NCBI GenBank assembly: GCA_947470575.1
Contig: CANITX010000009.1
Location: 1 to 37,100 of the forward strand
Source: Rhodospirillales bacterium
GTDB lineage: Bacteria; Pseudomonadota; Alphaproteobacteria; Rhodospirillales; CAMCUA01
Direction of reading: 5' to 3'
DNA: 37,100 nucleotides
Shown here: piece after piece, positions 1 to 37,100 of the stretch
Position numbering within the stretch: the first letter of the stretch is position 1
Layout: each line of letters begins with the position of its first letter
The notes under the pieces: model-generated
Seen by the model: only the letters and a program-made list of their open reading frames with translations
What the model was told of the DNA's origin: nothing
Database searches by the model: none
Program-made: the position numbers and the translations under genes

Positions 1-85
1 CGCTCGCCGTGCCGCCTTGCGCCAATACGATCTCCGCCTCGCGCAGCTTGCCGATAACTTCTTCAGGCCCGTGCTTCTTGCCCAT
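1..85 (-). CDS. IS3-family transposase OrfA, N-terminal part (cut by window edge)
   Basis: The minus strand from 85 down to the edge encodes 28 residues beginning MGKKHGPEEVIGKLREAEIV. This is the typical start of the small OrfA (HTH_Tnp_1) protein of IS3-family elements, which binds the IS ends and joins OrfB by frameshifting to form the DDE transposase. A ribosome-binding site (GAAGGAG) lies just upstream of the ATG. The rest of the element, including OrfB, lies outside the window, so it cannot be said whether the copy is intact. The family call is firm; the subgroup is not assigned. Confidence 0.8.
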   Translation of the reverse strand, partial: MGKKHGPEEVIGKLREAEIVLAQGGTAS

Positions 86-150
86 GTTCCGTCTCCTTCA
101 GGGTCCAGTCTAAGTTAACTTTTGGACCGCTCTAAAGGGGGCAGATCACA
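86..150 (-). mobile_element. terminal segment of the IS3-family element
   Basis: This short stretch lies between the OrfA start codon and the chromosomal spacer. Read on the minus strand, it starts near position 148-150 with TGATCTGCCCCCTTTAGAGC. That opening fits an IS3-type terminus, which usually begins TG and is followed by a G/C-rich inverted repeat. The exact end (148 or 150) and the target duplication cannot be fixed because the other end is not in the window. Confidence 0.55.
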
Positions 151-670
151 CTTCCTTTTGGAATCCCAGGTTGCCACAACGATGGCCGATTTCAAGGAAG
201 GGTATCTGCGTAGTTTCCCTAGTTTCACATGCTTTCTATATCTGTTCTCGCCTCTATCGTAATGAGAGGCGAAATCCTTCTATTGATCCATCCACCGAAG
301 CTGTGGAAAAGCCTGTGGGCAATGCCGATGCCGGCGATGGCGGGTCTACGCTCGCTAAGGCGTTGTCGAGATTGATCAAAAAAGAGGCATTTTTTGTAAC
401 TCATTGATATAACGATATTTATAAGAATATTCGAGTATTTCTGGAGGACGTGGAACACGCCGCCCGGCCTCATCAGACAATTGTGACGGGCCTGTGGCGC
501 ATGTGAACAATCCGGATTGCCAAAGTCCTTCGAGCAGACGGCCAATACTTGGCATTATTGGTCGTTATTTTACAAAATGGGGGTGGCGCGAATGGCTTTG
601 CATCGCCTGAGCCAAGCAGCGGCATGGCCAAAACTTGTCGATGTTGCCCATGCCGCCGGCGCCGCGAATT
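151..670. other. 520-bp spacer without a convincing gene; AT-rich island
   Basis: No reading frame here resembles a known protein; the few ORFs of 64-106 codons overlap each other on both strands. Visible structure: an 8-bp stem hairpin at 248-272 (TCGCCTCT / AGAGGCGA, 9-nt loop); two DnaA-box-like words, TGTGGAAAA (302-310) and TGTGGGCAA (314-322); a strongly AT-rich stretch at about 375-440; and an imperfect hairpin at 540-563 followed by GTTATTTT. The composition differs clearly from the surrounding GC-rich genes, as expected for DNA next to an insertion element or a decayed region. Confidence 0.5.
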
Positions 671-1756
671 TTAGGCCGTCAGGCGATAATCGCGAAGGAT
701 ATCGGGATTGATGCTCAGGCCGTGGCCAGGCAGTTCCGAAGGCCGCATCATGCCGTCCTTGGGGCGTGGCGGGTCGATGAAAAGATCGGCGAACCAATCC
801 ATATATTCAAGGATCTGACCGTTCGGGATCGATGCCATCAATTGCACCATCAGTTCCGGAAAATGATGCGGCGCCATGGTCATGCCGAAGGTATCGGCGA
901 CCGCTGCGATCTTGCGTAACTCGGTCAACCCGCCGCGCGCCACGTCGGGCTGCAGGATGGGAATACGCGGATTCTCGAAGAACGGCCGCAGGTCCCAACG
1001 GGTATAGTGGTTCTCGCCGCCGACGATGCGGATGTCGAGCGCTTCGGCAATACGCAGATAGCCGGGGAAATCCGAAGCGACCACCGGCTCCTCCAGCCAG
1101 AAGATGTCGTGTTCTTCGATCTTACGCCCGACCAGGATCGCCCGGTCGGCGGTCCAGGCCTGGTTGACGTCGATCATGATATCGATGTCCGGTCCGACCG
1201 CGTCGCGCACCGTGCGCACATTGGCCACGTCCTGGCGGTCCGTATACATGTGGCCGACCTGCATCTTGATCGCCTTGAATCCTTCGGCGATGTAGGCCTT
1301 GGCCTTCTCCGCCATGCCCTCGCCGCCCAGGCCGCGCCAGCAGCCCGAGCCGTAGACGGGAATCTCGTCGCGGCAATGGCCCCACAGCCGATGCAGCGGC
1401 ATGCCGGCCTTCTTGCCGACGATATCCCATAGAGCGATGTCGATGGCCGACATGGCGAACATCGTCACGCCCATGCGCCCGACGCTCTGCGTGGATTGCC
1501 ACAGCGAACGCCAGATGCCTTCGACTTCTGTCGCATCGCGGCCGATGATCTGCGGCGCCATCATCTCCTCGATGCAGGCCTTCACCGTGGCGCTGCCGCT
1601 ACCCAGGAAGATGACGAATCCCATGCCGGAGATGCCCGACTTGGTTTCGATGTCGACGACGACGAATTCGCGCGGGCGCGTGTAATTTTTGAGCATTAAG
1701 GGTTGTTCGACGAAGGGTATGCGCAACCGCGTCGCCCGGACTTCCTTGATGATCAT
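671..1756 (-). CDS. Mandelate racemase/muconate lactonizing enzyme family protein (enolase superfamily)
   Basis: The product is 361 aa. Enolase-superfamily enzymes abstract the proton alpha to a carboxylate, using a Mg2+ held by three acids, and act as racemases, epimerases or acid-sugar dehydratases. The metal ligands are D196 (IDVNQ), E222 (WLEEP) and E248 (GGEN). The catalytic His-Asp dyad is H297 (APHHF) and D271 (QPDVARGG), with E317 beyond; these almost match mandelate racemase numbering. K164 is present, but the second Lys of the K-x-K motif is Gln (K164-M-Q166), so only the His-side base looks intact. The start at 1756 follows GGGAGGAATCG. The open frame continues upstream to 2173 but runs antisense to oligopeptidase B, so that extension is rejected. 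The gene is divergent from ptrB across 93 bp. Substrate unknown; an acid-sugar dehydratase is plausible. Confidence 0.85.
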   Translation of the reverse strand: MIIKEVRATRLRIPFVEQPLMLKNYTRPREFVVVDIETKSGISGMGFVIFLGSGSATVKACIEEMMAPQIIGRDATEVEGIWRSLWQSTQSVGRMGVTMFAMSAIDIALWDIVGKKAGMPLHRLWGHCRDEIPVYGSGCWRGLGGEGMAEKAKAYIAEGFKAIKMQVGHMYTDRQDVANVRTVRDAVGPDIDIMIDVNQAWTADRAILVGRKIEEHDIFWLEEPVVASDFPGYLRIAEALDIRIVGGENHYTRWDLRPFFENPRIPILQPDVARGGLTELRKIAAVADTFGMTMAPHHFPELMVQLMASIPNGQILEYMDWFADLFIDPPRPKDGMMRPSELPGHGLSINPDILRDYRLTA

Positions 1757-1849
1757 CGATTCCTCCCAGGATGAATTTCCGCCATTGTCAGGCGGCGCAT
1801 CCCGGCGATCAATGCTAGGTTCGCCGCCCTGCCTACAGAAGGATTCCCG

Positions 1850-3940
1850 ATGTCGCCGCCTCAGCCTCCCTTTGCCGATCGCCGTCCCGTCACCGAGACC
1901 CGTCATGGCCACGTTCGCGTCGATCCCTATGCCTGGCTGCGCGACGAGAACTGGCAACAGGTGATGAAGGATCCAGCCACGTTGACGGCGGACATCCGCG
2001 CCTATCTGGCGGCGGAAAATGCCTATGCCGACAGCATCCTGGCTCCGACCCGACCGTTGCAGAAGCGTCTGTTCCAGGAGATGAAGGGGCGTATCAAGGA
2101 AGAGGATTCCTCCGTCCCTCAGCCCGATGGGCCCTATAGCTACCACGTCCGCTATCGTGCCGGCGGGCAGCATCCCTTATTTTGCCGCGTCGGTCCGGAT
2201 GGCATCGAACGGGTCATGATCGACGGCGACCATGAAGCCGCGGGCCGTGCCTTCCTGCGCTTCGCCGGCTGCGAACATTCCCACGATCACCGGCTGATCG
2301 CCTACGCGGCCGATTTTATGGGCGCCGAGTTCTACACCATTCGCTTTCGCGATCCGGAGTCGGGTATCGATCTGGACGACCTCATTCCCGATGCTCAGGG
2401 CGAGGTGGCCTGGGCCAACGACGGACGCACCTTGTTCTACGTCCGCCTCGACGCCAATCATCGGGCGATCGGCGTCTACCGGCATCGGGTCGGTCAGCCG
2501 GCGGCGTACGATGTCCTGGTCCATGCCCAGCCCGATACCGGATTTTATCTCAACGTCCGATTGACGGAGAGCCGGCGCTTCATCGTCGCCAACATCCACG
2601 ATCACGATAGTTCCGCGCAATTGTTGATCGATGCTGACTGGCCGGAATCCGATCCCCGTCTCGTGGCGCCGTTGGAACTGGGCGTCCGCTATACGGTCAG
2701 CCATCGCGGTGGCGATCTGCTGATCCATACCAATGCCGACGGCGCCGAGGATTTCAAACTGGTGATGGCGCCTGTCGATTCACCGGGGCGGGAAAATTGG
2801 CGCGATCTGATACCCCACCGGCCGGGCAATTATCTGCGCTCGATCCTGGTCTTTGCCGACCATCTGGTTCGACTGGAAAGGGTGGAAGGGCAACCGCGCA
2901 TCGTCGTGCGGCGTTTCGCCGACGGGCAGGAGCACGCCGTCGACTTCGCCGAAGAAGCTTACGACCTTGGCATCGTGCCCGGCTACGAGTTCGCGACGAC
3001 CACGCTGCGCTTCACCTATTCCTCGCCGACGACGCCGCAGCGGACCTACGACTACGATATGGAGAGCCGGCAGCGGATTCTGCGCAAAGAGCAGGAAATC
3101 CCCTCTGGCCACGATCCGGCCGCCTATGTCACCCGGCGCCTGTTCGCCGACAGCCACGACGGTGCGCGCGTGCCGATCACCGTACTGTACCGTGCCGATA
3201 CGCCCCTCGACGGTTCGGCGCCGTTGCTGTTGTACGGATACGGTTCCTATGGCCTGTCGATTCCGGCGGCTTTCGTCACCAACCGGCTGAGCCTGGTGGA
3301 CCGCGGGTTCATTTACGCCATCGCCCACATCCGTGGCGGCACCGAAATGGGCTGGAACTGGTATCGCGATGGCAAGCTGCTGAAGAAGCAAAATACCTTC
3401 CTCGATTTCATCGCGGCTGCTGAACGGTTGATCGCCGCCGGCTATACGCAGTCTGGCAATATCGCCTGCCACGGCGGTAGCGCCGGTGGGCTGCTGATCG
3501 GTGCAGTCATCAACAAGCGCCCGGACCTGTTCAAGGCGGCAATCGCCGAAGTACCGTTTGTCGACGTGCTCAGCACCATCTGCGACCCAAGCCTGCCGCT
3601 GACGCCGCCGGAATGGCCGGAATGGGGAAACCCCATCGAAAACCCCGCCGATTACGCCAACATTCTGTCCTATTCGCCCTACGACAACGTCGAGGCTCAG
3701 GATTATCCGCACATTTTCGCGCTCGGCGGACTGACGGACCCGCGCGTCACCTATTGGGAGCCGGCCAAATGGGTGGCCAAGCTGCGCGCCGTCAAAACGG
3801 ATGACAATCTGTTGCTCCTGCGCATCAACATGGAGGCGGGCCACGCCGGCGCCGCCGGGCGTTTCGACCGCCTGGAGGAAGTGGCCTTGACCTATGCCTT
3901 CGTTCTGATGGTCTTTGGCAAAGCCGCAGAGGGCGAATGA
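1850..3940 (+). CDS. ptrB: Oligopeptidase B (prolyl oligopeptidase family S9A)
   Basis: The product is 696 aa, the normal length for oligopeptidase B, a cytoplasmic serine peptidase that cuts short peptides after Arg or Lys. The N-terminal half is the beta-propeller that filters substrates by size and the C-terminal part is the alpha/beta hydrolase. The triad is visible as S544 (GGSAGG), D630 (GGLTDPRV) and H665 (MEAGHAGAAGR). The acidic segment after the active site (TICDPSLPLTPPEWPEWGNP) is typical of this family rather than of prolyl endopeptidase. No signal peptide is seen. AGAAGGA stands upstream of the ATG. It is divergent from the enolase-superfamily gene and followed 88 bp later by zur. 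Confidence 0.92.
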   Translation: MSPPQPPFADRRPVTETRHGHVRVDPYAWLRDENWQQVMKDPATLTADIRAYLAAENAYADSILAPTRPLQKRLFQEMKGRIKEEDSSVPQPDGPYSYHVRYRAGGQHPLFCRVGPDGIERVMIDGDHEAAGRAFLRFAGCEHSHDHRLIAYAADFMGAEFYTIRFRDPESGIDLDDLIPDAQGEVAWANDGRTLFYVRLDANHRAIGVYRHRVGQPAAYDVLVHAQPDTGFYLNVRLTESRRFIVANIHDHDSSAQLLIDADWPESDPRLVAPLELGVRYTVSHRGGDLLIHTNADGAEDFKLVMAPVDSPGRENWRDLIPHRPGNYLRSILVFADHLVRLERVEGQPRIVVRRFADGQEHAVDFAEEAYDLGIVPGYEFATTTLRFTYSSPTTPQRTYDYDMESRQRILRKEQEIPSGHDPAAYVTRRLFADSHDGARVPITVLYRADTPLDGSAPLLLYGYGSYGLSIPAAFVTNRLSLVDRGFIYAIAHIRGGTEMGWNWYRDGKLLKKQNTFLDFIAAAERLIAAGYTQSGNIACHGGSAGGLLIGAVINKRPDLFKAAIAEVPFVDVLSTICDPSLPLTPPEWPEWGNPIENPADYANILSYSPYDNVEAQDYPHIFALGGLTDPRVTYWEPAKWVAKLRAVKTDDNLLLLRINMEAGHAGAAGRFDRLEEVALTYAFVLMVFGKAAEGE

Positions 3941-3953
3941 GCCTCGACCTCAA

Positions 3954-4028
3954 GGTGGGTCACTTGATATAATATTACACTTTTCCGATGGAAGACCGGC
4001 CGATCCCGCGGACCCCAAAGGCGACCCG
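3954..4028 (+). promoter_or_regulatory. Candidate zur-znuCB promoter with AT-rich operator
   Basis: A perfect -10 hexamer TATAAT lies at 3968-3973, overlapping the short palindrome TAATATTA (3970-3977). The AT-rich word stands out in a GC-rich setting. Known Zur operators in alphaproteobacteria are AT-rich palindromes over the promoter, so autoregulation by Zur is a reasonable inference. The flanks are not symmetric and no good -35 is seen, so the exact operator is uncertain. Confidence 0.45.
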
Positions 4029-4520
4029 ATGAGCATTTCCAAACAAGCGTTCGACCGGCACGACCACAGCGCCTGCGTCGTCAGCGCGCTGGATGCCGCT
4101 GAACTGTTGTGCGCTCGCCATGGGGCCCGTCTGACCGGTCGGCGGCGGCGGGTTCTGGAACTGGTCTGGCGGTCTCACCAGGCGGTCAAGGCCTATGACC
4201 TGCTGGCGCAGATGGCGCGCGAGGACCCTAGCGTGAAGCCGCCTACCGTGTATCGGGCTCTCGATTTCCTGATCGCTCAAGGCTTGGTGCATCGCATCGA
4301 AAGCCTGAATGCTTTCGTCGGCTGCGTGCGGCCGGGCCAAGCGCACCACGAGCAATTCCTGATCTGCGACGATTGCGGCACCGTGCAGGAGGTGGAGGTA
4401 CCCGAGGTCGGGCGCTCTTTGACCAAGGCTGCCACCAGCGCCGGCTTCCAGGCGGACCATCAGACGATCGAGGTTCACGGCCGCTGCGATACCTGTTGCC
4501 AGCCCGCTTCTCGACGATGA
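4029..4520 (+). CDS. zur: Fur-family zinc uptake regulator Zur
   Basis: The product is 163 aa. Zur represses zinc importer genes when zinc is sufficient. A winged-helix DNA-binding domain fills residues 35-92, with the recognition helix around PPTVYRALDFL (71-81). The dimerization and metal domain follows: HH at 106-107, then two Cys pairs, C113/C116 (ICDDC) and C153/C156, which form the structural zinc site of Fur proteins. Zur rather than Fur is inferred from the znuC and znuB genes that follow directly. The ATG at 4029 is chosen because upstream codons in frame run back into ptrB. The stop overlaps the znuC start (ATGA at 4517-4520), implying translational coupling. Confidence 0.88.
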   Translation: MSISKQAFDRHDHSACVVSALDAAELLCARHGARLTGRRRRVLELVWRSHQAVKAYDLLAQMAREDPSVKPPTVYRALDFLIAQGLVHRIESLNAFVGCVRPGQAHHEQFLICDDCGTVQEVEVPEVGRSLTKAATSAGFQADHQTIEVHGRCDTCCQPASRR

Positions 4521-5332
4521 ACCCCGACGGATCGTCAGTCTCGCCCGCCATCGAAGCGCGCGGCGTCGCCTTTCATGCCGGCGGGCGTAGCATTCTGCAA
4601 AATGTCGATATGGCCGTCGCTGCGGGAGAGATCGTTACCCTGATCGGCCCGAACGGTTCGGGAAAAACGACCCTGATTCGCATTTTGTTGGATGTGTTGA
4701 AACCCGATAGCGGCGAGGTCATCCGACGACCGGGATTGACGGTCGGCTATGTGCCGCAGAAGGTCGCCATCGATCCCGCCCTGCCGTTGACCGTCGGGCG
4801 GTTTCTCCGGCTGGGCGGCAAGGCTGGGGACAGCGATGTCGCCGCCGTTCTTGCCGAGGTCGGCCTGCCCGCCGTGGCCGGGCGCATGCTGGCCGGTCTA
4901 TCGGGCGGCGAGTTTCAGCGGGTGCTTCTCGGCCGGGCGCTGCTGCGGCGTCCCGACCTGTTGATTCTCGACGAGCCGACCCAAGGCGTCGACGTCGGCG
5001 GCCAACTCGATCTATATGCCCTGATCGCCCGCGTCCGCCGCCAGCGAGGTTGCGCCATCCTGCTGGTTTCCCATGACCTGCACCTGGTGATGGCTGCCAC
5101 CGACCGGGTGATTTGCCTGAATGGCCATGTGTGCTGCCATGGACACCCGGAAGCGGTAACCGGCGATCCCGCCTATATCGCCCTGTTCGGACCGCGGGCG
5201 GCGGAGTTGGCGGTCTATAGCCACGATCATGACCATGGCCACGACCTGGGCGGCCGCGTGCTCGGCGATCGCGAGCATCCGCACCATCCTCACCCGCACC
5301 ATGCTCCCCCGCATCGTCACGACGCCGCATGA
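4517..5332 (+). CDS. znuC: Zinc ABC transporter ATP-binding protein ZnuC
   Basis: The product is 271 aa, the ATPase that powers high-affinity Zn2+ import through ZnuB. The Walker A motif is GPNGSGKTT (44-52), the Q-loop is near Q81, the ABC signature is LSGGE (128-132), Walker B is LLILDEP (148-154) and the switch His is H186. The C-terminal tail (236-268) carries 12 His residues in HDH, HPHH and HPHPHH clusters, a plausible zinc-binding region. The start at 4517 overlaps the zur stop and the gene ends by overlapping znuB (ATGA at 5329-5332), so zur-znuC-znuB form one unit. The periplasmic binding protein ZnuA is not in the window. Confidence 0.92.
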   Translation: MNPDGSSVSPAIEARGVAFHAGGRSILQNVDMAVAAGEIVTLIGPNGSGKTTLIRILLDVLKPDSGEVIRRPGLTVGYVPQKVAIDPALPLTVGRFLRLGGKAGDSDVAAVLAEVGLPAVAGRMLAGLSGGEFQRVLLGRALLRRPDLLILDEPTQGVDVGGQLDLYALIARVRRQRGCAILLVSHDLHLVMAATDRVICLNGHVCCHGHPEAVTGDPAYIALFGPRAAELAVYSHDHDHGHDLGGRVLGDREHPHHPHPHHAPPHRHDAA

Positions 5333-6129
5333 TCGAAGACTTCGTCCTGCGCGCGCTCATTGGCGGTTTGGGGGTCGCTCTGGTGGCGGGGCCGCTCGGC
5401 TGCTTCATTGTCTGGCGCCGGATGGCCTATTTCGGCGATTCGGTGGCGCATAGTGCCGTGTTGGGCGTGGCGCTGGGTATCGCGCTTGGCATCGATCTCG
5501 GCGTTGGCATCCTGATCGTCTGCGTGCTTTTCGCCTTGATGTTGGCGCTCCTGCAGCACCAGCATCGGCTGGCGACCGATACCTTGCTCGGCATCCTGTC
5601 GCACACCGCCTTGGCTATCGGCATGGTCGCCGTCGGCCTGATGGATTGGTTGCGGGTGGACCTGCTCGGCTATCTGTTCGGCGATGTGCTGTCGGTGACC
5701 TGGGCCGACATCGGCCGCATCTGGGGTGGCGGCGCGGTGGCGCTGGCGGTGCTGGGGTTCATCTGGCGGCCGCTGCTGTCGATGACCGTGCACGAGGAAA
5801 TGGCCCGCGCCGAAGGCACGCCGGTGGCTGCGATACGTGTCGTCTTCATGCTGTTGATCGCGCTGGTCATCGCGGTTGCCATGAAAATCGTCGGTATCCT
5901 GCTGATCACCTCGCTGCTCATCGTCCCCGCCGCCGCGGCGCGCCGCTTCGCCCGCACGCCGGAAGCCATGGCCGTGGGCGCCGCGCTGATCGGCGCCCTT
6001 GCGGTCGTCGGCGGTTTGGCCGCTTCCCTGAACTGGGATACCCCGCCGGGGCCGTCGGTGGTGGTCGTCGCCTCGACGCTGTTCATCGTCAGCTTGGCTC
6101 TCGGTGGGTTGAGCCGGACCGACCCTTAA
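5329..6129 (+). CDS. znuB: Zinc ABC transporter permease ZnuB
   Basis: The product is 266 aa, an integral inner-membrane permease of the ABC-3 family. It has seven to nine hydrophobic segments, and the family-typical N-terminal stretch ALVAGPLGCFIVWRRMAYFG is followed by DSVAHSAVLGVALG. It forms the channel driven by ZnuC. The gene starts inside the znuC stop and ends by sharing four bases with the convergent nitroreductase gene (6126-6129), leaving no room for a separate terminator. Manganese or iron permeases of the same family look similar; the Zur neighbour favours zinc. Confidence 0.9.
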   Translation: MIEDFVLRALIGGLGVALVAGPLGCFIVWRRMAYFGDSVAHSAVLGVALGIALGIDLGVGILIVCVLFALMLALLQHQHRLATDTLLGILSHTALAIGMVAVGLMDWLRVDLLGYLFGDVLSVTWADIGRIWGGGAVALAVLGFIWRPLLSMTVHEEMARAEGTPVAAIRVVFMLLIALVIAVAMKIVGILLITSLLIVPAAAARRFARTPEAMAVGAALIGALAVVGGLAASLNWDTPPGPSVVVVASTLFIVSLALGGLSRTDP

Positions 6130-7001
6130 TCCGGGTGAATGCCCTGCTTGGCCAAAAAGGTGCGGAAGGCGGGGCGTTCGGGCAGCGACAACTGGCGAGT
6201 GACGTTTTCCGACCACGGGCAGCAGTCGAGCGCGCCGTATGTATCGATGTGGCGCTGCTTTTCGGGGGTCAGCGGCTGACGGGCGTGGCGCCGGGCATCG
6301 TAAGCGGTGATCGCCGCCTCCAGCTTGGAATCGTCGTAGCGGTCGCGATGCACCACCACCTCTGGCGGTAGGCGCATCGAGGTGCGCTTCTCGTCCGTTT
6401 CCGGTTCGGCAGGCCAACCGACCGCCATGCCGGCGACCGGGAATACGCCCTCGGGCAGGCCCAAGACCTTGGCGGTATTCTCGATCTGGAAGCGCACGGC
6501 GCTCAGTCCGCAACAGCCGAGTCCCACGGACTCGGCTGCCAACAGGAAGGTCTCGAAGGCGATGGCCGCATCCACCGCGGCATTCATGAATGTATCCGTG
6601 TTGTCGTTGGCGTAAGCGTGGCCACGTATCGCCGCCAGCCGCCGGATGCGTCGCACGTCGCCGCAGAAGACCAGCAGCACCGGCGCTTTCGAAGGCCAGT
6701 CCAGGTGCTTGCCCTGTCTGCCCAGTTCGCGGCGTATCGCCGGGTCCTGCACGACGATGATCGAATACTGCTGCAGATCCGACTTGGCCGGTGCCGATTG
6801 GGCGCAGGCGAGCAGCACGGTCAGCAGTTCGTCGGGCACCGGATCGGGCTTGAAGGTGCGTTGCGAGCGTCGCGACAGAATGCGCGCCAGCGGTCCTTCA
6901 GCCGGCATGCCGGCGCCGGCCGTTGTCGGCAGGCCGAAGCGCCGTTCGATCAGATCGGCAATGGTGCGTGGTTCGGTCATCGGGGTCAAAGCCTCAGGCA
7001 T
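6126..7001 (-). CDS. Nitroreductase family protein (FMN-dependent NAD(P)H oxidoreductase)
   Basis: The product is up to 291 aa. The nitroreductase fold is indicated by the FMN phosphate-binding segment ILSRRSQRTF (41-50), the central AVDAAIAFETFLLAAESVGLG region and the later GLPEGVFPVAGMAVGWPAE motif, which resembles the NfsA/Frp group. Such flavoenzymes reduce nitro compounds, quinones or free flavin; the natural substrate cannot be told. The ATG at 7001 overlaps the end of the upstream oxidoreductase gene by 8 bp. A second ATG at 6980 (MTEPRT) has a weak GAGG upstream and could be the true start. The two minus-strand genes probably share a transcript. Confidence 0.82.
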   Translation of the reverse strand: MPEALTPMTEPRTIADLIERRFGLPTTAGAGMPAEGPLARILSRRSQRTFKPDPVPDELLTVLLACAQSAPAKSDLQQYSIIVVQDPAIRRELGRQGKHLDWPSKAPVLLVFCGDVRRIRRLAAIRGHAYANDNTDTFMNAAVDAAIAFETFLLAAESVGLGCCGLSAVRFQIENTAKVLGLPEGVFPVAGMAVGWPAEPETDEKRTSMRLPPEVVVHRDRYDDSKLEAAITAYDARRHARQPLTPEKQRHIDTYGALDCCPWSENVTRQLSLPERPAFRTFLAKQGIHPD

Positions 7002-8280
7002 GCGGTGAGGGCGGCAGGTGGCCGCCGGTAAAGTCGCGATCGGGACGATAGGCGGAAATGTCGATGTTGGGTGTCGCGCCGGCGGCGAGTTGGCTGAGGA
7101 TGCGCCCCGTGACCGCGCCCAAGGTCAGGCCGATATGGCCGTGGCCGAACCCGAACAGCACGTTGCGGAAGGCTGGCGAGAAACCGATCACCGGCAGTGA
7201 ATCGGGCATCGACGGCCGTGAGCCGACCCAGCGGCTGGCGACGTCGAGCTTGAGACCGCGCACGATGTTGGTCGCCTCCTTAATAATGCGAAAGGCGCGC
7301 TCGTGATTTGGCTTGGCGTCGATGGCGGCAAACTCGGACATGCTCGACATCCGCAAGCCGTGCTCCATCGGCGAAATCGCGATGAAGCGGTCGTTGGAGG
7401 ACAAGTGGATTTTCGGCAAGGTGCCCGGATCGGTGATCATGATGTGATAGCCGCGTTCCGAAGCCAGCGGCACATCGCAGCCAAGCTCGCTCGCGAACTT
7501 GCGCGACCAGGCGCCTGCGGCGATGACGACCAGGTCGCAGGGCAGGGTACCTTGGTCGGTGATGATGCCGGTCGGACCCTCGGCACCGAGGTTGAATCCT
7601 TTCACCTCCGCCGTCATCAGCTTGCCCCCGGCGGCGACGAAGGCTTCGCTGATCAGCTTGGTCATGCGCATCGGGTTGATGCAGTCCTGGACGTCGGGGT
7701 ACCACATGCCGCCGACGACGTTGTCCGACAGGGCGGGTTCCATTTCGCGCAGCTCGTCGCCGGTCTTCACTTCCACGCGGATGCCGCGCTTGCGCCGCAG
7801 CTCGACGGCGTACATGCCCTTGGCGAGCTTGTCCTTGTTTTCATAGGTGTGGATCAGGCCCCGGGGTTCGACCATTTCCGAGTGGCCGATCTGGTGCAGA
7901 AGGTCGGCCAGCGCATCGCCGGCATGGGCCAGAAGATTGGCGCGGGCGTCGGAGATGGACTCGACCCGGCTCCGCTTGGTCGCCATGGCGAAACGGATGA
8001 ACCAGGGAATGGACTTCGGCAGATGGCTCAGCCGCGCGGTCAGGGGATGCATAGGATCGAGGAACATCCCCGCAGCTTTCCACGCCATGCCCGGCATGCC
8101 GAGCGGCGGTACTGAACCCAATCCGATGCTGCCGGCGTTACCGAGCGAAGCGCCTTCGCCCGGCACGTTCTTTTCGATCAGGGTAACGTCAAAGCCGGCG
8201 CGGCGCATCCACCAGGCGGTGCACGACCCGACGATGCCGGCACCGATGACGTGAACGCGACGGGACGTGGATTCGGACAT
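6994..8280 (-). CDS. FAD-dependent oxidoreductase, D-amino acid dehydrogenase (DadA) type
   Basis: The product is 428 aa. The N-terminal Rossmann motif VIGAGIVGS (11-19, G13-x-G15-x-x-G18) binds FAD, and the middle and C-terminal parts follow the DAO fold (VVIAAGAWS, then GFGHGHIGLTLGAVTGRIL near the C-terminus, typical of DadA). DadA-type enzymes oxidatively deaminate D-amino acids to 2-oxo acids at the inner membrane and pass electrons to quinones. GGGGAGGAA lies upstream of the ATG. The nitroreductase gene overlaps its 3' end. Related glycine/sarcosine-type oxidases remain possible. Nearby racemase and D-2-hydroxyacid dehydrogenase genes hint at D-amino-acid or D-hydroxy-acid metabolism, but they are on the opposite strand. 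Confidence 0.82.
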   Translation of the reverse strand: MSESTSRRVHVIGAGIVGSCTAWWMRRAGFDVTLIEKNVPGEGASLGNAGSIGLGSVPPLGMPGMAWKAAGMFLDPMHPLTARLSHLPKSIPWFIRFAMATKRSRVESISDARANLLAHAGDALADLLHQIGHSEMVEPRGLIHTYENKDKLAKGMYAVELRRKRGIRVEVKTGDELREMEPALSDNVVGGMWYPDVQDCINPMRMTKLISEAFVAAGGKLMTAEVKGFNLGAEGPTGIITDQGTLPCDLVVIAAGAWSRKFASELGCDVPLASERGYHIMITDPGTLPKIHLSSNDRFIAISPMEHGLRMSSMSEFAAIDAKPNHERAFRIIKEATNIVRGLKLDVASRWVGSRPSMPDSLPVIGFSPAFRNVLFGFGHGHIGLTLGAVTGRILSQLAAGATPNIDISAYRPDRDFTGGHLPPSPHA

Positions 8281-8382
8281 GGCGTGCGGTTCCTCCCCTG
8301 AAAATTGGCCGCCAAGGATATGTCGATCCGGGTCGGCCCCGCAACGGAGGAGGGCAATGGTCCGCGATGCCCTGGCCTGAGA

Positions 8383-8799
8383 CTATTGGCTTTCCTCGCC
8401 GGTCAGCCGCTTCGACCACATCAGGCCCAGGGTCGCACCCTTGGCCCGGGGCAGAAATAGGGCCATGCCGGCGGCGGCGATCAGCGGCCACAGGGTCATT
8501 GATACGGAGAGGGGAGGGGAAAATGTCTGCTCGCTCCACAGCGCAAACGGCACCACGACATGCCCGACAACCAAGATGGTCAGCCACGGCGCGATATCGT
8601 CGGTTCGGAAATGACCGAAAGGTTCGCCGCAATGACTGCAAGCGGGGATCGGCGTAAGGTAGCCGCGCAACAGCGCCCCCTCGCCGCACGCCGGGCAGCG
8701 CAGCCGCAGTCCGCGCGCGATCGCCGGCCACGTCTGCCGCTCCAACGGGCGGCTCCCTTCGTCGTGGTCGGGCGGCAAGGTCGGGTCGATGATCGGCAT
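8383..8799 (-). CDS. DUF983 family zinc-ribbon membrane protein
   Basis: The product is 138 aa. A zinc ribbon is formed by two CxxC pairs, C35/C38 (CPACGEG) and C54/C57 (CSHCGEPF), followed by two hydrophobic segments (about 72-89 and 101-115). This order, with an RCPxCGEG start, is the signature of DUF983, a family common in alphaproteobacteria whose function is not known. AAGGGGGAC lies just before the ATG. It is transcribed away from the racemase-family gene, with a 130-bp divergent spacer. Confidence 0.85.
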   Translation of the reverse strand: MPIIDPTLPPDHDEGSRPLERQTWPAIARGLRLRCPACGEGALLRGYLTPIPACSHCGEPFGHFRTDDIAPWLTILVVGHVVVPFALWSEQTFSPPLSVSMTLWPLIAAAGMALFLPRAKGATLGLMWSKRLTGEESQ

Positions 8800-8862
8800 G
8801 TCCCCCTTATGGTATGGTCAATGACGGCTGACAAGGCTGTTCGCACGCGGACGCGAACCCGC

Positions 8863-8892
8863 TTGCCACGCTTTGCCGCATCGACCTAGGCT
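8863..8892 (+). promoter_or_regulatory. Candidate promoter of the racemase/dehydrogenase/SDR operon
   Basis: TTGCCA (8863-8868) and TAGGCT (8887-8892) are separated by 18 bp and would start transcription about 30 bp before the racemase-family ATG. Agreement with sigma-70 hexamers is moderate. No operator palindrome was recognised. Confidence 0.35.
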
Positions 8893-8929
8893 GAGGCCTG
8901 CACGTCCCCCATACGGAAAGCCAACAGTC

Positions 8930-9712
8930 ATGCATGACATCGAGATATCCGCATTGCCGGCAAGCCGGGGGTCCGGCGACCGAATTGCCCACGGCGGCAA
9001 GTCGATCTACGGCGCGCGCATCGGCGTGCTGATGCTGGACACCGATTTTCCGCGCGTGCCTGGCGATATCGGCAATGCCCAGACCTGGCCGTTTCCCATG
9101 ATGTTTCGCGTCGTGCGCGGCGCCACCGCCCGCAAGACGGTCGACCAGCGCTCGCCCGAGGCATTGCAGGCTTTCATCGCCGCCGGCAAGGAACTGGTGG
9201 CCGATGGCGCCGAGGGTTTGACCACCAGCTGCGGCTTCCTGACCCTGTACCAGAAGGAACTGTCGGCCGCCTGCGGCGTACCGGTCGCGGCCTCGTCGCT
9301 GATGCAGGTGCCGATGGTCGACTGCTTGCTGCCGCCGGGCAAGCGTGCCGGCATCCTGACCATCGACGCCCGCCGGATAACGCCGGAGCATTTGTCGGCG
9401 GCGGGCATCGCGCCGGATACGCCCTTGATGGGCTGCGAGAACGGCGTCGAGTTCCACGTCTTCACGCAGCGCGGCGACGGCATCCTCGATTGCGCCTTGG
9501 CCGAGCGCGACATCCTGGAGGCCGGCGCCGAACTGGTCCGCCGTCATCCGGAGGTCGGCGCCATCGTCATGGAATGCACCAACATGCCGCCCTATGCCGC
9601 CGCGCTCAGTGCCCATGTCGGCTTGCCCGTCTATACGATCTACAGCTTCCTGCTCTGGTTCCAGGCGGGGCTGGCGCCGCAAAGCTTCGGCCATCCCGGC
9701 AGCAGCCGATGA
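8930..9712 (+). CDS. Aspartate/glutamate racemase family protein
   Basis: The product is 260 aa. This superfamily (Asp/Glu racemase, hydantoin racemase, maleate isomerase, arylmalonate decarboxylase) uses two cysteines in two pseudo-symmetric lobes as acid and base, with no cofactor. Both are visible: C101 in TTSCGF and C216 in MECTNM. The spacing and flanking motifs fit the broad family rather than a specific member, so the substrate is open; a 2-amino, 2-hydroxy or malonate-type acid is likely. The ATG at 8930 is preferred to an in-frame upstream start at 8873 because GGAAAG precedes it and the upstream residues are Arg/Pro-rich. Its stop overlaps the start of the next gene (ATGA at 9709-9712). 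Confidence 0.82.
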   Translation: MHDIEISALPASRGSGDRIAHGGKSIYGARIGVLMLDTDFPRVPGDIGNAQTWPFPMMFRVVRGATARKTVDQRSPEALQAFIAAGKELVADGAEGLTTSCGFLTLYQKELSAACGVPVAASSLMQVPMVDCLLPPGKRAGILTIDARRITPEHLSAAGIAPDTPLMGCENGVEFHVFTQRGDGILDCALAERDILEAGAELVRRHPEVGAIVMECTNMPPYAAALSAHVGLPVYTIYSFLLWFQAGLAPQSFGHPGSSR

Positions 9713-10677
9713 CCGAGAGCGCCACGGCGACCGTCGCCTATGTCCTGTCGCGGGCCAACCCGCCGCAGCTCGGGCCGACGTTGGAACGCCACTTCCGCGT
9801 CCATGGGTTGCCCGATACCGCCGATATCGCCGATTCGGTCGCCGGCTTCGCCGACACGGTACAGGCCCTGGTCACGACGACGGTGGCCGGCGCCGACCGC
9901 CGGCTGATCGAGGCGCTGCCGAACCTGGAGTTGATCGTCTGCCTGGGCGGCCACGTCGACCGCATCGACCGGCAGGCGGCCGCGGCGCGGCATATCCCGC
10001 TCACTAATACGCCCAACGTCTCGGCCCCCGATGTCGCCGACCTCGCCATCGCCCTGATGCTGGGCATCGCCCGGCGGGTCTGCGAAAGCGACCGCTTCGT
10101 GCGCGCCGGGCGCTGGAAAAAAAGCCCTATGCCGTTCGGCCGCCGGGTCAACGGCAAGCGGCTTGGCATCGTCGGCTTGGGTAACATCGGCCGCATCGTC
10201 GCCCGCCGGGCCGAAGGCTTCGACATGCAGATCGCCTACTATGGCCGGGGACCCAAGGCGGGTGTGCCCTATCGCTTCTACGACGATCTGGCAACGATGG
10301 CGGCCGAAGTGGATTTCCTGACGCTGCACTGCCAGTCGGGACCGGAAACCTGCCGCCTGATCGATGCCCGGGTGCTCAAGGCCCTCGGACCGGAGGGCTT
10401 TCTGATCAACGCGGCGCGCGGTGAAGTGGTCGACGAAAAAGCCCTGATCCAGGCGCTGCGCGAACGCACCATCGCCGGCGCCGGCCTCGATGTCTTCGAG
10501 AACGAACCCAACATCTCGACGGAATTCATGGACCTCGACAACGTCGTCGTGCAGGCCCACCACGGCGCCTATACGGTCGAGACCAAGCAGATCATGACCG
10601 ACCTGGCCTTGGCCAACCTGCAGGCGCACTTTGCCGGTAAGCCGCTGGTTACGCCGGTAGCGGTTGGCGGGCACTGA
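9709..10677 (+). CDS. D-isomer-specific 2-hydroxyacid dehydrogenase
   Basis: The product is 322 aa, predicted to interconvert 2-oxo acids and D-2-hydroxy acids with NAD(P)H. The Rossmann motif is GLGNIG (156-161). The catalytic residues are R237 (NAARGEV), E266 (FENEP) and the His of QAHHG (H284 or H285). YYGRG (178-182) after the second strand suggests NADPH use, as in hydroxypyruvate/hydroxyphenylpyruvate reductases, but this is inference. It is translationally coupled to the upstream racemase-family gene by a 4-bp overlap. A 90-bp gap follows before the first SDR gene. The pairing suggests that one enzyme sets or consumes the configuration at C2 of a shared substrate. Confidence 0.87.
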   Translation: MTESATATVAYVLSRANPPQLGPTLERHFRVHGLPDTADIADSVAGFADTVQALVTTTVAGADRRLIEALPNLELIVCLGGHVDRIDRQAAAARHIPLTNTPNVSAPDVADLAIALMLGIARRVCESDRFVRAGRWKKSPMPFGRRVNGKRLGIVGLGNIGRIVARRAEGFDMQIAYYGRGPKAGVPYRFYDDLATMAAEVDFLTLHCQSGPETCRLIDARVLKALGPEGFLINAARGEVVDEKALIQALRERTIAGAGLDVFENEPNISTEFMDLDNVVVQAHHGAYTVETKQIMTDLALANLQAHFAGKPLVTPVAVGGH

Positions 10678-10705
10678 TGTCAGCCCACGGTCGGGCGATG
10701 ATGCT

Positions 10706-10767
10706 ATAGTCGGCGGCGACCGGATGGAACGTGCAACCACATCCGGCGCCAACAGGGAGGAGCCGTC
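10706..10767 (+). promoter_or_regulatory. Spacer before the SDR array, with a -10-like element and strong RBS
   Basis: The 90-bp gap before the first SDR contains TATAGT at 10706-10711, a good -10, but no matching -35 at the right distance. GGGAGGAG lies just before the SDR ATG. Either the array has its own weak or activated promoter here, or it is read through from the racemase/dehydrogenase pair. Confidence 0.3.
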
Positions 10768-11550
10768 ATGCACTGCCGTATGGACGGACGTGTCGCGCTG
10801 GTCACTGGCGGCAGCCGGGGTATCGGGCGCGCCATTGTCGAGACCTTCGCCCGGGCCGGGGCCGAAGTCGCCGTTTTCGCGCGCCGGCCGGACGTGCTGG
10901 AGCAGTCGTGCAAGGAAATGGCCGAGGCGACCGGAAAAAGAATCCTCGGTTATGCCGGCGACGTCGGCAAGGCAGCCGACTGCAACGCGGCATTCGCCAA
11001 GGCGGTGGTCGATTTCGGGCGCATCGACGTGCTGGTCAACAACGCCGGCCAGCATATCCGCGGCCCGTTCCTGGAGAATACCGACGAACTCTGGCAGCAG
11101 GATTTCGACAACAAGGTGATGGCCGCGATCCGCCTTGCCCGCCTCGCCATACCCGGCATGCAGCAGCGCAAGTGGGGCCGTATCCTCAATGTACTGAGCT
11201 ACCCGGCGAAGGCGCCGCAGGCCGGCGGCTCGCCGACCCAGGTCCAGCGCGCCACCGGCATGGCGCTGACCAAGGTGCTGGCCAGCGAATTCGCCCCCGA
11301 CAACATCCTGGTCAACGCCTTGCTCACCGGCAACATCGTCACCGACCAGATCGCCGGCCGCTACCAGCGCGCCAACATGGATATCTCGTTCGAACAGCAC
11401 GTCGCCAACACCGGCAAGGCGTTGCCGATGCGGCGCATGGGGACGACCCAGGAATATGCCAACATGGCCTGCTTCCTGGCCTCGGACGCCGGTTCGTATA
11501 TCACCGGCACGGCCATCAATGTCGACGGCGGGTCCTGCCCGGTCGTCTAA
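10768..11550 (+). CDS. SDR family oxidoreductase, array copy 1 (tetrad-divergent)
   Basis: The product is 260 aa with a short-chain dehydrogenase/reductase Rossmann fold: cofactor motif TGGSRGIG (13-20), ARR after strand 2 (38-40, favouring NADP) and NNAG (91-94). The catalytic tetrad is altered. An ungapped alignment to FabG-like enzymes puts K116 at the Asn, S144 at or next to the Ser, T157 at the Tyr and R161 at the Lys. A Lys-x-Pro (148-150) before the active-site region is shared by all four copies. This is the most diverged copy: active-site loop LSYPAKAPQAGGSPTQVQR and lid NMDISFEQHVANTGKALP. Cys3 and Cys257 are common to all copies. Whether it is an active reductase, an isomerase-like enzyme or a non-catalytic subunit is open. 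Confidence 0.85.
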   Translation: MHCRMDGRVALVTGGSRGIGRAIVETFARAGAEVAVFARRPDVLEQSCKEMAEATGKRILGYAGDVGKAADCNAAFAKAVVDFGRIDVLVNNAGQHIRGPFLENTDELWQQDFDNKVMAAIRLARLAIPGMQQRKWGRILNVLSYPAKAPQAGGSPTQVQRATGMALTKVLASEFAPDNILVNALLTGNIVTDQIAGRYQRANMDISFEQHVANTGKALPMRRMGTTQEYANMACFLASDAGSYITGTAINVDGGSCPVV

Positions 11551-11579
11551 ATCGCAGAACAACAAACGGAGGAAACATC

Positions 11580-12362
11580 ATGGAATGCCTCATGGACGGA
11601 CGTGTCGCCCTGATCACCGGCGGCAGCCGGGGATTGGGCCGCGCAATGGCTGAAACCTTCGCCAAGGCCGGCGCCCAGGTGGCCATCGTCGCCCGCCGCC
11701 CCGATGTGCTGAAGGAGACCAGCGACGAGCTGACCAAGGCCAGCGGCTCGCGGGTCCAGGGCTATGCCGGCGACGTCGGTAAGGCAGCCGAATGCAAGGC
11801 GGTCTTCGACAAGATCGTCGCCGACTTCGGCCGCGTCGACGTTCTCGTCAACAACGCCGGGACGTCCGTGCGTGGACCCTTCCTGGGCCACAGCGACGAT
11901 GCTTGGCAGCAGGACTTCGACCTTAAGGTGATGGCGGCGATCCGTCTGGCGCGCCTGGCTATCCCCGGCATGCAGCAGCGCAAGTGGGGTCGCATCATCA
12001 ATATTCTCAACATCGGCGCCAAGGCGCCCAAGGCCCAGGGCGCGCCGACCCAGGTTTCGCGGGCCACCGGCATGGCGCTGACCAAGGTGCTGGCCAGCGA
12101 ATTCGCCCCCGACAACATCCTGGTGAACTGCCTGATGACCGGCAGCATCGTCACCGACCAGGTGGCCAACCGCTATAAGAAGGAACAGCCGAACATCTCC
12201 TTCGACGAATTCGTCGCCAACGTCGGCAAGGGCATCCCCATGGGCCGCATGGGCACGGCGCAGGAATACGCCAACATGGCCTGCTTCCTCGCCTCCGACG
12301 CCGGCTCTTACATCACCGGCACGGCGATCAATATCGACGGCGGCGCCTGTCCGGTCGTCTGA
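11580..12362 (+). CDS. SDR family oxidoreductase, array copy 2 (tetrad-divergent)
   Basis: The product is 260 aa and aligns to the other array members without a gap. The cofactor motif is TGGSRGLG (13-20) and NNAG is at 91-94. At the classical tetrad positions it has K116, N144 (Asn instead of Ser, in NILNIG), T157 and R161, so none of the four classical residues remains. The pocket loop reads IGAKAPKAQGAPTQVSR and the lid region QPNISFDEFVANVGKGIP. The gene follows copy 1 by 29 bp, with ACGGAGGAAACATC directly before the ATG; the same layout recurs before copies 3 and 4. The open frame continues upstream through copy 1 in another register, so the start is fixed by the RBS and by homology to its neighbours. 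Confidence 0.85.
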   Translation: MECLMDGRVALITGGSRGLGRAMAETFAKAGAQVAIVARRPDVLKETSDELTKASGSRVQGYAGDVGKAAECKAVFDKIVADFGRVDVLVNNAGTSVRGPFLGHSDDAWQQDFDLKVMAAIRLARLAIPGMQQRKWGRIINILNIGAKAPKAQGAPTQVSRATGMALTKVLASEFAPDNILVNCLMTGSIVTDQVANRYKKEQPNISFDEFVANVGKGIPMGRMGTAQEYANMACFLASDAGSYITGTAINIDGGACPVV

Positions 12363-12390
12363 GCCGCACAGCAGCAAGGAGGAGAATGTC

Positions 12391-13173
12391 ATGGAATGCC
12401 GCATGGACGGCCGCGTTGCTCTGATCACCGGGGGCAGCCGCGGCCTAGGTAAGGCGATGGCCGAAACCTTCGCCAAGGCCGGCGCTCAGGTCGCCATTGT
12501 CGCCCGCCGCCCGGATGTGCTCGCGGAGGCAGCCGCCGAGCTGACCAAGGCGAGCAACTCGAAAGTGATGGGTTTTGCCGGCGACGTCGGCAAGGCCGCC
12601 GACTGCCAGTCGGTTTTCGACAAGGCGATTGCCGAGTTCGGTCGCGTCGATGTGCTGGTCAACAACGCCGGCACCTCGCTGAGCGGTCCCTTCCTGCAAC
12701 AGACCGACGAGATCTGGGCTCAGGATCACGACTTGAAGGTGATGGCGGCGATCCGGCTCTGTCGCCTCGCCATCCCCGGCATGCAACAACGCAAGTGGGG
12801 ACGGATCATCAACATCCTGAGCAGCAACGCCAAGGCGCCCAATCCTAAAGGCGCACCGACCAACGTTTCGCGCGCCACTGGCATGGCGCTGACCAAGGTG
12901 CTGGCCAGCGAATTCGCACCCGACAACATCCTGGTCAATGGCCTGATGACCGGCAACATCGTCACCGACCAGGTCGCCAACCGCTATAAGAAGGCCAAGC
13001 CGGATATGACCTTCGAGCAATATTGCGCCGAAGTCGGCAGGAAGATCCCCATGCGCCGCATGGGTACCGCCCAGGAATACGCCAACATGGCCTGCTTCTT
13101 GGCCTCCGACGCCGGTTCCTACATCACCGGCACCGCCATCAACGTCGACGGCGGCCGTTGTCCGGTGGTCTGA
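12391..13173 (+). CDS. SDR family oxidoreductase, array copy 3 (tetrad-divergent)
   Basis: The product is 260 aa, with cofactor motif TGGSRGLG (13-20) and NNAG (91-94). The tetrad positions hold K116, S144, T157 and R161. It is closest to copy 4: by eye about 23 of 260 residues differ, concentrated at 140-153 (active-site loop, SSNAKAPNPKG here) and 210-217 (substrate lid, QYCAEVGR here). It is 28 bp after copy 2 with AAGGAGGAG as RBS. The conservation of the intergenic layout shows that each duplication unit included its own ribosome-binding site. Confidence 0.85.
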   Translation: MECRMDGRVALITGGSRGLGKAMAETFAKAGAQVAIVARRPDVLAEAAAELTKASNSKVMGFAGDVGKAADCQSVFDKAIAEFGRVDVLVNNAGTSLSGPFLQQTDEIWAQDHDLKVMAAIRLCRLAIPGMQQRKWGRIINILSSNAKAPNPKGAPTNVSRATGMALTKVLASEFAPDNILVNGLMTGNIVTDQVANRYKKAKPDMTFEQYCAEVGRKIPMRRMGTAQEYANMACFLASDAGSYITGTAINVDGGRCPVV

Positions 13174-13202
13174 GACGAACTGCAACAAGAGAGGATAACA
13201 TC

Positions 13203-13985
13203 ATGGAATGCCGCATGGACGGCCGTGTCGCTCTGATCACCGGAGCTAGTCGCGGTCTCGGCAAGGCGATGGCCGAAACCTTCGCCAAGGCTGGCGCTCA
13301 GGTCGCCATCGTCGCCCGCCGTCCCGACGTGCTTAAGGAGGCCGCCGCCGAGTTGACCAAGGCGAGCAACTCGAAGGTCGTCGGCTTTGCCGGCGACGTC
13401 GGCAAGGCTACCGACTGCCAGTCGATCTTCGACAAGGTTGTTGCCGAGTTCGGCCGGGTCGACGTTCTGGTCAACAACGCCGGCACTTCGCTGCGCGGCC
13501 CGTTTCTGCAACAGACCGACGAGATCTGGGCGCAGGATTACGACCTCAAGGTGATGGCGGCGATCCGGCTCTGTCGCCTCGTCATCCCCGGCATGCAGCA
13601 GCGCAAGTGGGGCCGCATTCTCAATGTCCTGAGCGGCGGCGCCAAGGCACCGCGCGCCCAAGGCGCGCCGACCAATGTCTCGCGCGCTACCGGCATGGCG
13701 TTGACCAAGGTGCTGGCCAGCGAATTCGCCCCCGACAACATTTTGGTCAATGGCCTGATGACCGGCAACATCGTCACCGACCAGGTGGCCAACCGCTATA
13801 AGAAGGCCAAGCCGGACATGACCTTCGAGGCGTTCGTTGCCGAGTCCGGCAAGAAGATTCCCATGCGCCGCATGGGCACTGCCCAGGAATACGCCAACAT
13901 GGCCTGCTTCCTGGCCTCCGATGCCGGCTCCTACATCACCGGCACGGCGATCAATGTCGACGGCGGCAACTGTCCGGTGGTGTGA
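13203..13985 (+). CDS. SDR family oxidoreductase, array copy 4 (tetrad-divergent)
   Basis: The product is 260 aa, the last member of the array. It has TGASRGLG (13-20, A15 instead of Gly), NNAG (91-94), K116, S144, T157, R161 and the shared GG-x-CPVV C-terminus. The pocket loop reads SGGAKAPRAQGAPTNVSR and the lid PDMTFEAFVAESGKKIP. The ATG at 13203 follows GAGAGGATAACATC. A longer in-frame start at 13023 lies inside copy 3 and is rejected. A strong bidirectional terminator follows 21 bp after the stop, so this is the end of the operon. Confidence 0.85.
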   Translation: MECRMDGRVALITGASRGLGKAMAETFAKAGAQVAIVARRPDVLKEAAAELTKASNSKVVGFAGDVGKATDCQSIFDKVVAEFGRVDVLVNNAGTSLRGPFLQQTDEIWAQDYDLKVMAAIRLCRLVIPGMQQRKWGRILNVLSGGAKAPRAQGAPTNVSRATGMALTKVLASEFAPDNILVNGLMTGNIVTDQVANRYKKAKPDMTFEAFVAESGKKIPMRRMGTAQEYANMACFLASDAGSYITGTAINVDGGNCPVV

Positions 13986-14006
13986 CGGCGAAGATCGAAT
14001 AAAAGA

Positions 14007-14037
14007 AAAGGCGGGGACCTAACCGGTCCCCGCCTTT
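14007..14037. terminator. Bidirectional intrinsic terminator between the SDR array and phoX
   Basis: A perfect 13-bp stem (14007-14019 AAAGGCGGGGACC paired with 14025-14037) has a 5-nt loop. It is flanked by an A-run on the left and T residues on the right, so it can end both the plus-strand SDR operon and the minus-strand phoX transcript. Confidence 0.9.
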
Positions 14038-14062
14038 CTCGTTGTGTGGATGGCTGCGACGA

Positions 14063-16024
14063 TCAGGCCTTCGCCATCTTTATGCTGGTGGGATCCGCCG
14101 TCAGATAACCCACGGCGGCGCCGAAGCGTTGTTTGTAATTGGCGTTGACCAACGGCTCAAGGGTTGCCTGGACCTTGCCATGCAACGCGGGAATCCAGTC
14201 GCCGGGGTGCTGGAAGTTGCTCATGATGTAGGTCCAGCCGTTGAGATCGTCGACCACGTGCAACCCGGTGGCTTCGGCGCCTACCGGCATCGACATGACG
14301 CGCGTCAGCGCCTTGGTGTCGATGTTGTAGGCCCAGAGGAAATTGTTCACGTGGGTGCTGCTGTCCTCGCCGATAAACAACGTTCGCATTTTCTCGGAGA
14401 ACTTCAGGTTGTCGGGGTTGCCGATCTTGTCGGGATTGGCAAGATTGCCCAGCGCGTCGGCGGCGATATCCTCGCCCATGAGAAGGGCCTTGGTCTGGAC
14501 CGGTACCCACTCGCTGTTGATAGCGGCACCATCCGTGTCCTTTTGGCCACCGGCGAGGTTGTGGGCCATGACGCCGCCTGCCTTCAATGTCTTGTCGAGG
14601 GCGATGTTGCTGGCTTCCGTCCAGCCCTTGCCGCCCTTGATCATGGAATCTTGGATGTTTTGTAGCGCCGAATAGGCGACCTTGTCCTTGATGTTGACGG
14701 TCGTGCCTTCCAGCTTGGTAAAGCCCATGCTGCCGCCCTTGATGTTGGCGTAGCGGTGGGTTTCGAGGAAGGCTGCGGCCTTTTCCATGCCGGGCTTGAG
14801 CTTCACCCAGTTGGCGTTGCCGTCGCAGAACATTGCCGTGTAGCTGGGATCGCCCGGATCGGCGGTGGCGACGGTCATGATGTCGGTCGGCTTAAGGGTA
14901 TTGGCTAGCTTCTCGATTTCATCGCTGGTGGCATGGCCGAGCTTGACCCAGCTCAGCTTGACGCCGGGGGCGGCGGGATCGACGGAAAGGCCAGGGGCAA
15001 GCTTGGCGACATAGAGGGTACCGGCCGAAAGGTCCTTCTCCTTGTCGGCGACGAACATGAAGAAGCCGCCGTTGGTGTAGTCGTCGCCCATGATCGCGGT
15101 ACGGTTGTCGGGCATCACCTGGATCAGTTCATGCGAGATGCGACCCAGACTGTAGTGCTTCTTGACCGTCCCGGTGCCATCCGGATGGACCGTAACTTCG
15201 GGCATGATTCCGTAGTGATACGGATTGGCCTTAGTCTCGTCGCCATAAAGGTTCTTGCTGAAGGCTTTGAATTGCTTGTCCGCTTTCGAACCCGGCGCGG
15301 CGAACGCGTCCGGCTCGTACTCTTCGCTGGACAGGTGGGTATTCCACGGCGACAGGCTGGAACCGCAGGCGATCCACAGGCCGTGCACCTTGGAGGTATC
15401 GACGTTGTGGTATTTGACGAGGTTGAGCTTACCGGTTGCCTGATCCTGGTCCAGCGTTAGCACGGCGATCGGCGACGGCAGCAGGCCGTATGTGTCGGCG
15501 CCGCCTTGGTCACGCGAGGTGTATTCGAACTGGACGACGGCGAAGACCGCCTTGCCCTTGATCTTCGCGACCGTCGGTTTCGGCAGTGCCAGCAGCGACG
15601 TGCCGTCGGGCGAATCCGAAAAAATCTGGCGTTCCTTGCCGGCGACCGACTTGTCGATGATCGGCTTGTTGTCGATATCGACGTAACCGCCACTGAGAAT
15701 CGTGCCGCCCTTGCCGTCGGGGACCATGTCTCCGGTGATGAAGAATGGCTGATAGGAGAGCTTGTAGCTGTGGGAGGATTTGTCGCTGAAAGCGACCTTG
15801 AAACTCGATGCCACGGTCGTTTTCGCCATGGCGGCGGCGTCGGTGAGCGACGGGGCGGCCATCGGCGTGAACTCGGTGGACACGACTTTTATCGCCTCGG
15901 CGCCGAAGGCAACCTTGCCCGATAGCAAGGACGAGGATGCGAGGACGCCGAACGGCAAAACCATCGGAATCCCACCGAAGAGCCTCAGCGTCTCTCGGCG
16001 GGAGAGTTGCGGCAGATTGGACAT
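14063..16024 (-). CDS. phoX: PhoX-family alkaline phosphatase (DUF839), Tat-exported
   Basis: The product is 653 aa. PhoX enzymes are monomeric Ca/Fe-dependent alkaline phosphatases that release phosphate from phosphoesters outside the cytoplasm. A twin-arginine signal SRRETLRLF (8-16) is followed by a hydrophobic stretch and a likely cleavage near AFGAEA (39-44). The body matches the PhoX/DUF839 family, with segments such as WIACGSSLSPWNTHLSSEEY, GRISHELIQVMPDNRTAIMGDD and TLFIGEDSSTHVNNFLWAYN. The acidic residues E and D in these segments are where the family binds metals. GGAG lies 7 nt before the ATG. A three-repeat Pho box lies upstream, so induction by PhoB under phosphate limitation is expected. 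Confidence 0.9.
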   Translation of the reverse strand: MSNLPQLSRRETLRLFGGIPMVLPFGVLASSSLLSGKVAFGAEAIKVVSTEFTPMAAPSLTDAAAMAKTTVASSFKVAFSDKSSHSYKLSYQPFFITGDMVPDGKGGTILSGGYVDIDNKPIIDKSVAGKERQIFSDSPDGTSLLALPKPTVAKIKGKAVFAVVQFEYTSRDQGGADTYGLLPSPIAVLTLDQDQATGKLNLVKYHNVDTSKVHGLWIACGSSLSPWNTHLSSEEYEPDAFAAPGSKADKQFKAFSKNLYGDETKANPYHYGIMPEVTVHPDGTGTVKKHYSLGRISHELIQVMPDNRTAIMGDDYTNGGFFMFVADKEKDLSAGTLYVAKLAPGLSVDPAAPGVKLSWVKLGHATSDEIEKLANTLKPTDIMTVATADPGDPSYTAMFCDGNANWVKLKPGMEKAAAFLETHRYANIKGGSMGFTKLEGTTVNIKDKVAYSALQNIQDSMIKGGKGWTEASNIALDKTLKAGGVMAHNLAGGQKDTDGAAINSEWVPVQTKALLMGEDIAADALGNLANPDKIGNPDNLKFSEKMRTLFIGEDSSTHVNNFLWAYNIDTKALTRVMSMPVGAEATGLHVVDDLNGWTYIMSNFQHPGDWIPALHGKVQATLEPLVNANYKQRFGAAVGYLTADPTSIKMAKA

Positions 16025-16121
16025 GTCTGAACTCCAACATCAAGGGAGCCGCCGGCGCGGAAATGGTCGCATGCCAGGGCTTTTGGTCTCGCAGGACGGT
16101 GCGCTTGCCACGTCGGTTTGG

Positions 16122-16166
16122 AGTGTAGGAATGCCCCGTGACGGAGACGTGACAACTTCATTACAG
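16122..16166 (-). promoter_or_regulatory. Pho box and -10 element of phoX
   Basis: On the minus strand, three 7-bp words are spaced 11 bp apart: CTGTAAT (16166-16160), TTGTCAC (16155-16149) and CCGTCAC (16144-16138). They match the CTGTCAT-N4-CTGTCAC direct-repeat pattern bound by PhoB. TACACT at 16127-16122 is a good -10, 10 bp beyond the last repeat, the spacing expected when PhoB replaces a -35. A 7-bp inverted repeat (CTTCATT, 16156-16173) overlaps the first two words. Confidence 0.8.
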
Positions 16167-16273
16167 AATGAAGTCGATGCCGTTGCGTCCCCGTTTTTGG
16201 GACCGCCGATCTGCTCCACACCCAGACGGCATCACGGTCGGATTGAAAGTCCTGCCCGTGCCGTAACGCAGTC

Positions 16274-17425
16274 CTATTGCGGCGGCTTCGACCGTCCTAT
16301 CCAGCCGTTTTTGTAAAAGTAAGCGAGCAAGACGCCGGCCACCGCCGCCATCAGACCGAGGGCGAAGGGATAGCCGAAAAACCACTTCAATTCCGGCATG
16401 TTCCAGGGCGAAGCATTGGCGTCGAAGTTCATGCCGTAGACACTGGCGATGAAGCCCAACGGGATGAAGATGGTGGCGATCAGCGTCAGCACTTTCATGA
16501 TTTCGTTGAGCCGCGCGCTGACGCTGGAGTGGTAGATGTCCATCAGGTCGGAAGACAGTTCGCGCATCGTCTCGATGAAATCTATCAACTGGACAACGTG
16601 ATCGTAGCAGTCGCGCAGGAAGACCCGCGTCCGATCGGAAATCATCGGCGAATTGTCGCGGATCAGGGCATTCATCATGTCGCGCAGCGGCCACACGTCG
16701 CGTCTGACGCCGCGCAAGTCGTGTTTCAGAGCGTGAATGCGCGCCAGGGTGTCGGGCCCCGGATGGGTGAAGACCGCTGTCTCCAACTCTTCGATCCGCT
16801 CGCCCAGGGCTTCCAGAACCGGGAAATAAGCGTCGATCAGGGTATCGAGCAGGGCATAGGCCAAGTAGTCGGCGCCCATCCTGCGGATGCGCCCCCGACC
16901 GTGCCGCAGCCGTTCGCGCACGAGATCCAGGCAATTGCCGCGCACTTCCTGAAAGGTCAGTACATAATTCTTGCCGAGGAACATCGACAACTGTTCGCTC
17001 TCGGTTGTGCCATCGCCCAGCGGCATGCGGCAGACGATGAACAGGTGCTGCGGGTATTCCTCGATCTTCGGACGTTGCGGAACGTTCAAAACGTCTTCCT
17101 GGGCCAGCTTATGGATGGCGAAAATATCGCCCAGGCGGGCGACCACGTCGGCATCGCCCAGTCCGTCGACATTGACCCAGGTAACTGCCTGGCGGCCGTA
17201 CAGGGCGGCGACGTCGTCGGAGCGAGCTACTTCGGATTCGACGAAGTTGTCCGCATCGTATTCCAGCACACGGATGACCGGCGGCTGGGCCTCCGGATCG
17301 GCGAACAATGTGCCCGCCGACGTGCCCAAGGGTGCAACCGTGTGCCAGCGGCCCAACCGGCGGGAATGCCGGCGCCGCGGACCTTTGTTCGGCGTTTCGC
17401 CTTTTTCGGCGGCCGATTCGGCCAT
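16274..17425 (-). CDS. corA: CorA-family magnesium/divalent cation transporter
   Basis: The product is 383 aa, an inner-membrane pentameric Mg2+ (or Co2+/Ni2+) channel. The N-terminal two-thirds is the cytoplasmic sensor domain and long helix. Two C-terminal membrane segments flank the signature GMN (331-333, VYGMNF). The periplasmic loop after GMN (NASPWNMPELKW) is family-typical. The ATG is 5 bp after the stop of the upstream hydratase gene, with GAGGGATAAG as RBS inside that gene's end, so the two are cotranscribed. ZntB-type zinc transporters share the fold; the sequence fits the broad CorA family. Confidence 0.9.
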   Translation of the reverse strand: MAESAAEKGETPNKGPRRRHSRRLGRWHTVAPLGTSAGTLFADPEAQPPVIRVLEYDADNFVESEVARSDDVAALYGRQAVTWVNVDGLGDADVVARLGDIFAIHKLAQEDVLNVPQRPKIEEYPQHLFIVCRMPLGDGTTESEQLSMFLGKNYVLTFQEVRGNCLDLVRERLRHGRGRIRRMGADYLAYALLDTLIDAYFPVLEALGERIEELETAVFTHPGPDTLARIHALKHDLRGVRRDVWPLRDMMNALIRDNSPMISDRTRVFLRDCYDHVVQLIDFIETMRELSSDLMDIYHSSVSARLNEIMKVLTLIATIFIPLGFIASVYGMNFDANASPWNMPELKWFFGYPFALGLMAAVAGVLLAYFYKNGWIGRSKPPQ

Positions 17426-17430
17426 GTGGC

Positions 17431-18231
17431 TTATCCCTCGACCGTGACTTCGACCTTACCCAGGCCGTCGAATTCCGCCGTCACGGCGGTCGGTGCCGCT
17501 GCGTGGGTAGGCACCGTGTGGCTGCCCGTGCTGATGACCATGCCGGCCTGCAATCCTTCACCGCGGCGCGACATCTCGTTGGCGGCCCAGGTCAGCACCT
17601 CGACCGGATCGCAGCGGGAGTCGCCGCTCACACACTCGGCAATCGTTTTCCCGCCCGCGCGCAGTCGGATGCCGATGGTCGTGAACGGGATCTTGCGCCA
17701 CTCGGCGATGGCCGGCCCGACGACCAGCCCGCCGGTGCCCATATTGTCGGCGGTGGCGACCGGCACAGAGATTGCCAACGGATCGACGAAACGGGCGTCG
17801 GCGATCTCGATGGCCAGATGCGTCGAGCCGACGGCGGCCAGCACCTCGTCATTGCCATAGGGCTTGGAACGCGCCGGCAGGTCGGCCTTCAGCTTGAAAG
17901 CGAACTCCGGCTCGAAGCGCGGAAAGCTGAAGCGGCGGGCCGGATAGCGGGCCGGCGATTCCTGTAGCGTCTGAGCATAGACGCGGCCTGGAACGGGGCC
18001 GTCCAGGTTCGATTTCTGGATCGCCGCCTTGCTCGAATGGGCAAGCTTCCAGCCGGCTGTCTTGAAGCCCAGGCGGGTATGCAAGGCTGCCTGGATGGCA
18101 TAGCCGTCGGCCATGCTCGCCGGGGTGACCTCGGCCGGCAGGGCAGGGATGGTCTTTTTGCTTTTCCAGGTTTCGGCCAGAATGTCGGCGGCGCGCTCGA
18201 TGGCGGCTTTCGATAGGGGCGTTGTAGGCAT
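17431..18231 (-). CDS. 2-keto-4-pentenoate hydratase / fumarylacetoacetate hydrolase family protein
   Basis: The product is 266 aa. Members hydrate 2-hydroxy-dienoates in aromatic meta-cleavage (MhpD) or decarboxylate or cleave related 2-oxo acids, using Mg2+. The metal-binding E-x-E is E107/E109 (FEPEFAF), with a further acid at E142 (AIEIADARF). The N-terminal helix region (KAAIERAADILAETW) and WKLAHSSKAAIQ are typical of the hydratase branch. GGGAG precedes the ATG by 8 nt. It heads a two-gene unit with corA, an unexpected partner. No aromatic dioxygenase is nearby, so the substrate is open. Confidence 0.8.
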   Translation of the reverse strand: MPTTPLSKAAIERAADILAETWKSKKTIPALPAEVTPASMADGYAIQAALHTRLGFKTAGWKLAHSSKAAIQKSNLDGPVPGRVYAQTLQESPARYPARRFSFPRFEPEFAFKLKADLPARSKPYGNDEVLAAVGSTHLAIEIADARFVDPLAISVPVATADNMGTGGLVVGPAIAEWRKIPFTTIGIRLRAGGKTIAECVSGDSRCDPVEVLTWAANEMSRRGEGLQAGMVISTGSHTVPTHAAAPTAVTAEFDGLGKVEVTVEG

Positions 18232-18379
18232 GTGGACGGCTCCCGTTCGGTTCGTTCGAGGTTGTCCGGACTATAAACCGCAGCGTGGGGACGGGCCACT
18301 CTCCCTTCACGCCCTATTGGCTCTTCGCGTCCGTTGGGCGCGCCTATCAACGCCCCACGCTCTCTGTTAGGATTTGGCC

Positions 18380-19276
18380 ATGGCCCGACCGCTCCGCTAT
18401 TACCGCGACATGACCTTCGACTACGGCATCGGCGAAAAAGTGTCGCCGTTGGTCCGTCGTGTCATTGCCCGCAACCCAAGTCCCTTCACCTTCCATGGCA
18501 CCGGCACCTACATCGTCGGTCGTGGCAGCGTGGCGGTGATCGATCCCGGCCCACTGGACGCCGAGCATCTGCGGGCTTTGCAGCGGGCTCTGGAAGGCGA
18601 GACGGTCAGCCATATCCTGATCACCCACACCCATCGCGACCACTCTCCGGCTGCCGCGCCGCTCAAGGAGGCAACGGGCGCGCCGACCTTCGCTTTCGGA
18701 CCGCATGGCACGCCGCCCGGCGGACCGGGCGTGGAGGAAGGCGGCGACCACTTGTTCGATCCCGACGAACGGCTGCCTGACGGCGCCGTTGTCGAAGGTC
18801 GTGGTTGGACTCTGGAAGCGATACATACGCCGGGTCATACCTCGAACCACATGTGCTTCGGTCTGCGCGAGGAAAAGACGCTGTTCACCGGAGATCACGT
18901 CATGGGCTGGTCGACGACGGTGGTATCGCCGCCGGATGGCGACATGACCGACTACATGGCGTCGTTGAAGCGTCTGCTCGACCGCGACGACCAGGCGTTG
19001 ATTCCCACCCATGGTCCGCCCATCACCGATCCGCAGGCCCATGTGGCGGCTTTGCTCGACCATCGCGTCGAGCGCGAGGATCAGATCCTGGCCGTTCTTG
19101 CCGCCGGCATCGGTCATATCCCCGAGATGGTGGCGCACATCTATGCCGATGTGCCGGTCGGCCTTCACAAGGCGGCGGGGCGCTCCGTCCACGCTCATTT
19201 GGTCAAATTGGCGAGGGAAGGAAGGGTGGCGGCCGAACCTTCGTTTGGGGCGGATGCCCTTTATCGCCTGCCGTGA
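18380..19276 (+). CDS. MBL-fold metallo-hydrolase (LACTB2-like)
   Basis: The product is 298 aa. The zinc-binding signature HTHRDH (83-88) is followed by the later His of IHTPGHTSNH, the Asp of FTGDHVMGW and IPTHGPPI, giving a complete dinuclear site. A C-terminal winged-helix-like region follows (HLVKLAREGRV). The order resembles the LACTB2/RNase-Z-like hydrolases, but substrates in this family vary widely. The ATG at 18380 is chosen because AGGA lies 7 nt upstream; an in-frame TTG at 18374 is too close to that site. The gene is divergent from the hydratase-corA unit and ends 8 bp from the convergent Nudix gene. Confidence 0.85.
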   Translation: MARPLRYYRDMTFDYGIGEKVSPLVRRVIARNPSPFTFHGTGTYIVGRGSVAVIDPGPLDAEHLRALQRALEGETVSHILITHTHRDHSPAAAPLKEATGAPTFAFGPHGTPPGGPGVEEGGDHLFDPDERLPDGAVVEGRGWTLEAIHTPGHTSNHMCFGLREEKTLFTGDHVMGWSTTVVSPPDGDMTDYMASLKRLLDRDDQALIPTHGPPITDPQAHVAALLDHRVEREDQILAVLAAGIGHIPEMVAHIYADVPVGLHKAAGRSVHAHLVKLAREGRVAAEPSFGADALYRLP

Positions 19277-19284
19277 CCCGAACC

Positions 19285-19950
19285 TTATTCGGTGCGGCTA
19301 TGCCGCCGGCCCCGGCGCAGGAAAGTCATGGCGACCGGCACGGCGCCCGTCCGTGGCGCGTCCAAAAGGCGAAGGAATTCCGCCAAGGCCATGTGGGTGA
19401 TCGGCGAGGTGGGAAGTCCCGCGACATCGCCCGTCGGCACCCAGTTCACGTCCTCCAGTTCGTCGCTGCAACGCATCTCGCCGGAAAGATGTCGCGCCTC
19501 GACCACGAAGAAGCGGGCGTTGAATCGTCGCGGCCGGCCGATCGGCGTGATCGCCCGGAAGATGTAGTCCAAGCGGTCGAATGCCGGCGCCAGACCGGCC
19601 TCGGAGAAGGCTTCCCAGCCGGTCGGCAGCCGCAAACCCGGCGGCGCGGACTGCCCAAGCATCAGCCCGGTTTCCTCGAAAGTTTCCCGGATAGCGGCGG
19701 CGGCCAACGCCCGGGCCCGGCCCGGCGTCGCCGACCGTTCCAACTGCTGCGCGACCTCGTCTCGCAGGGGTGTGGCCGGACGTACCCGATGATCGCCGGG
19801 ATCGACCCGGCCGCCGGGAAAGACGTAATGTCCCGGCATGAAGACGTGGCTGGCATGACGGCGACCCATGAGAATCTCGACACCGCTTCCGTTGCGGCGG
19901 TGGACGATCAGGGTGGCGGCATCGCGGGGCCGAATCGGTCGGTCGTTCAT
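19285..19950 (-). CDS. Nudix hydrolase
   Basis: The product is 221 aa. The Nudix box is split: GGRVDPGD (46-53) is followed by about 35 extra residues before the catalytic helix AAIRETFEETGLML (86-99), with R88, E89, E92 and E93. This spacing recalls the NUDT7/NUDT19 group, which acts on CoA derivatives or other nucleoside diphosphates linked to a second group. The box is complete, so activity is likely; the substrate is not clear. It is convergent with the MBL-fold gene and divergent from the DUF1491 gene. Confidence 0.83.
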   Translation of the reverse strand: MNDRPIRPRDAATLIVHRRNGSGVEILMGRRHASHVFMPGHYVFPGGRVDPGDHRVRPATPLRDEVAQQLERSATPGRARALAAAAIRETFEETGLMLGQSAPPGLRLPTGWEAFSEAGLAPAFDRLDYIFRAITPIGRPRRFNARFFVVEARHLSGEMRCSDELEDVNWVPTGDVAGLPTSPITHMALAEFLRLLDAPRTGAVPVAMTFLRRGRRHSRTE

Positions 19951-20054
19951 GAGGCAAGGACGTTAGCAGAAAGCCCGCGAAGGAAAAAATCCCCCGGTGT
20001 GGGCGGGTCCACACGGGGCCCGGCTCATATCGCGTGGGCAAAGGGTATAAGGTC

Positions 20055-20405
20055 ATGAGCGAATATGGCGCCGACCGGCTGAAATCCGGCCTCTGGATCA
20101 GCGCGCAGGTGCGCGTGTGCGGCCGGCTCATGCTGCCGGTTTATGTGGCGCGGCGTGGCGATCCCGATGCCGGCGCGATTCTGCTCAAGCTGATCCGTGG
20201 CGTATCGGGCTGCGAGGTACTGTCCCAAGTGCGCGGCCCCGACGGCGAGGCGGCCTGGATGCGGGGCACCGGACCGTTGCCGGTCGCCGAAGCCGATGCG
20301 GACGCCTATGTCGAACGGCGGTTGCGCATGGACCCGGACGCTTGGGTCCTGGAAATCGAAGACCCACGCGGGCTCTATCAGCCGGACGGCGGCATTCTAC
20401 CCTGA
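20055..20405 (+). CDS. DUF1491 family protein
   Basis: The product is 116 aa (MSEYGADRLKSGLWISAQVR at the start). The pattern matches DUF1491, a small conserved alphaproteobacterial family of unknown function: RLKSGLWI near the start, RRGDPDAGAILLKL in the middle and RMDPDAWVLEIEDPRG near the end. No signal peptide or membrane segment is seen, so it is probably cytoplasmic. The ATG at 20055 has AAAGGG upstream; the earlier in-frame GTG at 20034 has no RBS. Confidence 0.78.
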   Translation: MSEYGADRLKSGLWISAQVRVCGRLMLPVYVARRGDPDAGAILLKLIRGVSGCEVLSQVRGPDGEAAWMRGTGPLPVAEADADAYVERRLRMDPDAWVLEIEDPRGLYQPDGGILP

Positions 20406-20423
20406 TAGCGGGGGCGGCATTGC

Positions 20424-20457
20424 ATGATGTTGACATCATCTACATCCAAGTCAGAAT
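20424..20457 (+). promoter_or_regulatory. Promoter and operator palindrome of the TetR gene
   Basis: ATGATGT-TG-ACATCAT (20424-20439) is a perfect 7-bp inverted repeat with a 2-bp centre. It contains the -35-like TTGACA (20430-20435). CAGAAT (20452-20457) is 16 bp downstream as a candidate -10. A repressor bound here would block RNA polymerase, as expected for TetR autoregulation. Confidence 0.55.
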
Positions 20458-20463
20458 GGCGCT

Positions 20464-21075
20464 ATGAGCGAATCGCCAATGCCTTCGTCCCCGGTGCCTT
20501 CCTCCATCGCCCGGCTGCGCGGCAAGGGCGGGCGTTACCATCACGGTAACCTGCGCGGCGCATTGATCGTCGCCGCAGCCGGCCTGCTGGAGACGGAGGG
20601 GGAAGCAGGCTTGACCCTACGGGCCTTGGCCGATCGCGCCGGAGTCTCGCGGGCCGCGCCCTACCGCCATTTCGCCGACAAGGAGGCGCTTCTCGCGACG
20701 TTGGCCGGTGAAGGATTCCGGGTGCTCGACCGGGAAATGGAACGGGCGGCGGCGATGGAGACGACAGCGCCAGGGCGGTTGCGGGCGATGGCCCGCGCCT
20801 ATGTCGCCTTTGCACAGCGCTACCACCGAATGTTTCGCCTGATGTTTGCCGGCGCGGCGGATCCCGAAGGCCGGGGCAGCGGCCAGCTCCGTCGACGGCT
20901 GAGCGATGCCGTTGCCGGCATGGGGAGCGCGACGGACGGCATGACGGCGATGACGGCCTGGTCTCTCATCCACGGCCTCGCCGCGCTGGCGCTCGATTCG
21001 CCAGTCGTGGCCGAGGCGGCGCGCGCACCGAACGTCGATGGCGTCGTCGATCTCCTTATCGGGGGAATTGGCTAG
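20464..21075 (+). CDS. TetR/AcrR family transcriptional regulator with WHG C-terminal domain
   Basis: The product is 203 aa. An N-terminal helix-turn-helix occupies roughly 32-78, with the recognition helix in VSRAAPYRHFADKEALL (61-77). The C-terminal ligand domain contains the W-x-x-x-HG signature (WSLIHGLAAL) that defines the WHG subfamily. The predicted start of transcription falls almost on the ATG and no Shine-Dalgarno is seen, so the mRNA may be leaderless. A palindrome overlies its promoter. It ends by sharing 4 bp with the convergent EamA gene. Its target beyond itself is unknown. Confidence 0.88.
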   Translation: MSESPMPSSPVPSSIARLRGKGGRYHHGNLRGALIVAAAGLLETEGEAGLTLRALADRAGVSRAAPYRHFADKEALLATLAGEGFRVLDREMERAAAMETTAPGRLRAMARAYVAFAQRYHRMFRLMFAGAADPEGRGSGQLRRRLSDAVAGMGSATDGMTAMTAWSLIHGLAALALDSPVVAEAARAPNVDGVVDLLIGGIG

Positions 21076-21974
21076 CCCCGAGAAGGCGGCCATCGACGGC
21101 GCCAACCATCCGTTGCCTGAACGGCGATGGCGGCGAGCACGATGCACCCGCCGATCAAGGTGGAGACCGGCGGAATCTCGTCGAAGGCCAGCCATACCCA
21201 AAAAGGATTGAGCGCGACCTCGCCCATCGACAGCAGCGTCAACTCCGCCGCGCCGAGGACGCGCGATCCCAGCGTGTAAAAGATCATGCCCAACGCCAGT
21301 TGGCCGATGCCAAAGAACAGACACAGCCAAACATCCCGGACACTAAGCTCAAGGCCGATACTGCCGCCGGTAACGGCGACGCTCGATGCGAGAAAGGCCA
21401 GGATGCCGGCCCAGCAAACCGTGGGATACATGTCGATCCCCGGCCGACTGCGCAATGCCACCGAAAAGCCGGCGAAGCCCGCCTGCGTGACCAGGGCGAA
21501 CAGCATCCCGGTTATGCTGCTGTCGCTCAGTGCACCGCCGACCATGGTGCCGATCCCCGCCACCACCGCCAGGCTGGCCGCCCAGGTCACCGGCCGGATG
21601 CGTTCGCCAAGTACGATCCAGCCCAGAACGGCCGCCGATAGCGGACTGGCGCCAAGGATGAAGGCGACGCTGGCGACGCTGGTGTGGAGCAGCGCGAAGA
21701 CATAGGTGGAGAAACACACGGCAAGACACAGCCCGCCGAGCAGCGCCGCTCCTCCGGCGGCACGAAAGGCGGCAATGACCCTGCCGCGGTTGACGACGGC
21801 AATGGCGACCAGCATTGCTGCTGCCAGTCCAAGCGAGCGGTAAAAAACGATCTGCCAGCCGGTCGCGCTGTCCAATGCGCGCACGACAAGCCCGGCCGTG
21901 CTCCATATGACGCCGGCAAATAGGACCAGGATCACGCCGCGTGAACGGCTACTCTCGGGGATTGGAGTGCTCAA
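21072..21974 (-). CDS. EamA/DMT-superfamily transporter (first of two)
   Basis: The product is 300 aa, with about ten hydrophobic segments arranged as two EamA repeats: the first from GVILVLFAGVIWSTAGLVVR, the second from GMLFALVTQAGFAGFSVALR. The Glu/Pro-containing segments GASPLSAAVLGWIVLGERI and MGEVALNPFWVWLAFDEIPP at the end of each repeat are typical. Such proteins are inner-membrane exporters or exchangers of metabolites; the substrate cannot be predicted. Convergent with the TetR gene (4-bp overlap of stops). Confidence 0.87.
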   Translation of the reverse strand: MSTPIPESSRSRGVILVLFAGVIWSTAGLVVRALDSATGWQIVFYRSLGLAAAMLVAIAVVNRGRVIAAFRAAGGAALLGGLCLAVCFSTYVFALLHTSVASVAFILGASPLSAAVLGWIVLGERIRPVTWAASLAVVAGIGTMVGGALSDSSITGMLFALVTQAGFAGFSVALRSRPGIDMYPTVCWAGILAFLASSVAVTGGSIGLELSVRDVWLCLFFGIGQLALGMIFYTLGSRVLGAAELTLLSMGEVALNPFWVWLAFDEIPPVSTLIGGCIVLAAIAVQATDGWRRRWPPSRG

Positions 21975-21993
21975 ACCGACGGGCGCCGGCGGC

Positions 21994-22485
21994 TCAGACC
22001 ACCAGCTTGTTGGTCTGGCGGATTCGCCGGGTCAGCGTGACCGCCAACGAATGATAGAATCGCCCGGCAAAACCAGGCGTCTCGGCCATGATGCGCTGCA
22101 CGGCTGCTTGCGGAATATGGACGATGTCCGATGGTTCCTCGGCCACCACATCGGTGGTGCCGGTGGCTTGGATCAGGAACGACATCTCGCCGAAAATCGA
22201 TCCCGTGCCAAGCCGTTGCAACACCAGCCGCGTGTGTTCCTTGCTGGGTTCCTTCGGGATTTCGCGGATGGGTCGTCCGCTGGCATCCAGCCGATAGCTG
22301 GCGCGAACCCGCAGTTCCCGTTCGATGCGGATGGCGCCGCGGGTGATCACATAGATGGTCTCGTCGCGGCTTTCGCCCTGGCGCAGGACCAGATCGCCCG
22401 TGCGATAGGTGTGGCGGGTACCGGCAGCCACTAAGGCTTGGCGTTCGGCAGTCTTCAGTTTGCTGAAGCTGTTGTCCATCTGCAT
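21994..22485 (-). CDS. Stand-alone cyclic-nucleotide-binding domain protein
   Basis: The product is 163 aa. A Crp/Fnr-type beta-roll is seen: GDLVLRQGESRDETIYVITRG, then FGEMSFLIQATGTTDVVAEEPSDI. The FGEMSFL part corresponds to the phosphate-binding cassette, but the usual R-S/T-A-T is replaced by QATGTTDV, so cyclic nucleotide binding is uncertain. There is no helix-turn-helix or other output domain; the protein ends shortly after the C-helix (RRIRQTNKLVV). It may work by contact with another protein. AAGGGGGATGCC precedes the ATG. Confidence 0.78.
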   Translation of the reverse strand: MQMDNSFSKLKTAERQALVAAGTRHTYRTGDLVLRQGESRDETIYVITRGAIRIERELRVRASYRLDASGRPIREIPKEPSKEHTRLVLQRLGTGSIFGEMSFLIQATGTTDVVAEEPSDIVHIPQAAVQRIMAETPGFAGRFYHSLAVTLTRRIRQTNKLVV

Positions 22486-22586
22486 GGCATCCCCCTTCTT
22501 CGTCGATACCTATCGCGCCTCACGAGTGCCATGACTGCGGAAAAAAAACAAGTTGAGGTGAGGAAAGGCGGACGCCGTCGCTCCGA

Positions 22587-23069
22587 TCAGTCCTTGCGCC
22601 ACGGCTGGATCGGCACCGTCGAAATGGCGTTCTTCGGGCTTCCTTCGATCAGCTTGTCGCTATAGGACAGGTAGACCAATACATTGCGTTTGCGATCGAG
22701 AAAGCGGACGACGTGCAATGTCTTGAAGATGATCGACGTGCGCTGCGAGAAGACCTCTTCGCCGTCCTTCAACTTCTCCGGCAGGATGATCGGGCCGATC
22801 TGGCGGCAGGCGATGGACGCATCCGATGGATCTTCCGCCCAGCCGACTGCGCCTGCCAGACCGCCGGTCTTGGCTCGGCTCAGGTGGCAGGCGACTCCCG
22901 GCAGATCGGGATCGTCGAACGCTTCGATGACGATCTTGTGATCCGGCCCCAGCAGCTTGAATACGGTATCGACACTGCCGATCGTTTCCGCCATGGCCGG
23001 CCCGGTCGCCGTCCCTAGTCCCCAGGCCAGCGCCAGCCCAAACCTGATTCGCCCAAAGCGTGCCCGCAC
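22587..23069 (-). CDS. creA: CreA family protein, periplasmic
   Basis: The product is 160 aa. CreA proteins are conserved in Gram-negative bacteria, with no proven biochemical role. An N-terminal signal peptide ends at PAMA (24-27). The mature part has the family pattern [20 protein letters not shown], then [30 protein letters not shown] and [20 protein letters not shown]. Two cysteines (in VACHL and IACRQ) could form a disulfide. The start is GTG at 23069, supported by AAGGAGGTAACC immediately upstream. It is divergent from gcdH. Confidence 0.88.
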
Positions 23070-23110
23070 GGTTACCTCCTTGTGTGGCGCGTGACCGGTC
23101 TAAAGCTGGG

Positions 23111-23124
23111 ATGCCGGCCGGCAT
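23111..23124. repeat. 14-bp perfect palindrome between creA and gcdH
   Basis: ATGCCGGCCGGCAT reads the same on both strands and sits in the 197-bp divergent spacer between the two start codons. A second, imperfectly centred repeat, CCGGTC-TCGCC-GACCGG (23215-23231), lies nearer gcdH. Both could be operator sites, but GC-rich palindromes arise easily by chance here. Confidence 0.35.
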
Positions 23125-23266
23125 AAAGCAACGCCCGATGCCCGTCGGTCGGACTTTCGGCGGTGCGGGCTATTCCTCCCTCCCGGCATGACGTGTATAT
23201 CCAGTTGGACGTAGCCGGTCTCGCCGACCGGGCCGATGTTTACGACAGCGTTCGAAGGATGACGAT

Positions 23267-24448
23267 ATGGCTGCTCCGACGCCCTTTCAGTGGGACGATC
23301 CGTTCTTTTTCGACGATCAGCTCGACGAGACCGAACGCATGGTGCGCGATGCCGCCCGCGACTATGCCCAGGATAAATTGATGCCCCGCGTCGTGGAGGC
23401 CAACCGCACCGAACGCTTCGATGCGGAGATATTCCCCGAACTGGGTGCCGTCGGCCTGCTCGGTCCCACCATCCCGGAGACCTACGGCGGTCCGGGGGTC
23501 AACCATGTCTGCTACGGCTTGGCCGCGCGTGAAATCGAACGCGTCGATTCGGGGTATCGCTCGACCATGAGCGTGCAGTCGTCGCTGGTGATGCATCCGA
23601 TCTTCACCTACGGCACCGAAGCGCAGCGCCAGAAATTCCTGCCCAAACTGGCTCGCGGCGAGTGGGTCGGCTGTTTCGGCTTGACCGAGCCCGACCACGG
23701 CTCGGATCCCGGCGGCATGAAAACGCGGGCGGAACGTATCGACGGCGGCTACCTCCTGAGCGGCAATAAGATGTGGATCAGCAACGCCCCCGTCGCCGAC
23801 GTCTTCATCGTCTGGGGCAAGCTCGACGGCGTGATCCGCGGCTTCATCCTGGAAAAGGGCATGAAGGGCCTCTCCGCGCCGAAGATCGAAGGCAAGCTCA
23901 GCCTGCGCACCTCGATCACCGGCGAAGTGGTGATGGACAGGGTCGAGGTGCCGGAGGCGAACCTGCTGCCGGGCGCCCAGGGTCTGGCCGGGCCTTTCGG
24001 CTGCCTCAACAAGGCCCGCTACGGCATTTCATGGGGGGCGATGGGTGCCGCCGAATTCTGCTGGCACGCGGCGCGACAGTACACGCTGGATCGTAAGCAG
24101 TTTGGTCGGCCGTTGGCTGCCAATCAACTGATCCAGAAGAAGCTTGCCGACATGCAGACGGAAATCACGCTTGGCTTGCAGGCCTCGCTGCGTGTCGGGC
24201 GCCTGCTCGACGAGGGTCGCTGCCCGCCTGAAAACATCTCGCTGGTCAAGCGCAACGCCTGCGGCAAGGCGCTGGACATCGCCCGCATGGCTCGCGACAT
24301 GCACGGCGGCAATGGCATCGCCGGCGAATTCCATGTCATGCGCCATCTATGCAATCTGGAGACAGTCAATACCTACGAAGGTACCCATGACATCCACGCC
24401 CTGATCCTCGGCCGCGCGCAAACGGGGATTCAGGCGTTCACCGGCTGA
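23267..24448 (+). CDS. gcdH: Glutaryl-CoA dehydrogenase (acyl-CoA dehydrogenase family)
   Basis: The product is 393 aa, the normal length. The enzyme oxidizes and decarboxylates glutaryl-CoA to crotonyl-CoA in lysine, tryptophan and aromatic catabolism, passing electrons to ETF. The catalytic base is E371 in [20 protein letters not shown], the typical GCDH end. FAD-binding segments [19 protein letters not shown] and [17 protein letters not shown] are present, together with [13 protein letters not shown]. The start [20 protein letters not shown] also fits GCDH. AAGGA precedes the ATG. It is a single-gene unit, with a terminator-like hairpin after it. Confidence 0.92.
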
Positions 24449-24483
24449 GGGATAAAACGTCGGGGCGGCGGTTCTTATAAACG

Positions 24484-24512
24484 AAAACAGCGGAGCTTAT
24501 GCGCTCCGCTGT
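24484..24512 (-). terminator. Intrinsic terminator of the TolC-family gene
   Basis: A perfect 10-bp stem, ACAGCGGAGC (24487-24496) with GCTCCGCTGT (24503-24512), has a 6-nt loop. On the minus strand it is followed by TTTTCGTTTAT, so it ends the outer-membrane protein transcript. On the plus strand it has no T-run but may still slow read-through from gcdH. Confidence 0.8.
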
Positions 24513-24553
24513 CCGATATTCCGTCCGCGTGAGATGCAGCAGGCTTGCGAAGG

Positions 24554-25867
24554 CTACTCCGCTGCCAGGCGTAGCGTCTTGCCGTTCAGGCGTCCCATGG
24601 CGAGCAGCATCTGATAGACGGCCACGCGCTCATCGTAACTCGCTGCCGTGTAGTTGATCTGCGCGTTGAAGATTTCGCTTTCGGCATCGAGGACGTTGAT
24701 CACGGTTTCCTTACCGGCTTCCCGCAATTTCTGACGGGCGTCGAACACCTCGGAAGCGATGTTGACGGCATTTTCCAAAAGCTCGACGCGCTCGCGCACT
24801 GTCAGAAGCGCCTGCCAGGAAAGACGGGTCTGCTCTTCGACCTTGCGCACGACAAACACGTGGTTGTCCTTGCTCGAACCGTAATCGTAGGCGGCCTGGG
24901 CGACGCCGGCCTTGGTGGAGAAGCCGGAGAAAAGAGCCCAATTGGCTTCCAGCACCAGGGAATAATCCCGACGGGTGCCGATGGTGGTGTCGTTGTGCTT
25001 CTCGTAGTTGGCTTCGGCGACCAGATCCAGATTGGGATAATACTCCGACTGTACCGTCCGCTGACGCTCGCGCGCGACCTCGACGGTCGTGGCGGCGTTC
25101 GAAATGGCGGGGTTTTCGTCCAAGGCGATGGTAATCGCGGATGCCAAATTCGCTGGCAGCAACTCGACGGGGGGCATCGGATCCATCATGGCATCGATGT
25201 TTGGCGCGCTGTTGAACACTTGGCGGAAGTGGCTGACCGCATCCTCCATGGCGCCTTCGAAATTTACCCGCCGTTCTTTGGCGATCTGCAAGCGGGACTT
25301 GGCCTGCAGCACGTCGACCGCGATGCCCGATCCGCGCCTTACCCGTTCGTCTTCCAAATTCAATTGGGTCTGAATGGTCCCTTCGCTGGATCGCGACAGT
25401 TCGACCAAGCGCTTCTGGCGCAGGACATCGACGTAGGCGGATATACCCTCGAACAAGACGTTTTGAACGGTATTCTCGGAACTGATCTCGGCGATTTCCT
25501 GGTTCAACCGCGCTGTTTGGGTCAGTGACGTCGTGGCGAAACCCTTAAAGAGGTTTTGCGTCACCGCCAGACCGGCGGTGTTTTTGGTGCGGACCTGATC
25601 CTTCGCGTCCGATTGGCGGGCCCGGGTGGTCGGATTGTCGATGATAGACGGACCGATGGCACCTTTTGCGGTTACCGTCGGATAGAAGCCGGACAGCGCC
25701 CGATTGACGCCCTCGCCCGAGGAACTGATGGCCTTGCGTGAGGCTTCGATCTGCGGGTGATTCTTGAGCAGGTCCGCCAACTCTTCCTGCAGCGGCCTTG
25801 CGGAGGCAGGCTGCGTCGCAAGCAGCGCTGCGATTACCCCAATCTGAGTCACGATCACGAACTTCAA
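24554..25867 (-). CDS. TolC-family outer membrane channel protein
   Basis: The product is 437 aa from the proposed start. TolC-family trimers form outer-membrane/periplasmic tunnels for type I secretion or efflux. The family pattern is clear: LADLLKNHPQIEASRKAISSSGEGVNRALSGFYPTV near the start, long coiled-coil helices, NLFKGFATTS and WALFSGFSTKAGVAQAAYDY in the two repeats, and the end AAYDERVAVYQMLLAMGRL. The TTG at 25867 is chosen because it directly precedes a signal peptide (MKFVIVTQIGVIAALLATQP, cleaved after ASA), has GGAG 7 nt upstream and lies after a good promoter. The ATG at 25972 would lie upstream of that promoter. No partner ABC transporter or membrane fusion protein is adjacent. 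Confidence 0.85.
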   Translation of the reverse strand: MKFVIVTQIGVIAALLATQPASARPLQEELADLLKNHPQIEASRKAISSSGEGVNRALSGFYPTVTAKGAIGPSIIDNPTTRARQSDAKDQVRTKNTAGLAVTQNLFKGFATTSLTQTARLNQEIAEISSENTVQNVLFEGISAYVDVLRQKRLVELSRSSEGTIQTQLNLEDERVRRGSGIAVDVLQAKSRLQIAKERRVNFEGAMEDAVSHFRQVFNSAPNIDAMMDPMPPVELLPANLASAITIALDENPAISNAATTVEVARERQRTVQSEYYPNLDLVAEANYEKHNDTTIGTRRDYSLVLEANWALFSGFSTKAGVAQAAYDYGSSKDNHVFVVRKVEEQTRLSWQALLTVRERVELLENAVNIASEVFDARQKLREAGKETVINVLDAESEIFNAQINYTAASYDERVAVYQMLLAMGRLNGKTLRLAAE

Positions 25868-25919
25868 GGCAGGACTCCCACTCTTCCGCAAGCGGAAAAG
25901 CAGCGGTGGACGTAGCCGC

Positions 25920-25948
25920 AGTCTATACCCATCGGAATCCGTCGTCAA
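25920..25948 (-). promoter_or_regulatory. Promoter of the TolC-family gene
   Basis: On the minus strand, TTGACG (25948-25943) and TAGACT (25925-25920) are separated by 17 bp, and TATAGA overlaps the -10. Transcription would start near 25913, which leaves about 45 nt before the proposed TTG start. Confidence 0.55.
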
Positions 25949-26113
25949 ATGGCTGCTTCCGCGTAAAATCAATCATATAACGGGTCGTTTTTGCGTTGCA
26001 AAAGGGGTGCGAATGGCGGTTCCCCAGGGGCTGAATCGATGGCGATGGGGGTCCTTGGAGACAGTGGTCTGGGGCATCCATCCTTGGGACAGTCATCCTA
26101 TTTGCCCGCCATA

Positions 26114-26142
26114 TTGTTGCCAGCTTGGGGAACGGCTATCAT
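26114..26142 (+). promoter_or_regulatory. Candidate promoter of the DUF3750 gene
   Basis: TTGTTG (26114-26119), a 17-bp spacer and TATCAT (26137-26142). Transcription would begin near 26149, next to the ATG at 26150, which would give a leaderless message. Confidence 0.4.
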
Positions 26143-26149
26143 TTCTTCG

Positions 26150-26896
26150 ATGAAATGGTTGCGCAGAAGTGGCTGGGCGTTTCTGGGTCTCCTCGGGGGG
26201 CTGGCCGTTCTGGCACCGGGTGGGGGTGGATCGTTGGCCGAGGATTGGCGCACGGCAAGTCGCGCATCTATCGGTGTCGCGCCCGATCCCGCTGTCCATC
26301 TCGAACCCATCATCCAGGTCTACGCCGCACGCGCCGTCGGTTGGCGGGGGCGGTTCGGCGTCCATTCCTGGATTGCCGTCAAGCCGGCCAATGCCAAGGC
26401 GTTCGAGGTGTTCGAGGTCATCGGCTGGCGAAGTTACAATGGCCTGCCGGCTGTTTCGGTCAGCAATCGACCGGCGGACGGCCGCTGGTTCGGCAACGAA
26501 CCGGAGCTCCTGGCCGAGGTCCGCGGCCAGGGTGTCGACGACATGATCGTCCGATTGCGCGCCGCCGTCGAAGCCTACCCGCGCGGCGATACCTATACGA
26601 TTTGGCCGGGACCCAATAGCAACACGTTTGTCGCCCATCTGGCCCGTTCCCTGCCCGAACTGCGCCTTGACCTGCCGCCCACGGCCATCGGCAAGGATTT
26701 CATCCCAGACAACATTGTCGCCGCCGCCCCCAGCGGCACCGGGTACCAATTGTCGGTTTTCGGCCTGTTGGGAATCATGATCGCGGTCGAAGAGGGGTTG
26801 GAAATCAATATACTCGGGCTGACCTTCGGCCTCGATCCCCTCGACCTCGCCATCAAGTTGCCGTTGATCGGGCGACTCGGTCCAAACGGCGGATAG
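26150..26896 (+). CDS. DUF3750 family protein, membrane-anchored or exported
   Basis: The product is 248 aa. An N-terminal hydrophobic segment (about 8-23) after MKWLRRSG is a signal peptide or anchor. The remainder matches DUF3750, a bacterial family of unknown function: IIQVYAARAVGWRGRFGVHS, then WIAVKPANA, YTIWPGPNSNTFVAHLARSL and a final GLTFGLDPLDLAIKLPLIGR. The conserved His and the NSNTF motif give it an amidase/peptidase look, but this is only an impression. The ATG at 26150 is preferred over in-frame starts up to 25991 because it begins the signal sequence. No clear Shine-Dalgarno is seen. Confidence 0.75.
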   Translation: MKWLRRSGWAFLGLLGGLAVLAPGGGGSLAEDWRTASRASIGVAPDPAVHLEPIIQVYAARAVGWRGRFGVHSWIAVKPANAKAFEVFEVIGWRSYNGLPAVSVSNRPADGRWFGNEPELLAEVRGQGVDDMIVRLRAAVEAYPRGDTYTIWPGPNSNTFVAHLARSLPELRLDLPPTAIGKDFIPDNIVAAAPSGTGYQLSVFGLLGIMIAVEEGLEINILGLTFGLDPLDLAIKLPLIGRLGPNGG

Positions 26897-26996
26897 GGCT
26901 TGCCCGCGACCGTCCATCCATATGGCTTTCAGCAACGCCACCCGGCGTGGGGGCTGGCATGAAGGCCCGGCGCACCGTCAGGCGAGGGGCCTGCCG

Positions 26997-27881
26997 ATGA
27001 AGCTGCGGCACGGGTTGGCGCTCGCCCTTATCATTCTTATCTGGGGTTCCAATCTGGTTATCGGCAAGATCGGCGTCACCCAGATTCCGCCAATTTTTAT
27101 GATGGCGGTGCGGTTTATATTGGTGGCGGTGCTGCTGGCGCCGTTTCTGCGGCCGATCGGTAAGCCGTGGCGGCAGATCGTCTTGCTGTCGGTCACGCTT
27201 GGCGGCCTACAGTTCTCCCTGATGTTTACAGGGCTGCGCGGTATCGATGCGGGCGCCGCCTCCATCGCCGTGCAACTCTACGTGCCGTTCAGTGCGATGC
27301 TGGCGTGGATGGCCTTCGGCGAGCGACTTCGATGGCAACAGGTCGGCGGCATGCTGATTGCGTTCGCCGGTGCCTACGTGCTGTTCGGGGCGCCTCGCAT
27401 CGCCCAAAATTCCCTTTCGTTTCTCTTGGTCGTGGCCGGAGCGTTCATGCTGGCCATCGCCACCATCCAAATCAAGCGTCTGGGGCGGGTCAACGTCTTT
27501 GTGCTGAACGCCTGGGTGGCGGTCTTTGCCGCGCCCCAGCTATTCGCCCTTTCCTTTCTGCTGGAAGAGGGGCAATGGGCCGCGCTGTCGGCGACCGATT
27601 GGCGCGGTTGGGGAGCCCTGGTGTGGATGGCGGTGGCGGTGACCATCGTCAGTCACGGGCTGTTCTACAATTTGATCAACACTTATCCCTTGGCGAAGAT
27701 CGTTCCGGTCACCTTGCTGTCGCCGGTTCTCGCCGTCGTCCTGGCGGTTCCGGTGCTGGGCGAACCCGTAACCGTCCATCTGGTGGCCGGCGGCCTGCTG
27801 ACGTTGCTGGGGGTTGGCGCCATTCATTTTTGTCGCGCGGTGGCCACCCGGCCATCGGCCGTCGGCGTGACAGACGGCTAG
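26997..27881 (+). CDS. EamA/DMT-superfamily transporter (second of two)
   Basis: The product is 294 aa, with about ten membrane segments in two EamA repeats (ALALIILIWGSNLVIGKIGV at the start; the second repeat from SLSFLLVVAGAFMLAIATIQ). VQLYVPFSAMLAWMAFGERL and PVTLLSPVLAVVLAVPVLGE end the repeats. It is similar in style to the EamA/YdeD amino-acid-precursor exporters, but the substrate is not determined. The ATG at 26997 follows GAGGGG and removes a 25-residue Arg/His-rich leader that an earlier ATG at 26922 would add. It is not closely similar to the EamA protein at 21-22 kb. Confidence 0.86.
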   Translation: MKLRHGLALALIILIWGSNLVIGKIGVTQIPPIFMMAVRFILVAVLLAPFLRPIGKPWRQIVLLSVTLGGLQFSLMFTGLRGIDAGAASIAVQLYVPFSAMLAWMAFGERLRWQQVGGMLIAFAGAYVLFGAPRIAQNSLSFLLVVAGAFMLAIATIQIKRLGRVNVFVLNAWVAVFAAPQLFALSFLLEEGQWAALSATDWRGWGALVWMAVAVTIVSHGLFYNLINTYPLAKIVPVTLLSPVLAVVLAVPVLGEPVTVHLVAGGLLTLLGVGAIHFCRAVATRPSAVGVTDG

Positions 27882-27928
27882 AGATTCACGCGAGGAACTT
27901 AAGCTAGAGACCAACGTTAGAGGCTATC

Positions 27929-28624
27929 GTGACGCCGCCTATCCATGTTCGGCCCTCTCCCAACCACGATGCTCGCCCGCCGGGCGGGGCCGTCGACATG
28001 TTGGTATTGCACTATACCGACATGGCGGATGCTGCCGCGGCGCTGGCACGATTGTGCGATCCGGCGGCACGGGTCAGCGCCCACTACCTCATCGGCCGCG
28101 AGGGAACGGTCTACCGGATGGTCGACGAGGCGCGGCGCGCGTGGCATGCCGGCGAGGCCTTCTGGCGCGGCGCTTGCGACATCAATGCACGTTCCATCGG
28201 GATCGAATTGGACAATCCGGGACACGGGCTTGGCTTGGCGGCGTTTCCCGATGTGCAGATGGCGGCACTCGTCGCGCTGGCTGGCGCCGTCCTTGCCCGC
28301 CATCCCATCCCCTCCCAAAACGTCGTCGGCCACTCCGACGTGGCGCCTCGACGCAAACGGGACCCGGGCGAACTGTTCGACTGGCGCGGTTTGGCTGCGG
28401 CGGGCATCGGTTCGTGGCCATCCTCGGCGCCGCCCGTGCCGCCAGATCCGGCGGCGGCCGGCCGCCTCCTCGGCGACATCGGTTACGAGGTCGTCGATTT
28501 CTTGGCGACCGTCGCCGCTTTCCAGCGCCGCTTCCGGCCATCGCGGGTCGACGGCCTGCTCGATGCTGAGTCCATGGGCCTGATCGTTGCCATGGGGGAA
28601 CTCAGCCGTGCAGGCGGTGCTTGA
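27929..28624 (+). CDS. N-acetylmuramoyl-L-alanine amidase (AmpD/AmiD type) with peptidoglycan-binding domain
   Basis: The product is 231 aa. The Amidase_2 fold cleaves the bond between MurNAc and L-Ala. Zinc ligands fit H28 (VLHYT), H135 (VGHSDVAP) and D145 (KRDPGELFDW), with E93 (GIELDNPG) as a likely catalytic acid. A short peptidoglycan-binding domain (about 176-222) closes the protein. No signal peptide is seen, so cytoplasmic muropeptide recycling is likely, though AmiD homologues are lipoproteins. The start is GTG with AGAGG upstream. It lies directly before rnpB, a common alphaproteobacterial arrangement. Confidence 0.87.
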   Translation: MTPPIHVRPSPNHDARPPGGAVDMLVLHYTDMADAAAALARLCDPAARVSAHYLIGREGTVYRMVDEARRAWHAGEAFWRGACDINARSIGIELDNPGHGLGLAAFPDVQMAALVALAGAVLARHPIPSQNVVGHSDVAPRRKRDPGELFDWRGLAAAGIGSWPSSAPPVPPDPAAAGRLLGDIGYEVVDFLATVAAFQRRFRPSRVDGLLDAESMGLIVAMGELSRAGGA

Positions 28625-28649
28625 CCGTCCGGGATGGCGGCATTACCTG

Positions 28650-29092
<443 letters not shown>

Positions 29093-29457
29093 TTGCCTGC
29101 GAATGCCGGGTATCGGTTGCGGTTGAGCGTTGGTTGTATCCGAGGAGCATCTGTCTTGCCCCGGACCTAATTTTTCAAAAAACAGAACAAAACAGGAACT
29201 TTGTAGGGCAATATGCTCATGCCCATTATTGGTTTTTCAGTACTTTTGGAACGATTACTTGGTCGGTGACATGTGGAATTGCCCCGCAAGTGCTTGGCAA
29301 GACTTTCTTAACCCAAGTAACTCCATAGTCACCCATTGACGCCCATATTTACCCATGATATCCCAATTTGTCCCATAGGGATAAATTTGGGATTCGGGGA
29401 CGCAGGCTCGGCACTTCCGTGCCGGCAATGCGATGGAATGAGGGGGCTTGGGACCCT
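29093..29457 (+). promoter_or_regulatory. AT-rich regulatory spacer before mraZ
   Basis: This 365-bp spacer between rnpB and mraZ is markedly lower in GC than its surroundings. Apart from the CCCA array described separately, it holds a candidate promoter, TTGACG (29336-29341), 17 bp, TATCCC (29359-29364), placed inside the array. GAGGGGG (29440-29446) precedes the mraZ start. A 69-codon frame at 29130-29339 shows no similarity to a known protein and is not called. Confidence 0.6.
29312..29376 (+). promoter_or_regulatory. Tandem MraZ-box array (10-bp period)
   Basis: CCCA occurs at 29312, 29332, 29342, 29352, 29362 and 29372, with a near match TCCA at 29322, all exactly 10 bp apart or a multiple of it. 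On the other strand this reads TGGG with 5- to 6-bp spacers, the layout of MraZ binding sites described upstream of mraZ in other bacteria. MraZ would bind here to repress its own operon. Confidence 0.75.
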
Positions 29458-29931
29458 ATGGCGCTTCTCGTCGGGAGGCACGTCAACAAGATCGACAAGA
29501 AGGGGCGGGTTTCCGTGCCCAAGTCGTTCCGTGCGTCCTTCGACGGCCAAGGTTTTTCAGGTATTTACGCGTATCCATCCTTCAAGTTTCCCGCCATCGA
29601 GGCCTGTGGCGAGGCGTTCATGCAGCGCATCAGCGCCAGCTTGGAGAAGATGGAAATGTTCTCCGAGGAACAGGACGACCTCGCCGCGGCCATTCTGGAA
29701 AGCGCGCATGCCCTGCCTTTCGATCCGGAAGGTCGCATCGTGTTGCCGCCGCCCCTGTTGGCGCATGCCGGCATCGATGGTGAGGCCCTCTTTGTCGGGC
29801 GCGGCGCCCAGATGCAGATTTGGAATGGCGACAACTACGAGAAGCATCGGCAGCAGGCGTTGCAGCGGGCCCGGTCCCGCGGAGCGACATTGCAACTGAG
29901 CCCGGCTCTGCCGACCGAAGGCCCGTCATGA
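29458..29931 (+). CDS. mraZ: Transcriptional regulator MraZ
   Basis: The product is 157 aa. MraZ is an AbrB-like regulator that forms rings and represses the division/cell-wall operon that it heads. Two SpoVT/AbrB-like repeats are visible: [19 protein letters not shown] (residues 8-26) and [20 protein letters not shown]. The ATG at 29458 gives the usual MraZ beginning (short hydrophobic start, then N-K-I/L-D-K-K-G-R). Earlier in-frame ATGs would extend into the operator. It overlaps rsmH by 4 bp (ATGA at 29928-29931). Confidence 0.93.
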
Positions 29932-30923
29932 ACCGGCGAACCCACCACGAGCAGGACGCCACCGGCCTGCACCGGCCGGTCATGCTGGCTGAGGTTCTGG
30001 GCGCGTTGGCGCCCCGCGACGGTGAAGTCTATGTCGACGGTACGTTTGGCGGCGGCGGTTACAGCCGCGCCATCCTGTCGGCGGCGGCCTGTTCCGTATG
30101 GGCGATTGATCGCGATCCGTCCGCACTGGCCAGGGCCGCCGAGATCGCCGGAGCCAGCGGCGGCCGCCTGACGGTCATACTGGGCCGGTTCGGCGACATG
30201 CTGCCCCTGCTGACGGCCGAGGGGATCGCCCGTGTCGATGGCGTGGTCTTCGACCTCGGCGTCTCGTCGCCGCAAATCGACGACCCGGCGCGCGGCTTTT
30301 CGTTTCGCCACGATGGGCCGCTCGACATGCGCATGAGCGACGAAGGTGAGACAGCCGCCGATATCGTCAACGGCCTGCCCGAGCGGGAACTCGCCGATAT
30401 CATCTTTCGCTACGGCGAGGAACGGGCATCCCGGCGGGTGGCCAAGGCCATTGTCGCCTACCGCTCGCACACGCCGATCACCACCACGATCCAATTGGCT
30501 GAGATCGTTCGCGGCGTGGTGCGTCGTTCGGCGGACGGCATCGACCCCGCAACGCGCACCTTCCAGGCTTTGCGCATCCAGGTTAACGACGAGCTCGGCG
30601 AGCTTGATCGGGGTCTCGCAGCTGCCGAGGCCTTGCTGGCGCCGGAAGGCCGGCTGGTCGTCGTATCTTTCCACTCGCTGGAAGACCGGCGTGTAAAGGA
30701 CTTCATCCGCCGGCGCGCCGGACAAGAAGCGCGTCCGCACCGGCACCTGCCGGAAGCTGTATCGATACAGCGCCCGGCGACCTTCCGGCCGTTGACCCGA
30801 CGAGCCCTTAGTCCGGACGCCAACGAATTTTCCGCCAATCCGCGTTCCCGTTCCGCCCGACTGCGCGCCGCCGTACGAACGGCAGCGCCGGCCTGGCCGG
30901 ACGACGAACGCCAGGCGGCGTAG
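29928..30923 (+). CDS. rsmH: 16S rRNA (cytosine1402-N4)-methyltransferase
   Basis: The product is 331 aa. It methylates N4 of C1402 in 16S rRNA with S-adenosylmethionine. The SAM-binding motif is [11 protein letters not shown] (36-46). Family motifs follow: [43 protein letters not shown] and [15 protein letters not shown]. The start inside the mraZ stop indicates coupling. The Arg/Pro-rich end ([11 protein letters not shown]) is normal. ftsL follows after 11 bp. Confidence 0.94.
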
Positions 30924-30934
30924 GGGCGACGGGC

Positions 30935-31375
30935 ATGTTGCATCGTACCACCCTGATTGCCCTGCTGGCCTCCGCCGTCATCGGCGTTGCCTTGTTCGCG
31001 CTCAAATACCAAGTGCGCGATCTCGAAAACGAATTGACTGGCATCAACCGGCAGATCATTGCCCATCGCGAAGCCATTCATGTGCTGAATGCGGAATGGA
31101 GCCATCTCAACGACCCGGGACGTTTGGCGGCGTTGGCGGCGCGCCACCTCCAACTCCAGCCGACGACTCCCGACCGCATCGGCAGTTTTGCCAGTCTGCC
31201 GGCGGTTGGCGAGGCGGCGACGTCGATGGCTACGGCGTCGCTCCCGCTCCCCGCTGGAAAAACTCCTCGGCCGCAGGGCCGGCACGCGCCGGCAACGGTG
31301 CAGATCGACGATGGAGAGGAAGACTTCACGCCGCGGACCATGGAAGCCACGGTTGACGAAAGGTCTCCCCCATGA
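30935..31375 (+). CDS. ftsL: Cell division protein FtsL
   Basis: The product is 146 aa. FtsL is a bitopic inner-membrane divisome protein that joins FtsB and FtsQ and activates FtsWI. One membrane segment (5-23) is followed by a short coiled coil (YQVRDLENELTGINRQIIAH) and the alphaproteobacterial motif LNAEWSHLNDPGRLAALAARHLQL (51-74). The last 70 residues are an extra Pro/Ala/acidic tail, longer than in many FtsL proteins. The stop overlaps the ftsI start by 4 bp. Called from position and pattern because FtsL is poorly conserved. Confidence 0.88.
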   Translation: MLHRTTLIALLASAVIGVALFALKYQVRDLENELTGINRQIIAHREAIHVLNAEWSHLNDPGRLAALAARHLQLQPTTPDRIGSFASLPAVGEAATSMATASLPLPAGKTPRPQGRHAPATVQIDDGEEDFTPRTMEATVDERSPP

Positions 31376-33201
31376 CCGCGCCGCGCCCCGTGAACGCGCC
31401 GCTCTATGTCACGGCCCAATCCTTGTTCACGGCCGACGAACCGCGCGATGTCGATGCGCCGATGGCACCCATACATATCGAGGGTACCCACAAGCGGGCC
31501 TTGGAAATGGGGCGAAACCGCTTGGTGGTCACCGGGGTGTTTTTCGCGTTGGCCTTCGCCTGCATCGGGGTGCGTCTGGTTGGATTGACCCTGCAGGAGG
31601 GCGCTGAAAGCGACCGTTTGGCCGTATCTGCCCCTGAACCGGCGACGGAACTGGTGCCGCGCGCCGCCGGCATCGGACGAGCGGACATCGTCGATCGAAA
31701 CGGCATTGTCCTGGCAACCAGCCTGCCGACCGCCGCCCTCTATGCCGATCCGCGCGATGTTCTCGACCCAAAAAACGCAGCGGACGAATTGGCCAAGGTT
31801 TTGCCGGAATCGAATCGTGCCGAACTTCTGGCCAAGCTCAGCGGACCGAGTCGGTTTGTATGGCTGTCGCGTTCGCTGACGCCCAGTCAGCAGCATGAGG
31901 TCAATCGCTTGGGTATTCCCGGCGTGCGCTTTCAACACAGCGAGCGTCGGATCTATCCCCACGGCAACGTTATCGCTCACATCATGGGCGTGACCGATAT
32001 CGACGGACGCGGCATCGCCGGTCTTGAACGGCAGTTCGAACCGGTACTGCGCCAGGCGGGTCAGGCCCTCCAACTATCGTTGGATATCCGGCTGCAGACC
32101 ATGCTGCACCAGGAATTGTCCACGGCGGTTACGGAATTCCGAGCGCTCGGCGGGGCCGGCATCATCATGGACGTGGCCACGGGCGAAGTCGTCGCCATGG
32201 TTTCTTTGCCCGATTTCGATCCCAATGTCGGCATGCCCCTGGTCCCGTCGGGGACCGTGTCGGAAGCTGGATTTAATCGGGTGACCAAAGGCGTCTACGA
32301 GATGGGCTCGACCTTCAAACTGTTCAACACCGCCATGGCGTTGGACAGCGGGACGGCAGGTCTCGGCGACCGCTATGACGCTCGTTCGCCGATCCACATC
32401 GCCCGCTTCACCATCTCGGATTATCACGGCAAGAACAGCTGGCTGACCGTTCCCGAGATTCTCATCCATTCGTCGAATATCGGCTCCGCCAAGATGGCGC
32501 TCGATGTCGGCGGCGCCACCCAACAGGCCTATCTCGGCGCGCTGGGGTTGCTCAAAACACCGGCCTTCGAATTGCCCGAAATTGGGCATCCCCTGGTGCC
32601 GGCCCGTTGGCGCGAAATCAATACGATGACGATTGCCTACGGTCACGGCATTGCGGTGAGTCCTTTGCAAATGGTCAGAGCGGTCGGTGCCTTGGTCAAT
32701 GGCGGCACCCTGTATCGGGCGACGCTCCTGAAACACGTCCCCGGCGTCGCGCCCGAAGGCGAACGGGTCATTTCGGAACGCACCTCGGCGCAGATGCGCG
32801 CGCTGATGCGCAAGGTCGTGCGCGAAGGCACCGGCACCAAGGCCGAAGTGCCGGGCTATCTGGTGGGGGGCAAGACCGGTACGGCGGAAAAGCAGGTGGC
32901 TGGCGGCTACAAGCGCAACGCGCTGATTTCTTCCTTCGTTGCCGCCTTCCCGCTGAATCGGCCGCGCTACGTCCTCATGGCGCTGATCGACGAACCCCAC
33001 GGCAACAAAAGTACATTCGGATTCGCCACCGCCGGCTGGACGGCGACCCCGGTGGTTGCTCGGTTGGTGACGCGCATGTCGCCGTTGATGGGGCTGGCGC
33101 CGGTAGTGGGCGAGGAACCGACGCTCGACGAAACGCGCCAGGTCGTCAGCGCGCAATCCGAAGTGCGCACGCTACGGACCAATCAACTTGTGGCTCGTTG
33201 A
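31372..33201 (+). CDS. ftsI: Peptidoglycan D,D-transpeptidase FtsI (PBP3)
   Basis: The product is 609 aa, the septal class B penicillin-binding protein that crosslinks peptidoglycan. A cytoplasmic N-terminus of about 50 residues is followed by one membrane segment (51-73), the dimerization domain (from RADIVDRNGIVLATS) and the transpeptidase. Active-site motifs are S313-x-x-K316 (GSTFK), S367-S-N369 and K501-T-G503. The start overlaps ftsL (ATGA). The 3' end overlaps the proposed murE start by 14 bp. The membrane topology and motif spacing are standard. Confidence 0.94.
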   Translation: MTAPRPVNAPLYVTAQSLFTADEPRDVDAPMAPIHIEGTHKRALEMGRNRLVVTGVFFALAFACIGVRLVGLTLQEGAESDRLAVSAPEPATELVPRAAGIGRADIVDRNGIVLATSLPTAALYADPRDVLDPKNAADELAKVLPESNRAELLAKLSGPSRFVWLSRSLTPSQQHEVNRLGIPGVRFQHSERRIYPHGNVIAHIMGVTDIDGRGIAGLERQFEPVLRQAGQALQLSLDIRLQTMLHQELSTAVTEFRALGGAGIIMDVATGEVVAMVSLPDFDPNVGMPLVPSGTVSEAGFNRVTKGVYEMGSTFKLFNTAMALDSGTAGLGDRYDARSPIHIARFTISDYHGKNSWLTVPEILIHSSNIGSAKMALDVGGATQQAYLGALGLLKTPAFELPEIGHPLVPARWREINTMTIAYGHGIAVSPLQMVRAVGALVNGGTLYRATLLKHVPGVAPEGERVISERTSAQMRALMRKVVREGTGTKAEVPGYLVGGKTGTAEKQVAGGYKRNALISSFVAAFPLNRPRYVLMALIDEPHGNKSTFGFATAGWTATPVVARLVTRMSPLMGLAPVVGEEPTLDETRQVVSAQSEVRTLRTNQLVAR

Positions 33202-34669
33202 CCTTCTTGAAGGAGATGTGGAAAAGGTGAAAGAGGGGGCCACCGCCATCCGCCGGGACATTGTCGGCATCACCAGCGATTCGCGCCGCGTGAAGCCAGG
33301 GTACCTGTTTGCCGCGCTGCCGGGCAGCCGGGCGGATGGTCGGGCCTATATCGCCGAAGCCATGCAACGCGGCGCGGCTGCGGTATTGGCGCCCCCCGGT
33401 ATATCGATCGGCGGAGGTGCCGCCGCCGTGCCTTTGATTGTCGATGACAACCCGCGCCGCCTCTACGCCCTGATGGCGGCGCGCTTGCACGCGGGGCAGC
33501 CCGATACGGTCGTCGCCGTGACCGGTACCAACGGCAAGACCTCGGTGGTGTCCTTCGTTCGCCAGATCTGGTCGGCGCTGGGCCGCCGGGCGGCCAGCTG
33601 CGGCACGCTGGGTGTGCAAACCGCGGCGGGCTTCGAAGGCGGCAGTCTGACCACGCCCGATCCCGTCGATCTGCACGAAACCCTGCGTCGATTGGCCGAA
33701 CAGGGTATCGAATGCCTGGCGATGGAAGCCTCCAGCCACGGTCTCGAACAGCACCGGCTCGATGGCGTGCGCTTGTCCGCTGCCGGCTTTACCAATCTGA
33801 CCCGCGACCACCTCGACTATCACGGATCGATGGCGGCCTATCTGGAGGCCAAGCTACGCCTGTTTCGCGATGTGCTGCCCCCCGACGGCATCGCCGTGAT
33901 CAATGCGGACGATCCGCTTGGCGGCGCCGTCATGGCGGCTTGTCGGGCGAGGGGCCAGCGGGTCATCGCCTATGGCGAGGCCGGCGCCGATATTCGCTTG
34001 CTGAAGGCCGAACGTGCCGGCGACGGCCAGCGCCTGACGATCGACGTCTTCGGTCGCCGGCAAACGGTTCGCCTGCCGCTGATCGGCGCCTTCCAGGTCG
34101 ATAACGCCCTTTGCGCCCTGGGTCTCGTGTTGGCCGGCGGCGCGGATATCGATTCCGCTATCGTTGCGCTCGAAGACCTGACGGGTGCACCGGGCCGCCT
34201 GCAATCGGTGTCCCGCCTTCCCAATGGCGCGGGCGTCTTCGTCGATTACGCCCACACGCCGGATGCGCTGGCCAATGTGCTGGAGGCTCTGCGGCCTTAC
34301 GTTGCCGGGCGGTTGTTCGTGGTCTTCGGTTGCGGTGGCGACCGCGATGCGGGGAAGCGCCCCGAGATGGGCCGTGTCGCCGCCGAGCTGGCCGACGTCG
34401 TTGTTGTTACCGACGACAATCCGCGCAGCGAGTCGCCTGCCGAAATCCGCCGCCAGATACTTGCTGCGGTGCCGGGCGCTCGCGAGATCGCCGACCGGGC
34501 CGCGGCTATTCGTATGGCCGTCGCCGAATTGGTGGCGGGCGACCTGCTCGTCGTTGCCGGCAAGGGGCACGAAAGGGGGCAGATCGTCGGTGCCGTTACG
34601 ATGCCCTTCGACGATGGCGAACAGGTACAGGCCGCTGTCGCCGCGCTGACCGCCAAGGTGTTGCCATGA
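33188..34669 (+). CDS. murE: UDP-N-acetylmuramoyl-L-alanyl-D-glutamate--2,6-diaminopimelate ligase
   Basis: The product is 493 aa. It adds the third residue of the peptidoglycan stem peptide using ATP. The P-loop is GTNGKTS (113-119), the carbamylated Lys is K222 (YLEAKLRLF), and the motif D410-N-P-R413 marks meso-diaminopimelate rather than lysine as substrate. The TTG at 33188 is chosen because the resulting start, M-W-L-V-D-L-L, matches the usual MurE beginning; the RBS is weak and the start overlaps ftsI by 14 bp, so translational coupling is likely. Later in-frame GTG codons are possible but would shorten the first domain. Confidence 0.92.
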   Translation: MWLVDLLEGDVEKVKEGATAIRRDIVGITSDSRRVKPGYLFAALPGSRADGRAYIAEAMQRGAAAVLAPPGISIGGGAAAVPLIVDDNPRRLYALMAARLHAGQPDTVVAVTGTNGKTSVVSFVRQIWSALGRRAASCGTLGVQTAAGFEGGSLTTPDPVDLHETLRRLAEQGIECLAMEASSHGLEQHRLDGVRLSAAGFTNLTRDHLDYHGSMAAYLEAKLRLFRDVLPPDGIAVINADDPLGGAVMAACRARGQRVIAYGEAGADIRLLKAERAGDGQRLTIDVFGRRQTVRLPLIGAFQVDNALCALGLVLAGGADIDSAIVALEDLTGAPGRLQSVSRLPNGAGVFVDYAHTPDALANVLEALRPYVAGRLFVVFGCGGDRDAGKRPEMGRVAAELADVVVVTDDNPRSESPAEIRRQILAAVPGAREIADRAAAIRMAVAELVAGDLLVVAGKGHERGQIVGAVTMPFDDGEQVQAAVAALTAKVLP

Positions 34670-36117
34670 CCGCCGCCGCGCCACAGCCGTTGTGGAGTTC
34701 GGAAGAGGTGGTCGCCGCCACCGGCGGGCGAGCAACGTCTGCATTCCGGGCGACGGGCGTTTCCATCGACAGCCGGACAATGTCTCCGGGCGATCTCTTC
34801 GTCGCCATCGTCGGCCCGAATTCCGACGGACACGACTATGTTGCCGATGCTCTGCGCAAAGGTGCGGCTGGCGCTGTCGTGCAACGCCGGTCCGCCGGCC
34901 TGGCCGCCGATGCCCCCTTGGTGGAAACCGTTGACACGCTGGAGGCCCTTCGCGGTCTGGGTGCTGCCGCACGGGCGCGCGGCAGAGCCCGCGTCGTTGC
35001 GGTGACCGGCAGCGTCGGCAAGACCGGCACCAAGGAAGCCTTGCGCTTGGTGCTTTCTAGCCAAGGTGCCACCACGGCCAGTGAAGGCAGCTTGAACAAC
35101 CACTGGGGCCTGCCGCTAAGCCTCGCCCGCATGCCGCGCGATGCCCGCTTCGGCGTCTTCGAAATGGGCATGAACCACCCCGGCGAGATCTTGCCGCTAT
35201 CCCGCTTGGCGCGCCCGCATGTCGCGGTCATCACTACCATCGCCGCCGTGCACAGTGCTCACTTCGACAACGAACGCCAGATTGCCGATGCCAAGGCGGA
35301 AATTTTCGCCGGCATGATGGCCGACGGATTTGCCGTGCTCAACCGCGACAACGAATTCTACGAACATCTGGCCGCGTCGGCGGCGGCCCAGGCCGGCTGT
35401 CGCGTCCTGGGTTTCGGTCGCCATCCGCAGGCGGACGTCAGGTTGCTGTCCGCCGAGCTGGGCGGCGATGGATCGCTGGTCAGGGCTGCGGTGCTGGGCG
35501 AACACCTAGCCTATCGGGTGGCCGTCGCTGGCGAGCATTGGGTCTTGAACAGTCTGGCGGTGCTGGCGGTCGTGCATGCGCTCGGCGCCGACGTCAAGTC
35601 AGCGGCGCGTTCCTTGGCCCAGTTCCAGGCACCGGCGGGGCGTGGGCGGCGTCAATCCTTGCCCTGTTCGGGCGGGACGTTCCTGCTGATCGACGAAAGC
35701 TACAACGCCAGTCCGGTATCGGTGATCGCTGCCCTGGCCGTGCTCGGCCGCGTTGAGCCCGGACGCGATGGCCGGCGTATCGCCGTGCTGGGCGACATGT
35801 TGGAACTGGGGTCGGATTCCGGTATGCGGCACGCGGCCCTTGCCGAACCGTTGATCGCCGCCGGCGTCGATCTGGTCTTCACCGCTGGCAGCCGGATGGA
35901 TCGCCTGTGGGAAGCGCTGCCGTCATCCCTGCGTGGCGGCCGGGCAGCAGATGCCGGGGCGTTGCGGGCCTCGATATCCGCTGCCGTGCGGCCGGGCGAT
36001 GTGGTCATGGTCAAGGGTTCCCATGGCAGCCGCATGGAATTGGTGGTTGCCGCATTGAAATCCTTGGGTGGTGTCGCCGAAGCGTCATTGCCCCTATGCG
36101 CCGTCAGCGGAGGCTGA
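34666..36117 (+). CDS. murF: UDP-N-acetylmuramoyl-tripeptide--D-alanyl-D-alanine ligase
   Basis: The product is 483 aa. It adds D-Ala-D-Ala to complete the UDP-MurNAc-pentapeptide. The N-terminal domain contains [18 protein letters not shown], the P-loop is TGSVGKT (114-120), and the central and C-terminal domains show [40 protein letters not shown] and VLGDMLELG. The ATG at 34666 overlaps the murE stop (ATGA). The longer in-frame start at 34111 lies inside murE and is rejected. mraY follows after 8 bp. Confidence 0.94.
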
Positions 36118-36125
36118 GCCCAAGC

Positions 36126-37100
36126 ATGCTTTACAATCTGCTCTTTCCGCTGGCCGATCAGATTTCCGTATTCAACGTCTTTCGCTATCTGACGTTCCGC
36201 ACCGGCGGCGCCGTCATTACCGCGCTGATCGTCAGCTTCGTGGCGGGCCCGAAAGTGATCCGCCTGCTCAGGGCGCACCAGAACGGCGGTCAGCCGATCC
36301 GCGAAGACGGACCGGAAAGTCATCTACTGACCAAAAAGGGCACGCCCACCATGGGCGGCTTCCTCATTCTATTGGCGTTGACGATCTCCACCCTGTTGTG
36401 GGCCGACCTTTCTAATTCGTTCATCTGGATCGTTCTGGGGGTCACGCTCGGTTACGGCGTCATCGGTTTCATCGACGACAATCTCAAGGTCACCAAGCGC
36501 TCCAGCGGCGGCTTGTCGGCGCGGCTCAAATTGATCTTGCAAGCGGCCATCGGCCTGATCGCGACGTACCTGATCATGGACGACATGCCGGTCGGTTTGA
36601 GCGATACCCTGGCGATACCGTTTCTCAAGTCCGTGTTGTTCGACTTCGGTTGGGCGTTCGTGATGTTCGGCGCGGTGGTCATGATCGGCGCGTCGAATGC
36701 CGTCAACCTGACCGATGGGTTGGACGGCCTGGCCATCGTGCCGGTGATGATTGCCATCGGCGTGTTCGCATTGATTGCCTATTTGGCCGGCAACATCATT
36801 TTCGCCAACTATCTGCAAATTCATCACATCCCGCGCAGTGGCGAGCTCGCGGTCTTCTGCGGCGCGCTGTTCGGGGCCGGTCTCGGATTCTTGTGGTTCA
36901 ACGCGCCACCGGCCCGCGTCTTCATGGGCGATACCGGGTCGTTGTCGCTGGGTGGTGCGTTGGGTGCCGTCAGCGTCGTTACCAAGCACGAACTGGTGCT
37001 GGCCATTGTCGGCGGCCTGTTCGTGCTCGAAGCCGTTTCGGTGATCGTCCAGGTGGTTTCCTACAAGCTGACCGGTAAGCGGGTCTTCCGTATGGCGCCG
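36126..37100 (+). CDS. mraY: Phospho-N-acetylmuramoyl-pentapeptide-transferase MraY (3' end beyond window)
   Basis: 325 codons are visible, without a stop. MraY moves phospho-MurNAc-pentapeptide to undecaprenyl phosphate, making lipid I in the inner membrane. Motifs include [12 protein letters not shown] (70-81), the catalytic aspartates D117/D118 (GFIDDNLK) and [10 protein letters not shown] (194-203), plus [15 protein letters not shown]. About ten membrane segments are expected; the visible part ends near the last, in [10 protein letters not shown]. The start is 8 bp after murF. Family length (about 360) means some 35 residues are missing. Confidence 0.95.

Follow-up and report, generated by a model that had tools for sequence, protein, structure and literature searches.

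What can four consecutive SDR genes be encoding when none of their products carries the catalytic tetrad of classical SDRs? This question is raised by a locus of a Rhodospirillales bacterium (GCA_947470575.1, CANITX010000009.1:1-37100; this whole stretch of 37,100 nt is referred to below as the window), in which four genes lie head-to-tail, each starting with ATG and encoding 260 aa, with spacing of 28-29 nt and purine-rich ribosome-binding sites in the gaps (Table 1). The products could be aligned without gaps, at 72-91% amino-acid identity and 76-87% nucleotide identity. Open reading frames and alignment confirmed the original prediction of four gapless paralogues of equal length with Lys116, Lys148-x-Pro150 (K148-A-P150 in all four copies), Thr157 and Arg161; position 144 is occupied by S, N, S and S in copies 1-4, respectively.

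Table 1. Features of the array, its surroundings and its counterpart in a second genome of the genus. Positions are those of the window unless preceded by L001.
Feature	Position	Strand	Details
Asp/Glu/hydantoin-racemase family gene (PRK07475 subfamily)	8930..9712 (start near 8930)	+	Pfam PF01177; NCBIfam NF005679 above cut-off
D-2-hydroxyacid dehydrogenase family gene	9709..10677	+	Pfam PF02826/PF00389; directly upstream of copy 1
SDR copy 1	10768-11550	+	K116, S144, KAP148-150, T157, R161; pocket residues H96, I97, Y145, P146, Q151, H211
Probable gene-conversion tract, copies 1-2	11251..11312	+	62 nt identical; codons 162-182, helix F
SDR copy 2	11580-12362	+	N144; pocket residues I145, G146, K151, F211
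SDR copy 3	12391-13173	+	S144; pocket residues S145, N146, N151, Y211
SDR copy 4	13203-13985	+	S144; pocket residues G145, G146, R151, F211
Hairpin, likely terminator	14006..14038	.	14 pairs, T-rich flank; listed on - strand; between array and convergent PhoX-family gene
Copy 1 orthologue	L001:8001-8783		85% identity, dN/dS 0.115
Copy 2 orthologue	L001:8813-9595		91% identity, dN/dS 0.100
Copy 3 orthologue	L001:9624-10406		93% identity, dN/dS 0.059
Copy 4 orthologue	L001:10434-11216		92% identity, dN/dS 0.072

Affiliation with the SDR superfamily is clear. The cofactor motif TGxxxGxG and NNAG, which define the superfamily, are both present: the glycine motif reads TGGSRG except in copy 4, which has TGASRG, and NNAG was found in 4/4 copies, so the cofactor motifs are intact, as originally described. 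All four copies scored above the cut-off of Pfam adh_short/adh_short_C2 (PF13561/PF00106), with copies 1 and 2 reaching 170-179 bits vs a cut-off of 27. None of the curated NCBIfam SDR families shown reached its cut-off with any copy, the best being PRK07231 with 186-202 bits vs 215. Arg17 and Arg39 suggest a preference for NADP(H). The classical Asn-Ser-Tyr-Lys tetrad is absent from all four copies and K116, S/N144, T157 and R161 are found instead. It should be noted that the array proteins depart from classical SDRs at one more point beyond those first listed, namely in Thr187-Gly188, which stands where classical SDRs have a Pro-Gly motif after beta-6.

Copy 2 was modelled with AlphaFold2 (pLDDT 85, pTM 0.86). 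Residue 116 lies within helix 106-134 (helix E), residue 144 directly follows strand 137-143, and helix 155-178 carries residues 157 and 161 in its first turns; by this model, the four residues occupy the positions of the classical Asn, Ser, Tyr and Lys. An intact Tyr-x-x-x-Lys elsewhere in the proteins, a possibility raised with the original prediction, was looked for using the model and a motif search. The sole literal match is YKKAK at 199-203 of copies 3 and 4; it was rejected as a displaced catalytic motif, since it belongs to the lid after beta-6, not to helix F, and is not conserved: copies 1 and 2 have no YxxxK, and only 4 of the 58 relatives introduced below have one, at scattered places. 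No hidden tetrad is thus present elsewhere.

To place the array among its relatives, 58 proteins from outside it were chosen at E <= 1e-60 (42-63% identity). K116, T157, R161 and Q194 are invariant in this set (58/58 each), as are W109 and D112; residue 148 is K in 55 and R in 3, residue 150 is mostly P, residue 188 is always G, and 187 is V, T or I and never P. Invariance of this signature points to a subfamily trait, not to an active site that was lost locally, and the replacement of the tetrad, initially ascribed to the four copies as such, turns out to be class-wide. Residue 144 is more permissive (N, A, I, S and T in 42, 7, 5, 3 and 1 of the relatives, respectively), and Ser is plainly not required there. 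Given this spread, Asn144 of copy 2, the commonest state, is probably ancestral and Ser144 of copies 1, 3 and 4 a derived change; Asn144 had been correctly read before, and it is the direction that is reversed, copy 2 not being the odd one out.

By profile search, the share of genomes with close relatives was 47/297 in the order sample, 48/385 in the class sample and 6/399 in the phylum sample, each count including the window's own genome, and all six positive genomes of the phylum sample belong to the same class. Across Alphaproteobacteria, the relatives are nearly always single-copy. They also occur on a plasmid of Massilia and on plasmids of Bradyrhizobium, the Bradyrhizobium plasmid protein being slightly looser at the signature (KAG, PSALSR). 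In the maximum-likelihood tree, 66 subfamily rows formed one group (100/99), with AerF as the nearest outgroup through a weak join with long branches (98/74). As judged from signature and phylogeny, the array and its relatives constitute an SDR subfamily without a name, mainly alphaproteobacterial, with its own catalytic set.

The loss of the classical Tyr and Lys from proteins that keep their cofactor motifs could also be expected of non-catalytic NADP-binding or regulatory proteins, acting as scaffolds, sensors or inactive partners. We consider this improbable, because invariance of K116, T157, R161, Q194, W109, D112 and K/R148 in the 58 relatives is typical of an enzyme that uses another kind of active site, and because the pocket residues are copy-specific and yet fixed between species. 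Selection on the individual copies speaks in the same direction. Both genomes of the genus that were examined, the second of them metagenome-assembled (L001), possess the array with the same gene order and the same upstream flank, by which an assembly artefact was rejected. The eight array genes form one clade (100/99), within which each copy pairs with its L001 orthologue. This topology, together with the orthologue dN/dS of 0.06-0.12, indicates that the array arose once, in place, within the genus, by three duplications of one gene that predate the split of the two species, and that all four copies were kept. The same dN/dS values rule out pseudogenes or relaxed constraint, so no copy is decaying; strong purifying selection on all four also leaves the earlier suggestion that some copies are structural without support. 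Most likely, none of the four is a dead copy and all encode active enzymes.

The array was originally thought to be unusual, and this held: no other array was found among about 1,000 genomes (297 in the order, 385 in the class and 399 in the phylum sample), nor among sampled members of two near families. In the large searches, scoring was confined to the top six to eight candidates of each genome, which is enough to reveal an array. The array as a wider phenomenon was consequently rejected, as were plasmid-borne arrays, the plasmid records containing single copies only.

Copies 1 and 2 have in common an identical stretch in the part encoding helix F (Table 1), the length of which was reached in 0/2000 shuffles, and weaker shared runs exist in the same part of the remaining copies; no paralogue runs of 35 nt or more were present in L001. 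Furthermore, synonymous divergence in the window genome is lower between paralogues (0.48-0.63) than between orthologues (0.62-0.81). Taken together, the identical run and the lower paralogue divergence suggest gene conversion in the window genome, with the 62-nt stretch as a probable tract. Both observations would also suit an array that serves dosage only, with four copies performing the same task, their number raising expression and conversion keeping them alike. We regard this as quite unlikely, because copy-specific pocket residues are conserved across species, segment 144-155 being 57% identical between copies and 92% between orthologues.

In SDRs, helices E and F and the C-terminal part form the tetramer interfaces, and segments of the type 95-105, 144-155 and 183-215 line the substrate pocket. 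In the array, the share of positions at which all four copies agree is 100% in helix F (161-182), 89% in helix E (117-134) and 92% in the C-terminal part (220-255), as compared to 36-42% in the three pocket segments. Segment 161-182 is 100% identical between paralogues and 94% between orthologues, the reverse of what was seen for 144-155. Altogether, 35 sites differ between copies although each copy has the same residue in both species, and seven of them (97, 113, 145, 146, 151, 211 and 256) show three or more residues. Both sets are enriched in pocket segments (5/7 sites, p 0.003; 15/35 sites, p 0.0003); as the choice of segments followed general SDR knowledge, the p-values are indicative. 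Divergent pockets combined with near-identical interface helices fit diversified substrates, and the copies probably represent substrate diversification on a common scaffold, each with different substrates. The same pattern would be compatible with co-assembly of the four paralogues into mixed tetramers, conversion keeping interfaces alike and selection keeping pockets distinct, to give combinatorial enzymes with a new Lys/Thr/Arg active site from one operon; we assign this only a slight probability.

Which reaction could be catalysed without Tyr? The nearest characterised relatives that share both Lys116 and the KxP motif are AerF and BacG/YwfH, which we take to be NADPH-dependent reductases of conjugated C=C bonds in hydroxyphenylpyruvate-type acids. 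Like the array proteins, AerF of Microcystis aeruginosa (PDB 6jh7/6jha/6jhb) and BacG/YwfH of Bacillus subtilis (PDB 3u49/3u4c/3u4d) combine the SDR fold with Lys116 and Lys-x-Pro at 148-150 and lack the catalytic Tyr; their residue 144 is Gly, not Ser. They differ from the array in Asn161 vs Arg161, in Ser/Asn157 vs Thr157, in overall sequence (~33% identity), and in gene number, each being encoded by one gene, within an antibiotic or peptide pathway, as against four in the array. Among relatives with solved structures, AerF ranked joint first by profile and second by fold.

That the array proteins are part of a divergent SDR branch, as first proposed, was borne out. The K-x-P and S-N-x-x-R group named in the original prediction is real, and we know of no reaction assigned to it. 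Its Burkholderia representatives (5va8, 5idx/5idy, 5vps; PRK08339-like) read VKAP...LSNGAR and resemble the array in K148-x-P150, a small hydroxyl residue at 157, Arg161 and the lack of Tyr. In contrast to the array subfamily, where Lys116 is invariant and residue 144 mostly Asn, they have Asn116, a Pro-Gly motif and mostly Ser/Thr at 144, and relatives of this branch fall outside the array subfamily in the tree. Sites of this type were also seen in relatives from Acidobacteria and Gemmatimonadota and in one tandem pair elsewhere in the array genome. Another divergent SDR, the LxxxK protein BcSDR of Burkholderia cenocepacia (PMC11614110), has likewise lost Tyr in an otherwise classical-looking SDR but, unlike the array, it keeps the Lys of YxxxK, Asn and Ser, and has Leu where the array has Thr. 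It should be added that a second array in the window's own genome resembles BcSDR more. The best fold match to the array protein was the NADPH-dependent L-sorbose reductase of Gluconobacter frateurii (PDB 3ai1/3ai3; TM 0.92, 37% identity), in which, unlike in the array, Tyr-x-x-x-Lys is intact.

The surroundings give hints of the substrates. The racemase-family and D-2-hydroxyacid dehydrogenase genes overlap by ATGA and are followed, after 90 nt, by the array; the former is the first gene of this probable operon. A simple scan of 8700-14200 found no sigma-70-like promoter, and co-transcription was therefore inferred from spacing. The hairpin downstream could terminate transcription of the array as well as of the convergent PhoX-family gene; the number of terminator-like sites here did not exceed that in shuffles, but its stem is by far the longest. 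Homologues of the racemase also occur ~2-4 kb from single-copy SDR genes (L104/L105), and a D-2-hydroxyacid dehydrogenase family gene abuts one in L114 (family f11). Acid-catabolism genes recur near the relatives (Ldh_2, D-2-hydroxyacid dehydrogenase, enoyl-CoA hydratase, MmgE/PrpD, FAA hydrolase, HpcH/HpaI aldolase, AMP-binding ligase, enolase-superfamily, TctA), and the Bradyrhizobium plasmid SDR neighbours ICL/PEP-mutase and LeuCD. A single conserved metabolic neighbourhood was rejected, as neighbours vary among families. The array operon and several unrelated neighbourhoods are linked to catabolism of hydroxy-, keto- and unsaturated acids as a trend only, because other neighbourhoods hold housekeeping genes (GARS, RsmB/F, ATE).

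Arg17/Arg39, the acid-catabolism neighbours and the Lys/Arg cluster together favour Tyr-less, NADPH-dependent reduction of unsaturated or 2-oxo acids. Our preferred reading, to which we give a probability of roughly 45%, is that all four array proteins are active, NADP(H)-dependent reductases acting on unsaturated or keto carboxylic acids, with a Lys/Arg site in place of Tyr and with different substrate ranges. The non-classical set would consist of Lys116, Lys148 (rarely Arg), Thr157, Arg161 and the invariant Gln194. The substrate, an unsaturated or 2-oxo carboxylic acid, would receive hydride from NADPH at its C=C bond (or carbonyl). Clustered next to the nicotinamide, Lys116, Lys148 and Arg161 would be well suited to a carboxylate or an enolate, and might bind the former and stabilise the latter. 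The proton would come from Lys148, Thr157 or water, not from Tyr, presumably as in AerF and BacG. The four enzymes probably handle a range of related carboxylic acids, in one operon with the racemase-family and D-2-hydroxyacid dehydrogenase-family enzymes.

Ordinary carbonyl chemistry, with the array proteins as 2-/3-oxoacid (or sugar-type) ketone reductases or alcohol dehydrogenases in which Lys148 or Arg161 takes over the acid-base role of Tyr and the reaction type is unchanged, is a less probable alternative, albeit the strongest one. L-sorbose reductase is the best fold and a near-best sequence match, and the neighbouring D-2-hydroxyacid dehydrogenase and Ldh_2 handle 2-oxo/2-hydroxy acids; 3ai3, however, retains YNVTK, so that this match tells little on the altered site. 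The characterised Tyr-less proteins with K116 and KxP are taken to be C=C reductases, and reduction of C=C appears somewhat more likely than that of ketones. An experimental precedent exists in plants, where a Tyr-to-Glu exchange switches an SDR between keto- and ene-reduction and isopiperitenone reductase, with Glu for Tyr, demonstrates that Tyr loss can accompany ene reduction (PMC4988501). Against the preferred reading of acid reductases stand Asn161 and the ~33% identity of AerF/BacG, the weak tree join of AerF, the classical ketone reductase 3ai3 as top structural match, and the heterogeneous neighbourhoods. Alongside it, it is conceivable that the enzymes work in the dehydrogenase direction, act on ketones or have a non-redox role.

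Tyr-less SDRs were known before; what distinguishes the present case is the class-wide alternative catalytic set, in which a residue regarded as central to the chemistry of SDRs gives way throughout to a site with K116, K148, T157, R161 and Q194, and the four-gene array, so far seen in this genus only. The array represents a natural experiment: one scaffold carries four different pockets, already fixed when the two species diverged, and the substrate determinants of Tyr-less SDRs could be read from them. If these proteins are true C=C reductases, the AerF/BacG type would reach beyond antibiotic and peptide pathways into ordinary acid catabolism, and the subfamily would be a source of flavin-free ene-reductases.

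The window's own genome also carries another tandem array of four Tyr-less SDR genes, which is separate from the array of the window. The Lys of YxxxK is retained in all four of its products, with Val or Leu at the Tyr position, and the array resembles the divergent LxxxK SDR of Burkholderia cenocepacia, BcSDR (PMC11614110). In the same genome, two SDRs of the K-x-P / S-N-G-A-R branch stand in tandem, as do three SDRs with YVxxK intact, and the genome seems to be prone to tandem SDR amplification.

Coordinates of the SDR arrays and associated genes
Feature	Locus, contig	Positions	Strand	YxxxK site
Second Tyr-less array	L164, C64	1936-5280	+	
SDR ORF 1	L164, C64	1936-2745	+	VCAAK
SDR ORF 2	L164, C64	2773-3555	+	LGAAK
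SDR ORF 3	L164, C64	3611-4387	+	LCVAK
SDR ORF 4	L164, C64	4498-5280	+	LCVAK
K-x-P / S-N-G-A-R pair	L166, C198	692-2436	-	
Three SDRs	L165, C32	537-2866	-	YVxxK
Nitroreductase-family and D-amino-acid-dehydrogenase-like (DAO) genes	window	6126-8280	-	
Racemase-family pair	L104	12184-13763		
Racemase-family pair	L105	10483-12113		
SDR with flanking genes	L112	3496-10200		

In both genomes analysed for the genus (G000 and L001), nitroreductase-family and DAO genes directly precede the operon of racemase, 2-hydroxyacid dehydrogenase and SDR genes, and there may be a connection with D-amino-acid or hydroxy-acid metabolism. The operon's Asp/Glu-racemase family recurs as tandem pairs in L104 and L105, from another family of the order, 2-4 kb from a single-copy SDR and on the opposite strand to it, with an adjoining arginase-family gene.

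In L112, L113 and L117, also loci with a single-copy relative, the SDR is flanked by enoyl-CoA hydratase and FAD_binding_2 genes, and Pfam annotation placed two MmgE/PrpD genes directly upstream in L112. This neighbourhood is a promising setting for finding the SDR substrate.

Follow-up and report, generated by a model that had tools for sequence, protein, structure and literature searches.

MraZ boxes at the Escherichia coli promoter Pmra were reportedly described by Eraso et al. in 2014. In E. coli K-12 we find three of them (locus L100), direct repeats upstream of mraZ with a TGGG core on the coding strand, set in 10-bp steps 3' of a distinct promoter (by eye, TTGACA and TAAACT) and associated with dcw autoregulation; E. 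coli MraZ is described as repressing its own operon from such upstream repeats (PMC7761207). The Burkholderia cenocepacia site, in the part of that source available to us, consists of 7-nt repeats with 3-nt spacers, numbers four repeats, lies downstream of the -10 element and over the start site, and resides on a fragment that is shifted by MraZ (PMC7761207). The Mycoplasma site, given as (AAAGTGKN3)3 and bound by an MraZ described as an octamer (PMC5282649), comprises three to four repeats according to the available text, and for M. genitalium the MraZ site before mraZ is stated to be the only such site in the genome (PMC8475190).

The array described here lies in a window of 37,100 nucleotides (the whole stretch of DNA analysed) from a Rhodospirillales assembly. 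As MraZ boxes generally do, its words form tandem direct repeats with a TGGG/GTG core and a 10-bp step, and they lie before mraZ, where the dcw cluster begins. It shares all of this with E. coli Pmra, the 10-bp step with B. cenocepacia, and the 10-bp direct repeats before mraZ with Mycoplasma, where the flanking bases are other. It departs from the E. coli and Burkholderia type, defined by TGGG or GTGG on the coding strand, a position downstream of the -10 element and three or four repeats, in having seven boxes that read CCCA on the coding strand and are interleaved with the predicted -35 and -10 elements. Coordinates are collected in Table 1.

Table 1. The putative MraZ operator, its predicted promoter and adjacent genes (window coordinates; distances relative to the predicted transcription start; box occupancy as at least 3/4 bases among 53 mraZ loci of the order)
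Feature	Position	Strand	Sequence or product	Remarks
rnpB	28658-29089			Rfam; upstream of array
MraZ box 1 (candidate)	29312..29315	+	CCCA	~-59; 34/53; nearby off-phase control 0.04
MraZ box 2 (candidate, weak)	29322..29325	+	TCCA	~-49; 30/53; exact CCCA in 6/53
MraZ box 3 (candidate)	29332..29335	+	CCCA	~-39; abuts 5' side of -35; 44/53
Predicted -35	29336..29341	+	TTGACG	takes up the whole interval from box 3 to box 4; in 53 anchored order loci, positions 0-4 are T,T,G,A,C at 0.89-1.00
MraZ box 4 (candidate)	29342..29345	+	CCCA	~-29; 53/53
MraZ box 5 (candidate)	29352..29355	+	CCCA	~-19, in promoter spacer; 53/53
Predicted extended -10	29356..29364	+	TG-A-TATCCC	T20, G21, A24 1.00, T23 0.96, T25 0.94 in 53 order loci
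MraZ box 6 (candidate)	29362..29365	+	CCCA	~-9; 52/53
Predicted transcription start	29371 (within a few bases)	+		7 bp after -10; leader ~87 nt
MraZ box 7 (candidate)	29372..29375	+	CCCA	~+2; 43/53; next step (+12) only 3/53
mraZ	29458..29931	+	157 aa, ATG	PF02381 53.5 bits (cut-off 23)
rsmH/mraW	29928..30923	+		PF01795 316.7 bits; next dcw gene, presumed target operon

Direct reading of the sequence confirms the original prediction of six CCCA words and one TCCA at exact 10-bp steps between 29312 and 29375, a register far beyond chance. The next step on either side is not a box (ACTT at 29302, TAAA at 29382), and 82 bp separate the 3' end of the array from the mraZ start codon. Given the CCCA density of the window, at least six of seven such words in register are expected 2e-9 times per window and 2e-7 times per 3.43-Mb draft genome, which leads us to reject a chance origin; when any tetramer at any step from 5 to 20 was allowed, the real window still reached 6/7, against maxima of 3 (one), 4 (38) and 5 (one) in 40 Markov-1 windows. 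A functionless relict, such as a decaying tandem duplication, is likewise hardly credible: beyond the shortness of the boxes nothing was found in favour of either, the gaps between boxes are not repeats of each other, and the boxes keep fixed promoter positions in 27 families, a conservation that contradicts both. The TCCA at 29322 looks like a real if ordinary weak site, because box 2 in the long arrays of relatives is itself mostly nCCA (ACCA, GCCA or TCCA). Other spacings were rejected, since at steps of 9 and 11 the best chain per order locus (n=53) held at most 2 exact words (3 sites, one imperfect). A search of 28000-30500 with Rfam at gathering scores returned only rnpB, and we therefore read the array as DNA rather than as an RNA element.

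In this genome, 91.7% complete, the array alone yields exact matches to the three-site pattern, three of them, overlapping. Allowing up to one mismatch yields 16 matches, of which 13 carry one mismatch (two of these in the array); 5 of the 16 are the array and 11 lie elsewhere. As a backwards control also gives 11, we claim no second MraZ target and reject a wider MraZ regulon in this genome.

The array had been said to enclose a candidate promoter, a wording that now appears too weak: a promoter is predicted, and its -35 and extended -10 elements lie inside the gaps between boxes. TGATAT takes up the whole interval from box 5 to box 6, the -10 hexamer runs three bases into box 6, and the spacer between the two elements is 17 bp. 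Across the order TTGAC and TGnTAT, 20 bp apart, each fill one 6-bp gap and are conserved about as well as the boxes themselves. By E. coli rules the hexamer TATCCC is poor, and an E. coli-style scan from rnpB to mraZ returned no promoter, the proposed one included, because it demands the T at position 6 that this hexamer lacks. The negative scan speaks against a conventional promoter between rnpB and mraZ, though the same scan misses the one proposed here. At three other loci (L121, L122 and L127; genomes G364 and G424) exact five- or six-site CCCA arrays precede mraZ with no TTGAC in a gap, and the promoter layout there differs.

PF02381 was found in 53 of the 60 genomes of the relatives set (own genome included; 7 without a match), and all 53 upstream regions were oriented and compared. 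A core template of 22 fixed positions (TTGAC at 0, CCCA at +6, +16 and +26, TGnTAT at +20) is matched at 19/22 or better in 53/53 order mraZ loci, a result partly circular because the template was derived from those loci; the 120 loci from the rest of the class and the genome-wide cross-tabulation below are less so. At a threshold of 17/22 the template is found in 53/53 order, 70/90 class and 22/30 lower-scoring class mraZ loci, and in 0/50 loci outside the class. Controls at that threshold gave 0 for one 2-mer-block shuffle per locus and, on the reverse strand, 0 in the order, 0 in the 90 class loci and 2 in the 30 lower-scoring loci; lowering the threshold to 16 lets the first controls through, with 1 reverse strand and 2 shuffles in the order and 5 reverse strands among the low-scoring class loci.

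An information profile over the 53 order loci, aligned on the template, displays seven peaks 10 bp apart, and occupancy drops off the array (2/53 at -69, 3/53 at +12) towards an off-phase background of 0.00-0.04. The same seven-position picture is obtained with one locus per family (27 families). Against a same-genus relative the box bases are kept at 27/28 positions and the array at 61/64, compared with 65/82 for the 82 bases 3' of it. Conservation of the phased words, whose lack in close relatives had been named in advance as a refutation, was thus examined across mraZ upstream regions of the class, and the words are kept. The strict 10-bp phase also claimed holds for this array and for contiguous boxes, but in 9/53 order loci a far box is 1 bp off register, usually beyond an intervening degenerate box (pair distances 21, 31 and 41). 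Exact CCCA occurs at p -25 in 6/53 loci and at p -15 in 3/53, with out-of-register words farther out in 4 more; in three of the nine slip loci (L017, L018, L023) TTGAC is shifted too.

Array length separates the order from the remainder of the class. Of 120 class loci examined beyond the order, 28 fell below the template threshold (20/90 and 8/30; among them L082, L087 and L099, where no array was found) and 92 could be anchored. Runs of at least seven boxes occur in 19/53 order loci and in only 2/92 anchored class loci beyond it, where four boxes (42 loci) and five (31) prevail. Seven is not a hard limit, since the number of sites depends on how they are counted: with 3/4 bases allowed, L041 in the order and L196 in the class present nine consecutive sites. 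The seven-site run of L057 rests on doubtful outer sites.

Outside the class the motif is turned around. In 50 mraZ loci from other classes of the phylum, a set weighted towards few families, the longest exact chain of GTGG on the coding strand at 10-bp steps is 3 in 31 loci, 4 in 8, 2 in 5 and 1 in 6. Chains of at least three GTGG thus occur in 39/50 of these loci, compared with 0/53, 0/90 and 1/30 in the order, class and lower-scoring class sets, while chains of at least three CCCA occur in 40/53, 61/90 and 15/30 of the latter and in 0/50 outside the class. Most of the GTGG arrays inspected follow, by eye, a TTGACa / TAaACT- or TATAGT-like promoter. The expectation of about three or four repeats in other bacteria agrees with the 39 loci holding exact chains of 3-4, and against these and the rest of the class the array merits the description 'unusually long'; within its own order such a length is common. 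Judged from these alignments, the putative operator in Alphaproteobacteria is inverted and shifted onto the core promoter relative to loci outside the class, and we regard the array as a real, conserved, promoter-interleaved variant of the known MraZ box.

That a promoter's surroundings are conserved does not identify the factor bound there, and the words might in principle belong to another regulator or be promoter or DNA-bending elements. A stricter core pattern (CCCATN5CCCATGNTATCCCA, up to one mismatch) was searched for in 387 class genomes and found in 190, being present in 190/326 PF02381-positive and 0/61 negative genomes (Fisher 6e-21), the negative set having been compiled by hand as the genomes absent from the PF02381 match list; its backwards control occurred in one genome (G073). 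Genome reduction alone does not explain this co-occurrence, because genomes of up to 8 Mb are found among those lacking MraZ. The association nevertheless speaks more for a link between array and gene than for binding, as loss of mraZ may remove the promoter with it and the profile may miss a diverged MraZ. Exact five-site arrays occur in 25/387 genomes, and in 24 of these an MraZ N-terminal motif follows in the same orientation, 134-254 bp downstream; the 25th is a simple tandem repeat. The array moreover has its TGGG word and its step of 10 bp in common with the one before E. coli mraZ. Together, conservation, position before mraZ and co-occurrence with MraZ strongly support the predicted identity of the words as MraZ boxes, and make a different binder, or none, quite improbable.

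One observation in favour of another regulator is an additional element over box 1. A TTAAC occurs at the same position, overlapping that box, in 19/53 order loci, and in a control segment 100 bp upstream it is present, at any position, in 0/53. The sequence at 29302-29314 of the window (ACTTTCTTAACCC), which overlaps box 1, belongs to a conserved type resembling ACTTTGTTAACC, shared by L047 and further order loci. The TTAAC stretch resembles a CtrA half-site. The mraZ gene of Sinorhizobium meliloti is reported to carry a CtrA motif, in the portion of the source available (PMC3616915).

The encoded protein has the MraZ fold with two DxxGR half-domains, D13, K15, G16, R17, D89, G92 and R93 being invariant in 42 aligned order sequences. 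Its single-chain AlphaFold2 model (mean pLDDT 90.8) aligns with the M. pneumoniae and M. genitalium MraZ structures 1n0e, 1n0f and 9qlg over 139 residues (Z 17.4-17.6, rmsd 3.0-3.1). It also matches 9r4j at Z 17.3 and 9sz7 at Z 16.8, complexes whose titles read 'with its promoter' and 'with 4 box promoter', respectively. After mraZ follow rsmH and, by Pfam domains, ftsI-, murE- and murF-like genes; a 146-aa frame between rsmH and ftsI (30935-31375, + strand) has no Pfam match and is an ftsL candidate by position. The nearest named records (L129, CAMCUA010000106.1; L130, CAMBXJ010000271.1) encode 92% identical MraZ and derive from metagenome bins called Asaia bogorensis, a label that looks doubtful, the relatives next in line being mainly uncultured Rhodospirillales.

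The array is most likely an autoregulatory MraZ operator at the head of the dcw cluster, at which MraZ rings would occlude the promoter and limit expression of mraZ and the genes downstream. Each CCCA (ATGGG on the other strand) would be one MraZ box, and the seven, from about -59 to +5, would be interdigitated with a sigma-70-type promoter. Boxes over that span take in the DNA on which polymerase sits in a closed complex. Rings of MraZ bound cooperatively at neighbouring boxes would cover the -35 element, spacer, -10 element and start site, barring RNA polymerase, and MraZ would thereby limit its own level together with the cell-wall and division genes behind it. We infer both binding by MraZ and repression as its result, with occlusion the most likely mode of action.

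The geometry of the site also bears on an alternative in which MraZ binds the array but activates transcription or tolerates polymerase. The -35 element and TGnTAT each have their centre 5 bp away from a box centre, on opposite faces of B-DNA, so that MraZ and sigma might bind on either side of the helix and MraZ might hold or recruit polymerase; yet any 6-bp element in a 6-bp gap would face away from the boxes. The boxes at -59 and -49 extend past what simple occlusion needs, while at the other end the 3' half of the -10 hexamer, where melting occurs, is itself made of box bases, and a further box sits at the start site. Published effects point both ways, within the parts of the sources available: MraZ overexpression accompanies more FtsZ in M. 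gallisepticum (PMC8475190), the M. genitalium ftsZ transcript has a log2 value of 2.34 in a column that we read as the mraZ mutant (PMC8475190), and in E. coli MraZ represses (PMC7761207). We retain co-occupancy or activation, as an unlikely alternative to occlusion, because of the half-turn offset between boxes and promoter elements and the rise of FtsZ in M. gallisepticum.

How many MraZ subunits occlusion would engage can be approached from the length of the array. That it could accommodate most of a ring, as the original prediction held, is geometrically possible, with two smaller rings equally allowed. A bolder version, specific to the order and in our view unlikely, has a single MraZ ring or arc wrapping, or being wrapped by, the DNA from -59 to +5 with one subunit per box, from which seven of about eight subunits would be inferred to be engaged. 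Eight boxes of 10.0 bp each would span 80 bp, close to one nucleosome-like turn, and MraZ would then act as a promoter-sized spool, unlike the E. coli block downstream of -10. The 1-bp slip of the far box beyond a degenerate box would, on such a model, mark families in which two rings share the array; the slips as aligned here fit two separately bound modules, at least in the slip families.

Transcription starts predicted by a single rule, which places them 35 bp beyond the initial T of TTGAC, were compared with published leaders. We presume that families f49, f179 and f108 are the Rhodobacteraceae, Rhizobiaceae and Caulobacteraceae, the same as those of the mapped species. The predicted leaders are 257-295 nt at five f49 loci (varying with the start codon chosen), 159-180 nt at four f179 loci and 54-58 nt at two f108 loci. 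The available text of the mapping study gives a 268-nt leader for Rhodobacter sphaeroides dcw (2016), with a 206-nt sRNA, UpsM, ended by a terminator, a leader of 170 nt for S. meliloti, and leaders of typically at most 70 nt for species outside the Rhodobacteraceae, Caulobacter crescentus included (PMC5089854). If the presumed family assignments are right, the predicted starts agree with these lengths. At the same five f49 loci (L264, L265, L266, L267 and L273), there is a strong hairpin of intrinsic-terminator type whose end falls 207-211 nt past the predicted start; Rfam, applied to 11 class loci, gave no match to an UpsM family and only rnpB, in 3 of them. The f49 loci match the core template only at 17-19/22, and degenerate MraZ boxes lie on the predicted promoter of a leader matching UpsM. 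If true, this abundant sRNA would be under MraZ control in f49, presumably the Rhodobacteraceae.

Our literature search, which left subscription papers mostly outside its reach, found neither an alphaproteobacterial MraZ operator or MraZ-binding data nor an inverted, interleaved variant of seven or more boxes; we claim neither absence from print for the former nor priority for the latter. MraZ heads the division cluster of many bacteria, and the E. coli, Burkholderia and mycoplasma operators found in the literature have three or four boxes. A class-wide inverted operator that is the core promoter itself would imply competition with polymerase rather than a downstream block, and the natural arrays of four, five and seven boxes may offer a ready series for learning how a ring reads a straight repeat.
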